64,000 nt of DNA. It comes from Oscillospiraceae bacterium. GTDB taxonomy: Bacteria > Bacillota > Clostridia > Oscillospirales > Acutalibacteraceae. The stretch is from positions 62,001 through 126,000 of the forward strand of contig JAAYOC010000017.1 of assembly GCA_012520505.1 (NCBI GenBank), written 5' to 3'. Below the pieces are notes generated by a model that did no database searches, had not been told where the DNA came from, and saw only the letters and a list, made by a program, of their open reading frames with translations. Numbering within the stretch: position 1 is the first letter of the stretch; each line of letters opens with the position of its first letter. Both the position numbers and the translations under genes were made by a program. Positions 1 to 64,000 of the stretch are shown one piece after another.

Positions 1-1
1 T

Positions 2-241
2 GCATTTAATATTTTCTACGATGAAGGACCGTCAGATATTCAAAGTCTCATTGTCGTTTCAATTCTTGGTATAAATTTTGTAGCAGATGAAACACTTTTT
101 GAAAAAAGTTCTGAGTTTATGTCCGAAGTACTTCTTGAAGCTGTTGAATCAGTTGTTTCCTTCCTTAAAACAGGAAAAGGGAAACGTCAAATGCAAATTA
201 TTTTAAATCCACAACCTTACAAATCAAAAAGATTAAAATAG
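2..241 (+). CDS. C-terminal 79 residues of an unidentified protein (5' truncated)
   Basis: An open frame enters from the left edge and ends at TAG 239-241. The visible part is mixed hydrophobic and acidic, including SLIVVSILGINF and SEVLLEAVESVV, and ends in a basic tail (KSKRLK). This looks like the helical C-terminal part of a soluble protein. A TetR-like ligand-binding domain is possible, but no diagnostic motif is visible and I do not recognise the family. A strong hairpin follows about 45 bases after the stop, which agrees with a real gene end. Confidence 0.6.
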   Translation, partial: AFNIFYDEGPSDIQSLIVVSILGINFVADETLFEKSSEFMSEVLLEAVESVVSFLKTGKGKRQMQIILNPQPYKSKRLK

Positions 242-284
242 AGTTAAAATAATGAAATAAAAATAGGATTGAAATAAAAAGGAT

Positions 285-322
285 AAGCCCCATGACCGGT
301 CAAAGTCATGGGGCTTTCCTTA
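285..322 (+). terminator. Rho-independent terminator
   Basis: A perfect 12-bp stem (AAGCCCCATGAC with GTCATGGGGCTT) closes an 8-base loop and is followed by TTCCTTAT. It ends the truncated gene at the left edge. Confidence 0.85.
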
Positions 323-530
323 TAAAACGAAGGGGCAAAGAAGATATCTATTTAGATAATACATCTTGTCCACGTGTATTATAGCAAACACTATATATAT
401 TGTCAATTAGGTAAATCTTTAGTTTTGGTGACCTCATAAAAATTTGTTCAAATTAATTGTTTACACATAACATTTTGTTATCAACTCATTATACAAATTT
501 TTTAGTTGTTGTTTGTACGAAAATATTACA
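323..530. other. Intergenic spacer without a visible gene
   Basis: AT-rich spacer between two terminators that end converging transcripts. I see no open frame with a ribosome site, no RNA motif and no repeat. Confidence 0.5.
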
Positions 531-566
531 TGTAAAAAGCAGCCGGCTTTCGCTAGCTGCTTTTTT
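531..566 (-). terminator. Terminator of the SDR/enoate-reductase operon
   Basis: Hairpin with arms AAAAAGCAGC and GCTGCTTTTTT and an inner GGC/GCT helix, 20 bases past the stop of the minus-strand reductase gene. Both orientations carry a T run, so it may work in both directions. Confidence 0.8.
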
Positions 567-585
567 ATTTTCTAAAGATATTACT

Positions 586-2694
586 TTATTTGAGCTGTAA
601 TGCTACATCGTATGCGGTCTGTGTTGCCTGAGCAATACGTCCGTATTTTTCAGCATCTCCAACTTTGAAATATCTTGGAGTGATAGTTTTAATCTTATCG
701 TCAATTTTATTCGGTTCAACACCCACTGCCAAAACAACATTATCACAAGGATATGTAGTAGTTATCTTAAATTTATCAAGAAGTTCAACTGTAACAGATC
801 CTTCGTTGATTTGTTGAAGTTTTGCCGAAGTAATAAATTTTGCATGAGCAGCTTCAAGTTCCGGGACAACAGCATCAACATTTTGTTTCCAAGTATTTGG
901 TGCTATTGTATCAGCCATTTCTATTACCATAATCTGGTTGCCTTGCTGTGCCAAATAATTAGCAGTCTCAAGGCCTGACATTCCTGAACCTACAACAGCA
1001 ACTTTTTTTCCGGTAAGTTTTACACTTCCATCAAGAATCTCAGTGGATGTGCAAACATTAGGAAGATTATATCCTGGGATATGTGGCCAAATTGCATGTC
1101 CACCCGATGCATCAATGATAGCATAAGGGTCAAGCTCTTTAAGGTTTTCGTATGTAGCAACAGTATTGAAACGAATTTCTGCACCAGCTTTTTTCGCTTG
1201 ATGTTCAAGATCTTCACATGCCCAACCAAGTTTTTCCTTCTTTGGAGGTGTAGCAGCAAGAATAAGCTGTCCACCAACTTTGTCGTTTTTCTCAAAAACA
1301 ACAACTTTAAAGTCTCTCTCAGCAAGAACCTTTGCAGCCATAAGACCAGCCGGACCTGCACCAACAACAGCAACAACTTTTCCACCGCCATCCTTAGGTG
1401 GATTAAGCGGATATTCAAGTTCATGACAAGTACGTGGATTAAGAGCACATGTAAGAGGGTTATTTGTCATAGCACCAGCCATCATAGACTCAATACACCA
1501 GAGACAAGAAATGCATCTTGTAATATCTTCAGGTCTTCCTTCTTCTGCCTTTTGTGCCCAATAAGGATCTGCAAGAAGAGGACGACCAAGTCCGATAATG
1601 TCTTGTGTTCCCTCTTGAAGTTGAGCTTCTGCCTGTGCCGGAGTTTTGATATGGTTAGCAGCAATAACAGGGATACTAACTACTTTTTTAACAGCAGCGG
1701 CATTACCTTTTCTCCAACCAAGTTCATAACATGTAGGCTCAAGCCATGAATTCATAGTATCATATGTACCACTTGAAATATCAAGAGCATCTATTCCATA
1801 ACTTTCAAGCTTCTTAGCAATTTCAACACCCTCTTCTAAGTGAAGACCAACATTTTCATAGCCATAAAGTCTGTAATATTCATCAACAGTAAGTCTGACA
1901 GTAATAGGAAAATCAGGACCACATTCTCTTCTAACACCTTCTATAATATTTCTCAAAAAGCGTAAACGATTGTCTAATGGTCCACCGTATTCATCAGTTC
2001 TTCTGTTTGTGTGTGGACTAAGGAATTGCTGGATAAGATAGCCATGTGAAGCATGAAGTTGGACTCCATCCGCTCCGGCTTTCTTAACTCTAACAGCACC
2101 AGCAACAAAATCTTCTTCGAGTTTTTTAATTTCTCTCAATGTAAGGGCACGAACACCTTGTCCACGAACAGGAGCTGAACCAAGACCCGAAGGTACTGCT
2201 GAAGGAGCAACTGTTGGAAAATAAAAATTATGCATAAAAGGTGAATCAAGGATATCAAAATATCTTGTTAAAGTGTAGAAAAGGTCCCAATATTTTGGAA
2301 TCTTTCTTCCAACAACTTCAGAAAGTTTCCATGCTGTAACAACCAGACTAAGACTTTGTCTTCCCGGATGGTGTAATTGAACAAACAATTTAGCATCATA
2401 CTGATGGATAGAATCGGCAAGTTTTCTAAGAGACTCAATACAACGATCATGAGTAACAGAAAGTTGGAGTCCGCTTGTAGCTCCCGTCCAATCGTTAATT
2501 CTAGTAACCTCAGTATGAATAAGGCCAACGCCGCCTTTTGCCCTTTCAGTATAATATGCGATAAGTCTGTCATTTGCAGTACCATCACCTTGACCAACAC
2601 CGGTAAGCATAGGTTCTAAAGTAATACGATTTTTAATTTCTACATTACCTATCTTTATAGGCGAAAAGAGCATTTTAAATTCTTTATTTTTCAT
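586..2694 (-). CDS. NADH-dependent enoate / enone reductase, FMN-FAD-4Fe4S (FadH/BaiCD type)
   Basis: A 702-residue old-yellow-enzyme oxidoreductase that reduces an activated C=C bond. Visible parts: an FMN-binding TIM barrel (about 5-385) with QLHHPGRQ and HASHGYL (His214, His217, Tyr219), a cysteine cluster (394, 397, 400, 416) for a 4Fe-4S centre, a first dinucleotide fold (GAGPAG, about 445) and a second (GSGMSG, about 570). The family includes 2,4-dienoyl-CoA reductase, clostridial 2-enoate/cinnamate reductases, bile-acid BaiCD/BaiH and steroid reductases; the substrate cannot be read from sequence. Two oddities: about 40 extra residues near 118-162 before the PSAVPS segment, and a CxxCxxC cluster instead of the CxxCxxxC I expect. 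It lies 25 bases after the SDR gene in one operon. Confidence 0.88.
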   Translation of the reverse strand: MKNKEFKMLFSPIKIGNVEIKNRITLEPMLTGVGQGDGTANDRLIAYYTERAKGGVGLIHTEVTRINDWTGATSGLQLSVTHDRCIESLRKLADSIHQYDAKLFVQLHHPGRQSLSLVVTAWKLSEVVGRKIPKYWDLFYTLTRYFDILDSPFMHNFYFPTVAPSAVPSGLGSAPVRGQGVRALTLREIKKLEEDFVAGAVRVKKAGADGVQLHASHGYLIQQFLSPHTNRRTDEYGGPLDNRLRFLRNIIEGVRRECGPDFPITVRLTVDEYYRLYGYENVGLHLEEGVEIAKKLESYGIDALDISSGTYDTMNSWLEPTCYELGWRKGNAAAVKKVVSIPVIAANHIKTPAQAEAQLQEGTQDIIGLGRPLLADPYWAQKAEEGRPEDITRCISCLWCIESMMAGAMTNNPLTCALNPRTCHELEYPLNPPKDGGGKVVAVVGAGPAGLMAAKVLAERDFKVVVFEKNDKVGGQLILAATPPKKEKLGWACEDLEHQAKKAGAEIRFNTVATYENLKELDPYAIIDASGGHAIWPHIPGYNLPNVCTSTEILDGSVKLTGKKVAVVGSGMSGLETANYLAQQGNQIMVIEMADTIAPNTWKQNVDAVVPELEAAHAKFITSAKLQQINEGSVTVELLDKFKITTTYPCDNVVLAVGVEPNKIDDKIKTITPRYFKVGDAEKYGRIAQATQTAYDVALQLK

Positions 2695-2719
2695 TATTTA
2701 TCCACCTATCTTTTCAAAA

Positions 2720-3520
2720 TTAGTGGTTTTTCTTTCCTTGAGTTTTAAGGAATGCTTCAAATTTACGTTTTTCATTTAACCAATAAAGTTTCTTTCCAAT
2801 AGGCAAGAATTTAAAGAGAATTCTTGAAACACTCCATAGCCAAAGTGGAGAAATTTCATCTTTTTCTTTCTCAAGACCTTCAACAATTTTTCTGGCACAA
2901 GCATCAACTTTTTGAATCGGGAAAGGTTTCTTGAGACCCTTATCTCCCTTACCTGTTCCTACTGCAAAGAAATTTGTAGCCGTTCCAACAGGATAGATAA
3001 CTGTAAGTCCTACGTTTCTAGGAATTTCAAGTCTCATAGCTTCTTGCCAACCACGAAGTGCAAACTTTGTAGCGGTATAAAGAGCATATCCAGGTAATGC
3101 CATTTCTCCCATTGCTGAACATGTGATAGCTACACGACCTTCTCTACCATCAAGGTATTGTACCATTTTCTGGTAAGAATAAATTGGAGAAAAAACGTTT
3201 GTATCAAAGATAGCTTTAATTCTATCCCAATCAACATAATCCATCTTCTCAAAGTATGGAAATCCAGCATTGGCATAAAAAATATCAATTCCGCCTAATT
3301 TCTCAATAGCAGCTTCAAAAACACTATCAACTCCCTCTTTAGTTGAGACATCTGCTCTGAAAGGAATGACTACTGAAGAGTCAAACATTCCATCAATTTT
3401 CTCTGTCTTTCTTCCTACCGCAAGAATTTTGTTCCCACTTCCCTGTGCGAGGATTTTAGTAACAGCGAGACCTATCCCGCTCGTTGCCCCCGTTACAACG
3501 ATTTTTTTGTTTGTAATCAT
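2720..3520 (-). CDS. Short-chain dehydrogenase/reductase
   Basis: A 266-residue classical SDR, expected to oxidise or reduce an alcohol/ketone pair with NAD(P)H. It shows the cofactor motif TGATSGIG (residues 10-17), the structural ANAG motif near 88, a catalytic Ser in the TCSAMGE strand and the YTATK active-site Tyr/Lys. The C-terminal 45 residues carry a hydrophobic stretch (LWLWSVSRILFKFLP) and a basic end, suggesting membrane or lipid association. AGGAGG lies 7 bases before ATG. It is the first gene of an operon with the enoate reductase, so both may act in turn on one hydrophobic ketone/enone. That is inference; the substrate is unknown. Confidence 0.85.
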   Translation of the reverse strand: MITNKKIVVTGATSGIGLAVTKILAQGSGNKILAVGRKTEKIDGMFDSSVVIPFRADVSTKEGVDSVFEAAIEKLGGIDIFYANAGFPYFEKMDYVDWDRIKAIFDTNVFSPIYSYQKMVQYLDGREGRVAITCSAMGEMALPGYALYTATKFALRGWQEAMRLEIPRNVGLTVIYPVGTATNFFAVGTGKGDKGLKKPFPIQKVDACARKIVEGLEKEKDEISPLWLWSVSRILFKFLPIGKKLYWLNEKRKFEAFLKTQGKKNH

Positions 3521-3612
3521 ATGTTTTCCTCCTAAAGAAAATTTTTTCCAATTCCTAATTGTGGGAGGTTCTTCCCGATATCAAACTAAACTGAACCACC
3601 ATCAGTGAAAAT

Positions 3613-3641
3613 ATTTTACGTCATTAAAAATAGTTTGTCAA
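3613..3641 (-). promoter_or_regulatory. Sigma-A promoter of the SDR/enoate-reductase operon
   Basis: On the minus strand TTGACA (3641-3636) and TAAAAT (3618-3613) are separated by 17 bases, about 95 bases upstream of the SDR start codon. Confidence 0.65.
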
Positions 3642-3777
3642 GCTAACCCCTACGGGCTTTATCTGCTCATAGCTTTAATGAACTTTGCCCATTTTTTTCA
3701 TATAATTATACTTGCCTTGTAATCATTCTTTTCAAGCAAAATTAACAATAAAAATAACTCTCCACTAAGACAGCCTG

Positions 3778-3805
3778 TTTACAATTCTATGGCTTGTTTT
3801 ATAAA
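3778..3805 (+). promoter_or_regulatory. Possible promoter of the MltG-like gene
   Basis: TTTACA and TATAAA with a 16-base spacer, about 40 bases upstream of the MltG-like coding region. The rest of the 3521-3842 gap shows no gene. Confidence 0.4.
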
Positions 3806-3842
3806 CCATTATTGTGTACAATAATAATCGCTTTTTAAGGAG

Positions 3843-4736
3843 TTGATTATTATCAAGCGAGTTGTATCTCTTTCACTTATATTGATTTTTTGTCTTTCTT
3901 TAACGGCTTGTGTCAGAAATCCTAACCCTGATGAGTCGGTAACGGAGAGACCGTCTGTTTCAGTTACAATTCCACCCGGGTTTACTATTTTAGAAATAGC
4001 TACACGATTGGAAGAGAAAAATATTTGTTCTGCGGCTGATTTTATAGAAGTTTGTAAAACAGCTCCGGAAGGCTATGGAAAACTTTTTAATGGTATTGAG
4101 ACTGAAAATAAAATATTTGCTGTTGAAGGATATCTCTATCCAAACACCTACACTTTCTACGAAAACGAAGACGCCAATAAAGTTCTGGCACGTTTTTTAA
4201 GCACATTTAACGCAAAACTTGGCGAAGCTCTTACTCACGATGAAACCTACGGAGGAATGGATTGTTACAGTAAGGCTACTGAACTTGGAATGAGTATGGC
4301 TGAAGTTATTATCTTTGCGTCTGTTATTCAAGCCGAAGCAAATGTTGACCTCTCTACAAGTGAAGGGATTGAAGAAATGAAAAAAGTTTCATCTGTTTTC
4401 CATAACAGATTAAACAACCCGTCTAAAGGGTTCCCATATCTTGGTAGCGATGTTACTCGTCATTACATTCAGTATAAAATGAAATCTTATATTGAAGAAA
4501 ATGACCTTGACTATGACGCTCTTTTCGCTCTTTATTGCACTAATAACGGTTACTCTTTAAAAACTAAAGGACTTCCAAAGGGTCCTATTTGTAACCCTTC
4601 CCGCTCTGCAATTATTGCAGCTCTTTGGCCGGCAGAAACTAATTACTTCTACTTCTTTACAGATGTAGATGGCAACTTCCACTATTTTACAAATTACGAC
4701 GATTTTAAAAAAGAGTGGAAAATTTACAAGCATTAA
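3843..4736 (+). CDS. MltG-like endolytic murein transglycosylase, lipoprotein form
   Basis: About 297 residues of the YceG/MltG family, which cuts nascent peptidoglycan glycan strands at the outer face of the membrane. The N-terminus is a lipoprotein signal ending in LSLTAC, not the usual membrane anchor. Family landmarks: VEGYLYPNTYTFYE, ASVIQAEAN, VSSVFHNRL, KGLPKGPICNP and the terminal YFYFFTDVDGNFHYF. MltG usually reads (I/V)EKE in the catalytic strand; here it is IQAE. The start is uncertain: TTG at 3843 directly abuts the AAGGAG ribosome site, too close to be used, and no ATG or GTG follows in frame before the signal peptide. An ATT (3849) or ATC (3852) start is likelier. Confidence 0.8.
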   Translation: MIIIKRVVSLSLILIFCLSLTACVRNPNPDESVTERPSVSVTIPPGFTILEIATRLEEKNICSAADFIEVCKTAPEGYGKLFNGIETENKIFAVEGYLYPNTYTFYENEDANKVLARFLSTFNAKLGEALTHDETYGGMDCYSKATELGMSMAEVIIFASVIQAEANVDLSTSEGIEEMKKVSSVFHNRLNNPSKGFPYLGSDVTRHYIQYKMKSYIEENDLDYDALFALYCTNNGYSLKTKGLPKGPICNPSRSAIIAALWPAETNYFYFFTDVDGNFHYFTNYDDFKKEWKIYKH

Positions 4737-4769
4737 TTTCAAAACGTTGAAAATTATATAGGATTACAT

Positions 4770-5528
4770 ATGAAAAAATTTATCTCATGGAACGTAAATG
4801 GAATAAGAGCCTGTGTAAACAAAGGGTTCCTTGATTCTTTCAAAAGTCTAAATGCTGATATTTTCTGCCTTCAAGAAACAAAACTTCAAAAAGGGCAGAT
4901 TGATTTAGATTTACCGGGATACCGTCAATATTGGAATTATGCCGAAAGAAGAGGGTATTCCGGAACAGCAGTTTTTTCAAAAGAAGAGCCCTTGTCTGTT
5001 ATGTATGGAATAGGAAGTCCGGAACATGACTTGGAAGGCAGAGCAATCACTTTAGAATTTCAAAACTTTTTCTTTGTCACTGCATATGTTCCAAATGCAC
5101 AAGAAGGACTAAAGCGTATTGACTTTAGAATGACCTGGGAAGATAAAATTCGAGAATTCCTTTTAGAATTAAATAAAACAAAACCTGTTGTTTACTGTGG
5201 CGATTTAAACGTTGCTCACAAAGAAATCGATTTAAAAAACCCAAAATCAAATGTTGGTAATCCCGGCTTCTCAGATGAAGAACGAGAAAAATTCAATACT
5301 CTCTTAGATGCAGGTTTTATTGACACTTTCAGATATAAATACCCAAATTTAACCGGAGCATATTCATGGTGGACATATCGCTTTAACGCAAGAGCAAACA
5401 ATGCCGGGTGGCGCATTGACTACTTCATAGTTTCAAAGGATTTAAAAGACAAAATTAATGATGCAAAAATACACTCCGATATTTTTGGAAGTGATCACTG
5501 TCCTGTTGAATTAACATTAAACATTTAA
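4770..5528 (+). CDS. xthA: Exodeoxyribonuclease III / AP endonuclease
   Basis: A 252-residue member of the ExoIII/ExoA family, which cuts DNA at abasic sites during base-excision repair. Seen in order: FISWNVNGIRA (metal-site Asn), CLQETKL (metal-site Glu), GYSGTAVFSK, YVPNAQEG, YCGDLNVAH (catalytic Asp/Asn) and the terminal GSDHCPVEL (Asp-His). Full length for the family. It starts 33 bases after the MltG-like gene and is followed 42 bases later by the diguanylate cyclase, so the three may be co-transcribed. Confidence 0.93.
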   Translation: MKKFISWNVNGIRACVNKGFLDSFKSLNADIFCLQETKLQKGQIDLDLPGYRQYWNYAERRGYSGTAVFSKEEPLSVMYGIGSPEHDLEGRAITLEFQNFFFVTAYVPNAQEGLKRIDFRMTWEDKIREFLLELNKTKPVVYCGDLNVAHKEIDLKNPKSNVGNPGFSDEEREKFNTLLDAGFIDTFRYKYPNLTGAYSWWTYRFNARANNAGWRIDYFIVSKDLKDKINDAKIHSDIFGSDHCPVELTLNI

Positions 5529-5570
5529 TTTTTCAAAATCTATACAAACATTAAACCAAAGGAGCCGATT

Positions 5571-6698
5571 ATGAAAAAACGTCTTAGCAATATATACACT
5601 GTTTTGTTCGGTAGTCAGCTGCCGATTAAAGAACGCTTTTTTAATTTTGCAGCACTTGGCGGTATTGGTGCTAGCACACTTGCAACTATTGCTTCTGCCA
5701 TTTCAAAAGTTGGAAAACTTGGTCTTAGTGTATGTTTTGTTTGTATTGCATTATTTGCTATAACTTTCATAGCATTTAGAATAACAAAAAAACTTACAAT
5801 ATGTATCATTGCTTGCCTCGTTGGTCTCAATGGTCTTATTTTCCCTGCACTTTATTTAACCTGTGGCGGAATAACAGGTGGTATGCCAATTTACTTTGTT
5901 ATGGGTCTAGTATTTACAGTCCTTATGCTGGATTCTAAAGAAATGATAATTATGCTGGGACTTGAATCTATCTGGTATATTATTGTGTTCTACTATTCGT
6001 ATGTTAATAGAGATTACCTTTCAGAATATTTTTTCCAAATGCCTGTTGAATCCATGTACCTTGACCAAGCAATGGACTTTTTTATTGTTGGTTTTTCAAC
6101 GTCAATACTTGTTAAAGCCCTTGCAATTGCTTTTGAATATCAACAAAATTGTACTAACAAACTTCTAAAACAACTTGAAGAGCTTTCAATAAAAGACCCA
6201 TTATCTTGCACATACAATAGAAGATTTCTCCTTAAATATATTGAATCAGGAATTGAAAAAAATAAAAAGACTAACACACCTCTCTCAATTATCATGTTTG
6301 ACATTGACAATTTTAAAAAAGTTAATGATGACTATGGACACCTGATTGGTGATGAAGTAATCAAAGGAATTGCAGAAATTTTGATAAAAAACTGTCGAAA
6401 CTACGATGTAGTCGCGAGATATGGTGGTGAAGAATTTCTTCTTGTAATGCCGGGTGCTTCTGTAAGAACAGCCTTTGACCGTGCAGAAAAAATTAGAAAG
6501 AAAGTTGAAAAGGCACGATTTGTAAAAGAAATTGAACATCCAATAACAGTAAGCTGTGGCATTGCAGAGTACTTACCAACATTCAAAACAGTTGAAGAAT
6601 TTATTGGCGTTGCAGACAAATTCCTATATATAGCGAAAAAGTCAGGACGTAATAAAACTATATGGAAGGGTTCCCAAAAACAACAAATCGAAGAATAA
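5571..6698 (+). CDS. Membrane diguanylate cyclase (GGDEF)
   Basis: A 375-residue protein making c-di-GMP from two GTP. The N-terminal half (about 20-205) holds some six hydrophobic segments and is probably a membrane sensor. The C-terminal half is a GGDEF domain: IMFDIDNFKKVND, then RYGGEEF as the active-site loop. The RNYD sequence five residues before GGEEF fits the RxxD inhibitory site, so product feedback is expected. AAAGGAG precedes the ATG. The signal sensed is not evident. Confidence 0.9.
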   Translation: MKKRLSNIYTVLFGSQLPIKERFFNFAALGGIGASTLATIASAISKVGKLGLSVCFVCIALFAITFIAFRITKKLTICIIACLVGLNGLIFPALYLTCGGITGGMPIYFVMGLVFTVLMLDSKEMIIMLGLESIWYIIVFYYSYVNRDYLSEYFFQMPVESMYLDQAMDFFIVGFSTSILVKALAIAFEYQQNCTNKLLKQLEELSIKDPLSCTYNRRFLLKYIESGIEKNKKTNTPLSIIMFDIDNFKKVNDDYGHLIGDEVIKGIAEILIKNCRNYDVVARYGGEEFLLVMPGASVRTAFDRAEKIRKKVEKARFVKEIEHPITVSCGIAEYLPTFKTVEEFIGVADKFLYIAKKSGRNKTIWKGSQKQQIEE

Positions 6699-6736
6699 TA
6701 AAAAGCATAATGAAATAAATCTACATAAAAAACAAC

Positions 6737-6769
6737 AAAAGGACTCGTCTTGCAAGGCAAGTCCTTTTT
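6737..6769 (+). terminator. Rho-independent terminator
   Basis: Stem AAAAGGACT / AGTCCTTTT followed by TTTCCCTT, 38 bases after the diguanylate cyclase stop. The loop contains a competing CTTGC/GCAAG helix. Confidence 0.8.
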
Positions 6770-6996
6770 CCCTTGATACACCTTTTCAAAAATGATAACA
6801 TTATTTAGCGATACCTTAATATGATACTGTAATTCTTTTTTTTTGATATAATTTTGTAATTCTTTTATAGTATTATTTTAATAATATTTTTGGTACCATT
6901 GTTATTGGTTGTTATTAAATTATTATATACCATTCTATATGGAGTTCATACAAGGACACACAAGTCTGTATAAAATCTACATAAGGAGTTGTTAAA

Positions 6997-8295
6997 ATGT
7001 TTAAAAAAATAATATCCCTTTTACTTGTCACAGTTTTTACTTTAACTTTTGCTATACCTGTTTTTGCAGAGAAAGATAAAGAAATAACGACAATTGATGA
7101 AATTGTTCTAAGCTTTGAAAATCCAAACGGTAGAGTACTTTGTGTTGCAAAATATGGAAATCCTCGACTCTTTCCTGAAAACTCTCTTGAAGGAATATCC
7201 TCTGCAGCAACGCTTGGTGCTGACATTGTTTCGATTTGTGCACAACAAACTAAAGATAGACAACTTATTTTACTTTCATCTGACGACCTTTCAATCTGGT
7301 GTGTCAATAAAGGAGACAATACAACAGCAAAAGGCAAAGTTTCCGATTACACACTTGCTGAACTTAAGGACAAGTTTTTACTAAAAGAAGGCTCCGGTGG
7401 TGTAGATGCAAAACCAACAAAATACTCTATTTGCTCTCTTGCTGAGGCAATTGAAACATCTACAAAAAATGTGATGCTTCTTGTTACAAATGGTTGGAAA
7501 TACCGAGAAGCAATAAATGCTGTTGCAAGAAATTATGATGCCTGTAACAAAATTATTATTGGTGGAGCCACCGATTCTGCTGATATACAACTGTTTATAA
7601 ATCAAACAGATACCCCTATTTGTCATATTTCAGCTACATATACTACTTCAATGAAAGAGCCGGTTAAAAAATTTGTACCAAGTACTCTTAAAAGCGGTGC
7701 AAAAATGGTAAAACTTCAATCTGAAAAATCTTATTCAAGCATCTTTAACAGTTCTGTCCTTTCCAAATTTGATGATATAGGTCGTGCTTTTATAAGTACA
7801 ACTTCCCCTTCACAGTGTGGCGGTAAAGATGACTTGATTGCAACCTGGGACGACTTAATTGTCAGAGGATACAGTGTAATTGAAACTGATTATCCAAAAG
7901 AATTCGCAAAATATATTGAAACTGTAGAATCATATCGAACAGATCTTACCACTTTGATTACACAAGCAAAAGCAATTAATACTTCAAAATATACAAAGGA
8001 ATCTAACACAGCTTTAAATGATTCTCTTAAGGAAGCAGAACGCATTGCAGCAACAGGATGCATTTCTCTTCACCAAATTGACAAGGCTCGCTACGATATT
8101 CAAGAAAGCCTTGATTCACTAACAGTAAAAACTGGTGATGAAAAAACTGGTCTTTCAATCTGGGCAAAACTAGGTCTATTCATTATCAGCCTATTTTTAA
8201 TTCTTATTTTAATTGTGTTAGGCCTTAGATTTTACAACAAAAGACGTAGACAAAAAAGCATATGGATAGATTCAAAACGGAATTTACTAATGTAG
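6997..8295 (+). CDS. Exported membrane-anchored GDPD-like protein, probably catalytically dead
   Basis: A 432-residue protein with a signal peptide ending at VFA (residue 24), a glycerophosphodiester-phosphodiesterase-like barrel (about 45-310), a small helical FIVAR-like segment (about 315-375), one transmembrane helix (about 388-412) and a basic tail. The GDPD pattern is recognisable (PENSLEGISSAATLGADIV, QTKD, GKVSDYTLAEL), but the family's HRG is KYG, the ExD metal site reads SIC and the catalytic HD is SD. It is probably a binding or structural surface domain. The 3' end has an A6 run (8252-8257): a -1 slip there opens a 37-codon tail ending at 8372, which looks more natural than the present end. 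AAGGAG is correctly placed before ATG. Confidence 0.7.
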   Translation: MFKKIISLLLVTVFTLTFAIPVFAEKDKEITTIDEIVLSFENPNGRVLCVAKYGNPRLFPENSLEGISSAATLGADIVSICAQQTKDRQLILLSSDDLSIWCVNKGDNTTAKGKVSDYTLAELKDKFLLKEGSGGVDAKPTKYSICSLAEAIETSTKNVMLLVTNGWKYREAINAVARNYDACNKIIIGGATDSADIQLFINQTDTPICHISATYTTSMKEPVKKFVPSTLKSGAKMVKLQSEKSYSSIFNSSVLSKFDDIGRAFISTTSPSQCGGKDDLIATWDDLIVRGYSVIETDYPKEFAKYIETVESYRTDLTTLITQAKAINTSKYTKESNTALNDSLKEAERIAATGCISLHQIDKARYDIQESLDSLTVKTGDEKTGLSIWAKLGLFIISLFLILILIVLGLRFYNKRRRQKSIWIDSKRNLLM

Positions 8296-8407
8296 CTCCG
8301 AAAGAAAACAATAATTTAACAGGTATTTCTACCGACAATGTAAATGAAATAACTAAAGAAAACATAGAATAAATTTAAACAGACAAATTTAAATAAGACA
8401 AAAGAAA

Positions 8408-8438
8408 AAAGGCTCTCACGGATTACCGTGAGAGCCTT
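8408..8438 (-). terminator. Terminator of the Met-rich protein gene
   Basis: A perfect 13-bp stem (AAGGCTCTCACGG / CCGTGAGAGCCTT) with an ATTA loop. The T run (TTTTTTCTTTTG) lies on the minus-strand side, so it mainly ends the minus-strand gene. It also stands at the end of the plus-strand GDPD-like gene. Confidence 0.8.
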
Positions 8439-8491
8439 GAATATTAATCTGCTCTTATTTATTATTCTAAAATTTAACGAGATTTCTATTC

Positions 8492-9424
8492 CTATGGAGT
8501 TAGACCGCTAAACAAATTAGCGATAGCATTCATTGCAGCAGCCATTCCTGCCATACCTTCTACCATATCTTCCATAGCATTACCCATGCCAGTAACAATG
8601 TTTGCTGCCTGGTCTGGATCAATAGCTCCCATAGCCGCACCCATTGCATCCATCATACCGGAAGCGGAGTCAATCATAGCCGGCATACCGTTAAAGAATT
8701 CTGTTGTGCTCTGAGCAATTGCGTCTAAGTCTGCACCTTCAACACCTGAAGCCATAGCGCCCATTATCCTAGACATCATTGTCATCATGTCATTACCTGA
8801 TGAAGCGAGACCTGCCATCATTTGCATCATATCTTGCATCATTGTACCAAGTAACTTAGCATCAATTCCCATGAATGTTCCTTCACCTGTGAAGAGATTC
8901 ATAAGAGATTTACCCATAACACCAAGCAACGGAATCATTGTCTTCATAGCTCCGGCAAGGTCAACAACCATACCGGAAGCTGCACCAAGCATAGCTGTAA
9001 GATATCTCATCATTCCGGCAATATCCATTTGGCTCATGCCTTCAAGCATAACAACTACACATTCGAGAAGTCTTGTGAGCTGTTCTACCATTACAGGAAG
9101 ATAAGTAGCTGATTCTACGAGACCCTTCCAGATAATGCCTAGGTCGCCTGTCATACTCTTAAGGAATGGTACCAGAGTGTCAAGAATTGGATCTGCATAC
9201 CTCCAAAGTAGGAAGAGTATTACTCCACTCATTACCATTGTCATCATTGCTACGAATAAACATATAATTGCAAGAATAAGTCTAATGTTTGAACGTGCTC
9301 TAAGTTTTTCTTGATAATCTAAGGACTTAGTTAATCTTTGGGCTTCAAGTGTGTTAGAAACACGCATAAGAGCCTCGCCGATCATCTGTTCCTCAGAAGA
9401 AATGGTGCGTCTCCTATCGTCCAT
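8492..9424 (-). CDS. Methionine-rich membrane protein of unknown function
   Basis: A 310-residue protein I do not recognise. Residues 1-45 are charged and cytoplasmic-looking, 48-74 form a transmembrane helix, and the rest is a long run of amphipathic or hydrophobic helices rich in Met, Gly and Ala (about 45 Met in total, near 14 %). MM pairs recur, as in LGTMMQDMMQMMAG and GNDMMTMMSRIMGAMASG, with roughly helical spacing. There are almost no aromatic residues after residue 115. The gene is visibly more GC-rich than its neighbours. A GAGGGAAAG site precedes the ATG, and it has its own promoter and terminator, so it is monocistronic. Possible roles (membrane scaffold, sticky helical bundle) are guesses. 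Confidence 0.75.
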   Translation of the reverse strand: MDDRRRTISSEEQMIGEALMRVSNTLEAQRLTKSLDYQEKLRARSNIRLILAIICLFVAMMTMVMSGVILFLLWRYADPILDTLVPFLKSMTGDLGIIWKGLVESATYLPVMVEQLTRLLECVVVMLEGMSQMDIAGMMRYLTAMLGAASGMVVDLAGAMKTMIPLLGVMGKSLMNLFTGEGTFMGIDAKLLGTMMQDMMQMMAGLASSGNDMMTMMSRIMGAMASGVEGADLDAIAQSTTEFFNGMPAMIDSASGMMDAMGAAMGAIDPDQAANIVTGMGNAMEDMVEGMAGMAAAMNAIANLFSGLTP

Positions 9425-9487
9425 TTCTTTCCCTCACTTTCTGAAAATTTAAATTTTCCGAGCAGAAATTTTTCCACTATACATGTG

Positions 9488-9516
9488 ATTATATATTATA
9501 TTATTAACAAAATCAA
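9488..9516 (-). promoter_or_regulatory. Promoter of the Met-rich protein gene
   Basis: On the minus strand TTGATT and TATAAT are separated by 17 bases, about 65 bases upstream of the start codon. Confidence 0.55.
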
Positions 9517-9867
9517 CTAAAAACAAACAAAAAACGTAAGTTTTTATCAAATTTTAACTTTTTTTGAGCTTTTTTTCACCTTTTTTACGAAATTTCAGTA
9601 CGATTTTTGCTTGTTTTACACTGTTTTCTTCTTTTTCCGCATATCCATATGCATATTCATACAGGTAACAAAAAACATGACCACTTTATTTACAATAACT
9701 TTACAATTTTTTCCGTTATCCTCTTTACAGTTCCAAAACTTGTTTATAACTTTACAGTTACTTTACATAAAAATTTCTCACCTTGCACTTCATTATCTTG
9801 AACGCGTTTTCAATTTTTGTTACTATATAGTAGATATTATTCCCCATAAATACAGAAAGGTTATATT
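9517..9867. other. Intergenic region upstream of glgB
   Basis: Very AT-rich divergent spacer with T runs and several CTTTACA-like words (ACTTTACAATT, ACTTTACAGTT, ACTTTACAT). No gene-like frame was accepted. The glgB promoter must lie here, but I could not choose one confidently. Confidence 0.5.
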
Positions 9868-11925
9868 ATGGCATTCAAGAGAGAAGACTTATCCCTTCCA
9901 ATTTACCTGTTTCACCAAGGAAACAATGCAAAAGCATATGAATTTATGGGTTCACATCGCTTAAATAAAGACACGGTTGTCTTCCGTGTTTGGGCCCCTA
10001 ATGCTACTTCTTGTAGTGTAGTCGGTAATTTTAATGACTGGGATGTATCTGCAAATAAAATGTATAAAATCAGTGATAGTCTCTGGGAGACTGAAATCAC
10101 TGGTTTAATTGAACATTTTACTCTCTACAAATATGCTATTGAGACTTTTGATGGAAGGACCATTTTAAAAGCAGACCCTTATGGATATCATATGGAAACA
10201 AGACCGGGAACTGCCACAAAATTTTACGAAATAGATAACTACAAATGGAATGACGATTTCTGGATGGAAAAGCGTAAAAACAGTAAAATTTATGATCTTC
10301 CGGTAAACATTTATGAAGTGCATGCCGGCTCATGGAAGCGCTTCTCTGACGGGAATGTTTTTTCTTACAGAAAACTTGCGGATGAACTTGTTCCCTATGT
10401 GGTTGAAATGGGTTATACACATATTGAATTTATGCCTCTTTCTGAATATCCTTTTGACGGTTCTTGGGGCTACCAAGTTTGCGGTTTTTATGCTGCAACT
10501 TCCCGTTACGGAACACCTGAAGACCTTATGTATTTAATCGACAAGTGTCATGAATCAGAAATCGGTGTTATTCTTGACTGGGTTCCTGCACATTTTCCAA
10601 AAGATGAATTTGGTCTTTTTGAATTTGATGGAACTCCTTGTTATGAATACGCAGATTCCAGAAAAGGTGAGCATAAACATTGGGGTACAAAAGTTTTTGA
10701 TTTTGGGAAAAATGAAGTTCAAAGTTTTCTAATCTCAAATGCAATGTTCTGGATTGAAAAATATCACATTGATGGACTTCGTGTAGATGCTGTGTCATCA
10801 ATGATTTATTTAAACTATAACCGAGATGATGGCGAGTGGATTCCAAATGTCCACGGAGGTGTTGAAAATCTTGAAGCTATTACCTTTCTTAGAAAACTCA
10901 ACACCGCTTTATTCAGAGAGCACAATGATATTTTAATGATTGCAGAAGAAAGCACTGCTTGGCCTATGGTTTCAAAACCTGTGCATAGAGGTGGTCTTGG
11001 TTTTAACTTCAAATGGAACATGGGTTGGATGAACGATATTATTCGATATTTCAACTTAGACGGACTATCGAGAAAATATAATCACGATTATCTAACATTT
11101 TCTTTTTTCTATGCTTTTTCAGAAAATTTCATTCTTCCGCTATCCCACGACGAAGTGGTTCACGGAAAAGGTTCTCTTATAAACAAACATCCGGGAGACC
11201 CTGAAAATCCTGTCGAATACCAAGAAAAATTTGCCGGTCTTCGTTCAATGCTTGCCTACATGTATGCGCATCCGGGGAAAAAACTTCTTTTTATGGGTTC
11301 AGAATTTGGACAATTTAAAGAATGGAATTTTGCTGAAGAACTTGATTGGGGTCTTTTAGAGTATGATATGCACAAAAAAACACAAAATTTTACAAAAGCA
11401 CTAAATCATTTCTATAAAGAAAACCCTTCCTTATGGCAAATAGATTATAGTTGGGAAGGTTTTGAATGGATAATTCCGGATGATAATATCCATTCCGTTC
11501 TTGCTTTCAAACGTTCCGGAGATAATGATAGCGACGAACTTTATACAATTTTTAATTTTACAAAAGTAGACAGAGAAAATTATACAATTGGTGTTCCGGC
11601 AGGAAAATTTAAAGTTGTATTTAATACTGATGATCCTATCTTTGGAGGAAGTGGTTTTAGTACGACCGGTATTGTAAAATCCAAAAAAACTCCTATTCAC
11701 AATTATAAAGATTCAATTAGTTTGAACATTGCCGGACATTCAGCCCTATATCTAAAAAAATATAAAGGAGAAGATTTATGGCAAGAAGAAATGAATGCAT
11801 TTCAATGCTACTTGCAGGCGGACAAGGCAGTAGGCTTGGTATTCTCACAAAAACCATTGCTAAACCTGCAGTTCCATTTGGCGGAAAATATAGAATCATT
11901 GACTTTCCGCTCTCAAATTGTGTAA
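9868..11925 (+). CDS. glgB: 1,4-alpha-glucan branching enzyme
   Basis: Forms alpha-1,6 branches in glycogen. N-terminal CBM48 (about 28-115, VVGNFNDWD), then a GH13 barrel with [10 protein letters not shown], the nucleophile in [10 protein letters not shown], the acid/base Glu in MIAEES and the transition-state Asp in [10 protein letters not shown], and a beta-sandwich C-domain. The natural end should be near residue 632 (ALYLKK). As written, the frame runs 148 bases into glgC and adds about 53 residues unlike the family. The junction is an A7 run (11754-11760); a -1 slip gives ALYLKKI followed by TAA at 11763-11765, just before the glgC ribosome site. The extension is therefore probably a slippage or indel effect. 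Confidence 0.92.
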
Positions 11926-12992
11926 ACTCCGGCATTTATACCGTTGGTGTTTTAACACAGTACCAACCTCTTGAACTTAACGATTATATCGGCAATGGTG
12001 AACCTTGGGACTTAGACCGCACAACCGGTGGTGTGCACATTCTTTCTCCTTATCAAAAAATTGAAGGGACAGAATGGTACAAAGGTACGGCAAACGCAAT
12101 CTACCAAAACATACATTTCATAGACAAATACAGTCCAACTTATGTTGCTATTCTTTCAGGAGACCACATATATAAAATGGACTATGCAGAAATGCTAAGT
12201 TATCACAAAGCAAAAAAAGCTGCCTGCACTATTGCAATGCTTGAAGTTGATTGGAATGAAGCATCCCGTTTTGGTCTTATGCTTTGCGACGATGACGGTA
12301 CAATAACAGAATTCGAAGAAAAACCTGAAAACCCACGAAGCAATAAAGCTTCAATGGGTGTATACATTTTCACTTGGGAAAAACTTCGTAAATATCTTCT
12401 GGAAGATGAAGCAAATCCAAATTCAACAAACGACTTCGGTAAAGATGTTATTCCTGCAATGCATAAAGCAGGTGAAAAGATGGTAGCTTATCCTTTCAAA
12501 GGATACTGGCGCGATGTAGGTACTATTGAAAGCCTTTGGACAGCTAATATGGACCTTCTCACTCCTTCATCCGGTCTTGATTTAGATGACCCATCTTGGA
12601 AAATATATGCAAAAAGTCCTTCAGTCCATCCTCACTTCGTTTCGGACAAAGCAAACATTAAAACTTCAATGGTTTCTAAAGGTTGTGAAATTGATGGTAA
12701 TATTTCAAGGTCCATCATCTTTGCAAACACCACTATTGAAGAAGACTCTCTTATAGAAAGTTCAATTATAATGCCCGGTGCGACCATCAAAAAAGGTGCA
12801 AAAGTTTTCTATTCAATCATCGGAGAGAATGCTATAATTGATGAGAATGCCACCATAGGAGCCATTCCGGAAAAAGATGCTTCAAACTTTGGAATATCAG
12901 TAGTCGGTGAAAACACACATATTGCAGCTGGCTCTTTCGTTGCACCAAATAAAATGATAGACGAAGAAGGTGTGGAGGTAGATATAAAATGA
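11778..12992 (+). CDS. glgC: Glucose-1-phosphate adenylyltransferase, catalytic subunit
   Basis: A 404-residue enzyme making ADP-glucose from ATP and glucose-1-phosphate, the committed step of glycogen synthesis. It shows [13 protein letters not shown] with the following [15 protein letters not shown], the sugar-binding [11 protein letters not shown] and FEEKP strands, and a C-terminal left-handed beta-helix. AAAGGAG lies 7 bases before ATG. Its 3' end overlaps glgD as ATGA, implying translational coupling. With GlgD it should form the mixed GlgC/GlgD enzyme of the Bacillota. Confidence 0.95.
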
Positions 12993-14113
12993 GAGCAAAT
13001 AACGTATTAGCATTAATCCACGCACAAGAAGGCGAGACTGCACTTAAAGAACTTACAGCAATTAGAACAGCTGCATCTGTACCTTTCGGTTGCCGTTACA
13101 GATTTATAGATTTCACCCTTTCAAACCTTGTGAATGCGGGTATTACGCAGGTTGGAATCATAACAAGAAACAATTTCCAATCCCTTTCTGACCATGTAGG
13201 TTCAGGAAAACCTTGGGATCTCGATAGAAAACGAGAAGGAATGTTTATTCTTCCTCCATTCAATACCGCGACAGCAATTGTTGGACACGATTCTATCCTT
13301 TCATCTCTTTACAGCATTTCTGATTTCCTAGAAAAAACTCGTCAGGAATATGTAATTATGACAAATGCAAATACTGTTTACAATATAGATTTCAACGATT
13401 TGTTTAAATTTCATAGCGAAAAAGGAGCAGACATAACATTGCTTTATAAACAGGGAAGAGTTCCAAGTCTCCCTGAACTTATGATTTTAGATCTTGATGA
13501 AGAAAGTAAAGTTCAACAAATTTCTATGGCTCAGCCTGAAGATGTTGGAAATGACGCAAACTACTCATTCAACATACTTGTTATGAGAAAATCTTTACTT
13601 GAGTATCTCGTTCGTGCGGCTATTGCACGTGGAGAAACATCATTTGAAAAAGATGTAATCCAAGCAAACCTTTCAAATTTCAAAATTTATGGATATAAAG
13701 CAACCGGTTTTGCTGAAACTATTGATTCACTTCAGACATACTACAACGTTAGTATGAGCCTTTTAAAAAAAGAAAATCGTGACCTTCTTTTCAATACCAA
13801 CAATCCTATTAAAACAAAAGTTTATGACAACGTTCCCACAACATACGGAGTAACTTCAAAAGTTTCCAATTCTCTTTTGGCTGACGGTTGCACAATCCAC
13901 GGCACAGTAGAAAATTGTATCCTATTTAGAAATGTATATATTGAAGAAGGTGCTGTTATTAAAAATTCTATCATCATGCAAGGAACAAGAATTCAAAGGC
14001 ATGCATCGCTAAACTACGTCATTACGGATAAAGATACTTTAATAACACCGAAAAAACAATTATCAGGTGACGCTTCATATCCGGTGTTTATCAGTAAAGG
14101 CATTACAGTTTAA
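12989..14113 (+). CDS. glgD: ADP-glucose pyrophosphorylase regulatory-type subunit
   Basis: A 374-residue GlgC paralogue that lacks the nucleotide-binding GGxGxRL loop. The corresponding N-terminus reads [15 protein letters not shown], but the next strand ([16 protein letters not shown]) is conserved. It has the same nucleotidyltransferase-like fold and a short beta-helix tail. In Bacillota, GlgD modulates or boosts GlgC rather than catalysing well itself. The start codon overlaps the glgC stop. Confidence 0.92.
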
Positions 14114-14227
14114 CCACAAACAACTAAGTGTTTAATCAAATTTGAAAATTTAATCAAAGCTGAACAATTAAACATAACTATCTAAGATATACCAATTATT
14201 TCAAAATTAAATGGTAAGGAGGGCTGT

Positions 14228-15655
14228 ATGAATATTTTATTTGCAACGAGTGAGGCAACTCCTTTTGCAATAAGTGGCGGACTGGGTGAAGTTGCAGGTG
14301 CCCTTCCAAAAGCACTCTGTGCAAAAGGCGAAGATGTCCGCATCATCATACCTCTTTATGAATGTGTAACAGCCGAGCAAAGGAAGAACTTCAAATTTCT
14401 TTGTCACTTTGATGTACCTGTTGCCTGGAGGCAACAGTACTGTGGCTTATTTGAAACTACCTTTGACGGTGTAACATATTACCTTCTTGATAACGAATAT
14501 TACTTCAAGCGTTCATATCTTTACGGGCACTATGATGACGCTGAACGCTTCGCCTTTTTTTCAAAAGCGGTTCTTGAGGTAATACAGAGAATTCCCGATT
14601 GGAAACCGGATATTATTCACTGCAACGACTGGCAGTCCGCCTTAATTCCTGTTTATTACAATTGTTTATATGCAAACAGGAAAGCATATAAGGACATTCG
14701 AACTGTTTACACTATTCATAATATTCAATACCAAGGAATCTATGGAAAAAATATATTAGGCGATATCATTGATATTTCTCCTTCCGATTATCCACTTCTT
14801 GATTACAATGGAGCAGTAAATTTCTCAAAAGGGGCAATTGAATGTACAAATAAAGTTACAACTGTGTCCCCTTCTTATGCAAAAGAGATTCTTGACCCTT
14901 GGTATAGCCACGGACTTGATAGTATTCTTCACAAAGCCTCTTGGAAACTTACAGGTATCCTAAACGGTATAGATACTGAAAGTTATAATCCACAAACAGA
15001 TAAAACTTTACGTTATCATTACAGTGCTAAATCAATGGTGGGTAAAGCTAAATGTAAAACCGAACTTGAAACTTATTTTGGTTTTACTCATAAGCCGGAA
15101 GTTCCAATCATTTCACTCATCTCTCGTCTTGTATCCCACAAAGGTCTCGACTTAATTATGAATATGATCGACGAACTTCTCATCACTACAGAGGTTCGCT
15201 TCATTGTTCTTGGTACGGGAGATACAAAATATGAAGATTTTTTCCGTGAACTCGCAGCTCGCCATCCGGATAAATTCCGTTTAGAACTTGCTTTTAACCA
15301 AATATTATCGCGCCAAACATATGCCGGCTCAGATATGTTCCTCATGCCTTCAAAGAGTGAACCTTGTGGTCTTGCTCAGATGATTGCCCTTCGCTACGGT
15401 ACTATCCCAATTGTAAGAGAAACCGGCGGTCTTCGTGACACAATAACAGATAGCGGAGACGGTATTGGAAACGGTTTTACATTTAAAACGTATAATGCAG
15501 GGGATTTACACTGGGCAATTAACCGTGCGATTGATCTTTTCTACAACGATAAAATTACTTGGAAGAAACTAGTAAAACGAGCTCTCCTTTGTGACAATAG
15601 TTGGGAAAAATCAGCAGATTTATATCTTGAGATGTACAAAGAGGCACTATCATAA
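14228..15655 (+). CDS. glgA: Glycogen synthase (ADP-glucose)
   Basis: A 475-residue GT5 glycosyltransferase that extends alpha-1,4 glucan from ADP-glucose. The N-terminal domain begins ILFATSEATPFAISGGLGEV (the KxGGL-type loop reads ISGGL), followed by IIHCNDWQSAL and YTIHNIQYQG. The C-terminal GT-B domain has ISLISRLVSHKGLDL and SKSEPCGLAQM. A strong TAAGGAGGG site precedes ATG. It is the last gene of glgBCDA and is followed directly by a terminator. Confidence 0.95.
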   Translation: MNILFATSEATPFAISGGLGEVAGALPKALCAKGEDVRIIIPLYECVTAEQRKNFKFLCHFDVPVAWRQQYCGLFETTFDGVTYYLLDNEYYFKRSYLYGHYDDAERFAFFSKAVLEVIQRIPDWKPDIIHCNDWQSALIPVYYNCLYANRKAYKDIRTVYTIHNIQYQGIYGKNILGDIIDISPSDYPLLDYNGAVNFSKGAIECTNKVTTVSPSYAKEILDPWYSHGLDSILHKASWKLTGILNGIDTESYNPQTDKTLRYHYSAKSMVGKAKCKTELETYFGFTHKPEVPIISLISRLVSHKGLDLIMNMIDELLITTEVRFIVLGTGDTKYEDFFRELAARHPDKFRLELAFNQILSRQTYAGSDMFLMPSKSEPCGLAQMIALRYGTIPIVRETGGLRDTITDSGDGIGNGFTFKTYNAGDLHWAINRAIDLFYNDKITWKKLVKRALLCDNSWEKSADLYLEMYKEALS

Positions 15656-15658
15656 AAG

Positions 15659-15687
15659 AAGGGCTGGTACACCAGCCCTTTTTTTAG
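15659..15687 (+). terminator. Terminator of the glg operon
   Basis: Stem AAGGGCTGG / CCAGCCCTT, loop TACA, then a seven-T run, beginning four bases after the glgA stop. Confidence 0.9.
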
Positions 15688-15700
15688 TTATTCAATTGAC

Positions 15701-16318
15701 CTACAATATTAGACTTGCTATACTTACATTCAAATAATCGTTGGTCCAAGAAGCAACAGTAGAAATACAATCCGGAACATTTTCTTTTATCTGTCTTCTT
15801 GTACCCGCCTTCATTTCATAAAGTTCTTTACTTAATGTATTTGAAAGATAAGCGACAGTATCCGGATTTAAAGGGTTTGATCCAATCCAAGAAATTGGAA
15901 GAACCCCTTTTTTAGCTCCGGCAAAAAGAATAAAAAAGGTTGATATGCCATAGACCTTTATTGCGTAATCAAGGAGTTCCTGTTCCTTTGCTATTTTGTT
16001 TGCAGCACTAATTCCTGCTCTGATTATTGTAGAAAAACTCATTTCTTTATCTTCAAGAATATCCGTAATCGTTCCCTGATCTAAGCTTAAAGTATTATTA
16101 GTTGCGCCAAGTAAATAATCGCAACTTACACCATAGTATTTTGCAACCTTTACAACAAATGAAAGACCACATTCACGAATACCGTTTTCATAATGAGAAA
16201 GAAGAGATTGAGAAATTCCAAGGTCTTTTGCAACTTGTTTTTGACTTAACTTTTTATCCTTTCTAAGTTCGGTAAGTCTTGCAGAAAAAGATGTAGCATC
16301 CAGTGAAGTTTTCAGCAT
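15701..16318 (-). CDS. XRE-family transcriptional regulator
   Basis: A 205-residue protein with a helix-turn-helix at about 13-70 (LRKDKKLSQKQVAKDLGISQSLLSHYENG). The C-terminal part (75-205) is helical with short hydrophobic runs (YGISTFFILFAG) and I do not recognise it; it may bind a ligand or partner. It diverges from the histidine phosphatase gene, and the shared 160-base spacer holds an inverted repeat and several TATAC words that may be its operators. Target genes are unknown. Confidence 0.82.
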   Translation of the reverse strand: MLKTSLDATSFSARLTELRKDKKLSQKQVAKDLGISQSLLSHYENGIRECGLSFVVKVAKYYGVSCDYLLGATNNTLSLDQGTITDILEDKEMSFSTIIRAGISAANKIAKEQELLDYAIKVYGISTFFILFAGAKKGVLPISWIGSNPLNPDTVAYLSNTLSKELYEMKAGTRRQIKENVPDCISTVASWTNDYLNVSIASLIL

Positions 16319-16418
16319 AATATCACCCTTTTTAAATTTCTTGTATACCTATACTTTTGCATCTTGTATATCTGTGTTTGTATCTGTATAATTTTCTTAA
16401 AACTATACTTTTTATACA

Positions 16419-16440
16419 AAATGTAATATTTTTTACATTT
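16419..16440. promoter_or_regulatory. Inverted repeat, possible operator
   Basis: AAATGTAA - 6 bases - TTACATTT, a perfect 8-6-8 palindrome in the divergent spacer between the XRE regulator and the phosphatase, 40 bases before the phosphatase start. The spacer also carries TATAC-like words. Role as an operator is inferred from position only. Confidence 0.35.
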
Positions 16441-16480
16441 ATCTGCTTAATTATACTCAAAATTATACTCGGAGGCAACT

Positions 16481-17152
16481 ATGAAAACTTATAAAATCCA
16501 TCTTATTAGACATGGTCTAACTGAAGGTAACCTTGAAGGTAAATATATTGGACACAAAGATATTCCTTTATGTGAGCAAGGAATTTTTGAACTAAAAAGA
16601 ATGAAGGAAGATATGATTTATCCGGATATAAACACTCTTTTTTCAAGCCCGCTAAATCGTTGCCTCAAAACTGCTGAAATACTTTTTCCAAAAATAAAAC
16701 CAATTATCATAGATGACCTAATTGAATATAATTTTGGTGAATTTGAAGGGCTTACAGCTGATGAGCTGAAAGATAAAGATACTTTTAAAGAATGGCTTTC
16801 CGGTGGACCTGACTCTGCTCCTCCTTTTGGAGAATCAAATGCACAGTTTGGTACAAGAATTGCAAACGCATTTGAAAAAATAATCGAAGGTCTTATGAAA
16901 ACAGGAGTTACAGAATCAGCTATCATAACTCATGGTGGAGTAATTATGGGAATTATGAGTATGTTTGCTATTCCTGAACTTCCAATGCCTGAATGGTTGG
17001 TTCCCAATGGTTGTGGATTTACAGTTCGAATTACCCCTAGTCTGTGGGCACAAATAAAAAAGATGGAATTTGCTTTTGAAATACCATTCGTAGAAAAATT
17101 AGAAGCAGAATCTTTTAACAGTTCTCTTAATGAACATGATGAGTATGAATGA
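16481..17152 (+). CDS. Histidine phosphatase family protein
   Basis: A 223-residue phosphoglycerate-mutase-like phosphatase. The catalytic RHG motif is in HLIRHGLTEGN (His11), the second catalytic His is in AIITHGG, and the acid Glu lies in the NFGEFEGLT region. This pattern resembles CobC/PhoE-type phosphatases, but no cobalamin genes are nearby, so the substrate is unknown. GGAGG precedes ATG. Confidence 0.85.
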   Translation: MKTYKIHLIRHGLTEGNLEGKYIGHKDIPLCEQGIFELKRMKEDMIYPDINTLFSSPLNRCLKTAEILFPKIKPIIIDDLIEYNFGEFEGLTADELKDKDTFKEWLSGGPDSAPPFGESNAQFGTRIANAFEKIIEGLMKTGVTESAIITHGGVIMGIMSMFAIPELPMPEWLVPNGCGFTVRITPSLWAQIKKMEFAFEIPFVEKLEAESFNSSLNEHDEYE

Positions 17153-17313
17153 GTTATAGTGGGTATAAGGTATGATAGGTTGCAATTTAGTACGACAAAT
17201 TATAGTAGGTATGATAAGTTGTACTTTAGCACGACAAGTTATAGTGAGTATGATAAATTACAAGTAAGTACGGTAAGTTAGAGTGAACATAACGAGTTTA
17301 ATGAATATTATAA
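17153..17313. repeat. Degenerate 39-bp tandem repeat, about 4 copies
   Basis: Starts on the base after the phosphatase stop codon. Units begin GTTATAGTGGGTAT, ATTATAGTAGGTAT, GTTATAGTGAGTAT and GTTAGAGTGAACAT at 17153, 17199, 17238 and 17277. Units 2 and 3 are 39 bases, unit 1 carries 7 extra. Units 1-3 end TACGACAA, CACGACAA and TACGGTAA. No coding potential seen. Confidence 0.8.
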
Positions 17314-17356
17314 CTTATGATTGCTCAATTTCTTATTTAATATTATATGAACTAGT

Positions 17357-17376
17357 AAAAACCGGCTTACCGGTTT
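17357..17376 (+). terminator. Probable terminator
   Basis: Perfect 8-bp stem AAAACCGG / CCGGTTTT with a CTTA loop, between the repeat and the HAD gene. The T run is short (TTTT then GGATTT), so it may be leaky. Confidence 0.55.
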
Positions 17377-17406
17377 TGGATTTATAGATATAGAGGAGGA
17401 TTAATT

Positions 17407-18057
17407 TTGGCAATTAAAGGTGCAATTTTCGATATGGACGGTACTCTCCTTGATTCAATGTATGTTTGGCTAGGGATTGGATGTCGATATCTTGAATATA
17501 AAGGAATTACCCCTGATGACGAAGATAGAGAACTTCTTGAAGTTGCTCTTCTTGCTCCACAAGCAGAACATTTTATAAAAAAATATGGTTTTACAATGGC
17601 TGTTAATGAAATTGTAGATGACATAAACAAATTTATTGAACATGAATATATGAACAATGTTCAAATGAAACCCGGAATACCTGAATTACTTAAAGATTTA
17701 AAATCTCGTGGTGTCAAAATGTGCATTGCATCTCTTTCTGACAGATATCTCATAGAAGGCGCTTTTAAACGTCTAGGTTTTCTGGATTATTTTGAGGACC
17801 TTCTTTCATGTACCGTTCTTGGTTGTGATAAAACTACACCTTTTATCTTTGAAGAAGGAATTCGCATCCTTGGAACTTCAAAAGATAGTACATATGTATT
17901 TGAAGATTCCCTTTTAGCAATAAAAACTGCAAAACGAGCAGGTTTTAAAACTGTTGGGATTAGAGATTCTTGGGCTGAATCTGTACAAGATAAAATAAAA
18001 GAAATTGCCGACTTTTATATTACCACTCCAAACGAACTTGACATTGACAAGTTATAA
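17407..18057 (+). CDS. HAD-superfamily phosphatase (beta-PGM/phosphoglycolate phosphatase-like)
   Basis: A 216-residue haloacid-dehalogenase hydrolase. Nucleophile motif FDMDGTLLDS (Asp8, Asp10), motif II CIASLSD, and motif IV VFEDSLLAIKTAKRAG. The helical cap between about 20 and 85 fits subfamily I sugar-phosphate or phosphoglycolate phosphatases and beta-phosphoglucomutase. TTG is the start: AGGAGG lies 7 bases upstream and no nearer ATG exists. Substrate unknown. Confidence 0.85.
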   Translation: MAIKGAIFDMDGTLLDSMYVWLGIGCRYLEYKGITPDDEDRELLEVALLAPQAEHFIKKYGFTMAVNEIVDDINKFIEHEYMNNVQMKPGIPELLKDLKSRGVKMCIASLSDRYLIEGAFKRLGFLDYFEDLLSCTVLGCDKTTPFIFEEGIRILGTSKDSTYVFEDSLLAIKTAKRAGFKTVGIRDSWAESVQDKIKEIADFYITTPNELDIDKL

Positions 18058-18105
18058 AGTATTTAAAATTATTTAAAATATTATTGATGCGACAAAAGAT
18101 ACAAC

Positions 18106-18136
18106 AAAAGGTGTTGTCCTGCCACAACACCTTTTT
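18106..18136 (+). terminator. Rho-independent terminator
   Basis: Perfect 12-bp stem AAAAGGTGTTGT / ACAACACCTTTT with a six-base loop, ending in T5, after the HAD gene. Confidence 0.85.
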
Positions 18137-18238
18137 GTGATATTTCTTATTTCTTAATACATATGAGACTTTTTATGTTCTCTTACGACTAATAAGTGAA
18201 GGGTATTTAAATTCACCCTTTAGGAAAGGAGCGAATCA

Positions 18239-18796
18239 ATGGATAACGGTGCAAGTAGCTACCGCCGTTTCCTTGATGGCGATGACAACGGGATAGCCGA
18301 AATCGTCGGAGATTACAAAGACGGGCTAATTCTTTATTTAAACGGTTATGTAAAAAATATTTTCATTGCTGAGGATTTAACGGAAGATACATTTTTTAAA
18401 CTGCTAACTAAAAAACCAAAATTTTCAGGTAAAAGTTCATTCAAAACATGGCTCTATGCAATTGGGCGCAATGTAGCGATTGATTTTATAAGGAAAAACT
18501 CCAAAACACTTAACACTCCGATAGAAGATTTGGAAAACTATTTAAGCGAAGAGCAAAGCCTTGAACAATCCTACATTAAAGAAGAACAAAAGCTCACAGT
18601 CCATAAAGCAATGTCAGAACTTCCAACTGATTACAGAACTATCCTTTGGCTGGTTTATTTTGAAGGTTTTTCAAATAAAGAAGTGGCAACTATTTTAAAA
18701 AAGAATGATCGTCAAATTGTAAATCTCCTTTACCGAGCGAGGCAATCTCTAAAATCAAAACTTGAAGAGGAGGGCTTTATTTATGAAGAGTTCTGA
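18239..18796 (+). CDS. ECF-type RNA polymerase sigma factor
   Basis: A 185-residue group IV sigma factor. Region 2 at about 15-90 includes AEDLTEDTFFKL and FKTWLYAIGRNVAIDFIRK; region 4 at about 120-180 includes LPTDYRTILWLVYFEGFSNKEVATIL. GGAAAGGAG precedes ATG. It overlaps the following membrane-protein gene by 14 bases, the usual arrangement of an ECF sigma factor with its anti-sigma. The regulon is unknown. Confidence 0.92.
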   Translation: MDNGASSYRRFLDGDDNGIAEIVGDYKDGLILYLNGYVKNIFIAEDLTEDTFFKLLTKKPKFSGKSSFKTWLYAIGRNVAIDFIRKNSKTLNTPIEDLENYLSEEQSLEQSYIKEEQKLTVHKAMSELPTDYRTILWLVYFEGFSNKEVATILKKNDRQIVNLLYRARQSLKSKLEEEGFIYEEF

Positions 18797-19466
18797 TGAA
18801 ATGGTAACAAGCCTCTTTGAACGAAGAGAGCAATACAATATTGAACAGAAAAGAAAAAAGGGAATTGTTACCCGAACAATAATATCTGTATTCTGTGTAT
18901 GCCTTATCGCTGTTTTAGGTTTTGTTATGGAGCAACGTGGAATGTTTAACATAGCGCCATCTAACACAAATAAAATCTCAGCTAGTACAGAAAACAAAGA
19001 TTCGACTGATAACAATACAAAAAACACTTATACTCCTAAAAAATATGATAAAGAAATCATTTCTTCTCATGATGAAGGAGGAATAGGAAGCTATTATGGG
19101 GCTCCTGCCTATGTTACTCGTACAAGCCAGTTGCAAGACGCTATGAAAAAATACGAAGATACAGTTATTTATCATGTGCGTATCAGTTTGTTTGCAGCTG
19201 ACGATGGACATTATTTATTTGCAGAATACCTTGAAGAAGTAAAAGCTGAAGCTGCCAGACTTGCAGATTTAGGATATGACGTTAGCTGCGAAACCTTTTT
19301 TCACCCTTATTCTAGCGAAAAAAGATATCACTGTGACATCATATTATATGGTACCTATGAAGAATTAATGGAATTACCTGCAATTGAAAATTATTGGTAC
19401 CTTATGGACATGTATAATGGTGAAAACGGATCAATGGATGATATAACTGTAATACCCGTAAAATAA
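18783..19466 (+). CDS. Putative membrane anti-sigma factor
   Basis: About 227 residues counted from ATG 18783, which has AGGAGGG 8 bases upstream; a farther ATG exists but lacks such a site. Residues 1-25 are cytoplasmic and charged (DEMVTSLFERREQ), about 28-46 are transmembrane, and the rest is an extracytoplasmic domain with a Ser/Thr/Asn-rich linker and a mixed alpha/beta end. There is no HxxxCxxC zinc motif, so it is not a ZAS-type anti-sigma. The role rests on coupling to the sigma gene and on topology. The outer domain may sense an envelope signal. Confidence 0.65.
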   Translation: MKSSDEMVTSLFERREQYNIEQKRKKGIVTRTIISVFCVCLIAVLGFVMEQRGMFNIAPSNTNKISASTENKDSTDNNTKNTYTPKKYDKEIISSHDEGGIGSYYGAPAYVTRTSQLQDAMKKYEDTVIYHVRISLFAADDGHYLFAEYLEEVKAEAARLADLGYDVSCETFFHPYSSEKRYHCDIILYGTYEELMELPAIENYWYLMDMYNGENGSMDDITVIPVK

Positions 19467-19476
19467 GGTAAATAGC

Positions 19477-19513
19477 AAAACACCGTTCTGTGAAACACAG
19501 AACGGTGTTTTAG
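19477..19513 (+). terminator. Terminator after the sigma/anti-sigma pair
   Basis: Perfect 16-bp stem AAAACACCGTTCTGTG / CACAGAACGGTGTTTT with an AAA loop. The T run is short on both sides, so it may serve converging transcripts. Confidence 0.8.
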
Positions 19514-19559
19514 TTTGTTTAATTCGCTTAATTGATTTTGCACTTTAATTATACTTTAA

Positions 19560-19669
19560 ACTTTTAAAAATTCTATCTCTTACATTCTTTCTTTTGTTTT
19601 CTTCCTTTTGTATTCTTCCTTTTGCAATCTATCTCTTGTATTTTTTCTTCTATATTCTTTCTTTTACGT
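19560..19669. repeat. Pyrimidine-rich low-complexity tract
   Basis: T/C-rich run with repeated TTCTTTCTTTTG, TTCTTCCTTTTG and CTATCTCTTGTA words, abutting the stop codon of the minus-strand membrane-protein gene. On that gene's strand it is a purine-rich 3' region. Similar tracts lie at 22555-22796 and 48753-48905. Confidence 0.6.
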
Positions 19670-20194
19670 TTAAATGAAAAGTGCAATCACATATGGTAAA
19701 ACAACACTGAAAGCTATGCTTGTTAAAAGACTTATACCATATTTTTCAAGATAAGCACCGCCGTACATAACTGTTGCAGGTACTGCAAGAAAAATTTTTG
19801 AAACAGGTTTTGCAGAACCTTTGAAAAGGTGATCCCACATATTTATTGCATGTTCAAGTAAAGGAAAACTGTTTGAAAGAAATGAAATACCAACATACAT
19901 AAATACTAACGATACTATATTTATTTTCCCAAGGTAGAATAAATTCATTGATGCCGGAAGTACAAATGAAATACCACACAGTAAAGTTATAATATGTGGT
20001 AAAAAACAAACACCAAAACTTCCCTTTTGATCAGCTAACATATGCTCAACATGTCCTGATAACTCATTCTTTTGAATATACTTTGAATACTCTACCGGTA
20101 TTTTATACATTCTGCAAGCTAAATGTTCCATAAAACCTGCAAAGAGTGCGCCAGGAAAAGTGAGAAGCGTAATAATATATCTAATTATCCCCAT
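19670..20194 (-). CDS. Uncharacterised integral membrane protein
   Basis: A 174-residue, mostly hydrophobic protein with about four membrane segments (8-25, 65-85, 92-115, 130-172) and a short cytoplasmic loop (MYKIPVEYSKYIQKNELSGH). I do not recognise the family. Histidines in GHVEHM and LEHAINMWDH are notable but do not form a known HExxH metal site. The start overlaps the end of the TPR gene by 10 bases, so it is translationally coupled to it and probably belongs to the TPP-controlled unit. Confidence 0.7.
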   Translation of the reverse strand: MGIIRYIITLLTFPGALFAGFMEHLACRMYKIPVEYSKYIQKNELSGHVEHMLADQKGSFGVCFLPHIITLLCGISFVLPASMNLFYLGKINIVSLVFMYVGISFLSNSFPLLEHAINMWDHLFKGSAKPVSKIFLAVPATVMYGGAYLEKYGISLLTSIAFSVVLPYVIALFI

Positions 20195-21717
20195 GTGAAA
20201 TCTCCTTTCCCTTTGGCAAAGATGTCTTCCACCTTTTTATTGCCTTCAAGTACTTCAGTTACATCTTTTGAAAGAGAGATATTGTAATATTTAAGAGCTT
20301 CAACAGCGCTCTCATATTTTTCCTTATCTCCTTTGAGCCCTGAACAAAGTGCATATAGATTACCCGCTGACTCAAATGTATTCATATCAGTTGCATTGTT
20401 AAAGGCAAGTTCAGCATAAGTAAATGCTGTTTCATTTTTTCCTTGAAGTAAACAAACAACTGCCATTTGATAATTCATATTAGAGTTCATTGGTGCAACT
20501 TTTAAGCCCTCGTTACATGCGTTCGAAGCTTTGGCTATATCACCTTTAAGTCTGTATGCTATTGCCTTGTATACATATGGGTACGCACTTTCTGCGTTCG
20601 TCTTTTGAAGGTCATTTGCATAGGCAATACACTTGTCATAATCCTTTGCATCAAGTGCCGTTTCTGCATAAAGAGATAAATAAAGACTCTTAAAATCTGG
20701 ATCTGCTTCTCTAATCTTATCTATTATCTTATTCTTAGATTCTGTGCTTTCATCTAAAAATGTTGCCGCAACATATTTAAAATAGTTGACAAAAACTGAG
20801 TCGTACTCATCTTTTGCCACATCTTCATCAAAGGCTTTTTCAAAAGCCTCATAACTTGATGCAGAATATGCTCTCAGCTCAAAAATCTCGTATAACTTTC
20901 CAAAGTTGTCTATTTTTAACTTAATGTTTTTCACCTTTTTGTTGCAAGGATTATCAAGATTTTTAGCAGTATAGTTTTCCTCTATAAACACGTTTAATTG
21001 CTCGTATGCCTCAATACCAATCTTGTCATAGATTCTAACCTGATTATATAAATATTTTTGTCCAAAATTTCTATCTGTAACTTTGATTTCGGTATTGATT
21101 GAATCATACATAGCAAGCGCAGAGGAAAATTTTCCCTCTCTTACGAATTTTTCTGCTTTGGCAGTAGAACTAAAAACAGACCAAGAAATTGCAGTTAAAG
21201 AAAACGATAGTGCTAAAAGCGCAATAGTGATGATGGGAATCAAAGCTTTCCACCCTTCAAATGGGTAGTGTTGCATTGTTTCAAGACACATTTCACAATA
21301 TATCTCATCTTCATCAACTTCTACATCGCCACAGCAATCGCACATTTTAACTGACGGAGAAATCGTTCTTTTAAGTTTTTTATCAGCAGCTTCTTTTACA
21401 ATGTCATCCCATTCGGATTCCGGATTCTCTTCCATCATCTTGTCTATTTCATCCTGAACTAAATCCTTTAAATCCTCTAACTCTTTTTCAAGTTCTTCCG
21501 GATCAAGACCCGTTTCTGGATCAAGTGGAATTTTATCATCCTCAGAATCATTTAAATCAAGAATAACTTCTCCGGGTAATTTTGAAATAAGTTCTTCAAG
21601 TTCATCTTGTTTTTTAAAATTCTCAATGTTTTTCTGCTCTTTAAGGTCCTTCGGATCTTCAACAGTCTTTAATTCATTAAGTTTTCCAGGCTTACTTTTT
21701 TTCTTTTCTTTTGCCAA
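20185..21717 (-). CDS. Membrane TPR protein with N-terminal acidic region and zinc ribbon
   Basis: A 510-residue protein. Residues 1-115 are highly charged; a CxxC...CxxC zinc ribbon follows (Cys126, 129, 141, 144), then one transmembrane helix (about 158-182) and a helical extracytoplasmic domain with TPR-like repeats (about 190-220 and 330-490, e.g. AYPYVYKAIAYRLKGDIAKASNACN without a gap). The likely role is a scaffold or sensor, with the ribbon inside the cell; the function is unknown. It starts at TTG, with AAGGAG 9 bases upstream. The gap to thiT is 26 bases, which places it behind the TPP riboswitch. Confidence 0.75.
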   Translation of the reverse strand: MAKEKKKSKPGKLNELKTVEDPKDLKEQKNIENFKKQDELEELISKLPGEVILDLNDSEDDKIPLDPETGLDPEELEKELEDLKDLVQDEIDKMMEENPESEWDDIVKEAADKKLKRTISPSVKMCDCCGDVEVDEDEIYCEMCLETMQHYPFEGWKALIPIITIALLALSFSLTAISWSVFSSTAKAEKFVREGKFSSALAMYDSINTEIKVTDRNFGQKYLYNQVRIYDKIGIEAYEQLNVFIEENYTAKNLDNPCNKKVKNIKLKIDNFGKLYEIFELRAYSASSYEAFEKAFDEDVAKDEYDSVFVNYFKYVAATFLDESTESKNKIIDKIREADPDFKSLYLSLYAETALDAKDYDKCIAYANDLQKTNAESAYPYVYKAIAYRLKGDIAKASNACNEGLKVAPMNSNMNYQMAVVCLLQGKNETAFTYAELAFNNATDMNTFESAGNLYALCSGLKGDKEKYESAVEALKYYNISLSKDVTEVLEGNKKVEDIFAKGKGDFTWG

Positions 21718-21743
21718 GCGAAATCACTCCTTCGTCTGGGGTG

Positions 21744-22328
21744 TTATTTTAAAGTTCCATCCTCATTAAGTCGTGGAAATAATAATTTATTAAGTGCTAA
21801 TATTCCAATTACCGTGATTATTGTTTCCGGAACCATATATCCTACATTATAAGCGAACGAATATGTAAGGATAGCCTTCAGTGTATTACCATCCGCATAT
21901 TGTTTCCAAACTGTTATGCCGGTTAAAAAATGGCACAAAAATCTAAATAAAGAAACCATAGTAGCACCAAAAGCCATTGATAAATTCCTATTTTTAAAAG
22001 AATTTTTAAAGATTCCCGCAATTCCCAACATGGTAAATGGGAGAATATAATCAATAAACATTATCGCCAAATATGCGGATATAGTCTTTGCATAAGCCAA
22101 GTTTGAAAGTCCAAACATAAGTTGGAACAGCGAGAAAATGAAACCTGCAACAAGTCCCCAAGCCGGTCCAAAAATAAAACTCAGTGCGATAATAGGCACT
22201 TGGCTAAAAAGTGTCACTCCTCCGCCATAGACAAAGAGTGACTCAAATGGTGTGACTACGCTGAGTACAATCGCTATTGCAATAAATAGCGCTGTAACAA
22301 CAAGTCTATACGTGTTGTTTTTTTTCAT
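21744..22328 (-). CDS. thiT: Thiamine ECF transporter S component
   Basis: A 194-residue membrane protein with six hydrophobic segments. It binds thiamine and works with the shared ECF module (EcfA/A'/T), which is not in this window. It resembles ThiT/YuaJ in size, in the segment PIIALSFIFGPAWGLVAGF and in the aromatic YGGGVTLFSQ loop. The TPP riboswitch directly upstream strongly supports thiamine as the substrate. First gene of a minus-strand unit with the TPR protein and a small membrane protein. Confidence 0.9.
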   Translation of the reverse strand: MKKNNTYRLVVTALFIAIAIVLSVVTPFESLFVYGGGVTLFSQVPIIALSFIFGPAWGLVAGFIFSLFQLMFGLSNLAYAKTISAYLAIMFIDYILPFTMLGIAGIFKNSFKNRNLSMAFGATMVSLFRFLCHFLTGITVWKQYADGNTLKAILTYSFAYNVGYMVPETIITVIGILALNKLLFPRLNEDGTLK

Positions 22329-22341
22329 ATTTTTTTCTTCC

Positions 22342-22440
22342 TTTCCTACGCAGGCATTACCCTGATCAGGTTAAATTAAGGGTCATCAGCATTAAACCGC
22401 CAAATCTCAGCCGAAATACATTCAGCGCCCCCGGACGTAT
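22342..22440 (-). promoter_or_regulatory. TPP riboswitch (thi box)
   Basis: On the minus strand the conserved parts appear in order: GGGGGCGC, GGCTGAGA, GATGACCC, AACCTGATCAGGGTAATG and CTGCGTAGG. The element runs straight into the thiT ribosome site (GGAAAGGAAG) with no room for a terminator, so it should act on translation initiation when thiamine pyrophosphate binds. Confidence 0.95.
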
Positions 22441-22502
22441 TAATTTTAACACTCCTGTTCAATGTAAGCAAGACTAAACCGCAAACAATTAAGAATAAAA
22501 AT

Positions 22503-22533
22503 AAATGGGTTCAGTGTAACACTGAACCCATTT
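22503..22533 (-). terminator. Terminator of the prfA-to-M18-peptidase operon
   Basis: Perfect 14-bp stem AAATGGGTTCAGTG / CACTGAACCCATTT with a 3-base loop, followed on the minus strand by ATTTTTATTC. It lies about 265 bases past the peptidase stop, after the purine-rich tract. Confidence 0.8.
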
Positions 22534-22554
22534 AAATTTAAAAATGATTTACTT

Positions 22555-22796
22555 TTGAGTATAATAAAAAAATTGTTTCTTTTTCGGTTTCTTTTTTCTG
22601 TTTTGTTTTATTTTTGCTTTATTTTCTTTTTCTGTTCTCTTTTCCTATTTTACTTTTTTATTTTCTTTTTTTCTATTTTCTTTTTGTTCTCTTTTTTTAC
22701 TTTCCTTTTCTATTCTTTTTTTATTCTCTTTTTTTTCTGTTTTCTTTTTTCTATTTTGTTTTATTTTCTGTTCTACTTTTTTATTCTGTTTTCTTT
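22555..22796. repeat. 240-bp T/C-rich low-complexity tract
   Basis: Nearly pure pyrimidine on the plus strand, built from variants of TTTTCTTTTT, TCTATTTTC and TGTTCTC words. On the minus strand it is the A/G-rich 3' untranslated region of the M18 peptidase. A Phe-rich open frame across it is a composition effect, not a gene. Confidence 0.7.
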
Positions 22797-24191
22797 TTAC
22801 TTTAGTTTAAAAAATTCACAAAAAGCTTTATAAGTCATGTAAACATCAAGTTTAGATACAACTTCAAATGGTGAATGCATTGAAAGCACCGGAACACCAA
22901 GGTCTACGACATCAATATCAAGACGTGCAACATCAAGAGCTACTGTTCCACCGCCACCGGCATCAACTGCTCCAAGTTCACCAATCTGCCAAACAATTTT
23001 CTTTTCATCAAGAAATTGACGAATTTTACCAACAAATTCTGCAGAAGCATCTGAAGAACCGGATTTTCCTCTTGCTCCTGTATATTTAGAAATTACAACA
23101 CCTTTGTTGATATATGAACAGTTACGCTTTTCCATTACTTCAGGGAAAGTTGGGTCAAAAGCTGCATTAACGTCTGCTGATAAACATTCTGAAGCAGACA
23201 TCACGTGGCGCGGATTTGCACCAAAGTTTTCTGAAATATCACTAAGGAAATTTTCAAGGTATGCTGAATAAAGACCTGTATTACCGTATGAGCCTATCTC
23301 CTCTTTGTCTGTAAGAAGAGTTATGCATGTATATTCCGGGTCTTTAAGATTTAAAGCAGCAATAGCTGCCGGATATGCGCATACTCTATCATCATGCCCA
23401 TATCCACCGATAAGGCTTCTATCGAAGCCAATGTCACAAGCTTTAAACGCAGGAACTGCTTCAAGTTCTGCTGAAAGAAAATCTTTTTCAACAATACCGT
23501 ATTTTTCTTTCAAAATATTTAATATGTTAAGTTTTACAAGTTCAGATTCCTTATCATCGGCAAAAGGTCTGCTTCCAACAAGAATATTAAGTTCTTCACC
23601 TTTAATTCCTTGATCAAGAGTTCTCTTTTCCTGTTCTTTTCCAAGATGTGGAAGGAGGTCTGTAATTACAAACTTTGGTTCAGTATCTCCATCGCCGATA
23701 TTAACAATTACCTTTTCCCCGTTACCTTTGACAACTACACCATGAAGTGCAAGAGGTATAGTTGTCCATTGATACTTCTTGATTCCTCCATAGTAATGAG
23801 TTTTGAAAAGAGCAATTTCATCAGCCTCATAAAGAGGATTTGGTTTAAGGTCAAGACGTGGCGAATCAATATGTGCAATTACAAGTTTTGTACCTTTTCT
23901 AATATCCTTTTTACCGAAAACACAGAGAAAGATTGCTTTCTCTTTATGCACATGATAAACCTTATCTCCGGCTTTATATTTTTTAGATACATCAAATTTC
24001 TTAAAACCCTTAGCCCTTGCTTCTTCTTCAAAAAAGGACGTAATTTCACGCTCTGTTTTTGCAGCATTTAAGAAATCTATATAAGAATCACAGAATTCAT
24101 CTGCCTTCTTGATTTCAGCAGCTGTCATTTCTTTAGCGATATGCTTTTGGTTGTAAAAGAGTTCTTCTTTCAATTTTTCAACTTTACTCAT
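22797..24191 (-). CDS. M18-family aminopeptidase
   Basis: About 464 residues from ATG 24191, chosen because GGAGG lies 5 bases upstream; an upstream ATG lacks a site and overlaps coaE. M18 enzymes are di-zinc, cytoplasmic, dodecameric aminopeptidases that prefer acidic or neutral N-terminal residues. Seen: VIAHIDSPRLDLKP (metal His/Asp), GYGHDDRVCAYPA (bridging Asp), LLTDKEEIGSYGNTG (catalytic and metal Glu), SADVNAAFDP and the terminal LSMHSPFEVVSKLD (metal His). Last gene of the prfA-sua5-coaE unit. Confidence 0.93.
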   Translation of the reverse strand: MSKVEKLKEELFYNQKHIAKEMTAAEIKKADEFCDSYIDFLNAAKTEREITSFFEEEARAKGFKKFDVSKKYKAGDKVYHVHKEKAIFLCVFGKKDIRKGTKLVIAHIDSPRLDLKPNPLYEADEIALFKTHYYGGIKKYQWTTIPLALHGVVVKGNGEKVIVNIGDGDTEPKFVITDLLPHLGKEQEKRTLDQGIKGEELNILVGSRPFADDKESELVKLNILNILKEKYGIVEKDFLSAELEAVPAFKACDIGFDRSLIGGYGHDDRVCAYPAAIAALNLKDPEYTCITLLTDKEEIGSYGNTGLYSAYLENFLSDISENFGANPRHVMSASECLSADVNAAFDPTFPEVMEKRNCSYINKGVVISKYTGARGKSGSSDASAEFVGKIRQFLDEKKIVWQIGELGAVDAGGGGTVALDVARLDIDVVDLGVPVLSMHSPFEVVSKLDVYMTYKAFCEFFKLK

Positions 24192-24201
24192 AATATCCTC
24201 C

Positions 24202-24828
24202 TTAAAGTATCTCTTCACCTGATATACGCATCTCTATTAGACGTGCAGTGTAGAGCACTTGATCTTTTATTTTTTTTATATCCCCGTCATTTTCAATAAC
24301 GACGTCCGCATTTTTACGGAAAAACATTTCATCTCTTTGAGCAGACATTCTCTGCCTAGCAGCTTCTTCACTTATTCCATCTCTTTCCATTATACGAGAA
24401 AGTCTAATGTTTTCAGGTGCTACAACACTTATTATAAACCTACAATTGCTTGAAAATCCACTCTCAAATAATTGAGATGCATCTACGAGTACTGCTTCGT
24501 ATCCATCGCAGAAGGCACCATTTACTTTTTTTAATATAAGTCGTGTAATTTCCGGATGTGTAATGGAATTTAGAAGTGTTGTTTTCTCCGGCGATTTAAA
24601 AGCTCGCTTTGCAAGTTCCGCTCTGTTTAAGGAGCCGTCTTCATTTAGTATATCCTCACCAAAGGCATTTGCAAGTTCTAGCAAAACAGGTGACCCTTTT
24701 TCTGTAACTAAAGCTGCTATTTTATCTGCATCTATTACCGCATATCCATATTTTTTGAGTTCTTCACAGACAAGACCTTTACCCGCTCCCGTCTGACCGG
24801 TAACTCCTACTACTATTGCTCTTCTCAT
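24202..24828 (-). CDS. coaE: Dephospho-CoA kinase
   Basis: A 208-residue kinase that phosphorylates dephospho-CoA in the last step of coenzyme A synthesis. P-loop GQTGAGKG (about 10-17), IDADKIA for substrate binding, the LLNSITHPEI helix and the RDGISEEAARQRMSAQ lid. The start overlaps the end of sua5 by 4 bases (ATGA), so the two are coupled. Confidence 0.93.
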   Translation of the reverse strand: MRRAIVVGVTGQTGAGKGLVCEELKKYGYAVIDADKIAALVTEKGSPVLLELANAFGEDILNEDGSLNRAELAKRAFKSPEKTTLLNSITHPEITRLILKKVNGAFCDGYEAVLVDASQLFESGFSSNCRFIISVVAPENIRLSRIMERDGISEEAARQRMSAQRDEMFFRKNADVVIENDGDIKKIKDQVLYTARLIEMRISGEEIL

Positions 24829-25856
24829 AATTCATCGCCTCCAAGGCTTAGAATTTCAAAATCAGCTGCACGAAGAAGCCTGTTTATTACTGCAAACCCT
24901 ATTCCTTCAGCTGATGGACAATGTACAAATACGGTGTCCACTCCTAATTCATCACATTTTCTAAGATTTGAAAAAAGTGTGTTTGCATGTGCAAGGTCAT
25001 CCTCTTCTTTTCCAAAGAAAAGAATATCGCAATTAAAACCTTTTGATTCTTCATCAAAAACAATTGCTGCGACTTTTCCTTTTTCTGCTTTAAGGTTCAC
25101 ATAGTTTCTAAAATCATCACTATCTGCATCAACAATTATAACATTTGCTTTCGGTGAATAATGTTTATACTTCATCCCCGGGGATGTAGGTATTTCACCG
25201 TCTAAAATCTCACCAAAAACCGCATCATCGATTTCAATTTCAGTTCCTAAAACTTTAGATATTTCTTCCGGTGTGATTTTACCGGGACGCAAAAGTTTTG
25301 GTTTCCTTGTACAGAGTGTAATTACCGTTGATTCAACACCGACAGAACAGGGACCACCGTCTATTACCGCATCTATTCTTCCATCCATATCCTCCATTAC
25401 ATGCTGTGCAGTTGTCGGACTTGGTCTTCCGGAAGTATTTGCGGATGGAGCCGCAAGCGGTACCCCCGCTTCGCGGATTATTTCTTGTGCCACCTTATGA
25501 TTTGGCATTCTTATTGCTACCGTATCCAGTCCCGCTGTTACTTCATTTGGAATAATATCTGACTTTTCTAAAACAATTGTAAGCGGACCCGGCCAAAATG
25601 CTTTTGCCAAATCATATACAACAGGTGGCACATATGCCACTAAATCATCAATCTCATCAAGGTTTGCTATATGAACAATCAACGGATTATCATCCGGACG
25701 CCCTTTAGCTTCAAAGATTTTTAAAACAGCTTCACTTGACAGAGCATTAGCAGCAAGACCATATACAGTTTCCGTAGGGATACCGACAAGGCCCCCGTTT
25801 CTTAGTATGCGACCTGCTTCTTTTATTTCTTCACTTTTCAAAAGTCTTGTTTTCAA
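24825..25856 (-). CDS. sua5: L-threonylcarbamoyladenylate synthase, Sua5 type
   Basis: A 343-residue enzyme making threonylcarbamoyl-AMP for t6A37 modification of ANN-decoding tRNAs. The N-terminal YrdC domain (about 5-205) shows GLVGIPTETVYGLA, KGRPDDNPLIVHI and APSANTSGRPSPTTAQHV; a C-terminal Sua5 domain follows a linker with SPGMKYKHYSPKA. The two-domain length separates it from short TsaC. It sits 3 bases after prfA. Confidence 0.94.
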   Translation of the reverse strand: MKTRLLKSEEIKEAGRILRNGGLVGIPTETVYGLAANALSSEAVLKIFEAKGRPDDNPLIVHIANLDEIDDLVAYVPPVVYDLAKAFWPGPLTIVLEKSDIIPNEVTAGLDTVAIRMPNHKVAQEIIREAGVPLAAPSANTSGRPSPTTAQHVMEDMDGRIDAVIDGGPCSVGVESTVITLCTRKPKLLRPGKITPEEISKVLGTEIEIDDAVFGEILDGEIPTSPGMKYKHYSPKANVIIVDADSDDFRNYVNLKAEKGKVAAIVFDEESKGFNCDILFFGKEEDDLAHANTLFSNLRKCDELGVDTVFVHCPSAEGIGFAVINRLLRAADFEILSLGGDEL

Positions 25857-25859
25857 AAC

Positions 25860-26927
25860 TTATTCCGCCTTTAATCTTTCTGCTGTATCTGCAGTAATGA
25901 GTGCATCTATTAATTCGTCCAAATCTCCGTCCATAACGGCTTCAATTTTGTAAAGTGTCAAGTTAATTCTGTGGTCAGTCACTCGTCCTTGCGGGAAATT
26001 ATATGTACGAATTCTCTCTGAACGGTCACCTGTACCAACCATTGATTTCCTTTGAGAAGCTATTTCTTCATGATGTTTTGCCTGTTCAATTTCATAAAGA
26101 CGGGAACGTAAAATTTTAAGAGCTTTATCCTTATTTTTAAACTGACTTCTCTCATCCTGACATTCAACAACCATTCCGGACGGAATATGTGTTACACGAA
26201 TTGCAGAAGAAGTCTTATTTACCTTCTGTCCACCCGCTCCACTTGAACGGAAAACATCAATCTTTAAATCTGCCGGGTCAAGTTCAAAATCAACATCTTC
26301 AGCTTCCGGTAAAACAGCTACCGTAACAGTTGATGTTTGAATACGACCTTGTGATTCTGTTTCAGGAACTCTTTGTACTCTATGAACACCACTTTCAAAT
26401 TTAAATCTGGAATATGCTCCATCGCCACTGATTTCAAAACTGATTTCTTTATATCCGCCAAGTTCGGTTTCATTTTCATTTAATATTTCTATCTTAAATC
26501 CGTGTGCGTCCGAATACATTGAATACATTCTAAAAAGAGAATTTGCAAACAGGGCTGCTTCTTCACCACCGGCACCTGCACGAATTTCAACAATAACATT
26601 TTTATCATCATTTTCATCTCGTGGTAAAAGGAGAATTTTAAGTTCTTCTAAAATTCGTTCCATATTTTCTTTTACATCACTACACTCTTCTTCTATGCTT
26701 TCGGCAAATTCCGCATCTACACCGTCTTCATCAAGAAGTAACATTAACTCTTCATGTGTTGATTCGGCTACTTTATACTCACGAAACTTTTCAACTACCG
26801 GTGTAATTTGTTTAAGTTCTCGCATAAGTGCGGTATACTGCTTCATGTCCGACACAACTTCCGGGTCAGATATAAGTTTATTTATAGCTTCAAATCGCTC
26901 TTCAACATGTCCTAATTTCTCTCTCAT
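25860..26927 (-). CDS. prfA: Peptide chain release factor 1
   Basis: A 355-residue class I release factor for UAA and UAG. It has the peptidyl-hydrolysis motif GAGGQKVN and the RF1 recognition tripeptide as PET in [10 protein letters not shown] (P-x-T type, not the SPF of RF2). The frame stays open 456 bases further upstream, but that part does not resemble RF1 and runs over the divergent nadE gene. ATG 26927 gives the normal length and has AAGGGGA upstream. The prmC methylase gene often found next to prfA is absent here. Confidence 0.95.
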
Positions 26928-27111
26928 TACGTCTTGTGCATCCCCTTTTAAAATTCTCAAACAGTATACCATAAAGCAGTAAAATATGGTATACTCTTGT
27001 AGCAAATTACTATTATGTACTCGTATCTTAAAATTGTTATAAAGTAAACTCTTTGTTGCTGTATAACAAATAGCAACAAAAATACTGTAAACCCACAGAA
27101 AAGGAAAAATT

Positions 27112-27861
27112 ATGTCAAACAAATATGTTTTTAATGCAAAAGATGCAACAGAAAAAGTAACCACTTGGCTTAAAGAATGGTTCGAAATAAATGGAAAAGA
27201 CTGCAATGCAATTATCGGAATTTCCGGCGGAAAAGACAGTTCCATTGCAGCAGCTCTATGTGTAAAAGCACTTGGTGCTGACCGAGTAATTGGTGTACTT
27301 ATGCCACAAGGCGACCAACTTGATATTGATTTTTCAATTGAACTCTGCAAAACACTAGGAATAAGAAGCCACACAATTAACATAAAAGAAGTAATTGATA
27401 AAATCTATAACGCGGTTGGAAACTCATTTGAAATTTCAGAAGCATCAAAAGTGAATTTACCGCCAAGAATTCGTATGTCTATCCTCTATCTTGTCGGAGC
27501 TTCTCACAACGGTCGTGTAATCAACACCTGTAATCTCTCCGAAAACTGGATTGGATATTCAACCCGTTACGGTGACGACGTGGGCGATGTAGGTCCCCTT
27601 TCAAACTTTACCGTTGAAGAAGTAATTGCAATAGGGAAAGAATTAGGTCTTCCTGATAAGTTCACAACAAAAATCCCACTTGATGGTCTTTGTGATAAAA
27701 CAGATGAAGATAATTTAGGCTTTACCTACCAAACTCTCGACAACTACATTCGTCGCGGTATTGAGCCGGAACCAAAGACAAAAGAAAGAATCGACTACTT
27801 ACATAGAGTTAATCAATTCAAACTTCGCCGTTTTGACACTTACAAATATTTTGAAGACTGA
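27112..27861 (+). CDS. nadE: NAD synthetase, ammonia-dependent type
   Basis: A 249-residue enzyme that amidates deamido-NAD to NAD. It has the N-type ATP-pyrophosphatase P-loop [31 protein letters not shown] for deamido-NAD binding, and [16 protein letters not shown]. There is no glutaminase domain, so free ammonia is the likely N donor. AAAGGAAAA precedes ATG. Monocistronic, divergent from prfA. Confidence 0.94.
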
Positions 27862-27884
27862 ATTTCAAAATTAATTTAAAAAAT

Positions 27885-27921
27885 AAAAGCAACCCGCTCC
27901 GTTTGGAGCGGGTTGCTTTTA
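27885..27921 (+). terminator. Terminator of nadE
   Basis: Perfect 16-bp stem AAAAGCAACCCGCTCC / GGAGCGGGTTGCTTTT with a GTTT loop. It is symmetrical enough to end the converging ACT gene transcript too. Confidence 0.88.
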
Positions 27922-27960
27922 TAAAAACTCTTTTATCTTTTCTATAACATCTTTACCTGC

Positions 27961-28392
27961 TTAAATCCTATAAATATCCCCTGGATTCACTGCACCGAAA
28001 CCGGCTTTAGTAAGTACTTCTTCTGCTTTTTCAAGATCAGAAGGACGAAGCACCATCAACGCCTTTCCGGTGGTTTTTCCAATAGCCGCATACATATATT
28101 CTACATCAATATCGTTGTCATAAACAACTCGAAGTGCTGCCGCTACTCCGCCCGGAGCATCTTCCATTACCACAGCAACTACATCTGTAATTTTTACAAC
28201 TATACCTGCTTCTTTTAAAGCTGCTTTTGCCTCATTTGGTTTATCAACAATGAGACGAAGTACACCAAAATCCGCTGTATCAGCAATTGAAAGAGAACTT
28301 ATATCGATGTCATTTTCCGCAAGAATTTCTACAATTGATAAAAGTCTGCCTTTTTTATTTTCAACAAATACAGAAAGCTGTTTAATAATCAT
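27961..28392 (-). CDS. Tandem ACT-domain protein
   Basis: A 143-residue protein of two ACT domains (1-68 and 72-143), a fold that usually binds amino acids. First repeat: QLSVFVENKKGRLLSIVEILAENDIDI; second: VVMEDAPGGVAAALRVVYDNDIDVEYMY. Stand-alone double-ACT proteins often accompany phenylacetate-CoA ligase in anaerobes and are thought to sense aromatic amino acids. It follows paaK by 12 bases behind the same Phe T-box, so a sensor of Phe or an aryl acid is a fair inference. Confidence 0.87.
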   Translation of the reverse strand: MIIKQLSVFVENKKGRLLSIVEILAENDIDISSLSIADTADFGVLRLIVDKPNEAKAALKEAGIVVKITDVVAVVMEDAPGGVAAALRVVYDNDIDVEYMYAAIGKTTGKALMVLRPSDLEKAEEVLTKAGFGAVNPGDIYRI

Positions 28393-28404
28393 TCTTCCTC
28401 CTCC

Positions 28405-29718
28405 TTACACAAGATGACGATTGTCTATTACACGTACTGCTTTACCTTCTGAACGAGTAATAGATTTCGGGTTTACAAGATTTACTTTTGCACCGATTCC
28501 AAGCATTGAACGAAGATTTTCTGTGATTGTTCTTTCTATTCTTTCGATTGACTTAACATCATCAGCAAATAGTTCTTCTGACATCTCAACATTTACTTCA
28601 AGAGTATCTATGTTATTCTCTCTACCAACAACTATTTGATAATTTGGAGTAATATTTCCTTCTGATACTTTAAGAAGAACCTCTTCTACCTGACTTGGGA
28701 ACACATTTACGCCACGAATAATAATCATATCATCATATCTACCCTGAGGTTTGCGCATACGAACATGGGTTCTTCCACATTCACATTTTTCATAATTAAG
28801 CTGGCAAATATCTCTTGTTCTATAACGAATAAGAGGGAATCCTTCTTTTGTAATCGTTGTAAACACAAGCTCTCCTACACTTCCCTTTGGAAGTACTTCA
28901 CAAGTTTCCGGATCAATTATTTCCGGAATAAAATGGTCTTCCCAAACATGCATCCCTGCCTGTGCTTCACACTCACATCCAACACCCGGACCCATAATTT
29001 CAGAAAGTCCATAGATATCATAAGCTTTTATACCAAGCTTTGCTTCTATTTGCTTTCTCATCTCTTCTGTCCAAGGTTCTGCACCGAAAATTCCCATTTT
29101 TAAACAGATTTGATCTTTTAATCCTTGTCTCTCAATTTCTTCTCCAAGATAAAGAGCATATGAAGGTGTACAGCAGAGTACTGTCGCCTTAAGGTCAACA
29201 AGAGTTTGAATTTGAAGCGATGTATTTCCTGTCGATATAGGAATTACCGTTGCTCCAAGTTTTTCTGCACCACAATGTACACCAAGACCTCCGGTGAAAA
29301 GCCCGTATCCATACGCGATATGAATTACATCGCTTTTATCTATGCCGATTGCTTTTAGCATTCTTACTAAACAATCAGCCCAATTATCAAGGTCTTTCTT
29401 AGTATATCCTACCACAATTCTTTTCCCGGTTGTACCTGAAGATGCATGAATTCTATTTATATCTGTAAGTGGTACAGCAAACAATCCATAAGGATAGTAA
29501 TCTCTAAGGTCACTTTTATAGGAAAAAGGAAGTTTATGCAAATCTTCAACCCCATGAATATCCTTTGGAGAAAGACCTGCTTCATCCATTCTATTTCTAA
29601 AGCACTCCACATTTTCATACATTCTCTTTACTTGCCATTTAAGACGTTCTGATTGTAAAGCTTCAAGCTTTTCTCGTGGCATTGTTTCTATATCTACATG
29701 CCTCATAGGTTCTGTCAT
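28405..29718 (-). CDS. paaK: Phenylacetate-CoA ligase
   Basis: A 437-residue adenylate-forming enzyme activating phenylacetate (or a related aryl acid) to its CoA thioester. Seen: [17 protein letters not shown] (P-loop-like phosphate motif), [21 protein letters not shown] and [29 protein letters not shown] 29718 is used because GAGGTG lies 6 bases upstream; an in-frame GTG overlaps that site. It is controlled by a T-box leader with a Phe (UUC) specifier, so it should be induced when charged tRNA-Phe runs low, which suggests a role in making or salvaging phenylalanine. Confidence 0.93.
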
Positions 29719-29757
29719 TGTTCTCACCTCTTGTTTTTTATCGGCGTAATTTCTGCA

Positions 29758-30040
29758 GAAAACAAAAATCCTCTGCAGCAGTTATGCCGCAGAGGACGAA
29801 TAATTCGTGGTACCACCCCTGATTCACCATTTCCTCACGAAAATGGCCTTGTCAAGTATCAAACAATACTCTAGCGCTATAACGGGCTCTCCCGGCACCT
29901 CCTACTATTATTTCAGAGGGCAGCTCTCGAAATGAATTCACATTGTAACGTTTGATGTCTTTCACCATCCGACACTTCTCTAAAAAACGTCGTATCAATG
30001 CTACTGGTTTTCGGTCATCACTTTTAATGCGTTTAATTTA
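29758..30040 (-). promoter_or_regulatory. T-box leader with UUC (Phe) specifier
   Basis: On the minus strand: an AGTAG specifier-loop arm, the CATTG/CAATG helix, an AGAGAAGTG motif and apical loop GGATGGTGAAA, then TGAA-TTC-A, where the specifier is TTC. Further on come the T-box sequence AGGGGTGGTACCACG and the terminator stem ATCCTCTGC / GCAGAGGAT with a T run. Uncharged tRNA-Phe should favour the antiterminator and paaK-ACT expression. Confidence 0.9.
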
Positions 30041-30132
30041 TCATTTTTATTTCACTTCGTCAAGACTTTTTTTACTTTGACAATATCTTTACCGGAAGTC
30101 TTTTAAAAAGTTTTTCTAAAAAATCCTCTTAA

Positions 30133-30705
30133 TCACTTCCTTATGATGGCGGTTTTTGTAATAAGTACGTCTATTTTTTTATCATGTTCTTCTGTTTCTA
30201 TATTGTCTAACACTTGAAAGTCATAAGCAAAAGAAACTTTTAAAAAACTCTTATCTGCATTCCTTTCCAGATATTTATCGTAAAATCCGCCACCATAACC
30301 TATGCGATTTAGACTTTTATCAAATGCAAGACCCGGAACTATTAACAAAACATTTTCATCGTTTGCCTTCGTAATTGTTTTTCCTTCGGGCTCAGGAATA
30401 TTGCAATATCCGTTGGAAATATCATCAAATGAAGTTATATAAAAGAACTCAAGAACGTCATTATCAAGCACTTTTGGCACTGCAACTTTTTTACCGTCTG
30501 ACCAGGCTTGTTTAATTACTCCTTTTGTATCAATTTCAGTATTAAATGCGAGATAAGTATACAGAACTGTAGCGTCAAAATAAAAATCTTGCTTTAAAAA
30601 TATCTCTGAAACCTTTTTTGAATATGAATCAACATACTCCTTTGAAAGATTTTTCTTTTGTTTTTTTATTGCATCTCTAATTTTTTGTTTTTTCATACTA
30701 TTCAT
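30133..30705 (-). CDS. fthC: 5-formyltetrahydrofolate cyclo-ligase
   Basis: A 190-residue enzyme converting 5-formyl-THF to 5,10-methenyl-THF with ATP, returning a stalled folate to the C1 pool. It shows KQKIRDAIKKQ with the ATP-binding Lys/Arg, TEIDT, IPEPEG and the hallmark GLAFDKSLNRIGYGGGFYDKYL. The first ATG (30705) has GAGG closer than the second one 9 bases on. It diverges from fhs, whose pathway it feeds. Confidence 0.93.
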   Translation of the reverse strand: MNSMKKQKIRDAIKKQKKNLSKEYVDSYSKKVSEIFLKQDFYFDATVLYTYLAFNTEIDTKGVIKQAWSDGKKVAVPKVLDNDVLEFFYITSFDDISNGYCNIPEPEGKTITKANDENVLLIVPGLAFDKSLNRIGYGGGFYDKYLERNADKSFLKVSFAYDFQVLDNIETEEHDKKIDVLITKTAIIRK

Positions 30706-31050
30706 ATAACCTCTTCAATGTTTTCTTGTATTTACAAGGTTTTGCAAATTCTTAATTATCCTTTTTTAACTTCGTTCATTAAAGTTTAAATCGATTTTTA
30801 TCTTTCCTGTGACCAAAACGATTTTACCATTTTAAACTTCTCTGTTCAATAAGTTTATATTTTCACCCAGTGCTACAAAGTGTAGCGGCATCTTTATTAA
30901 TTCACACGCTTTTACCCCTTTAAACAACACATAATTACTTTTATAATGGTTATGCGTAATAGTTATGCGGTGTTAAGAAAATCAATAACACCGCAACACT
31001 TGTTAGGGTTCAGTTAAATTTTTAACACTTTTAGAAAGGTGGAAACACAA
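30706..31050. other. Divergent spacer fthC / fhs with a hairpin
   Basis: 345 bases without a gene. At 30966-30995 is a perfect 10-bp inverted repeat (TGCGGTGTTA / TAACACCGCA, 10-base loop), preceded by a direct repeat of GTTATGCG. It lacks a T run and ends about 55 bases before the fhs start, so it could be a leader structure or operator. I could not match it to a tetrahydrofolate riboswitch. Confidence 0.4.
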
Positions 31051-32730
31051 ATGGGATTTAAATCAGATATTGAAATTGCTCAAGAAATAACTCCTTTGCA
31101 CATCAAAGAAGTTGCAGCTAAAATTGGCCTTACAGAAAACGATATTGAATACTATGGCCAGTATAAGGCTAAGGTTGATTATAACCTTCTTAAAACTCAT
31201 CCGGGCTCAGGAAACAAAGCAAAGCTTATTCTTTGCACAGCAATCAACCCTACCCCAGCCGGTGAAGGAAAAACAACAATGACCGTTGGTGTCGGTGATG
31301 CTCTTACAAAACTCGGTAAAAATGCAATAATTGCCCTTCGTGAACCTTCCCTCGGTCCTGTTTTTGGTATCAAAGGAGGAGCTGCAGGTGGTGGATATGC
31401 ACAGGTAGTTCCAATGGAAGATATCAACCTTCACTTTACAGGTGATTTCCACGCAATTGGTGCAGCAAACAATCTTCTTGCTGCAATGGTTGATAATCAT
31501 ATTTTCCAAGGCAACGAACTTGATATTGACACTCGTCGTGTAATTTGGAGACGTTGCGTTGATATGAACGACAGACAACTTAGAAATATTGTTGACGGTA
31601 TGGGTGGCAAAGCTCACGGAGTAACACGTGAAGATGGTTTTGATATTACCGTTGCTTCAGAAATTATGGCTGCTTTTTGTCTTGCTACAAGCATCGACGA
31701 TCTAAAAGCTCGTTTTGCAAGAATTGTTGTTGCTTATTCCAGAGCAGGCGAACCTGTTACAGCAGGTCAACTTGGTGCACAAGGTGCAATGGCTGCTCTT
31801 CTTAAAGATTCACTCAAACCAAATCTTGTTCAATCACTTGAAGGCACACCTGCATTTGTGCACGGTGGTCCTTTCGCAAATATTGCTCATGGTTGTAACT
31901 CAGTTATGGCTACAAAAATGGCTATGCACTTAGGTGACTATGTTATAACAGAAGCAGGTTTCGGTGCTGACCTCGGTGCTGAAAAGTTCCTTGACATAAA
32001 ATGTCGTCTTGCAAACCTAAAACCGGATGCAGTTATCATCGTTGCAACAATTAAAGCTTTGAAATATAACGGTGGTGTTCCAAAAACTGAAGTAGGAAAC
32101 GAAAACTTAGAAGCTCTTGAAAAAGGTATCCCTAACCTCTTAAAGCACGTTGAAAATATTACACAAGTTTTTGGTCTTCCGGCAGTAGTTGCACTTAACA
32201 GATTTACTAATGATACAGATGCTGAAATTGAACTTGTAACACGCAAATGTAAAGAACTTGGTGTTAATGTTAAGTTGGCAGAAGTTTGGGCAAAAGGCGG
32301 CGAAGGCGGAATTGAACTCGCTGAAGAAATTATTCGTCTCTGTGAACAACCAAACTCCTTTAAATATGCATATGATACAAACTCATCAATCGTAGAAAAG
32401 ATTGAAGCTATTGCAACCAAAGTTTATGGAGCTGACGGTGTTGACTATGCTCCAAAGGCTCTTAAAGAAATTGAAGAACTTGAAAAATATGGTTTTGGTG
32501 ACCTTCCAATTTGTATGGCTAAAACACAGTATTCTCTCACAGATGATCAAACACTTCTCGGTCGTCCAACAGGTTTTAAAATTACAATCCGTCAAGTTCA
32601 AGTATCAGCGGGTGCCGGTTTCTTGGTAGCTCTTACCGGTGAAATTATGAAGATGCCGGGTCTTCCAAAAGTTCCTGCAGCAACAAGAATTGATGTAGAC
32701 AGTAACGGAAAAATTTCAGGCTTATTCTAA
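31051..32730 (+). CDS. fhs: Formate--tetrahydrofolate ligase
   Basis: A 559-residue enzyme that fixes formate onto THF with ATP, giving 10-formyl-THF: the entry of the methyl branch of acetogenesis or of the reductive glycine route. P-loop [10 protein letters not shown] (about 67-76), [21 protein letters not shown] region, and [13 protein letters not shown]. Length is standard for the family. ATG 31051 has AAAGGTGG 8 bases upstream; an in-frame GTG lies inside that site. First gene of the C1 cluster. Confidence 0.96.
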
Positions 32731-32812
32731 ACTTATTCTAACCGGTTTATTCTAGGCTTGTTCTGAATTTATTCTGACCGGCTTGTTCTAAACTCATTTT
32801 AAAATATTCTAA
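32719..32812. repeat. Stop-codon-derived tandem repeat after fhs
   Basis: The last fhs codons GGCTTATTCTAA are followed by a run of similar words: ACTTATTCTAA, CCGGTTTATTCTAG, GCTTGTTCTGA, ATTTATTCTGA, CCGGCTTGTTCTAA, ACTCATTTTAA. They form two 36-bp higher-order units (32731-32766 and 32767-32802), each of 11+14+11 bases. Every word ends in a stop trinucleotide. Confidence 0.8.
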
Positions 32813-32837
32813 AAATCAATAAACGGAGGATTGTACG

Positions 32838-33473
32838 ATGAAGAATATTCCACAATGGTCTTGCGAAAAATTTGTAAATGAAACTTTTTCTAAAGCCCCT
32901 GTTCCGGGCGGAGGCGGTGTTGCCGCTCTCGTAGGAAGTATCGGTGCTGCTCTTGCCGGTATGGTTTGTAACCTTACAACAGGCAAGAAAAAATATGCCG
33001 AATATGAAGATGATATTCAAAGAATAATCAAAGAAGCCGAAGATTTAACAGCAAATCTTCTCTCTCAAGTAGATAAAGATGCTGAAAATTTTCTTCCTCT
33101 TTCACAATGCTATGGAATGCCTTCTAATACAGAAGAAGAAAAAGCAATAAAAGAAGAAAAAATGCAGGCTTGCCTTAAGGTAGCAGTTTCTGCACCAATA
33201 GAAATAGTAAAAATATCTCACAAAGCAATTAAATTGCACGAAGAACTCGCAGTAAAAGGCTCTAAACTCGCTGTATCTGATGTAGGTTGCGGCGTACTTT
33301 GCCTAAAATCTGCAATGCAATGCGGTTGGCTCAATGTTATCATCAATTTAAAGTTTATCAATGATGATGAGTATGTAAAAGCCGTTGAAAATGAACTTCT
33401 TCCTCTCATTAGTGAAGGAGAAGCTCTTGCTGATAAAATTTATGAAGATGTAAAGGCACAGCTAGCCTACTAA
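32838..33473 (+). CDS. fchA: Methenyltetrahydrofolate cyclohydrolase
   Basis: A 211-residue FtcD-C-type cyclodeaminase/cyclohydrolase interconverting 5,10-methenyl-THF and 10-formyl-THF. It shows FSKAPVPGGGGVAALVGSIGAALAGMVCNLTTGKK (described as the glycine-rich helix start near residue 20) and DVGCGVLCLKSAMQCG near the end. This stand-alone form is typical of clostridial C1 clusters, where FolD may supply mainly the dehydrogenase. CGGAGG precedes ATG. Confidence 0.93.
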   Translation: MKNIPQWSCEKFVNETFSKAPVPGGGGVAALVGSIGAALAGMVCNLTTGKKKYAEYEDDIQRIIKEAEDLTANLLSQVDKDAENFLPLSQCYGMPSNTEEEKAIKEEKMQACLKVAVSAPIEIVKISHKAIKLHEELAVKGSKLAVSDVGCGVLCLKSAMQCGWLNVIINLKFINDDEYVKAVENELLPLISEGEALADKIYEDVKAQLAY

Positions 33474-33595
33474 TTTTCTTATTTACTTACTAATTTGCTT
33501 GCTTGTCTACTTACTTATTCACTTACTTACTCATTTACCTATTTACTTGTTCACTTATTCACTTATTTACCTAATTCACTTACTTTTCATTGTAC
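33474..33595. repeat. TTAC/TTAT/TCAC tetranucleotide-like tract
   Basis: About 120 bases of 4-base periodic sequence (TTACTTAC, TTATTCAC, TTACCTAT) directly after the fchA stop. The fchA end CTACTAATTT recurs as TTACTAATTT 15 bases later, as if the run grew from the stop region. An open frame reading through it into folD (Leu/Thr/Tyr-rich) is not a real N-terminus. Confidence 0.7.
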
Positions 33596-33668
33596 TAACC
33601 GGCTGGCTCGCTCATTAATTTACCGGCTAGTTAACTTAAAACCTAAACTTAATACGGAGGAAATGATT

Positions 33669-34520
33669 ATGGCAAAAATTCTATATGGTAAAGATGTCAC
33701 TGAAGCTTTAAACAAAAAAATTATCAGTGATGTTGAGTCACTTAAAGAAAAAGGTATAAACCCTACTCTTGGAATGATAAGAGTTGGTGAAAATGAAAGT
33801 GACCTTTCATACGAAAGAGGAGCAACAAAGCGTTGCGAAACTCTTGGTGTTGAAATTGTTAAATTTCTTCTACCGGAAAATGTATCTGAAAAAGAGCTCC
33901 TTGCAGTAATAGATAAAGTAAATAAAGACGATACTATTCACGGAGTTATAATGCTCCGTCCTCTTCCAAAACACCTCAATTCTGAGAAAATTGAAAATGC
34001 TCTTGACCCTGCAAAAGATGTTGACTCTATGACAGACATCTCTATGGCCGGTGTATTTACCGGAAAACAACTTGGATTTCCTCCATGCACAGCAAAAGCT
34101 TGCATAGAAATTCTTGATTATTACGGAATAGATTGTACAGGAAAAAAAGTTGTTGTTATCGGTCGTAGCCTTGTTGTAGGTAAACCTGTAGCAATGATGC
34201 TTATACAAAAAAATGCTACCGTAACAATCTGTCATACAAAAACAATTGAAATGGCAGCTATTTCTAGGGAAGCTGACATTATAATTGCTGCGGCAGGTCA
34301 TGCCGGTGTAGTTGACGGTGCCTACGTACGTGCAGGACAAACAGTCATTGATGTAGGCATTAATTTCACTGATGAAGGAAAGCTCTGTGGCGATGTAGCT
34401 TTCGACAAAGTTGAACCTATCGTTAATGCAATCACACCTGTACCAGGTGGTGTAGGCGGTGTAACAACATCTGTTTTAGTAGGACATGTTGTTGAAGCTG
34501 CTAAAAGAAAGCATTTATAG
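33669..34520 (+). CDS. folD: Methylene-THF dehydrogenase / methenyl-THF cyclohydrolase
   Basis: A 283-residue bifunctional enzyme of the C1 pathway. It shows YERGATKRCETLGV, the active-site region GVIMLRPLPKHLN, DVDSMTDIS, FPPCTAKACIEIL, the NAD(P)-binding VVVIGRSLVVGKPVAMML and the terminal TPVPGGVGGVTTSVLVGHVV. The catalytic Lys found in most FolD enzymes (YxxxK) reads YERGATK here. ATG 33669 lies 8 bases after GGAGG; ATG 33663 is too close. Confidence 0.94.
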   Translation: MAKILYGKDVTEALNKKIISDVESLKEKGINPTLGMIRVGENESDLSYERGATKRCETLGVEIVKFLLPENVSEKELLAVIDKVNKDDTIHGVIMLRPLPKHLNSEKIENALDPAKDVDSMTDISMAGVFTGKQLGFPPCTAKACIEILDYYGIDCTGKKVVVIGRSLVVGKPVAMMLIQKNATVTICHTKTIEMAAISREADIIIAAAGHAGVVDGAYVRAGQTVIDVGINFTDEGKLCGDVAFDKVEPIVNAITPVPGGVGGVTTSVLVGHVVEAAKRKHL

Positions 34521-34566
34521 ACACCTCTCTTAACTGTTAAAAGTTTAAGAAAAGGAGGAAAAGCAA

Positions 34567-35244
34567 TTGATTATAAGCCGAAAAAAACCTTATGAAGAAC
34601 TTCTCTCAATGCTTGGCGATGCAAAGCGCGTTGCTCTAGTAGGTTGTGGCAGCTGTGCAACTGTATGTGAAACAGGCGGTGAACCTGAACTTGCCGCTCT
34701 CAAAGAAGCTCTGGAAAAAGATGGCATTGAAGTAGTTGGAACAGTATATCCGTCAGAAAGCTGTCAAAAAATGCTTCTAAAAAAAGAAATAAAAGTTCTA
34801 AGAGATGTAGATTTTGATGCCTATATCTCACTCGCTTGCGGAGATGGTGCACAAACACTGGCTCAACTCAGCGACAAACCAATATATCCAGCAAATAATA
34901 CAATGTTTCTCGGACAAGTTGAACGCATCGGCATTTTTCACGAAATGTGCCGTATGTGTGGCGATTGTATAATTGGTCACACAGGCGGAATTTGTCCAAT
35001 TACGAAATGTTCAAAATCTCTTGTTAACGGTCCTTGTGGAGGACAAAAAAATGGCAAGTGTGAGGTTAACCCTGACAACGACTGTGCTTGGATTCTCATT
35101 TATGACAGAATGAAAGCTATTGGTCAGGAACAAAAATTCATTGATCAACTTCTTATGGATAAACCTCATAGTCCTCACGCATATCCTAGAACAATTAATC
35201 TCAAAGAAGAGAAAAAGGTAGCAAAGGAGGCGGCGGAAAAATGA
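34567..35244 (+). CDS. metV: MetV, methylene-THF reductase iron-sulfur/zinc subunit
   Basis: A 225-residue protein of the acetogen MetV family, partner of MetF in reducing methylene-THF to methyl-THF. It has cysteine clusters CGSCATVCETGG near residue 27 and CRMCGDCIIGHTGGICPITKC near residue 130, then GPCGGQKNGKCEV, fitting cofactor binding and electron transfer to MetF. Start is TTG with GGAGG 7 bases upstream. The end overlaps metF by 4 bases (ATGA), which supports a tight complex. Confidence 0.92.
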   Translation: MIISRKKPYEELLSMLGDAKRVALVGCGSCATVCETGGEPELAALKEALEKDGIEVVGTVYPSESCQKMLLKKEIKVLRDVDFDAYISLACGDGAQTLAQLSDKPIYPANNTMFLGQVERIGIFHEMCRMCGDCIIGHTGGICPITKCSKSLVNGPCGGQKNGKCEVNPDNDCAWILIYDRMKAIGQEQKFIDQLLMDKPHSPHAYPRTINLKEEKKVAKEAAEK

Positions 35245-36164
35245 GTATACTTAAAAAAACATTTGATGCCGGCAAATTTGCCGTAACTGCTGAAATGGCT
35301 CCACCTAAAGGTGTTGATTTTTCTCATCAACTTGAAGATGCTAAACTTCTCAAAGGAAAAGTTCATGGTATAAATGTTACCGATATGCAGTCCGCATGTC
35401 TTAAAGCTTCTTCAATCGGTCTTTGTGCCGCACTTAAAAATGAAGGTTTAAATCCTATCATTCAAATGACAGGTAGAGACAGAAGTCGCATGGCAATCAT
35501 GGGCGATTTATTCGCTGCTTACGCGCTGGGTATTGATACTATGCTCGCTCTTACCGGTGACCATACTACTGTAGGAGACTGCAAAGATTCAAAACCTGTG
35601 TTTGACCTTGATTCCTGTGGTATTTTAAAAATGCTTTCTGATATGGAAGCTACAAATACAGATTGTGGCGGTAATGCTCTTGACGGACCTACTCCGGTGT
35701 TCTATAAGGGCGCTTGCGTTACTCCAATGTATGAACCACAAATTTTACAAATCGCAAAACTTAAGAAAAAGGTAGACGCCGGCGCAGAATATATTCAAAC
35801 CCAAGGAATTTTTGATATTGATGCCTTGAAACGATTTATGGAAGCAGTAGAAAAGGCTAATATTAAAGTTCATATTATGGCAGGTATCATTCCTCTTAAA
35901 TCTGCAGGCATGGCAAAATTTATGAATGCAAATGTTCCCGGAATTGAAGTTCCTGACTCTATGATTCAACGCCTTTCTGATGCAGCTGCAGAAGGTAAAG
36001 AAAAAGATATAAAAGGTCTTCCGGAAAAAGCAGGTATCGAAATGGCTGTTGATATGATTCGTCAAATCAAAGATGAAGGCCTTTGCGATGGAGTTCATGT
36101 AATGGCAATCGGTGCAGAGAAAAATGTACCTATAATTCTTGATATGGCAGGTGTTTCAATATGA
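35241..36164 (+). CDS. metF: Methylene-tetrahydrofolate reductase, flavoprotein subunit
   Basis: A 307-residue TIM-barrel flavoprotein forming 5-methyl-THF. Seen: VTAEMAPPKGVD at the first strand (catalytic Glu), MQSACLKAS, IIQMTGRDRSRMAIMG, LALTGDHTT (substrate/FAD Asp), GAEYIQTQGIFD and IMAGIIPLKSAG. It is encoded directly with metV and overlaps lpd by 4 bases. No NADH-binding subunit (RnfC2 type) is present, so electrons may come from the adjacent Lpd-like protein or a ferredoxin; that is inference. Confidence 0.94.
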   Translation: MSILKKTFDAGKFAVTAEMAPPKGVDFSHQLEDAKLLKGKVHGINVTDMQSACLKASSIGLCAALKNEGLNPIIQMTGRDRSRMAIMGDLFAAYALGIDTMLALTGDHTTVGDCKDSKPVFDLDSCGILKMLSDMEATNTDCGGNALDGPTPVFYKGACVTPMYEPQILQIAKLKKKVDAGAEYIQTQGIFDIDALKRFMEAVEKANIKVHIMAGIIPLKSAGMAKFMNANVPGIEVPDSMIQRLSDAAAEGKEKDIKGLPEKAGIEMAVDMIRQIKDEGLCDGVHVMAIGAEKNVPIILDMAGVSI

Positions 36165-37549
36165 AAATTACTGTAATTGGTGCCGGTCCCGGTGGATATG
36201 AAGCTGCTATCTATGCTGCAAAAAAGGGTGCCGAAGTAATTCTTGTTGAAAAAGACCAACTTGGTGGAACATGTCTAAATCGCGGGTGTATACCTACAAA
36301 AGCATTTCTTGCATCATATGATACTCTTTGTGCAGTAGAAAATGCTGCTACTTTTGGTATTAATATTACCGGAGAGGTTTTAGTTGACTATCCGACGATT
36401 CTTGAACGAAAAAATAAACTTATGGACTCTCTCATTAAGGGAATTAACTATCTCTGTGAGAAAGCCGGTGTCACAATTATAAATGGCATGGGATCTCTTA
36501 AAGATAACAAGACGGTTTTAGTTACTAAGGAAGATGGGTCTGTCGAAGAGATAAAAACAGATTATATTATTCTTGCAACCGGGTCTGTTCCAATGACACC
36601 CTCGTTTTTCAAAGTTGACCATAACCGTGTTATAACTTCAGATGAGGTTCTAAATTTTAACACCGTTCCATCTTCTATGATTATTGTTGGTGGTGGAGTA
36701 ATTGGTTGTGAAATTGGTCAATTTCTTCACGCAATGGGTACAGAAATGACAATTGTTGAAGCTCTTCCAAGGCTTATGGCTACAATGGATGAAGATGTTT
36801 CAAAACAAATTGCTCGACAATTTAAAAAAGAAAAAATTAAAGTAATCTGTGGAGATGGAATCACAGAAATTAATTCTTCTAACGCAGATGTGACTGTCAA
36901 ACTTGAATCCGGTAAAGAACTTTCAGCTGAATACGTGCTTGTAGCTGTTGGTCGTGCTCCTTTCACCAAAGGATTGAACCTTGAAAAAATAGGAGTTAAA
37001 GTATGCGAACAAGGCAAAGTCCTTGTAGATGAATATATGAAAACAAATATAGATAACGTTTTTGCAATTGGTGACGTTGTTCCATCAGTCCAACTTGCAC
37101 ATGTTGCCAGCAAAGAAGGTTTTATTGCTGTCGATAATATTTTTGGTGAAAAGAAAGCAATGACTTACCATGCAATTCCGGGTTGTGTATTTACCAACCC
37201 TGAACTTGCGTCTTGTGGAACATTAGAAAAAGATTTAATTGCTTCCGGTAAAGAACCAGATGTTGATTATAGAATTGGAACATTTGACTTTAGGGGACTT
37301 GGTAAGGCTCAGGCTTCCGGGCATATAACAGGTTTTGTAAAAGTTATTGCTGATATGGACGATGTTATCATAGGAGCAGAAATTGTCGGTGCAAGAGCTT
37401 CTGATATGATTCAGGTTCTCACAACCGCTGTAGAATGTGGTTTAACTGTCAAACAAGTCAGCTCTTCAATCTTCCCCCATCCGACAATGTGCGAAGCAAT
37501 AATGGAAGCTCTTCACGATATTCATAAAATGAGTGTTCACAAAGCATAA
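36161..37549 (+). CDS. lpdA: Dihydrolipoamide dehydrogenase
   Basis: A 462-residue FAD disulfide reductase. FAD motif VIGAGPGGYEAA, redox-active pair Cys38/Cys43 in GGTCLNRGCIPTK, the NAD fold IIVGGGVIGCEIG, FAIGDVVPSVQLAHVASKEG and the C-terminal His-Glu region FPHPTMCEAIMEAL. It reoxidises dihydrolipoamide with NAD+. It is co-translated with metF and followed by gcvH, a grouping also known from acetogen C1 clusters. No E2 or GcvP/GcvT gene is in the window. Confidence 0.94.
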   Translation: MKITVIGAGPGGYEAAIYAAKKGAEVILVEKDQLGGTCLNRGCIPTKAFLASYDTLCAVENAATFGINITGEVLVDYPTILERKNKLMDSLIKGINYLCEKAGVTIINGMGSLKDNKTVLVTKEDGSVEEIKTDYIILATGSVPMTPSFFKVDHNRVITSDEVLNFNTVPSSMIIVGGGVIGCEIGQFLHAMGTEMTIVEALPRLMATMDEDVSKQIARQFKKEKIKVICGDGITEINSSNADVTVKLESGKELSAEYVLVAVGRAPFTKGLNLEKIGVKVCEQGKVLVDEYMKTNIDNVFAIGDVVPSVQLAHVASKEGFIAVDNIFGEKKAMTYHAIPGCVFTNPELASCGTLEKDLIASGKEPDVDYRIGTFDFRGLGKAQASGHITGFVKVIADMDDVIIGAEIVGARASDMIQVLTTAVECGLTVKQVSSSIFPHPTMCEAIMEALHDIHKMSVHKA

Positions 37550-37598
37550 ATTATGTAGTATTATGTTTACATAATATAAAAAATAAGGAGGAAAGACT

Positions 37599-37973
37599 AT
37601 GGAATTCCCAACAGATTTAAAATACAGTGAAAATCACGCTTGGGTAAAAGTTGACGATGACATAGCTAAAATCGGTATCACAGAATATGCTGCTGAACAA
37701 CTTGGTGAAATCGTATTTATAGACCTTCCAGAAGAAGGTGAAACAATTGAGGTGGGAGAATCATTCACTGAAATTGAATCTTCAAAAACTTCTTCTGAGG
37801 TTCCTTCTCCGGTATCAGGTGAAATCATTGCAGTAAATTTTGAACTGGATGATGATCCTGAACTAATTAACGATGATGCTTTTGCAGCTTGGATTGTTGA
37901 AATTAAACTTGAAGATGAATCAGAAATTGAAGACCTTCTTGATGCAAGAGCCTACGAAGAAATTTGCGACTAA
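37599..37973 (+). CDS. gcvH: Glycine cleavage system H protein
   Basis: A 124-residue lipoyl carrier. The lipoyl-lysine is Lys63 in IESSKTSSEV, with the fold glycines following in PSPVSGEI. Starts FPTDLKYSENHAWVKV as usual for GcvH. In the full system it shuttles the aminomethyl group among GcvP, GcvT and Lpd; here only Lpd and the ligase are nearby. AAGGAGG precedes ATG. Confidence 0.95.
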   Translation: MEFPTDLKYSENHAWVKVDDDIAKIGITEYAAEQLGEIVFIDLPEEGETIEVGESFTEIESSKTSSEVPSPVSGEIIAVNFELDDDPELINDDAFAAWIVEIKLEDESEIEDLLDARAYEEICD

Positions 37974-37983
37974 TACTATTAAT

Positions 37984-38007
37984 AGGGGCGAGGCAAACCT
38001 CGCCCTT
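37984..38007 (+). terminator. Hairpin between gcvH and lplA
   Basis: Stem AGGGGCGAGG / CCTCGCCCTT with a CAAA loop, 10 bases after the gcvH stop. The tail (AAAATTTTAATGG) has a weak T run and includes the lplA ribosome site region, so it may only lower read-through or stabilise the upstream mRNA end. Confidence 0.6.
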
Positions 38008-38029
38008 AAAATTTTAATGGAGGCTAAAG

Positions 38030-39094
38030 ATGAATTCATTAAAATATATATTTGCAGAAAGCCGTTCTTTTAACCCTTATTTTAATTTAGCACTTGAAAA
38101 ATATCTCTATGACAACATGCACGATGACGAAATTATTTTTTTTCTTTGGCAAAATGAAAAAACGGTTGTTTGCGGAAGAAATCAAAATATTTATAAAGAG
38201 TGTAATGTAACAAAAATCGAACAACTTGGTGGTAAAATTGCGAGAAGACATTCTGGCGGTGGAGCTGTCTTTCATGATAAAGGAAATTTAAACTTTACCT
38301 TCATCGCAAATAAGAAAGTTTATAATCTGGAAAAACAATTGAATGTAATCATAGAAGCCTGCAAAAAATTTGGAATCAATGCCGTTCCTTCCGGTAGAAA
38401 TGATATTGAAGTAGATGGTAAAAAATTTTCCGGAAACGCATTTATAAAATCAAAAGATCGTATTTGTCATCACGGAACAATTATGATTGATATAAACAAT
38501 TGGTTTCTTGAAAACTCATTAAATCCATCACACGAAAAACTTGAAACAAAAGCTGTTAGTTCTGTGACCTCTCGTATTGCAAATCTTAAAGAATTTTCAG
38601 ACGAAATAACGGTTGAAAAAATGAGAACCGCTCTGGTAGAAAGTTTTAAAAAAATCTATGGCTTTAAAGAATGGTCTGAATTTATGTCTCTTGGCGGTCA
38701 AAAATTTCTCTCTAGCACAAGTAGAGGTGGCTGGCCTGCATCCAGTTCAACTCTTTCTATGCTTAAAGAAATTTCAGAAAGTCAAAAAATGTTTGCATCC
38801 AACGAATGGATTTTTGGTGAAAAATTCAGCTTTACTAACGCTATTTCTAAACGCTTCGATTGGGGCGAAATTGAACTTAATTTTGAGGTAAAAGGTGATA
38901 AAATAGTAAAAACAAAAGTATATTCAGACTGTCTTTTCCCTTCATTTATTTTAGAAATCGAAAAAGGCTTTTTAAAATCTAAATATACGGCAGCTAGTTT
39001 CTGCTCAATTGTTAATACCGCCGCTAAAAATTATGACACCGATTTATCGATAATTACAGATGATATAAACAATCTCATTACAGAATCTATCTAG
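38030..39094 (+). CDS. lplA: Lipoate--protein ligase A
   Basis: A 354-residue two-domain ligase that activates lipoate with ATP and attaches it to a lysine. Seen: FNPYFNLALEKYL, VVCGRNQN, KIARRHSGGGAVFHDKGNLNFTF (lipoyl-AMP loop, named in parts), GRNDIEVDGKKFSGNAF with the catalytic Lys, and ICHHGTIMIDIN; the C-terminal accessory domain is present (about 250-354). GcvH is the obvious substrate. GGAGG precedes ATG. Confidence 0.93.
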   Translation: MNSLKYIFAESRSFNPYFNLALEKYLYDNMHDDEIIFFLWQNEKTVVCGRNQNIYKECNVTKIEQLGGKIARRHSGGGAVFHDKGNLNFTFIANKKVYNLEKQLNVIIEACKKFGINAVPSGRNDIEVDGKKFSGNAFIKSKDRICHHGTIMIDINNWFLENSLNPSHEKLETKAVSSVTSRIANLKEFSDEITVEKMRTALVESFKKIYGFKEWSEFMSLGGQKFLSSTSRGGWPASSSTLSMLKEISESQKMFASNEWIFGEKFSFTNAISKRFDWGEIELNFEVKGDKIVKTKVYSDCLFPSFILEIEKGFLKSKYTAASFCSIVNTAAKNYDTDLSIITDDINNLITESI

Positions 39095-39247
39095 TATTCA
39101 GTATTTAATTATAAGGTCTATTAAAGTCTATTTGGATGAAATATAAGTTGAAATATAATTCAAATAACCTGGAACTCTACTGAAATTCTATTTGAATTAT
39201 TAAAACTCCAATTAAGCTATTAAAGATTAAGGAGAACTTGAAGAATT

Positions 39248-39895
39248 ATGAAACGATTATTAAGTGTACTTATCATGGCGATTCTTGCCGGCTTTGCAAT
39301 TGGACTTGGCGGAAGCGTTTTTCTCGCTATGCTTCCTATTTCAAAAGTTCTTGGGGCCTTCCTTTTTACAGTAGGACTCTTCACAGTGTGCACTCTAAAC
39401 CTTAACCTATTTACAGGAAAAGCCTGCTATATGTTTGATAACAAACCATCCTATCTTTTCGATTTACTAATAATATGGATTGGAAATCTAATCGGTGCTT
39501 GGCTCATTGCTTTTCTTATAATTTCTACAAGACTTGCTCCGGCATTTACTGAAGCAGCAAAAGGTCTAGTTACCACTAAAAATAACGACAGCCTATTAAG
39601 TCTTTTCGTTCTCGGCATGATTTGTAATGTTCTTATTTACATTGCTGTTGAGAACTTTAGAAACAATTCAAACGACTTTGCAAAAGTGTTAGCTTTAATT
39701 TTTGGTGTAATGGTGTTCATCCTTATGGGCACAGAACATAGTATTGCAGATATGTACTACTATGCAGTTGCAGGTGAACTGTTCACAGCAAACGGTCTTA
39801 TTCGCATAGTAATAATTACGCTCGGCAATGTTACAGGTGGCCTAATATTCCCGTTAAGTAAAAAAACTGCCGAAAAACTTACAAAAAGAATTTAA
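39248..39895 (+). CDS. Formate/nitrite transporter family channel (formate likely)
   Basis: A 215-residue membrane protein with six hydrophobic segments, the FNT fold. Seen: ILAGFAIGLGG, the broken-helix loop NLNLFTGK, LGMICNVLIYIAV, the central His in GTEHSIADMYY, and LGNVTGGLIFPL. It is short because both tails are minimal. Its place behind fhs and the C1 genes makes formate the likely substrate, either uptake for fhs or release. AAGGAG precedes ATG. Confidence 0.88.
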   Translation: MKRLLSVLIMAILAGFAIGLGGSVFLAMLPISKVLGAFLFTVGLFTVCTLNLNLFTGKACYMFDNKPSYLFDLLIIWIGNLIGAWLIAFLIISTRLAPAFTEAAKGLVTTKNNDSLLSLFVLGMICNVLIYIAVENFRNNSNDFAKVLALIFGVMVFILMGTEHSIADMYYYAVAGELFTANGLIRIVIITLGNVTGGLIFPLSKKTAEKLTKRI

Positions 39896-39923
39896 TACTA
39901 AAATTAAATTACACAAAAAGAGT

Positions 39924-39967
39924 AACGAAAGGTCCGAAACTTATACAAGTCCGAACCTTTCGTTTTT
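39924..39967 (+). terminator. Terminator of the C1 cluster
   Basis: Outer stem AACGAAAGGT / ACCTTTCGTT with an inner ACTT/AAGT helix, then TTTTTATTTTCC. Confidence 0.85.
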
Positions 39968-40027
39968 ATTTTCCTATTATTTTATCTACTAGTGTAATCT
40001 AAATAGAATCTTAATATCTCTCTAGTT

Positions 40028-41488
40028 CTACCCAATCAAGGCACCATTAGCATCAAATCTGTATACCTTACCATCAATAACTTGTCTTCCGGTTACCATA
40101 GTACCGTTTCTATTGAAATAGTACTTTTTACCTGAAATTTGTTTCCAACCAATTGTGAGCCTTGCATTCTCATCAAGGTAGCACCAACCATTACTGTCTT
40201 TCTGCCACTGGTTCTTAACAGCGCGTCCATCTGCACCAACATAGCACCATGTCACTGTGTCTCTAACCCATTTGTTAGTTACCATTATTCCATCTGCATC
40301 AAGGTAGCACCAACCTTTAGAATCTGCAACCCATTTGTTGGTTACCATTCTACCTTCTCTATCAAAATAACTCCAACCTGCTACGTGTTTGAACCACTTG
40401 TTAGTTAGACAACGTCCATCTGCGCCTACATAACACCAGCCTTTTGAATCTCTAACCCACTGATGTTTTGCCATTGCGCCATCATAACCAAGATAGCACC
40501 AACCTTTTGAATCTGACTTCCACTTATTTTTAAGTATAGTTTCATCAGAATTAAAGTAATACCATCTTCCCGAAACTTCCTGCCAGCCGGTACCTTTTAT
40601 TACCAATACATCAAAGAATGCATGTTTACCGGCAATTTCTGCTCTTAAGCAACGTGCAAAACCAGTAGGCCAATTAGTCTCACTAATTTCGCCCTTTCCT
40701 TTAGGTGACGGAGCGAGTGGATCTTCTAAATAAACATACGCATCAAGTCTTTCTGAATAATATCTTCTAATACCTCCTCCTCCTTTTAAGCCTCCCTCTT
40801 CTTCAATTAAAACCTCCGGGCCCCAGCCAGTTGAAGCTTTATAGTAAACTGTAATTGTTAGTGGTAGTGCTTCCTTTATATAGTAAAACTTCGTATTACC
40901 ATAACCATCTTCGTACTCAAAACCGTATCTCGTATCATACTCAAGAATTCCCACTTCAAGCTCTACAGTCATTAACTCAACCGGACTTTCCACTATTTTC
41001 ACCATAAAGCAAACATCAATTTCACCATGATAACCCTCTAACCAAGCATAAACGCTATATTCGTTACCTACAGTCCACTGATTTTCAAAATTTTGTGGGG
41101 AGTTTTCTTGAAAATAAATGTATAAATCAAGTTTTTCCGAATAATCATCTGTACCTGTCAAAACTTCATCCGCATAACCTGTTTCTTCCTTAAACTTTAT
41201 TGTTATGATCTTTTTTAGTTCATCAAAATATTCATAATAAAAATATTCAGGTGTCCTATCTTCCCCGTTTCCTTTTTCATCTCCACCAATATAGTCGCGT
41301 TTCATATAACCGTATCGTAAATCCTTTTCAATCATCGGTTCTACATTAGTTATAGTGATTGAATCAACATCTTCAGGTCTTGGCCCTACCTCTGCATTCG
41401 CAGGAACTGCACTTAACGGCAACATCGACAATACCATTGCAAGTGTTAAAATTAAACTTGCTATTCTTAATTTCCTCATTTTCTTCAT
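40028..41488 (-). CDS. Secreted protein with choline/glucan-type cell-wall-binding repeats
   Basis: A 486-residue exported protein. Signal peptide to about residue 31 (PANA). Residues 45-165 and 170-295 look like two diverged copies of one domain: each has (R)YG(Y/F), an aromatic FYY or FYYI strand, an ETGY or STGW strand, a YSEKLDLYIYF / YSERLDAYVYL strand and a final GEIDVCF / KHAFFDV strand. Residues 300-486 are about eight 20-residue aromatic repeats (GWCYLDADGIMVTNKWV type) that bind teichoic-acid choline or glucans. No enzyme motif was seen. AGGAGG precedes ATG. Confidence 0.85.
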   Translation of the reverse strand: MKKMRKLRIASLILTLAMVLSMLPLSAVPANAEVGPRPEDVDSITITNVEPMIEKDLRYGYMKRDYIGGDEKGNGEDRTPEYFYYEYFDELKKIITIKFKEETGYADEVLTGTDDYSEKLDLYIYFQENSPQNFENQWTVGNEYSVYAWLEGYHGEIDVCFMVKIVESPVELMTVELEVGILEYDTRYGFEYEDGYGNTKFYYIKEALPLTITVYYKASTGWGPEVLIEEEGGLKGGGGIRRYYSERLDAYVYLEDPLAPSPKGKGEISETNWPTGFARCLRAEIAGKHAFFDVLVIKGTGWQEVSGRWYYFNSDETILKNKWKSDSKGWCYLGYDGAMAKHQWVRDSKGWCYVGADGRCLTNKWFKHVAGWSYFDREGRMVTNKWVADSKGWCYLDADGIMVTNKWVRDTVTWCYVGADGRAVKNQWQKDSNGWCYLDENARLTIGWKQISGKKYYFNRNGTMVTGRQVIDGKVYRFDANGALIG

Positions 41489-41674
41489 AAAAAGCCTCCT
41501 GATTTGTATATTTTCTATTTGTGTGTTTATATAAACACCTTACATTTTTTATTTTACCTTTTCGAAACTGATAAAGCAATCTATTTAGTGTTTTAAACTG
41601 TAAAATCTTTTACCATAAAATGTAAAATCTCTCATCAATGCTATTGCTTAATTGGCTTAATTAAAATAAAAAAG

Positions 41675-41706
41675 AAGTGTCTCCATTAATGGAGACACTT
41701 TTCCTT
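41675..41706 (-). terminator. Terminator of the metQNI operon
   Basis: Perfect palindrome with arms AAGTGTCTCCATT / AATGGAGACACTT. The minus strand continues CTTTTTTATTTT, a good T run, after metI. Confidence 0.85.
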
Positions 41707-41723
41707 TTTTAGACTGTTAAATA

Positions 41724-42431
41724 CTATTGATTCTTAAGTCGTTTATCACTCTTTATTGCAAATTTTGTTCCTATACGTTGGAAAATCTCAACTATGATAA
41801 CAAGAAGAACAACTGCAACAACCATTACCAGATATTTATATCTATAATATCCATAAGTAATGGCAATTTTACCAAGACCGCCACCACCAATAATTCCGGA
41901 CATTGCCGAATAACCGAGAATTGTTGTAATTGCAATAGTTGCATTTGAAATAAGACTTGGTATACTTTCCGGAATCATCACTTTTACAATAATTTGAAAC
42001 GGAGATGCTCCCATACTTCTAGCTGCTTCAATAATATTAGGGTCAAGCTCTCTAAGAGAACTTTCAACAAGTCTTGCAATAAATGGAAATGCTGCAATTA
42101 CAAGTGGCACAATTGAAGCTACTGTACCTACAGTTGTTCCAACGATTGCACGGGTTAAAGGAAATACTAAAATCATTAAAATAAGAAATGGAATTGAGCG
42201 AAGAAGGTTAATAAAACCTCCAAGAATCCTCATAAACACATTTGGAAGTGGAAGAATACCGTTTTTTTCTCCTACAACTAAAAGAACTCCTAAAGGTAGG
42301 CCTATGATAATTGCAAAAAGTGTTGAAAGAATTGTTACATAGACTGTTTCCCAAACCGCAAGAGGAATTTCAGTAGATAAAATAAACATGGCTTCATCAA
42401 AAGCTTCTTTTGTGAAAGCATTACTGAGCAT
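41724..42431 (-). CDS. metI: Methionine ABC transporter permease
   Basis: A 235-residue permease with five membrane segments. The EAA loop is EAARSMGASPFQIIVKVMIPES, contacting MetN. Its ATG overlaps the last 11 bases of metN, so translation is coupled. With MetN and MetQ it imports D/L-methionine or a close analogue. Confidence 0.93.
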   Translation of the reverse strand: MLSNAFTKEAFDEAMFILSTEIPLAVWETVYVTILSTLFAIIIGLPLGVLLVVGEKNGILPLPNVFMRILGGFINLLRSIPFLILMILVFPLTRAIVGTTVGTVASIVPLVIAAFPFIARLVESSLRELDPNIIEAARSMGASPFQIIVKVMIPESIPSLISNATIAITTILGYSAMSGIIGGGGLGKIAITYGYYRYKYLVMVVAVVLLVIIVEIFQRIGTKFAIKSDKRLKNQ

Positions 42432-43434
42432 CTTCGAAAACCTCCTCTACAATTACATCTTCAACTGATTCAAGATATTCTTTTGCAATAATCATATCTT
42501 CCTTGCCACCCATAATACCAAGAAGCATATTTCCATATGCTTTCTCTCCAATACTTTTTGTGTTTGCACCAAGAATTGAAGCTTCTATTCCTTTGTCCTT
42601 TGCAAGTTGTGCAATTAACGGACGTTCTGTTGCAATAGCTCCGTTAAATACCACTCTTATTCTGTGTTCACCCTCACGTATTGCTAGAACTTCAGGGTCG
42701 CCATCAGGAAAAACAAGATGTCTTGCAGCAGCAGATTTTGGATGTGAAAAGATATCGGAAACTTCTCCTTCCTCAACTACAGAACCATTCTCTAAAATTG
42801 CAACTCTGCTACAAATTCTTTCAATTACAGACATTTGGTGAGTAATAACAATACAGGTAATTCCCAATGTTCTATTTATATCCTGTATAAGTTCAAGGAT
42901 AGAATGAGTCGTTTTTGGGTCAAGTGCTGAAGTCGCTTCATCACACAGTAAAACTTTGGGGTCAGTCGCAAGTGCTCTTGCAATTGCAACACGCTGTTGT
43001 TGTCCACCTGATAATTGAGCCGGATATGCATTTGCTTTATCTAAAAGACCTACAATTTCAAGAAGCTCCATCGCTCTTTTTTTCGCTTCACTTTTCTTAA
43101 TTCCCACCAATTCAAGTGGAAAACATACATTTTTTAAGCAAGTGCGTTGCATAAGTAAATTGAAACTTTGAAATATCATCGTAACCTTTTTTCTCATGTC
43201 ACGAAGATCTTTTTCAGAAAGCGCACCTACATCAACACCGTCTATTAAGACAGTTCCTTCTGTAGGACGTTCCAACATATTTATGCAACGTACCAACGTA
43301 CTCTTTCCTGCACCGCTCATTCCAATAATTCCATATATTGAACCGTTTGGAATAGTTATATTCACATTCCGTAACGCATGAACTTCATCGTCAGCGCCAA
43401 TAAATCTTTTAGAAAGATTTACAATCTCAATCAT
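42421..43434 (-). CDS. metN: Methionine ABC transporter ATP-binding protein
   Basis: A 337-residue ATPase: Walker A GMSGAGKST, Q-loop IFQSFNLL, signature LSGGQQQR, Walker B VLLCDEATSALD, then a C-terminal NIL domain (about 260-337) that in known MetN proteins binds Met and inhibits transport. The start codon directly abuts a 22-bp tandem repeat whose last copy supplies the GGAGG ribosome site. Confidence 0.94.
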   Translation of the reverse strand: MIEIVNLSKRFIGADDEVHALRNVNITIPNGSIYGIIGMSGAGKSTLVRCINMLERPTEGTVLIDGVDVGALSEKDLRDMRKKVTMIFQSFNLLMQRTCLKNVCFPLELVGIKKSEAKKRAMELLEIVGLLDKANAYPAQLSGGQQQRVAIARALATDPKVLLCDEATSALDPKTTHSILELIQDINRTLGITCIVITHQMSVIERICSRVAILENGSVVEEGEVSDIFSHPKSAAARHLVFPDGDPEVLAIREGEHRIRVVFNGAIATERPLIAQLAKDKGIEASILGANTKSIGEKAYGNMLLGIMGGKEDMIIAKEYLESVEDVIVEEVFEDAQ

Positions 43435-43522
43435 TCTAATATGCCTCCACAGAAAATCTGATATGTCACCACAGAAAATCTAATATGCTTCCACAAAAAA
43501 TCTAATATGCCGCCACAGAAAA
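43435..43522. repeat. Four exact-length 22-bp tandem repeats at the metN start
   Basis: Units at 43435, 43457, 43479 and 43501, each 22 bases and together 88 bases. They begin TCTAATATG, TCTGATATG, TCTAATATG and TCTAATATG and end CCACAGAAAA (CCACAAAAAA in unit 3). On the coding strand the three bases after GTGG that vary make the Shine-Dalgarno: GGAGG in the unit touching the metN ATG, but GGTGA, GGAAG and GGCGG in the others. Confidence 0.95.
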
Positions 43523-43557
43523 TGCCGACTGCCCACTATGAGCAGTCGGCATTTTTT
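43519..43557 (-). terminator. Hairpin between metQ and metN
   Basis: Perfect 14-bp stem AAAATGCCGACTGC / GCAGTCGGCATTTT with a 9-base loop, directly after the metQ stop. The T run on the minus strand is short (TTTTCTG), so it may partly terminate and make more MetQ than MetN/MetI. Confidence 0.75.
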
Positions 43558-43562
43558 AATAA

Positions 43563-44411
43563 CTATTTAGCCTTAATTGCATCGAGAGATGTCTGTTTTC
43601 CACCATAAATACCCATTGGTTCAACGTGAATTGCAGCAATTGAAACTACTTTTGTTCCATTTTCTTTATTGAAATCTTCAAGATATGGAAGATGTTGAAA
43701 ATAGTTAGCATCCACTTCGCCCGAGTCAACAACATTATTTGGCTGTACATAATCTGTAAATTCCTTAATTTCAAGAATGATTTCTTTTTCAGCAAGGATT
43801 TCTTTTGCAACTGCAAGAATTTCAGCATGAGGTGTTGGACTTGCTGCTACCGTAATTTTCTTACCCTTAAGAGCAGCATAATCAACTGATTTGTCGAAAC
43901 CATCTGTTGGATTTTCAACAACTCCAAGAATTTCACCGTTATATTTTTCTTCTATGTAGTCTGCTACCTTCTGTGAAGAAACAGCCGCTATGAGAGCTTT
44001 TGCCCAATCAGCTTTTTCATTACCTTCCTTAACACAGATAATGTTAGCATAATTTGAAAATGCGCCTTCAACATCAAGTGCATTTTTAGGACTAAGTCCC
44101 GCTTCAATTGCATAATTTGAATTGATAACTGCATAGTCAACGTCCTGAAGAACGTTTGGAAGCTGAGCTGCTTCTACTTCTTTAATCTCAATACCATAAG
44201 GATTTTCTACAATGTCAGCCTTTGTTGCTGTAATGCCCGCTCCTTCTTTAAGTTTAATGAGACCCATGTTTTCAAGAAGAATCAAAGCTCTTGCTTCATT
44301 TGTTGTGTCATTTGGTACTGCTATTGTAATTGGTGCTTTCTTATCTGCTCCACAAGCAGCAAAAGAGAGTAGGAATACAAAGCAAAGAATAATTGAAATT
44401 ATTTTTTTCAT
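43563..44411 (-). CDS. metQ: Methionine-binding lipoprotein MetQ with circularly permuted domain order
   Basis: A 282-residue substrate-binding lipoprotein of the NlpA/MetQ family. Signal peptide with lipobox FAAC (Cys20). Residues 28-165 (ITIAVPNDTTNEARAL, GLIKLKEGAGITAT, DIVENP, EAAQLP, YAVINSNYA, EEKYNGE) match what is normally the C-terminal half. A linker (166-183) leads to residues 184-282 (ASPTPHAEIL, FTDYVQPN, GEVDANYFQHLPYL, IHVEPMGIY, ending TSLDAIKAK), normally the N-terminal half. In ordinary MetQ the SLDEL segment runs directly into VAVPND; here these are the two protein ends. All blocks are present once, so a working fold is plausible. Neighbours metN and metI are normal. Confidence 0.92.
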   Translation of the reverse strand: MKKIISIILCFVFLLSFAACGADKKAPITIAVPNDTTNEARALILLENMGLIKLKEGAGITATKADIVENPYGIEIKEVEAAQLPNVLQDVDYAVINSNYAIEAGLSPKNALDVEGAFSNYANIICVKEGNEKADWAKALIAAVSSQKVADYIEEKYNGEILGVVENPTDGFDKSVDYAALKGKKITVAASPTPHAEILAVAKEILAEKEIILEIKEFTDYVQPNNVVDSGEVDANYFQHLPYLEDFNKENGTKVVSIAAIHVEPMGIYGGKQTSLDAIKAK

Positions 44412-44501
44412 ATTGTTATCTCCTTTTTTATTTTTAAAAAATTTAGTAAATTCTACACTAAAACTAAAGGTGTTGTCAATTTAAAGATACCAAAAGTATC
44501 A

Positions 44502-45434
44502 TTAATTATTCACATACATTGGAGTAGATAAGTAACGCTCACCTGAATCAGGCAAAATTGCTACTATATTTTTTCCTTCATTTTCAGGGCATTTTGCAAG
44601 TTCTGTTGCAACATGAAGAGCTGCTCCTGATGTTATTCCTACGAGAACACCTTCACTACTTGCAAAAAGTCTAGCCGCAGCATAAGCTTGCTCATCTGTT
44701 ACCGTCACTATTTCATCAATAATCTCTTTATTTAAAATCTCCGGAATAAAGTTTGCGCCTATTCCTTGAAGGCCATGTGGTCCGGATTGTCCTTTAGATA
44801 AAAGTGGTGATAACGCAGGTTCAATAGCAACAATCTTTATATTTGGATTTTTAGATTTTAAAAATTCACCAATTCCTGTAATTGTACCACCTGTACCAAA
44901 TCCTGCTACTAATATATCTATATTTCCTTCAAGATCTTCATAAATCTCCGGTCCCGTAGTATCAAAATGAGCTTTTGGATTTGCAGGATTTACAAATTGT
45001 CCCACTATAATTGAATCTGGAGTTTTTTCCTTGATTTCCTCAGCCTTTTTTATTGCTCCTCGCATACCGTCACAGCTTAAAGTCAAAATGACTTTTGCGC
45101 CATATGCCTTTATCAAGGCTCTGCGCTCAAAGGACATATTATCCGGCATAACAATAATTACTTTATACCCTTTTGCACTTGCAATAGCAGCAAGACCAAT
45201 ACCTGTGTTTCCGGAAGTTGGCTCAATTAATGTATCTCCCGGTTTCAAAAGACCTGCATCCTCTGCCTCTTCTATCATTGAAAGAACTGCTCTGTCTTTT
45301 ATTGAACCGGCAGGATTAAAACATTCCAGTTTTGCATAAACTTTTGCTAAAGCACCTGTTTTTTTATTATATTTTTGTGGTTCTAAGAGAGGAGTATTGC
45401 CAATTAATTCTTCTATCCCCTTAAAAATCATCAT
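44502..45434 (-). CDS. cysK: Cysteine synthase (O-acetylserine sulfhydrylase)
   Basis: A 310-residue PLP enzyme forming cysteine from O-acetylserine and sulfide. Seen: IGNTPLL, PLP lysine in NPAGSIKDRAVL, SGNTGIGLA (substrate loop), the glycine phosphate loop GFGTGGTITG and ITSGAA near the end. It lies 90 bases upstream of metQ on the same strand, grouping cysteine synthesis with methionine uptake. No SAM or T-box leader is visible in either upstream gap. Confidence 0.93.
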   Translation of the reverse strand: MMIFKGIEELIGNTPLLEPQKYNKKTGALAKVYAKLECFNPAGSIKDRAVLSMIEEAEDAGLLKPGDTLIEPTSGNTGIGLAAIASAKGYKVIIVMPDNMSFERRALIKAYGAKVILTLSCDGMRGAIKKAEEIKEKTPDSIIVGQFVNPANPKAHFDTTGPEIYEDLEGNIDILVAGFGTGGTITGIGEFLKSKNPNIKIVAIEPALSPLLSKGQSGPHGLQGIGANFIPEILNKEIIDEIVTVTDEQAYAAARLFASSEGVLVGITSGAALHVATELAKCPENEGKNIVAILPDSGERYLSTPMYVNN

Positions 45435-45482
45435 ATTTAGCCCACCTTTTATAAAAACATATACATATTATAACAAAAAATA

Positions 45483-45511
45483 TTGTAAATAAAAGACTCT
45501 TGTGTTAAACT
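45483..45511 (+). promoter_or_regulatory. Possible promoter of ileS
   Basis: TTGTAA and TAAACT with a 17-base spacer, about 65 bases before the ileS start. Only a moderate match; the spacer to cysK is too short for a T-box leader. Confidence 0.35.
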
Positions 45512-45577
45512 TTAGATTGCGTTTTTAACAATTACAAGGCGTCGAAGAGAAAGGCGTCATTGGAGGTAATTTTAGTT

Positions 45578-48500
45578 ATGTACAAGAAAGTGTCAACTGA
45601 CTTGAATTTCGTTGAACGCGAAAAAAACATTAAAAAGTTTTGGGAAGAAAATCAAATTTTCCAAAAAACTGAAGAAAAACAAGGTCCGGCTTATATCTTT
45701 TATGAAGGGCCACCAACAGCGAACGGTGTACCACATATTGGACATGTTTTAACCCGTGTAATTAAGGACCTTATCCCAAGATATCGTATAATGAAAGGCT
45801 TTCACGTTCCTCGTAAAGCAGGTTGGGACACGCACGGTCTACCTGTTGAGCTTGAAGTTGAAAAAGAGCTTGGACTTGACGGAAAAGAACAAATTGAAGA
45901 ATACGGTCTTGAACCTTTCATTGAAAAGTGTAAAGAAAATGTATGGAAATATAAAGAGATGTGGGAAGACTTTTCTGACACAGTAGGTTTTTGGGCAGAT
46001 ATGGATAACCCATATGTTACATACCATAACTCTTTTATAGAATCTGAATGGTGGGCATTAAAACAAATACATGAAAAAGGACTTATGTACAAGGGTTTTA
46101 AGATTGTTCCTTACTGCCCACGTTGTGGAACTCCTCTTTCATCACATGAAGTAGCACAAGGGTATAAAGATATTAAAGAACGTTCAGCAATCGCTCGTTT
46201 TAAAGTTATCGATGAAGATGCTTATTTCCTTGCTTGGACAACAACTCCTTGGACTCTTCCATCAAATGCAGCTCTTTGCGTAAACCCTAGTGAAGAATAT
46301 GTAAAAGTTAAAGTTAACGATGGATACACCTACTACATGGCATCCGCTCTTCTTGATACAGTTCTCGTTGACCTGGAATATAAAATTCTTGAAACATATC
46401 AAGGAACTGACCTTGAGTATAAAGAATATGAGCCTCTCTTTGAGTGTGGTAAACATGAGAGTGAAAAACAACGTAAAAAAGCTCATTACATTGTTTGTGA
46501 CGATTATGTAACAATGTCAGACGGTACAGGTATTGTTCATACAGCTCCTGCTTTTGGTGAAGATGACTCAAGAGTAGGGAATATATACAACCTACCTTTT
46601 ATTCAATTTGTTGACCAAAAAGGTAATATGACCGAAGAGACACCTTTTGCAGGTCTTTTCGTGAAAGATGCTGACCCGGAAGTAATAAAATATCTCAGCG
46701 AGAAAGGGCTTCTTTTCTCAGCACCAAAGTTTGAGCATAATTATCCGCACTGTTGGCGTTGTGATACTCCTCTTATATACTATGCTCGCGAATCTTGGTA
46801 TATCAAGATGACTGACGTCAAAGAAGATTTAATAAGAAACAATAACACCATCAACTGGATTCCTGAAAGTATCGGTAAAGGACGTTTCGGCGATTGGCTT
46901 GAAAATGTTCAAGATTGGGCACTTTCAAGAGACCGATATTGGGGAACTCCTCTAAATATTTGGGAATGTGATTCTGGGCATAGACATGCAATTGGTTCTA
47001 TTGAAGAACTTAAGTCTATGTCAAAAAACTGTCCTGATGACATCGAACTACATCGCCCGTTTATAGACGAGGTAACTATTACTTGTCCAAAATGTGGTAA
47101 AGAAATGAAAAGAGTTCCGGAAGTCATTGATTGCTGGTTTGATTCGGGAGCAATGCCTTTTGCACAACATCACTATCCTTTTGAAAATAAAGAACTTTTC
47201 GAATCACAATTTCCGGCAGATTTCATTTCTGAAGCTGTTGACCAGACTCGTGGTTGGTTCTATTCACTTCTCGCAATCTCAACTCTCATATTCAACAAAG
47301 CACCATTCAAAAACGTAATTGTTCTAGGACATGTTCAAGACGAATACGGACAGAAGATGTCTAAGTCTAAAGGCAATGCTGTTGACCCATTTGAAGCACT
47401 CGAAACGTACGGTGCTGACGCAATTCGCTGGTATTTTTATGCCAACTCTGCTCCTTGGCTTCCAAACCGTTTCTACGGTAAAATTGTAACTGAAGGCCAG
47501 CGTAAGGTAATGGGTACACTTTGGAACACCTATGCGTTCTTTGTACTCTATGCGAATATTGATAATTTTGATGCGACCAAATATGAGATTGATTATGATA
47601 CTCTTTCCGTAATGGATAAATGGTGCTTATCAAAACTTCAATCGATGATTAAAAATGTTGACGAAAGTCTTGAAAATTATAGGATTCCTGAAGCTGCTCG
47701 ATTTGTTTCTGAGTTTATTGATAACCTTTCAAACTGGTACGTTCGCCGCTGTCGTGAACGGTTCTGGACTCCGGGACTTGAACAAGATAAAATTAATGCT
47801 TATCTAACACTCTATACTGCTCTTATTACAACTGCTAAAGTTGCAGCTCCTATGATTCCATTTATAACTGAAGAGATTTATCAAAACCTTGTTCGCAGTA
47901 TAGACAAGAATGCTCCAATTTCAATTCATCTTTGTGATTTTCCAATTGCAAACGAATTTTTAATTGATGGCGAACTTGAAAATAATATGGATGAAGTTCT
48001 CAAAATTGTAAGTCTTGGTCGTGCTTGTAGAAATGGTTCTAATATCAAGAACCGTCAGCCACTCGGTAATATGCTTGTAAAAGCAAATAAAGAACTTTCC
48101 AAATTCTATGTCGATATAATCAAAGACGAGCTTAATATCAAAAACATTAAATTTGTTGAAGATGCAAGCACTCTTCTCTCATATGGATTTAAACCACAAA
48201 TGAGAACACTTGGTCCAAAATATGGAAAACAGCTAAATGAAATTCGTGAAGCACTTGCAAATCTAGACGGAATTGCCGCTAAAAATGAACTTGATGATAC
48301 CGGTCTTCTAAAACTCACTATCTCAATCGGAGAAATTGAACTTACAAAAGAAGATCTTCTCATTGAAACTCAACAACAAAAAGGGCTCTTCTCGCTTTCA
48401 GACTTTGGCATTACTGTTGCAATTGATACTACTCTCACAGAAGAACTCATTATTGAAGGGTTCGTAAGAGAAATCGTATCAAAAATTCAAACAATGCGTA

Positions 48501-48703
48501 AAGATGCCGGTTTTGAAGTAATGGATCATATTACTCTATTCGTTACAGGTTCGGAAAAAATTATGAATATTGTTGAAGAAAATAAAGAAGCTGTAATGGG
48601 TGATGTTCTCTGCGATGAAATTGTTATCGGTTCCCTTGACGGCTACACCGCAGAATGGGATATCAACGGTGAGAATGCAACTCTTGGCGTAAAGAAAATC
48701 TAA
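45578..48703 (+). CDS. ileS: Isoleucyl-tRNA synthetase, long (IleS2/eukaryote-like) form
   Basis: A 1041-residue class I synthetase charging tRNA-Ile. HIGH box in GPPTANGVPHIGH, editing (CP1) domain around WTTTPWTLPSNAALCV, KMSKSKGNAVDP, then the anticodon-binding helical domain and a long C-terminal region. The length, FYEGPPTANGVPHIGH context and C-terminus fit the IleRS2 type, which is typically mupirocin-tolerant, rather than the 920-residue bacterial type. ATG 45578 is preferred over an earlier in-frame start because GGAGG (45562-45566) lies between them. Confidence 0.93.
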   Translation: MYKKVSTDLNFVEREKNIKKFWEENQIFQKTEEKQGPAYIFYEGPPTANGVPHIGHVLTRVIKDLIPRYRIMKGFHVPRKAGWDTHGLPVELEVEKELGLDGKEQIEEYGLEPFIEKCKENVWKYKEMWEDFSDTVGFWADMDNPYVTYHNSFIESEWWALKQIHEKGLMYKGFKIVPYCPRCGTPLSSHEVAQGYKDIKERSAIARFKVIDEDAYFLAWTTTPWTLPSNAALCVNPSEEYVKVKVNDGYTYYMASALLDTVLVDLEYKILETYQGTDLEYKEYEPLFECGKHESEKQRKKAHYIVCDDYVTMSDGTGIVHTAPAFGEDDSRVGNIYNLPFIQFVDQKGNMTEETPFAGLFVKDADPEVIKYLSEKGLLFSAPKFEHNYPHCWRCDTPLIYYARESWYIKMTDVKEDLIRNNNTINWIPESIGKGRFGDWLENVQDWALSRDRYWGTPLNIWECDSGHRHAIGSIEELKSMSKNCPDDIELHRPFIDEVTITCPKCGKEMKRVPEVIDCWFDSGAMPFAQHHYPFENKELFESQFPADFISEAVDQTRGWFYSLLAISTLIFNKAPFKNVIVLGHVQDEYGQKMSKSKGNAVDPFEALETYGADAIRWYFYANSAPWLPNRFYGKIVTEGQRKVMGTLWNTYAFFVLYANIDNFDATKYEIDYDTLSVMDKWCLSKLQSMIKNVDESLENYRIPEAARFVSEFIDNLSNWYVRRCRERFWTPGLEQDKINAYLTLYTALITTAKVAAPMIPFITEEIYQNLVRSIDKNAPISIHLCDFPIANEFLIDGELENNMDEVLKIVSLGRACRNGSNIKNRQPLGNMLVKANKELSKFYVDIIKDELNIKNIKFVEDASTLLSYGFKPQMRTLGPKYGKQLNEIREALANLDGIAAKNELDDTGLLKLTISIGEIELTKEDLLIETQQQKGLFSLSDFGITVAIDTTLTEELIIEGFVREIVSKIQTMRKDAGFEVMDHITLFVTGSEKIMNIVEENKEAVMGDVLCDEIVIGSLDGYTAEWDINGENATLGVKKI

Positions 48704-48718
48704 AAAATTACTAAATAC

Positions 48719-48752
48719 AAAAAACTCCGCTTACATAAAGCGGAGTTTTTGA
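48719..48752 (+). terminator. Terminator of ileS
   Basis: Perfect 12-bp stem AAAACTCCGCTT / AAGCGGAGTTTT with an ACATA loop and a T run, 15 bases after the stop. Confidence 0.88.
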
Positions 48753-48905
48753 TTTCTTTATTTTACTTTTTTTATTTCCTTTGTTTTCTCTGTTTTGTTT
48801 TCTTTGTTTCCTCTGTTTTTTTATATTTTTCTTTATTTTTTCTATTTTCTTTATTTTGTTTTGCTTTTTCTTTTTGTTTTCTTTATTTGATTTCTAGTTC
48901 ATTTA
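48753..48905. repeat. T/C-rich low-complexity tract
   Basis: About 150 bases of TTTTCTTTGTTT, CCTTTGTTTTC and TCTATTTTC variants between the ileS terminator and the end of the minus-strand LTA-synthase-like gene. Same character as 22555-22796. No gene. Confidence 0.65.
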
Positions 48906-48951
48906 ACCTTTAATTTATTTGACTTCTAATTGTTAATCAATAAACGCCTGA

Positions 48952-50952
48952 CTATTTATCTCCAAATAAATATCTAAAATAGTCATTATTTAAAACCATC
49001 GTACAGTATCGATTTTTATTTCTAACCTCTGCTTTAATTCTTTCTATATATTCCTCTGAAATATCTTCTTCGGCTAATCCTTCAGCCGGTGTAAACACAC
49101 CGGTTGAAGCAATATAGGTTCCTTTATCCGTCTTCCAATCAAAACCTGCATTAAAAACTAAAGGATCTGCTTCAGAAAAAACATCTCGTCCAACCATAAG
49201 CCTTGAATCGAATTCGGTTCCAAAAAGATTTGAAAGTGTCGGTAAAATATCAAGACTATAAACTGGTGTATCTACAACGATTGGCTTTTCTTTTTCAAGT
49301 GAACCACACCAAAGTATAAGTGCTGAATGATCTCGATAAAGCCTATTTGGAATCTCTTGCCCATACAAATTGATAAGATTTGTCATTGCACGAAGCTGCC
49401 CGCTATCATCAAGTCCATATGGAAAATGGTCAGTAGAAAGACAAATTACTGTATCATCTGCTATACCCTTTTCTTCAAGTGTTTTAACAAGATAAGTTAA
49501 CGCATCTTCAAGTTCCAAATTTGCAGCTATATATCCTTTTACGGTTTCATTATACTGAGAAAGATGTTGAACTCTATGCCAATTCTTGCTAGTCATATAG
49601 TTTCCCGATCTGCTATAACCACTATGCCCGCTCACCGTCATATAATAAACGTTAAACGGCTGTTTATCGATATAAGTAGGAACTGTCCCCTCAAACATTT
49701 CTAAATCGCTCTGGGGCCAAGTATTTTTAACAAACTTTTCCATCCCGTTGCCATAGGCCATAAAACCATCTGAATAACCAATAGTAATATGTGTCTTATG
49801 CCTATCATAAAAAGTCCTTGAATTATTATGGTAAGCTTTTCCATAATATCCAAGTCGATCAAGTTGACTTCCCATCGTAAAATAATTTAAATTTTTTGCA
49901 GCATTTTTAAACGACATCCCACCTGCGTTTGGCATCATACCAAAAATGATTTGATACTCGCCACCAGTAGTTCCCGCTCCTGAAACTTGATAATAGTCTG
50001 TAAAATTAATACCTTTTGTTGCAAGCCTATAAAGTGTCGGAGTTAAATTCTTATCTATTACTTCTGCTGCAAAAGCTTCCGCTGTAATTAAAATTAGATT
50101 CTTGCCTTTAAAAATTCCTGTATATTCATTCTGCGATGTAGCTTCTATACTTTTTACATACGCATTAATTTCTGCAATTCTACCTTTTCCACTTTCAAGA
50201 TCTAAATCCATAATATTTTTCTCATAGATTATTTCCGGTTTTGGATCTGGTTTTGGTTCCGTCCCATCAACTGGTTTTTCAAAAGAGCTAGTTCCGCCAT
50301 TTAAATAATTTTTAACATCTAATGGAATTGATGTTAAAAGTCCAAAGCTTTCCACTGAACTTTGAAAATTATATTGTTCTCCAAGTATTAACGAATACGA
50401 TGGACTATATGAAATTGCCACAAAAGTTGTACCCAAAACTATTGCCGAAACAAAAATAGATAAAAGTTTGAATTTTATTCCAAAACCTTCGCCTGCAAAA
50501 ATCTTTTTACCAAAAACAATTGAAAGAACTGCCGGTAAAAGAAGAAGAATTATTTTTGAAATACCATCAAAACAAAAAATTAATATTTTTACATCATCTG
50601 TAAATTCAGATGCAACGCCTCCTGCTCCACCAATAATTGTCGGTATATCATAAAATATTTTAAACTGCTTATATACAAAATATTCTACTCCAAAAAAAAT
50701 CGCCGGCAAAGCAAGACAAATTGGCATTAATATCCTGTTTATTGTTGAATTTTTGAATATACTACATATAAAAGTACAAATTCCACCATATGCAATCGAA
50801 AAAAGTAAAACATAAAGTAAAGCCTCTGAGAAGAATGCATCTCCCGTAAAAGCTTTAAAAATCAATTCATAATAGATGAAAACTAACGGAAAAATAAAAG
50901 CAACCCACTTGGAGTTCCAAGAAGGTAACTTTAATTTAGTTTGAGTCTTCAT
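48952..50952 (-). CDS. LTA-synthase-like phosphoglycerol transferase
   Basis: A 666-residue membrane enzyme of the LtaS/alkaline-phosphatase superfamily, expected to move phosphoglycerol (or a similar group) onto a cell-surface glycolipid or glycan. Five membrane helices (about 15-210), a Pro-rich linker (220-240), then the extracellular sulfatase-like domain: LILITAEAFAAE (metal Glu), nucleophile Thr in SGAGTTGGEYQ (328/329), YMTVSGHSGY and LSTDHFPYG (metal Asp-His). Whether it makes teichoic acid or decorates another polymer cannot be told. Confidence 0.87.
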   Translation of the reverse strand: MKTQTKLKLPSWNSKWVAFIFPLVFIYYELIFKAFTGDAFFSEALLYVLLFSIAYGGICTFICSIFKNSTINRILMPICLALPAIFFGVEYFVYKQFKIFYDIPTIIGGAGGVASEFTDDVKILIFCFDGISKIILLLLPAVLSIVFGKKIFAGEGFGIKFKLLSIFVSAIVLGTTFVAISYSPSYSLILGEQYNFQSSVESFGLLTSIPLDVKNYLNGGTSSFEKPVDGTEPKPDPKPEIIYEKNIMDLDLESGKGRIAEINAYVKSIEATSQNEYTGIFKGKNLILITAEAFAAEVIDKNLTPTLYRLATKGINFTDYYQVSGAGTTGGEYQIIFGMMPNAGGMSFKNAAKNLNYFTMGSQLDRLGYYGKAYHNNSRTFYDRHKTHITIGYSDGFMAYGNGMEKFVKNTWPQSDLEMFEGTVPTYIDKQPFNVYYMTVSGHSGYSRSGNYMTSKNWHRVQHLSQYNETVKGYIAANLELEDALTYLVKTLEEKGIADDTVICLSTDHFPYGLDDSGQLRAMTNLINLYGQEIPNRLYRDHSALILWCGSLEKEKPIVVDTPVYSLDILPTLSNLFGTEFDSRLMVGRDVFSEADPLVFNAGFDWKTDKGTYIASTGVFTPAEGLAEEDISEEYIERIKAEVRNKNRYCTMVLNNDYFRYLFGDK

Positions 50953-50971
50953 TCCCTCACCTCACCCTACC

Positions 50972-50999
50972 ATTATACTATTTTGACGGTTTAAAGCAA
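50972..50999 (-). promoter_or_regulatory. Probable promoter of the LTA-synthase-like gene
   Basis: On the minus strand TTGCTT and TATAAT with a 16-base spacer, about 20 bases before the start codon, which would give a very short leader. Confidence 0.45.
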
Positions 51000-51030
51000 T
51001 TATTATTTTAACGGTTAAAATGATAATAAC

Positions 51031-51057
51031 TTTCGCCTACCGAACCGGTAGGCGAAA
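51031..51057 (-). terminator. Hairpin after mntP
   Basis: Perfect 12-bp stem TTTCGCCTACCG / CGGTAGGCGAAA with a 3-base loop between mntP and the LTA-synthase-like gene. The following GTTATTATC is only moderately T-rich. Confidence 0.65.
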
Positions 51058-51087
51058 CTAATTTATTTATGTTGTTTTTTATAAAAA

Positions 51088-51672
51088 TTATATTATTCCT
51101 TTTATAAAAATTTCAATGCCTATGAATATTAGTATCAAACCACCAACAATTGTAGCCTTATTTGAAAGTTTTGTTCCAAATTTTTTACCTATTACAAGCC
51201 CACAAGAACAAATTATAAAAGTTGTTAAAGCAATTATCAATGCCTCAATTAAAGCCATCCAAAAATTATAATCAGCAATTGTAAAGCCTACAGATAAAGC
51301 GTCAATTGACGTTGCTAAACCTTGAAGTAATAATGCAAAAAAACCAACAGCTACTATTTCCTTTTTCATTTCTTTGTTTTTGATTCCATCAAATGCCATT
51401 TTTCCACCAATAGAACAAAGAATAATGAGAGCAATCCAAGGAATAAATCTTGAAAAAACTGTAAAATATTGAAGTGCTGTATGTACGCATATCCAACCAA
51501 GCAAAGGCATTATACCTTGAAATACAGCAAAGACACCTGCAATACCAAACATTTTCGTTTGTTTCATTGTTGGCTCATTAAGACCATTTGCCAAAGATAC
51601 CGAAAAGGCATCCATCGCAAGGCCAACTCCAAAAAGTATGCTGTTTAGAAAAAATAAAAAATTGAAATCCAT
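51088..51672 (-). CDS. mntP: Manganese efflux pump MntP
   Basis: A 194-residue membrane protein with six segments, exporting Mn2+. Hallmark acidic motifs within membrane helices: AMDAFSVSLANGL (Asp near residue 21) and the internal-repeat equivalent TSIDALSVGF. Length is typical. The yybP-ykoY manganese riboswitch that often precedes mntP was looked for in 51673-51870 and not seen. Confidence 0.92.
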   Translation of the reverse strand: MDFNFLFFLNSILFGVGLAMDAFSVSLANGLNEPTMKQTKMFGIAGVFAVFQGIMPLLGWICVHTALQYFTVFSRFIPWIALIILCSIGGKMAFDGIKNKEMKKEIVAVGFFALLLQGLATSIDALSVGFTIADYNFWMALIEALIIALTTFIICSCGLVIGKKFGTKLSNKATIVGGLILIFIGIEIFIKGII

Positions 51673-51876
51673 ATATAAGTTTCTTATCTCACTTTCAAAA
51701 TTTTAACTTTTTTCATATTTTCTTTTCATTTAAGAAAACGTATAATGTTCATATACAATATATCATTCATACTACCTTTTTATATATTGTTTCACATACA
51801 TCTCTATTATCGCATATTCAATCCATTTTAACACACATCTAAATTAAAATCATTTCAAAAAAACTACCATAATCTT

Positions 51877-51905
51877 TTTGCCCCCCTGCTACGCAGAGGG
51901 GCAAA
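51877..51905 (-). terminator. Hairpin after ppdK
   Basis: Stem TTTGCCCCTCTGC / GCAGGGGGGCAAA with one mismatch, a few bases past the ppdK stop. The minus-strand tail starts AAGATT, so the T run is poor. Confidence 0.55.
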
Positions 51906-51910
51906 TTTAA

Positions 51911-54538
51911 TTATTCTCTTATAGCTGCTTGAGCTGCTGCAAGTCTTGCAATTGGAACACGGAACGGTGAACATGAAACATAATCAAGTCCATGCTTATG
52001 GAAAAATTCTACTGACGCAGGGTCACCACCATGCTCACCGCAAACACCACAGTGGAGTTCTGGGTTAGCTGGTCTACCAAGCTCAAGAGCCTTTTCAACA
52101 AGTTTACCTACACCGTTTTGATCAAGTTTGGCAAATGGATCGTTTTCAAAAATCTTTGTGTCGTAGTATGATTCAAGAAACTTTGCCGCATCATCACGGC
52201 TAAAGCCGAAGGTCATCTGTGTAAGGTCGTTTGTACCAAATGAAAAGAAGTCAGCATTCTTAGCAATTTCGTCAGCTGTAAGGCAAGCACGTGGAATCTC
52301 CATCATTGTACCTACTTTGTACTCAAGATCAACACCTGCTGTTGCTATTTCTTCGTCAGCTGTTTTAACAACATAAGACTTAACAAAGTCAAGTTCCTTA
52401 ACTTCACCAACAAGTGGAATCATAATTTCCGGAACAATATCCCACTCAGGATGAGCTTTTTTAACATTAATTGCTGCACGAATAATAGCTTTTGTCTGCA
52501 TTACAGCAATTTCCGGATATGTAACTGCAAGACGACATCCTCTGTGTCCCATCATTGGATTAAATTCGTGAAGACTTGTAATAATATCTTTAATTGCCTC
52601 AACTGTCTTTCCTTGTGTCTTTGCAAGAAGAGCAATATCTGCTTCTTCTGTCGGTAAGAACTCATGGAGAGGAGGGTCAAGTAAACGAATTGTAACCGGA
52701 TTTCCTTCAAGTGCTTCATAAAGTTCTTCAAAATCTTTCTGCTGATATGGAAGAATCTTTTCAAGAGCAGCTTCTCTTTGTTCCTTAGTGTCTGAACAAA
52801 TCATTTCTCTAAATGCAGCAATTCTATCTGCCTCAAAGAACATATGCTCTGTACGGCAAAGACCAATACCCTCCGCACCAAGTTCACGAGCTTTTTTTGC
52901 ATCTTCTGGTGTATCTGCATTTGTGCGAACTCTAAGCTTTCTATATTTATCAGCCCAAGTCATTATTCTTTCAAATTCACCGGCAATTTCTGCATCAACA
53001 GTTTCAATAACACCGGCATAAATATTACCTGTTGAACCGTCAAGTGAAATATAATCTCCTTCGTGAAATTCCTGTCCGCCAAGTGTAAATTTCTTGTTTG
53101 CTTCGTCAATAATAACTTCCGAACAACCTGATACACAACATTTACCCATACCTCGAGCAACAACTGCTGCATGAGAGGTCATACCACCACGAGCTGTAAG
53201 AATACCCTTAGATGATTTCATACCTGAAATGTCTTCCGGAGATGTTTCAAGACGAACAAGGATAACCTCTTCACCCCTTGCTTTCCACTCATCTGCATCA
53301 TCAGCTGTAAACACAACTTTACCAAAAGCAGCACCTGGAGAAGCACCGAGACCTCTACCGATTGGTGTGGCAGCCTTAAGAGCAGCTTCATCAAATCTTG
53401 GGTGGAGAAGTGTATCAAGGTTTCTTGGATCAACCATAAGAACAGCCTGTTGCTCTGTAATCATTCCTTCATCTACGAGGTCGCAAGCAATTTTGAGTGC
53501 TGCTTGAGCAGTTCTCTTACCATTTCTTGTCTGGAGCATGTAAAGTTTTCCATCTTCAACAGTAAACTCCATATCCTGCATATCTTTATAATGGTTTTCA
53601 AGAAGCTTACAAACCTCAACAAACTCTTTATATGCTTCTGGGAATTTGTCTGCCATTTCATCAATGTGCATTGGTGTACGAATACCAGCAACAACGTCTT
53701 CACCCTGCGCATTTACAAGGAACTCACCAAAGAGAACCTTTTCACCAGTAGCTGGGTCACGTGTAAATGCAACACCTGTGCCACAGTTGTCACCCATGTT
53801 ACCAAATGCCATTGCCTGAACGTTTACTGCTGTACCCCATGAGTATGGAATGTCGTTGTCACGACGATAAACATTAGCACGAGGGTTATCCCATGAACGA
53901 AATACAGCCTTAATAGCTCCCATAAGTTGTTCTCTTGCATCAACCGGAAAATCTGTACCAAGCTTTTCTTTATACTCAGCTTTAAATTGGTAAGCAAGTT
54001 CCTTAAGATCGTCAGCTGTAAGATCTGTATCTTCAATTACACCTTTTACTTCCTTCATCTCATCAATGAGTTCTTCGAAGTACTTCTTACCGACTTCCAT
54101 AACTACGTCTGCATACATTTGAATAAATCTTCTATAACAATCCCATGCCCAACGAGGGTTCCCAGATTTTTCTGCAATTGTATTTACAACTTCTTCATTG
54201 AGACCAAGGTTTAATACTGTATCCATCATACCCGGCATAGATGCTCTAGAACCTGAACGAACTGAAACAAGAAGTGGATTTTCCTTATCGCCAAACTTTT
54301 TACCTGTAATCTCTTCAAGTTTTACGATGTTTTCATCAATTTCTTCAACAATTTCTGGATTGATTTTCTGACCATCTTCATAGTACTGCGTACAAGCTTC
54401 TGTTGAAATTGTGAAGCCTTGAGGTACCGGAAGACCAATATTAGTCATTTCTGCAAGGTTTGCTCCTTTGCCGCCAAGAATTTCACGCATATTTGCGTTA
54501 CCCTCCCTGAAGAGGTAAACAAATTTTTTAGTTGCCAT
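51911..54538 (-). CDS. ppdK: Pyruvate, phosphate dikinase
   Basis: An 875-residue enzyme interconverting pyruvate + ATP + Pi and PEP + AMP + PPi. The N-terminal ATP-grasp domain begins YLFREGN and GGKGANLAEM; the swivelling phospho-His domain shows GGMTSHAAVVARGMGK (His in TSHAA); the C-terminal PEP/pyruvate barrel has GLCRTEHMFF, MMGHRGCRL, FSFGTNDLTQMTFGFSRDD and the catalytic Cys in LHCGVCGEHGGDP. Full length. In clostridia it commonly serves glycolysis in place of, or beside, pyruvate kinase. Confidence 0.96.
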   Translation of the reverse strand: MATKKFVYLFREGNANMREILGGKGANLAEMTNIGLPVPQGFTISTEACTQYYEDGQKINPEIVEEIDENIVKLEEITGKKFGDKENPLLVSVRSGSRASMPGMMDTVLNLGLNEEVVNTIAEKSGNPRWAWDCYRRFIQMYADVVMEVGKKYFEELIDEMKEVKGVIEDTDLTADDLKELAYQFKAEYKEKLGTDFPVDAREQLMGAIKAVFRSWDNPRANVYRRDNDIPYSWGTAVNVQAMAFGNMGDNCGTGVAFTRDPATGEKVLFGEFLVNAQGEDVVAGIRTPMHIDEMADKFPEAYKEFVEVCKLLENHYKDMQDMEFTVEDGKLYMLQTRNGKRTAQAALKIACDLVDEGMITEQQAVLMVDPRNLDTLLHPRFDEAALKAATPIGRGLGASPGAAFGKVVFTADDADEWKARGEEVILVRLETSPEDISGMKSSKGILTARGGMTSHAAVVARGMGKCCVSGCSEVIIDEANKKFTLGGQEFHEGDYISLDGSTGNIYAGVIETVDAEIAGEFERIMTWADKYRKLRVRTNADTPEDAKKARELGAEGIGLCRTEHMFFEADRIAAFREMICSDTKEQREAALEKILPYQQKDFEELYEALEGNPVTIRLLDPPLHEFLPTEEADIALLAKTQGKTVEAIKDIITSLHEFNPMMGHRGCRLAVTYPEIAVMQTKAIIRAAINVKKAHPEWDIVPEIMIPLVGEVKELDFVKSYVVKTADEEIATAGVDLEYKVGTMMEIPRACLTADEIAKNADFFSFGTNDLTQMTFGFSRDDAAKFLESYYDTKIFENDPFAKLDQNGVGKLVEKALELGRPANPELHCGVCGEHGGDPASVEFFHKHGLDYVSCSPFRVPIARLAAAQAAIRE

Positions 54539-54585
54539 TTACTACATCCTCCGTGTTTATTATGAATTTTTGCGAAATCGTTAAT

Positions 54586-54614
54586 ACTTTAACATAGTTG
54601 TAAAAGTATTTCAA
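54586..54614 (-). promoter_or_regulatory. Promoter of ppdK
   Basis: On the minus strand TTGAAA and TAAAGT with a 17-base spacer, about 48 bases before the start codon. Confidence 0.5.
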
Positions 54615-54771
54615 CCTGTAATCTAAATTAATTACCTTGTAAAGTTTTTCTTTACTTTTCCTTTACACTTGTCTTACTCGTACATTACTTTCAGACACAA
54701 GAAAAAGTTAGGTACAATTATACAATATAAAGCAACATTTTCAATCTACTTTTTTTAAAATCTGCTTTTTA

Positions 54772-54800
54772 TTGACAAGAAGTTTTTCCTTTGTTATAAT
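54772..54800 (+). promoter_or_regulatory. Consensus sigma-A promoter of tRNA-Pro
   Basis: TTGACA (54772-54777), 17-base spacer, TATAAT (54795-54800), about 31 bases before the mature tRNA. A perfect consensus, as expected for a stable RNA gene. Confidence 0.93.
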
Positions 54801-54831
54801 ACACCTTGCGTTTGTACGCAAAATGAAATTT

Positions 54832-54908
54832 CGAGGCGTGGCGAAGTTTGGTATCGCGCCTGGTTTGGGACCAGGATGCCGCAGGTTCGAGTCCTGTCGC
54901 CTCGACCA
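54832..54908 (+). tRNA. tRNA-Pro (anticodon UGG), CCA encoded
   Basis: 77 bases with a 7-bp acceptor stem (CGAGGCG / CGCCTCG), D arm GCG/CGC, anticodon stem CCTGG / CCAGG around loop TTTGGGA (anticodon TGG), T arm with GGTTCGAGTCC, discriminator A and encoded CCA. A single tRNA with its own promoter and terminator. Confidence 0.97.
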
Positions 54909-54909
54909 G

Positions 54910-54960
54910 AATGAGTGTTCTTATAGTATTTTAAAAACTATTAAGAACACTCATTTTTTA
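54910..54960 (+). terminator. Terminator of tRNA-Pro
   Basis: 14-bp stem AATGAGTGTTCTTA / TAAGAACACTCATT beginning two bases after the CCA end, with an AT-rich loop and a T6 run. Confidence 0.9.
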
Positions 54961-55013
54961 TACTTAAATAAACGTATTTTCTACGCAATATTATAACGTT
55001 ATATAACGACCTA

Positions 55014-55042
55014 TTGACAACCTCTTTTCACATAAATATAAT
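55014..55042 (+). promoter_or_regulatory. Consensus sigma-A promoter of glmM-nagB-gntR
   Basis: TTGACA (55014-55019), 17-base spacer, TATAAT (55037-55042), 32 bases before the glmM ATG. Confidence 0.92.
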
Positions 55043-55074
55043 ATACTGTGTGTTTACGAAAGGAGGCATATACT

Positions 55075-56433
55075 ATGGGCAAATATTTTGGAACTGACGG
55101 ATTTAGAGGTAAAGCAGGAGAAGACCTTACAGCTGTACATGCTTTTAAAATTGGTCGCTTTCTTGGAAATCACTTTAAAAATCAACATAAAGACGCAAAA
55201 ATTGTAATTGGGAAAGATACTAGACTTTCTTCTTATATGTATGAAAATGCTCTTGCAGCAGGTATTACTTCTTCCGGTTGCGATGCATATCTTCTACATG
55301 TTACAACTACTCCTTGTGTAAGCTATATCACTCGCACAGAAAATTTTGATTGTGGAATTATGATTACAGCAAGCCATAACCCTTACTACGACAACGGAAT
55401 AAAAATTATAAATGAAAATGGCGAAAAAATGGATGACGCTATACAAGATGAAATTGAGCGCTACATTGACGGTGAAATTCCTGAAATACCATTCGCCACA
55501 GAGGCAAACATTGGTAAAACTATTGACTTTTACAACGGTCGTAACCGCTATATCGGTTATCTTACCAACCTCGCTACAAGGGGCTTTGAAAAATGTAAGA
55601 TAGGTCTTGATTGCGCAAACGGAAGTTCTTGGATGATTGCTCGTTCCGTATTTGATGCTCTTGGTGCAAAAACTTATGTAATCAACAACGAACCAAATGG
55701 TATAAATATCAATGACAAAGCCGGCTCGACATATTTAGATGGACTTAGAAAGTTTGTTGTAGAAAATAACCTTGATGTAGGTTTTGCATTTGATGGTGAT
55801 GCAGACCGCTGCCTTGCAGTAGATGAAAACGGTAATGAAATTAACGGCGACATCATCATGTTTATCTGTGCAAAATATTTAAAAGCAAAAGATCAACTTC
55901 CAAATAATACCATTGTTACAACAATCATGAGCAACTTTGGGCTTTACAAAGCTCTTGATGAATATGATATAAATTATGAAAAAACAGCCGTAGGCGATAG
56001 ATATGTCTACGAAAATATGAAAGCATATGATTATTTCCTCGGTGGAGAACAAAGTGGTCATATAATCTTTAGAAAATATGCTCACATGGGAGATGGTCTC
56101 ATAACAGCTATTATGCTTATGAATATTCTCGTGGAAACACAACTCCCATTAAGCACTCTCGCTGCTGAAGTTACACTCTTTCCACAAATTTTAAAAAATG
56201 TAATTGTAGACGATAAAGATAGCACAATGAATGACCCGGTAGTAATAGCTGCTGTAGACACCTGTACAAAAGAACTCGGTAATAATGGTCGTGTTCTTCT
56301 CAGAAAAAGTGGAACAGAACCTGTTCTTCGTGTAATGGCTGAAGCTCATACCCACGAAGACTGTAAAGCAAAAGTAGATTATATTATTTCCGCAATAGAA
56401 AAATCCGGACATCTCAAAGAAATAAAGGATTAA
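55075..56433 (+). CDS. glmM: Phosphoglucosamine mutase
   Basis: A 452-residue alpha-D-phosphohexomutase turning glucosamine-6-P into glucosamine-1-P for UDP-GlcNAc and cell-wall synthesis. Begins YFGTDGFRGKAG; phosphoserine Ser100 in MITASHNPYYDNG; metal loop FDGDADRC; sugar loop GGEQSGH; phosphate-binding RKSGTEPVLRVMAE. The start is ATG 55075 with AAGGAGG upstream; an in-frame ATG 27 bases earlier precedes that site and is rejected. It shares a unit with nagB, which acts on the same sugar phosphate in the opposite direction. Confidence 0.95.
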   Translation: MGKYFGTDGFRGKAGEDLTAVHAFKIGRFLGNHFKNQHKDAKIVIGKDTRLSSYMYENALAAGITSSGCDAYLLHVTTTPCVSYITRTENFDCGIMITASHNPYYDNGIKIINENGEKMDDAIQDEIERYIDGEIPEIPFATEANIGKTIDFYNGRNRYIGYLTNLATRGFEKCKIGLDCANGSSWMIARSVFDALGAKTYVINNEPNGININDKAGSTYLDGLRKFVVENNLDVGFAFDGDADRCLAVDENGNEINGDIIMFICAKYLKAKDQLPNNTIVTTIMSNFGLYKALDEYDINYEKTAVGDRYVYENMKAYDYFLGGEQSGHIIFRKYAHMGDGLITAIMLMNILVETQLPLSTLAAEVTLFPQILKNVIVDDKDSTMNDPVVIAAVDTCTKELGNNGRVLLRKSGTEPVLRVMAEAHTHEDCKAKVDYIISAIEKSGHLKEIKD

Positions 56434-56470
56434 TCATAAATAAAGCACTAATTACAAAGGAGTAATTATT

Positions 56471-57202
56471 ATGAAGGTAATCTTAGCAAAAGATTATGCA
56501 GATATGAGCAATATTGCTGCTGACATAATAGAAGATGTTATAAAAGCAAAACCTAGTTGCACAATAGGCCTTGCTACAGGCTCCAGTCCGGTTGGCATGT
56601 ATCAAGAACTCTCACGTCGTTGTAGAGAAGAAAACCTTGATTTTTCAAAAATACACACTATAAATCTTGATGAGTATGTTGGGCTTGAACCAAATCATGA
56701 CCAGAGTTATCGCCACTTTATGGATGAAAATTTCTTTAATCATATCAACATTGATAAAAGCAACACCTTTGTAGCAAAGGGTGTTGGCGATCCGGAGAAA
56801 AACTTAAAAGAATTTAATGATATCCTTGATAAAAATGAAATTGAAATTCAAGTTCTTGGGATTGGTCCTGATGGCCACCTTGGATTTAACGAACCGGGTG
56901 ATGTGCTTTATGATAAAGCGCACCAAGAACATCTTGATGAATCGACAATTTCTGCAAATGCTCGTTTTTTTAAAAATCGTGAAGATGTTCCAAAATATGC
57001 TTTTACAATGGGTATGGGGGATATTATGCGTGCAAAAAGACTTCTCTTACTAATTGGTGGTAACAAAGCAGAAGCTGCAACAAAACTCCTTATGACAAAT
57101 ACGCTTGATCCTCATTGTCCTGCAACATTTATACGTATGCACCGCAATGCAACTGTAATTATTGAACAGAGTCTTGCAGATGTAATTGGTTATAAAGGCT
57201 AA
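56471..57202 (+). CDS. nagB: Glucosamine-6-phosphate deaminase
   Basis: A 243-residue enzyme converting glucosamine-6-P to fructose-6-P and ammonia. Seen: GLATGSSPVGMYQEL, TINLDEYVGLEPNHDQSYR (catalytic Asp) and GIGPDGHLGFNEPG with the active-site His. ACAAAGGAG precedes ATG. With glmM upstream and the GntR gene 10 bases downstream it forms an amino-sugar branch-point operon. Confidence 0.95.
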   Translation: MKVILAKDYADMSNIAADIIEDVIKAKPSCTIGLATGSSPVGMYQELSRRCREENLDFSKIHTINLDEYVGLEPNHDQSYRHFMDENFFNHINIDKSNTFVAKGVGDPEKNLKEFNDILDKNEIEIQVLGIGPDGHLGFNEPGDVLYDKAHQEHLDESTISANARFFKNREDVPKYAFTMGMGDIMRAKRLLLLIGGNKAEAATKLLMTNTLDPHCPATFIRMHRNATVIIEQSLADVIGYKG

Positions 57203-57212
57203 AGGTGCTCAA

Positions 57213-57926
57213 ATGAAAGCTAAGTTTAAAAGGGAAAGTTCAGAACCTCTTTATGTACAAATTAAAAAAGATCTTCACTATAAAATTGAAGATGGCATTT
57301 ACTCTGTTGGAAATAAAATACCTTCTGAACCTGAACTCTGCCAAAAATATGACGTAAGTAGAATTACTGTTCGAAAAGCTATTTTAGAACTTGAAGAAGA
57401 GGGTCTCCTTGAAAAAAAACAAGGTAAAGGCACCTTTGTTCGTCTTCCCTCTTCCAAAAAGAAAATTTCTCAAATAAATAGCTTCCACGAAACTTGTAAT
57501 TGGCAAAACAAAACAGCTTCCTCAAAAGTTATCAATGCAAGAGAAACAAATGCAACTGCCAAAGATATTGAAGGTCTTGAGCTTACCGATAATAGCAAAA
57601 TTATTGAAATTACCAGACTTAGACTTGCAGACGACATTCCGGTTATACTTGAAATTAATCACTTTACAACCGGATTCACATATTTGCTTGAATATAACCT
57701 ATCAGGATCCCTTTATGTCTTATTACGTTCTTTTGGTATAGAACCTAACCAAGCTAGCCGTGAGCTTTCTCTCATTTCTGCCACAGAGGAGATGGCTAGC
57801 CTTTTAAAGGTAGATGTTGGGTCACCACTAATTTTCCTTTATGAAGTGATATATGACCAAAAAGGTCGCCCGCTCCACACCTCTTATCAATATATTCGTG
57901 GAGATTTATTTACATTAAAAATGTAA
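57213..57926 (+). CDS. GntR/HutC-family regulator, NagR-like
   Basis: About 237 residues from ATG 57213 (AAAGGTG upstream, overlapping the nagB stop); a longer frame starting inside nagB is rejected. N-terminal winged helix (about 8-75) with YVQIKKDLHYKI and CQKYDVSRITVRKAILELEEEGLL; C-terminal UTRA ligand domain (about 90-237) with LYVLLRSFGIEPNQASREL and the VGSPLIFLYEV strand. Placement after nagB suggests it responds to GlcNAc-6-P or GlcN-6-P, as in NagR/YvoA, and controls this operon. Confidence 0.9.
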   Translation: MKAKFKRESSEPLYVQIKKDLHYKIEDGIYSVGNKIPSEPELCQKYDVSRITVRKAILELEEEGLLEKKQGKGTFVRLPSSKKKISQINSFHETCNWQNKTASSKVINARETNATAKDIEGLELTDNSKIIEITRLRLADDIPVILEINHFTTGFTYLLEYNLSGSLYVLLRSFGIEPNQASRELSLISATEEMASLLKVDVGSPLIFLYEVIYDQKGRPLHTSYQYIRGDLFTLKM

Positions 57927-57988
57927 AAGCATTTACACTTTTAAATACAACGACGGCGACAATAAACACAACACAAAATATAAAACAA

Positions 57989-58016
57989 AAAAGCCCTTCC
58001 TCTGGGAAAGGACTTT
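57989..58016 (+). terminator. Imperfect terminator-like hairpin
   Basis: Imperfect stem AAAGCCCTTCC / GGAAAGGACTTT with a TCTG loop after the GntR gene. One mismatch and one bulge; weak T run. Confidence 0.45.
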
Positions 58017-58088
58017 CGCTATAATAACTTTTAAATTTATTTCTTTTTAAAAAATTTATCTATGCCTGCCATTTAACAATCCCGCCGA

Positions 58089-58676
58089 TTACATTAATTT
58101 CAACTGATCAAGAGTTAATTCAAAGCTTGGAAGAAATTCTTCTAAAAAAATTTCCGCTGATTTACATTCCATTTTTTTAATTGCCTTTAGAGTAGCCGCT
58201 TTTGCTTCTCTAAACTCATTATTTCCAGCCTTTTCTTCTTCAACACATTTAATAAGTGCACTTATTTTATCGGCCGCCTTGTTTAATTTCCAAAGTTCCG
58301 CATCCTCTTCTTTTGGTTTGAAAAACCTTTCATATTCAGGTCTCAAATCTTCTGGAAGCATATTTAAAAGCTTTTCTGTTGCGGTATTTTCGATTTTTTT
58401 GAAAGCTTCTCTACTTTCAGAACTATAATACTTAACCGGAGTTGGCATATCTCCTGTAAGTATTTCTGGAGAATCATGAAAAAGCCCTATAAGTGCAACT
58501 CTTTCAACATTATAGTTTGTACCAAGTCTCTTATTGCTTATAACTGCTAAAGCATGAGCAATCACAGCCACTTCATATGAGTGCTGGCTTAAAGATTCTT
58601 TTTCTGTATTTCTCATAAGTGACCATCTATCAATATATTTCATTCTTGAGATGAGAGCATAAAAAGTATTAGGCAT
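58089..58676 (-). CDS. yfbR: YfbR-like HD-domain 5'-deoxynucleotidase
   Basis: A 195-residue HD-superfamily phosphohydrolase, expected to dephosphorylate deoxynucleoside 5'-monophosphates. Family landmarks: RWSLMRNTEKESLSQHSYEVA (metal His), LIGLFHDSPEILTGDMPTPVKYY (HD pair and the specificity segment), and the later AADKISALIKC with the last metal Asp. Length matches YfbR. The gene stands alone on the minus strand. Confidence 0.9.
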   Translation of the reverse strand: MPNTFYALISRMKYIDRWSLMRNTEKESLSQHSYEVAVIAHALAVISNKRLGTNYNVERVALIGLFHDSPEILTGDMPTPVKYYSSESREAFKKIENTATEKLLNMLPEDLRPEYERFFKPKEEDAELWKLNKAADKISALIKCVEEEKAGNNEFREAKAATLKAIKKMECKSAEIFLEEFLPSFELTLDQLKLM

Positions 58677-58690
58677 ATTTCTTTCCTTTT

Positions 58691-58753
58691 GATTTTTATT
58701 TCAAATAGGTTTTAATTTGAATAGATTTTAATTTAGATAAGATTTAAGATAAA
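58691..58753. repeat. Degenerate 16-18-bp repeat in the yfbR leader
   Basis: Units GATTTTTATTTCAAATAG, GTTTTAATTTGAATAG, ATTTTAATTTAGATAAG and a partial ATTTAAGATAAA follow one another just upstream of the yfbR ribosome site. AT-rich, so chance similarity cannot be excluded. Confidence 0.5.
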
Positions 58754-58756
58754 ACT

Positions 58757-58778
58757 AAGCCCGCCTATAAGCGGGCTT
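58757..58778 (-). terminator. Terminator of the small membrane protein gene
   Basis: 8-bp stem AAGCCCGC / GCGGGCTT with a CTATAA loop; the minus strand continues AGTTTTATC. Confidence 0.7.
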
Positions 58779-58794
58779 ATTCAGTTATGTTATA

Positions 58795-58938
58795 TTATTC
58801 CTTTGATTTCTTTGGCTTGCTAGCTTTTGCCATTTTCTTAGCTGATCTGTCATATGTAGCACTTCTTCCTGTATACATAAGAAGAATAGCTATGGTACAC
58901 ATCATCAAACAAACCATCATAAGCATCATTGTAATCAT
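58795..58938 (-). CDS. Small (47-residue) membrane protein
   Basis: From ATG 58938, with GAGGGGAA 6 bases upstream. Residues 1-22 form one Met-rich hydrophobic helix (ITMMLMMVCLMMCTIAILLMY) when read in two parts, followed by a basic tail (KKMAKASKPKKSKE). A single-pass peptide with N-terminus out or in the membrane and a lysine-rich cytoplasmic end. It has its own terminator. Function unknown; it lies divergent to the FHA/FtsW operon. Confidence 0.6.
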   Translation of the reverse strand: MITMMLMMVCLMMCTIAILLMYTGRSATYDRSAKKMAKASKPKKSKE

Positions 58939-59152
58939 TTTTATTTCCCCTCTATTTATATAATGGTATGAAAAAATACTATTATATAAATATGAACATA
59001 ATGTGAACAAACAGCATTATTTTTAAATTTTTCCCCTGCATTTACCTTATTTCTAATATTCTTGACTTTAAACCTTTTTTTTTCTACAATTTCCTTGTAA
59101 TAATCTATATTCAAAACATTAATCACAAGAATGATTTTGAGGAGGTGAGAGT

Positions 59153-59950
59153 TTGCAAGCTGAATTTCTAATTTCTTTTGGGCGTTGGGTGCTCCCAATT
59201 ATAGCCTTTTATGTTATTGTTGGATGTGGGGTTTCACTAGTTCGCGGCAACAGAAAAACCGGCACAATTGGATATATTGTAAACTCCGCCAATGGAGACC
59301 AAATTCCACTTACTGCTTACGAAACTTCAATTGGTCGAAGTAAAGCGTGCGATGTAGTCCTCGCCTACACTACAGTTTCTCGATTTCATGCAGTAATTGC
59401 GAAACGTGGTGGAGAATGGTTCATTTTTGACACCTTCTCTAAAACCGGAACAACCGTAAATGGAGAAAAAGTTCTAGCAAACAGCAGAAGCGCACCACTG
59501 AATAGTGGAGATGAAATTCTTTTTGGAAATGCTACTTTTACATTTTTTGAAAATCTTCCAAAAAACATCGATATTTCTACCGTTGAAAATCCTGCTCTTT
59601 TTGATGGAGATGCTAAATTTCATACCGGTGAAATAATTCTTCCGGAAAACATAACTGAAGGATATAAACTTAAAAATTGTATTTCTGGAGAAGAATTTGT
59701 AATCGACAATTTTGAATCTATCCTTATCGGCAGTAGAAGTGATGCTCATATTCATATTAATTCATCCTCGGTATCCCGCTCTCATGCTCTAATTTCAAGA
59801 TTAAACGAAGGATGGATTATTGAAGATTTAAATTCTGCCACAGGTACTCTTTTAAACGGTATTCCTGTAACAGAATGTACTCCGCTCTCAAACGATGATG
59901 TAATTGAAATTTGTGGATTTACCATCAAATTCATTGAACCTTATACTTAA
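59153..59950 (+). CDS. Membrane-anchored double FHA-domain protein
   Basis: A 265-residue protein: one N-terminal membrane helix (about 10-30), then FHA domain 1 (about 45-130; SIGRSKACDVVL, TVSRFHAVI, GTTVNGEKV) and FHA domain 2 (about 175-265; LIGSRSDAHIHI, SVSRSHALI, GTLLNGIPV). Both retain the GR/GS, SRxHA and NG signatures that bind phosphothreonine. TTG start with GGAGG 7 bases upstream. It is the first gene of a unit with an FtsW/RodA protein and a PBP, so it likely links Ser/Thr kinase signalling to wall synthesis. No kinase gene is in the window. Confidence 0.88.
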   Translation: MQAEFLISFGRWVLPIIAFYVIVGCGVSLVRGNRKTGTIGYIVNSANGDQIPLTAYETSIGRSKACDVVLAYTTVSRFHAVIAKRGGEWFIFDTFSKTGTTVNGEKVLANSRSAPLNSGDEILFGNATFTFFENLPKNIDISTVENPALFDGDAKFHTGEIILPENITEGYKLKNCISGEEFVIDNFESILIGSRSDAHIHINSSSVSRSHALISRLNEGWIIEDLNSATGTLLNGIPVTECTPLSNDDVIEICGFTIKFIEPYT

Positions 59951-59988
59951 AATATACTTACAAATATGCTTAACGGGAGGATTATAAC

Positions 59989-61206
59989 TTGAGTGGAGCA
60001 AAATGGTTTCCTACTATGCTTCTCATCTCAATATTTCAACTTATCACCTTCGTACAAATAATCTTTGTGGGTGATACTGTGAACAAAACTGCAGTCTTTG
60101 TTTTTGTTGTATTTACAGCAATGGAATGGCTGTGGTCGGTTGTTTCTACCCTTCTTTTTAAAAAATCTAGTCTAGCTCTTGAAGGAATTGCTTTTTTCCT
60201 TACAGGAATAGGTCTTGTAGTTGTAGGTAGCACAAATCCAAGTCTTCTTCTGAAACAATTCGTAGCGGTGATAATCGGATTTATTTCATATGTTGCTCTC
60301 CTTTTTCTAATCTCAAATGTTGATAGAGCGGAAAGATTTAGAAAACCAATGGGTGTTGCCGCAATTGTATTACTTATTATTACCTTAATCTTTGCAAAAA
60401 ATACTCATGGCGCATACAACTGGCTTATAATTGGCGGCATTTCAATTCAAGCCTCCGAACTTGTGAAAGTAGCTTTCATTTTTGTAGGTGCTGCTACTCT
60501 TGAAAAAATTCAGTCAACAAGACATTTAACCGCTTATGTAATTTTTTCAATAACTTGTGTTGCACTCCTTTTCCTTATGAGAGACCTTGGCACTGCCCTT
60601 ATTTTCTTCTTTACTTTCGTAGTCTTAGCATTTATGCGTTCCGGAGACATTCGTACCATTGTTTTCTTATGTCTTGGTGCTGCAATGCTTGCTTCTCTTA
60701 TTGTAATGATTCGTTCTGATTACGTATTACGCAGATTTGAGGCATACAGACATGTTTGGGAATATCCTGAAAGTAAGGGCTATCAACAAACCCGTGTTTT
60801 AACATACTCTGTGAGCGGTGGCCTTTTAGGTATAGGAATAGGACAAGGCAAACTTAAACACGTTTTTGCCGCAACAGAAGACCTCGTCTTTGGTGTTATA
60901 TGTGAAGAGTGGGGAATGCTTATTGCTTTCCTAATAGCTCTCTCATTCGTATTTATTTTCATTCACAGCATCCGTTCTGCAAATGGTGCTCGGAGTGCCT
61001 TTTACTCAATCGCAAGTTGTGCCGCCGGCGGTCTCTTCTTATTTCAATCCGCACTTAACATTTTTGGCGTCACAGACTTCCTGCCTCTTACAGGTGTAAC
61101 TCTTCCTTTTGTTAGCCGTGGTGGGTCAAGTACGATTTCATGTTGGGCACTCCTCGCCTTCATCAAGGCTGCTGATAACAGAACTTGGGCAGGTGGTAAA
61201 AAATGA
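59989..61206 (+). CDS. SEDS-family peptidoglycan glycosyltransferase (FtsW/RodA)
   Basis: A 405-residue protein with about ten membrane helices that polymerises lipid II. Landmarks: IGGISIQASELVKVAFIF, RDLGTALIFF, the catalytic-loop region GLLGIGIGQGKLKHVFAATEDLVFGVICEEWG (named in parts), and LPLTGVTLPFVSRGGSS. TTG start with GGGAGG 8 bases upstream. It overlaps the PBP gene by 4 bases (ATGA), which supports a paired SEDS-bPBP machine. Division versus elongation role cannot be decided. Confidence 0.92.
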   Translation: MSGAKWFPTMLLISIFQLITFVQIIFVGDTVNKTAVFVFVVFTAMEWLWSVVSTLLFKKSSLALEGIAFFLTGIGLVVVGSTNPSLLLKQFVAVIIGFISYVALLFLISNVDRAERFRKPMGVAAIVLLIITLIFAKNTHGAYNWLIIGGISIQASELVKVAFIFVGAATLEKIQSTRHLTAYVIFSITCVALLFLMRDLGTALIFFFTFVVLAFMRSGDIRTIVFLCLGAAMLASLIVMIRSDYVLRRFEAYRHVWEYPESKGYQQTRVLTYSVSGGLLGIGIGQGKLKHVFAATEDLVFGVICEEWGMLIAFLIALSFVFIFIHSIRSANGARSAFYSIASCAAGGLFLFQSALNIFGVTDFLPLTGVTLPFVSRGGSSTISCWALLAFIKAADNRTWAGGKK

Positions 61207-62573
61207 ATAGAATAGCCAAAAGATCATATTTTATGTACACTTTTGCCTTAGCCTTCCTTATTGGACTTGTTCTACTTTTCTTTAATATGCAAATAAACTC
61301 AACCAAGTGGGTAATCAAAGATTATAATAAGCATCTTTATACAAACGGCGAACTTCTTGCAGCAGGAAGCATTACAGATACGTACGGTACTGTTCTTGCA
61401 GAAACCAAAGATGGAAAAAGGGAATATAATAGCGATAAAAACATAAGAATGGCGACGCTTCATGTGGTCGGCGATACAGCTGGTTTTATTTCAACAGGCG
61501 CACAAAACGCTTTTAAAACTGAACTTACAGGTTACAGTCATCTAACAGGAGTATATAATCTAAAAAAAGATGGAGCGGGAAAAAATATTCAATTATCTAT
61601 CAACGCAAAACTCTCTGTTACAGCAATGAAAGCAATGGGCTCTTACCAAGGAACCGTCGGCATATATAATTACAAAACTGGAGAAATAATATGCGCAGTA
61701 TCAATGCCAACCTACGATTTATATAACAAGCCAAAAGACATTGCTACTGATAAAACTGATAAATATGAAGGTATCTATATGAATAGATTCTTTACAGGCC
61801 TTTATACTCCGGGTTCAACCTTCAAAATTGTTACAGCTTGCTCTGCGATTGATAACATAATAGACATCAATACTCGTACTTTCACTTGCAACGGTGCTTG
61901 GGTAAATAAAGTTGGCAACAAAGTTAAATGTAATGGTGTTCATGGTACAAGAAACTTTGAAGGAGCTTTAAACTGTTCTTGCAACACTGCTTTTGCAGGA
62001 CTTGCAGCTGAACTTGGAAATGAAAAACTTACTAAAACTGCCGAACAATGTGGTTTTAATCAAACTATTACCGTTGATAATTTTAGATGTGCGCGAAGTC
62101 GTTTTGATTTATCAAAAGCATATGATATTGACCGTGCTTGGGCCGGAATTGGGCAATATACAACAATGGTGAATCCTTGTCATATGGCAACTATGCTCGG
62201 TGCAATTGCTAATCGTACCGGATACACACCGGAACCGACCCTTATAAAAGGGAAATATACATCAAAAATTAATTTTATGGGTTCCGTATCGGCAAAGCGT
62301 CTCGACAATATGCTTAGGTCAAATGTTATGAATTACTATAAAGATTCTCGCTTCCCTAACCTTGATATGTGTGGTAAAACAGGAACTGCAGAAGTTTCAA
62401 CAGGCAGACCACATGCTTGGTTCGTTGGTTATTCACAACGCCCTGATTTGCCTTTCGTAATCATTGTTGTTCTCGAAAACAGTGGAGGTACAGGAATTGG
62501 AACCGCAGTTCCGGTAGCAAATCAGGTAATGCAAGAAGCTCTTAAACTTTATGTTACAAATTACATGCATTAA
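61203..62573 (+). CDS. Class B penicillin-binding protein (transpeptidase)
   Basis: A 456-residue PbpA-type transpeptidase that cross-links peptidoglycan. One N-terminal membrane helix (about 11-28), a short dimerisation-like domain, then the penicillin-binding domain with SxxK as STFK (Ser205-Lys208), SxN as SCN (259-261) and KTG at 392-394. It is shorter than typical PBP2/PBP3 because the N-terminal pedestal is small, as in the PbpA proteins encoded beside FHA and RodA genes in Actinobacteria. Start codon overlaps the SEDS stop. Confidence 0.92.
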   Translation: MNRIAKRSYFMYTFALAFLIGLVLLFFNMQINSTKWVIKDYNKHLYTNGELLAAGSITDTYGTVLAETKDGKREYNSDKNIRMATLHVVGDTAGFISTGAQNAFKTELTGYSHLTGVYNLKKDGAGKNIQLSINAKLSVTAMKAMGSYQGTVGIYNYKTGEIICAVSMPTYDLYNKPKDIATDKTDKYEGIYMNRFFTGLYTPGSTFKIVTACSAIDNIIDINTRTFTCNGAWVNKVGNKVKCNGVHGTRNFEGALNCSCNTAFAGLAAELGNEKLTKTAEQCGFNQTITVDNFRCARSRFDLSKAYDIDRAWAGIGQYTTMVNPCHMATMLGAIANRTGYTPEPTLIKGKYTSKINFMGSVSAKRLDNMLRSNVMNYYKDSRFPNLDMCGKTGTAEVSTGRPHAWFVGYSQRPDLPFVIIVVLENSGGTGIGTAVPVANQVMQEALKLYVTNYMH

Positions 62574-62641
62574 TACAAACGCAAATAATCAAATGCGTAT
62601 GTAATAAAAAATATTTATTCAAAAATTAAGGAGGCATAAAT

Positions 62642-63484
62642 ATGGCAAATATGAAAGCGGCAGATTATAGACAAATCGCCAGAAAAAATCTTGAAGGGAA
62701 GTGGGGTGTTGCAGTTGTAACAACTATGCTTGCAGGTATAATGGGTGCTAGTAACAACTCTTCTGCTTCATCAATCACCTATAATTTTAATTCTATTTTT
62801 CAAGACTTTAACTTAGAGGGAACTGAGGGTCTTGATGCAGAAGTTAATACCCTTATAGACGAAATCCTTTCTTCCCCCGGCTTACTTGCAACTATAAGCT
62901 TTATTCTTATAATCGTAGCAATTTGGAGCTTTGCAATTTTTGTTATTGCAGGACCAACACGACTAGGTCTTTGTCAATTTAACAAAAACCTCTATTATAA
63001 TGAAGACCCTAAATTTTCTGACCTTTTTTCTCACTTCAACAACTTTAAAAAAGGGTTCTTAACTCTTCTCCTTATGAACATTTTTACATTTCTTTGGACT
63101 CTTCTTTTGATTATTCCGGGAATCATTAAAAGTTTTGCATATTCTATGTCTTTTTATATTCTTATGGAAGACCCTTCACTGGAGCCAAAAGAAGCTATCA
63201 AACGTTCCGAAGAATTAATGAAAGGTCAAAAACTTAACCTTTTCTTCCTTTTTATAAGTTTTATTGGTTGGCAAATTCTATCACTTTTAACATTGGGAAT
63301 TGGTTATTTTTTCCTTTCTCCTTATATGGAACAAGCAACTTATGCTTTCTATAAAAACATTTCAACCCCTGACATTATAGAACCAGACCAAAGCGATTTT
63401 ACAAATGATATGGATACTGAAATTGTAGACATTGAGGATACCGAAATTGTAGACATCAATTCAAGTACTGACGAATGGCCGTAA
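62642..63484 (+). CDS. DUF975-family membrane protein
   Basis: A 280-residue protein with the DUF975 start (KAADYRQIARKNLEGKWGVAV), membrane helices near 85-110, 150-175 and 195-225, the family segment ILMEDPSLEPKEAIKRSEELMKGQKLNLFFL (in parts) and a variable acidic tail. A 13-residue acidic motif is doubled at the end (TEIVDIEDTEIVDIN). Function of the family is unknown. AAGGAGG precedes ATG. Confidence 0.85.
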   Translation: MANMKAADYRQIARKNLEGKWGVAVVTTMLAGIMGASNNSSASSITYNFNSIFQDFNLEGTEGLDAEVNTLIDEILSSPGLLATISFILIIVAIWSFAIFVIAGPTRLGLCQFNKNLYYNEDPKFSDLFSHFNNFKKGFLTLLLMNIFTFLWTLLLIIPGIIKSFAYSMSFYILMEDPSLEPKEAIKRSEELMKGQKLNLFFLFISFIGWQILSLLTLGIGYFFLSPYMEQATYAFYKNISTPDIIEPDQSDFTNDMDTEIVDIEDTEIVDINSSTDEWP

Positions 63485-63591
63485 TTTTATATTCACAGGC
63501 TTAGTTATGCTTACCCTATTGATAAAAACCCGTTCAATTGTTATAATTATTTCGTAGATGAATTGATTATTTGCAAGGGGGAGACACAAAA

Positions 63592-63756
63592 ATGAAAGTT
63601 CCACTTAATGAAATCCTCGGTGTTGTTGGTCGTGGAGTTGGAATACTTAGTGATAAACTTCAAAGGTTTATGCATAGCGGTAAAATAGCAGATTTTTGGG
63701 AGTGGGTAGACAAAAAATGGTATCGTTCTACCATGCATGACCCTCGCCATGATTAA
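63592..63756 (+). CDS. Small (54-residue) protein of unknown function
   Basis: From ATG 63592, with GGGGGAG 8 bases upstream. Short, basic and amphipathic, with three Trp in the second half (DFWEWVDKKWYR) and a His/Asp-rich end (MHDPRHD). No signal peptide or clear membrane helix. It has its own terminator, and lies between the DUF975 gene and thrH. Family not recognised; a good ribosome site and stop-terminator spacing support a real gene. Confidence 0.6.
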   Translation: MKVPLNEILGVVGRGVGILSDKLQRFMHSGKIADFWEWVDKKWYRSTMHDPRHD

Positions 63757-63767
63757 TAAATTAAATC

Positions 63768-63796
63768 AGGAGCAACCGCAAGGCTGCTCCTTTAAT
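63768..63796 (+). terminator. Terminator with GCAA tetraloop
   Basis: Stem AGGAGCA / TGCTCCT with an inner CC/GG helix closed by a GCAA tetraloop, then TTTAATT. Confidence 0.75.
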
Positions 63797-63813
63797 TCAA
63801 CAGGAGGATATTT

Positions 63814-64000
63814 ATGTATATAGTATGTTTAGACCTTGAAGGTGTATTAGTTCCTGAAATTTGGATTGCTGTTGCAGAAGCAACAAATATTCCAGAACTA
63901 AAAAAAACAACAAGAGATGAGCCTGATTATAACAAGCTCATGAACTACAGACTTGCAATACTAAAAGAACACGGTCTCGGTCTTAAAGAAATTCAAGATG
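63814..64000 (+). CDS. thrH: ThrH-like phosphoserine phosphatase / homoserine phosphotransferase (3' truncated)
   Basis: The first 62 residues of a HAD-superfamily protein run off the right edge. The start, with [21 protein letters not shown] followed by [16 protein letters not shown], is the ThrH signature: the nucleophile motif is DxEGVLxPE rather than the usual DxDGT. ThrH dephosphorylates phosphoserine and can pass the phosphate to homoserine. AGGAGG precedes ATG. Confidence 0.9.

Follow-up and report, generated by a model that had tools for sequence, protein, structure and literature searches.

The MetQ/NlpA lipoprotein encoded in the window (the whole 64,000-nucleotide stretch of DNA analyzed here) is a circular permutation, in which the second half of the canonical protein precedes the first. 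This assignment is based on the order of the homologous segments, the order of secondary structure elements in a structure model, a half-length collinear superposition contrasting with the full-length superposition of a canonical control, and the presence of the same arrangement in many assemblies. The gene product is very probably a functional methionine-binding protein, anchored by a lipid and serving a MetNI importer, with a chain that has been circularly permuted, probably on at least 2 occasions.

Order of the two halves

The permuted gene and its neighbors comprise the following features:

43563..44411, minus strand: permuted metQ gene, 282 amino acids plus stop (ORF calling, profile and PDB matches)
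44352..44411, minus strand: signal peptide and lipobox, residues 1–20, with the lipid-acceptor Cys20 (FAAC), read from the sequence; Cys20 is invariant in 20 aligned permuted proteins
44331..44351, minus strand: short tether, residues 21–27 (comparison of lipobox-to-lobe offsets)
43926..44330, minus strand: residues 28–162, second half of canonical MetQ (lobe 2 and the stretch ending canonical MetQ), with R41, N97, N99, and N123 (homology, superposition, motif mapping)
43863..43925, minus strand: residues 163–183, new linker bridging the former C- and N-termini, modeled with a short helix at 178–181 (alignment, model)
43566..43862, minus strand: residues 184–282, first half of canonical MetQ (lobe 1 and hinge strand), ending in TSLDAIKAK, with Y221, F238, H240, and Y243 (homology, model, motif mapping)
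42421..43434, minus strand: metN, ATPase with a C-terminal NIL domain (profile matches)
41724..42431, minus strand: metI, permease (profile matches)
44502..45434, minus strand: PLP-dependent enzyme with a PALP domain, upstream of metQ on the same strand (Pfam; cysteine-synthase-like by reading only)

The Pfam profile Lipoprotein_9 (PF03180) matched the ORF with an E-value of 5.5e-80 and 268.4 bits (cut-off 27), split into 2 stretches, the better of which aligned residues 29–162 to profile positions 99–233 of 236. When compared to the MetQ structure 4ib2, residues 30–162 of the ORF corresponded to chain positions 112–249 and residues 183–280 to positions 10–107, that is, in reversed order; the order was likewise swapped in the printed alignments to 4k3f and 4qhq, and 2 matched stretches were found in all 22 PDB sequences listed. 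These matches bear out the claim of the preliminary description, made from the sequence alone, that the C-lobe half precedes the N-lobe half: the halves aligned separately to canonical MetQ in reversed order, with no collinear match of both, and the residue ranges given there (28–165 and 184–282) were correct. Each half is present once, behind a single signal peptide, and the ORF contains no in-frame stop. A fragment and a tandem fusion, both already discounted in that description, were rejected on the basis of the single copy of each half, the swapped alignment, and lobe-profile scoring (see below). Canonical MetQs carry the first half before the second and are collinear with the solved structures, which the window ORF is not; its homologous segments are rotated, each occurs once, and close canonical relatives exist, as in a naturally circularly permuted protein. 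The ORF fell below the NCBIfam cut-offs for MetQ/NlpA (TIGR00363/NF008285; 157.2 bits versus 228.85 and 160.5 versus 374, in 2 stretches), which we attribute to the reversed order splitting the profile match. Profile annotation can hide chain order.

The AlphaFold2 model, built with 15 permuted sequences, reached a pLDDT of 83.8 and a pTM of 0.76, with weaker spots at residues 221–230 (mean pLDDT 60) and the 5 models spanning 70.3–83.8; the control, the canonical sister protein L053, reached 88.3 and 0.81. Seventeen of the 19 listed secondary structure elements of the control have a listed counterpart in the permuted model, in rotated order, and the remaining 2 (E80–83 and H208–211) appear as shorter pieces in its DSSP line. 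Both putative hinge strands are kept (E123–128 and E266–270, matching E223–229 and E111–115 of L053). With a collinear aligner, the permuted model matched MetQ-family rows over 137–142 residues in 18 of 21 cases and 128–150 in all 21 (Z 11.7–15.3), whereas the L053 model matched MetQ rows over 222–250 residues (Z 25.1–33.4). The superposition on solved MetQs proposed in the preliminary description thus covered about 140 residues, against 238 in the best row of the canonical control (Z 33.4); because it was collinear only, the half-length matches say nothing on the relative position of the lobes. The best structural neighbors of the permuted model were MetQs, plus others such as OpuAC, to which it could be fitted loosely from end to end (2b4m and 2b4l; 217–218 residues, rmsd 5.8–6.0), as expected if both lobes are topologically alike.

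Distribution and number of origins

To compare chain orders, ORFs from 268 loci were scored with separate lobe profiles, yielding 190 canonical (N-C) and 97 permuted (C-N) ORFs and 2 single-lobe ORFs; removal of identical and short-lobe rows left 179 canonical and 81 permuted sequences. The fetched loci thus hold at least 81 distinct permuted and at least 179 canonical MetQs, numbers that imply no prevalence. A search of 60 genomes, including that of the window, recovered 6 further full-length permuted MetQs, and a scan of species genomes found 14 of 80 kept loci to be permuted, among them that of the isolate Slackia faecicanis DSM 17537 (L044). For later draws, the query was a profile built from 20 permuted proteins; as the draws overlap and thresholds differ, the counts are not prevalences. 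Besides the genome of the window, permuted full-length matches were found in at least 18 of 250 genomes of its family (at least 50 with any match at 1e-15; one fragment, in G219, left uncounted), at least 18 of 295 genomes of its order (at least 81 with any match, 1e-20), and at least 15 of 341 genomes of its class (at least 130, 1e-35), with at least 1 new permuted genome among 348 of its phylum (at least 146, 1e-43). The order of Slackia, which we take to be Coriobacteriales in GTDB, contributed at least 12 of 197 genomes, Slackia included (at least 115 with any match, 1e-30), whereas among 198 genomes of its phylum a full-length match was seen in Slackia alone (7 with a match at 1e-50). In G1260, a genome of 3.9 Mb, permuted MetQ is encoded on a contig of 3.95 Mb. 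Permuted MetQ is widespread, carried by many gut bacteria, and recurrent rather than a single oddity. Of the 2 patterns that the preliminary description had suggested seeking in relatives, the same order was therefore found in many genomes, whereas a duplicated, fused N-C-N-C intermediate was absent from the 289 ORFs scored with the lobe profiles.

Several arrangements were seen in passing. The genome G1254, from Slackia's order, carries 2 permuted metQ copies (L238 and L261), the latter without a metN or metI match in the fetched stretch. A 577-aa lipoprotein ORF of G286 (L263, 2370–4100) appears by eye to have an amino-acid-type binding protein fused before a canonical MetQ, and 2 further genomes of its genus, G346 and G395, encode MetQ in ORFs of similar length.

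The permuted genes form a Clostridia-centered clade of 66, spanning many families (named after the records; its member G897 does not belong to the class of the window), and a group of 13 in Slackia's order, nested among different canonical MetQs. We consider it highly probable that MetQ was permuted at least twice, in the same loop. The alternative, a single permutation followed by horizontal transfer between Clostridia and Slackia's order, with later divergence blurring the tree, appears unlikely. It would account for the identical break point, which in the 31 permuted rows printed lies between the SLDxL segment, now the C-terminus, and IAVPND, now the start of the mature lobe, and the spread of the Clostridia-centered clade across many families suggests transfer. 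The first tree (79 rows, 27 of them permuted, 12 of which represent the 66 Clostridial sequences; the bootstrap had not settled) required 4 changes of order, 3 of them forced by well-supported branches, and leaves some room for a single origin: a single clade of both permuted groups was 64.7 log units worse, with a borderline p-AU of 0.054. Trees of single lobes, which are weak, pointed in the same direction as the full trees and did not reject one clade (p-AU 0.163 and 0.31). However, in a second, denser tree of 61 rows, from which 6 long-branch rows and a divergent pair were dropped and to which canonical rows near each group were added, one clade was 78 log units worse and was rejected (p-AU 0.0016), in a test weakened by the permuted groups having been defined after inspection of the first tree.

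Sequence identity, linkers, and gene order also argue against a single origin. Group A of Slackia's order shares 70% to 72% identity with 4 canonical MetQs from the same order, compared with 55.6% with the Clostridial permuted set. In the permuted proteins, the old C-terminus (YxGAVV) leads through the linker into the old first strand (TITVAASPxPHAEIL), and the linkers are unrelated in sequence between the permuted groups; measured between profile edges, their median length is 22 residues for the Clostridia (64 rows) and 18 for Slackia's order (13 rows). Each group shares its gene order with its own nearest canonical relatives. In the Clostridial clade, the gene order is metQ-metN-metI at 61 of the 66 permuted loci and metQ-metN at 4, and the remaining locus has metQ only; the canonical relative closest to the clade, L053, is also metQ-metN-metI, and the next, L220, is metI-metQ. 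By contrast, 12 of the 13 permuted loci of Slackia's order read metN-metI-metQ (the other is metQ alone), as do the 6 near canonical relatives examined in that order, where other canonical loci have metQ first (8/21).

Within Slackia's order, a single clade of the 13 permuted sequences was not rejected in either tree (p-AU 0.588 in the first and 0.333 in the second). A canonical MetQ, L257 (G1207), grouped with part of this set (support 90/81 and 83/87), reflecting either separate origins or reversion to the canonical arrangement. The divergent pair consists of 2 permuted ORFs with low scores, L258 (G800) and L259 (G1284), whose linkers have a median length of 46 residues; they stood apart on a very long branch in the first tree, and in a quick tree holding them with either permuted group gave a higher likelihood than an unconstrained search (p-AU 0.915 and 0.864). 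A search with L259 of 196 genomes from the window's class, run without a positive control, returned nothing at 1e-45.

The usual route to circular permutation is tandem duplication, fusion, and trimming, and the permuted metQ would have arisen in this way, probably at least twice, in Clostridia and in Slackia's order. Separate canonical metQ genes are neighbors in Streptomyces, in Campylobacter, in G649 (L266), and, within Slackia's order, in G1352 (L246) and G1261 (L240, the first copy cut by the end of the stretch). Up to 3 canonical metQ genes occur in a row in L266, L050, L052, L246, and many Streptomyces loci, some with very short gaps. No canonical metQ was found next to a permuted gene in the stretches fetched.

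Relation to known binding proteins

The window protein shares with canonical MetQ/NlpA (4ib2, 4k3f, Escherichia coli MetQ 4yah, and Neisseria MetQ 6cva/6dzx) both halves of PF03180, the ligand site residues, the lipobox, and the metNI partners, but differs in the opposite order of the halves, the new linker and termini, the shorter tether, and the attachment of the lipid to the opposite lobe. Naturally permuted binding proteins have been described before. TpMglB-2 (Tp0684) of Treponema pallidum has been proposed as a “Type Ic” permuted glucose-binding lipoprotein, for which the authors suggest a link between permutation and membrane tethering (PMC4990184). Like the window MetQ, it is a natural permutation of a tethered solute-binding protein and has relatives in gut Gram-positives. 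It still binds its ligand and changes shape, as the window MetQ would, whereas its Type I sugar-binding fold belongs to another family, and the comparison drawn by its authors is to E. coli MglB (PMC4990184). Circular-permutation relations have also been reported by CPSARST among glycine betaine-binding proteins, molybdate-binding proteins, and CysB, again binding-protein folds in permuted order (PMC2395249). Those cases are structure-based and concern proteins less than 24% identical (PMC2395249), whereas the MetQ case falls within one family, at about 60% to 72% identity, and is probably recurrent. The preliminary description knew of no published naturally permuted MetQ/NlpA lipoprotein, and none was found in the open-licence PMC literature either. 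The binding-protein permutations that we did find in print were recognized between distant proteins, whereas permuted and canonical MetQs are close pairs with common partners and a common ligand site. The seemingly repeated origin and the close natural pairs make the mechanism, cost, and selection of permutation directly testable; permuted MetQ lets one ask, in a natural setting, how much rewiring a protein chain tolerates, and it supplies naturally occurring templates for sensors based on permuted binding proteins.

Ligand site, membrane anchor, and locus

In Neisseria MetQ, methionine is contacted by R156, N213, and N238 from one domain and Y81, F98, H100, and Y103 from the other (PMC6739813). 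Mapping by motif, with Neisseria N213 taken as N97, places the counterparts in the window protein at R41, N97, N123, Y221, F238, H240, and Y243. All are kept in the 81 permuted sequences, apart from a single F238V (80/81), and N99 is kept in 79 of the 81. Of the 97 permuted ORFs, some of which were fetched twice, 91 have both a metN and a metI match in the fetched stretch, 4 have metN only, and 2 have neither. In the window, profile matches confirm the metN and metI that had been noted beside metQ from the sequence; both lie on the same strand as metQ. Ten chosen permuted pairs gave dN/dS ratios of 0.014–0.148, with dS above 1, near saturation, in 2 of them; permuted metQ is under purifying selection.

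The lipobox pattern, which predicts lipidation, is present in 79 of the 81 distinct permuted ORFs. The median offset from the lipobox cysteine to the first lobe profile is 7 residues in these 79 and 17 in 168 canonical sequences, a comparison that leaves out the 2 permuted and 11 canonical rows without a recognized lipobox. That the anchor moves to the other lobe, as anticipated in the preliminary description, follows from the chain order. In Neisseria, MetNI is fully stimulated only by lipidated MetQ, and MetI is present in 2 copies (PMC8416018). From the site residues, the metNI neighbors, the dN/dS ratios, and the Neisseria MetQ data, we infer a working methionine importer with a relocated anchor.

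The break lies in the loop following the hinge strand that connects lobe 1 with lobe 2 (canonical SLDxL-DGA-|IAVPND). The mature protein begins at the first strand of lobe 2, 7 residues past the lipid cysteine, and would reach lobe 1 via the old second hinge; a new linker of about 21 residues joins the old C- and N-termini and leads into lobe 1, after which the chain would return via the old first hinge and end. As both hinge crossings would survive, the protein may close on methionine as ordinary MetQ does and deliver it to MetI, with a shorter lipid tether, now presumably on lobe 2. In type II binding proteins, the 2 lobes are pseudo-equivalent, and the permutation may be tolerated because of this and of the 2 identical MetI subunits, such that either lobe might bear the anchor. 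Docking on MetI may be little changed, because MetI is present as 2 copies, and we hypothesize that the symmetric permease makes the anchor move harmless. A more speculative proposal, which we regard as rather doubtful, is that MetQ was permuted at least 3 times, always in the same loop, since a homodimeric permease lets either lobe bear the anchor, and that permutation, which puts the anchor on lobe 2 and shortens the tether by about 10 residues, is selected for and alters the geometry of methionine hand-over to MetI.

The upstream PALP enzyme makes another sulfur compound thinkable as the ligand, and the permuted protein might then have left methionine import for another ligand or job. The conserved contact residues and the adjacent metN and metI make this improbable, as does the window's own genome, where the permuted metQ is the sole MetQ match (one other, of 21.5 bits, covers query residues 2–65, the signal-peptide end). 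An assembly or binning artefact, conceivable as the source genome is a draft of 116 contigs, was rejected and has a negligible probability, given the same order in many separate assemblies, in the cultured S. faecicanis isolate, and on the 3.95-Mb contig of G1260.

Rfam searches at the gathering threshold gave no match at metQ. Directly before the metN start, positions 43435–43523 hold 4 tandem copies of a 22-bp unit, TCTAATATGCCTCCACAGAAAA, and the minus-strand unit nearest metN contains GGAGG, which by eye resembles a ribosome-binding site. A terminator-like hairpin (43521–43552), also noted by eye, lies between metQ and metN. Elsewhere on the minus strand of the window, Rfam identified a T-box leader (29789–30027) and a TPP riboswitch (22325–22442), and a 486-aa secreted-looking ORF (40028–41488) carries, by eye, tandem tryptophan-rich, cell-wall-binding-like repeats.
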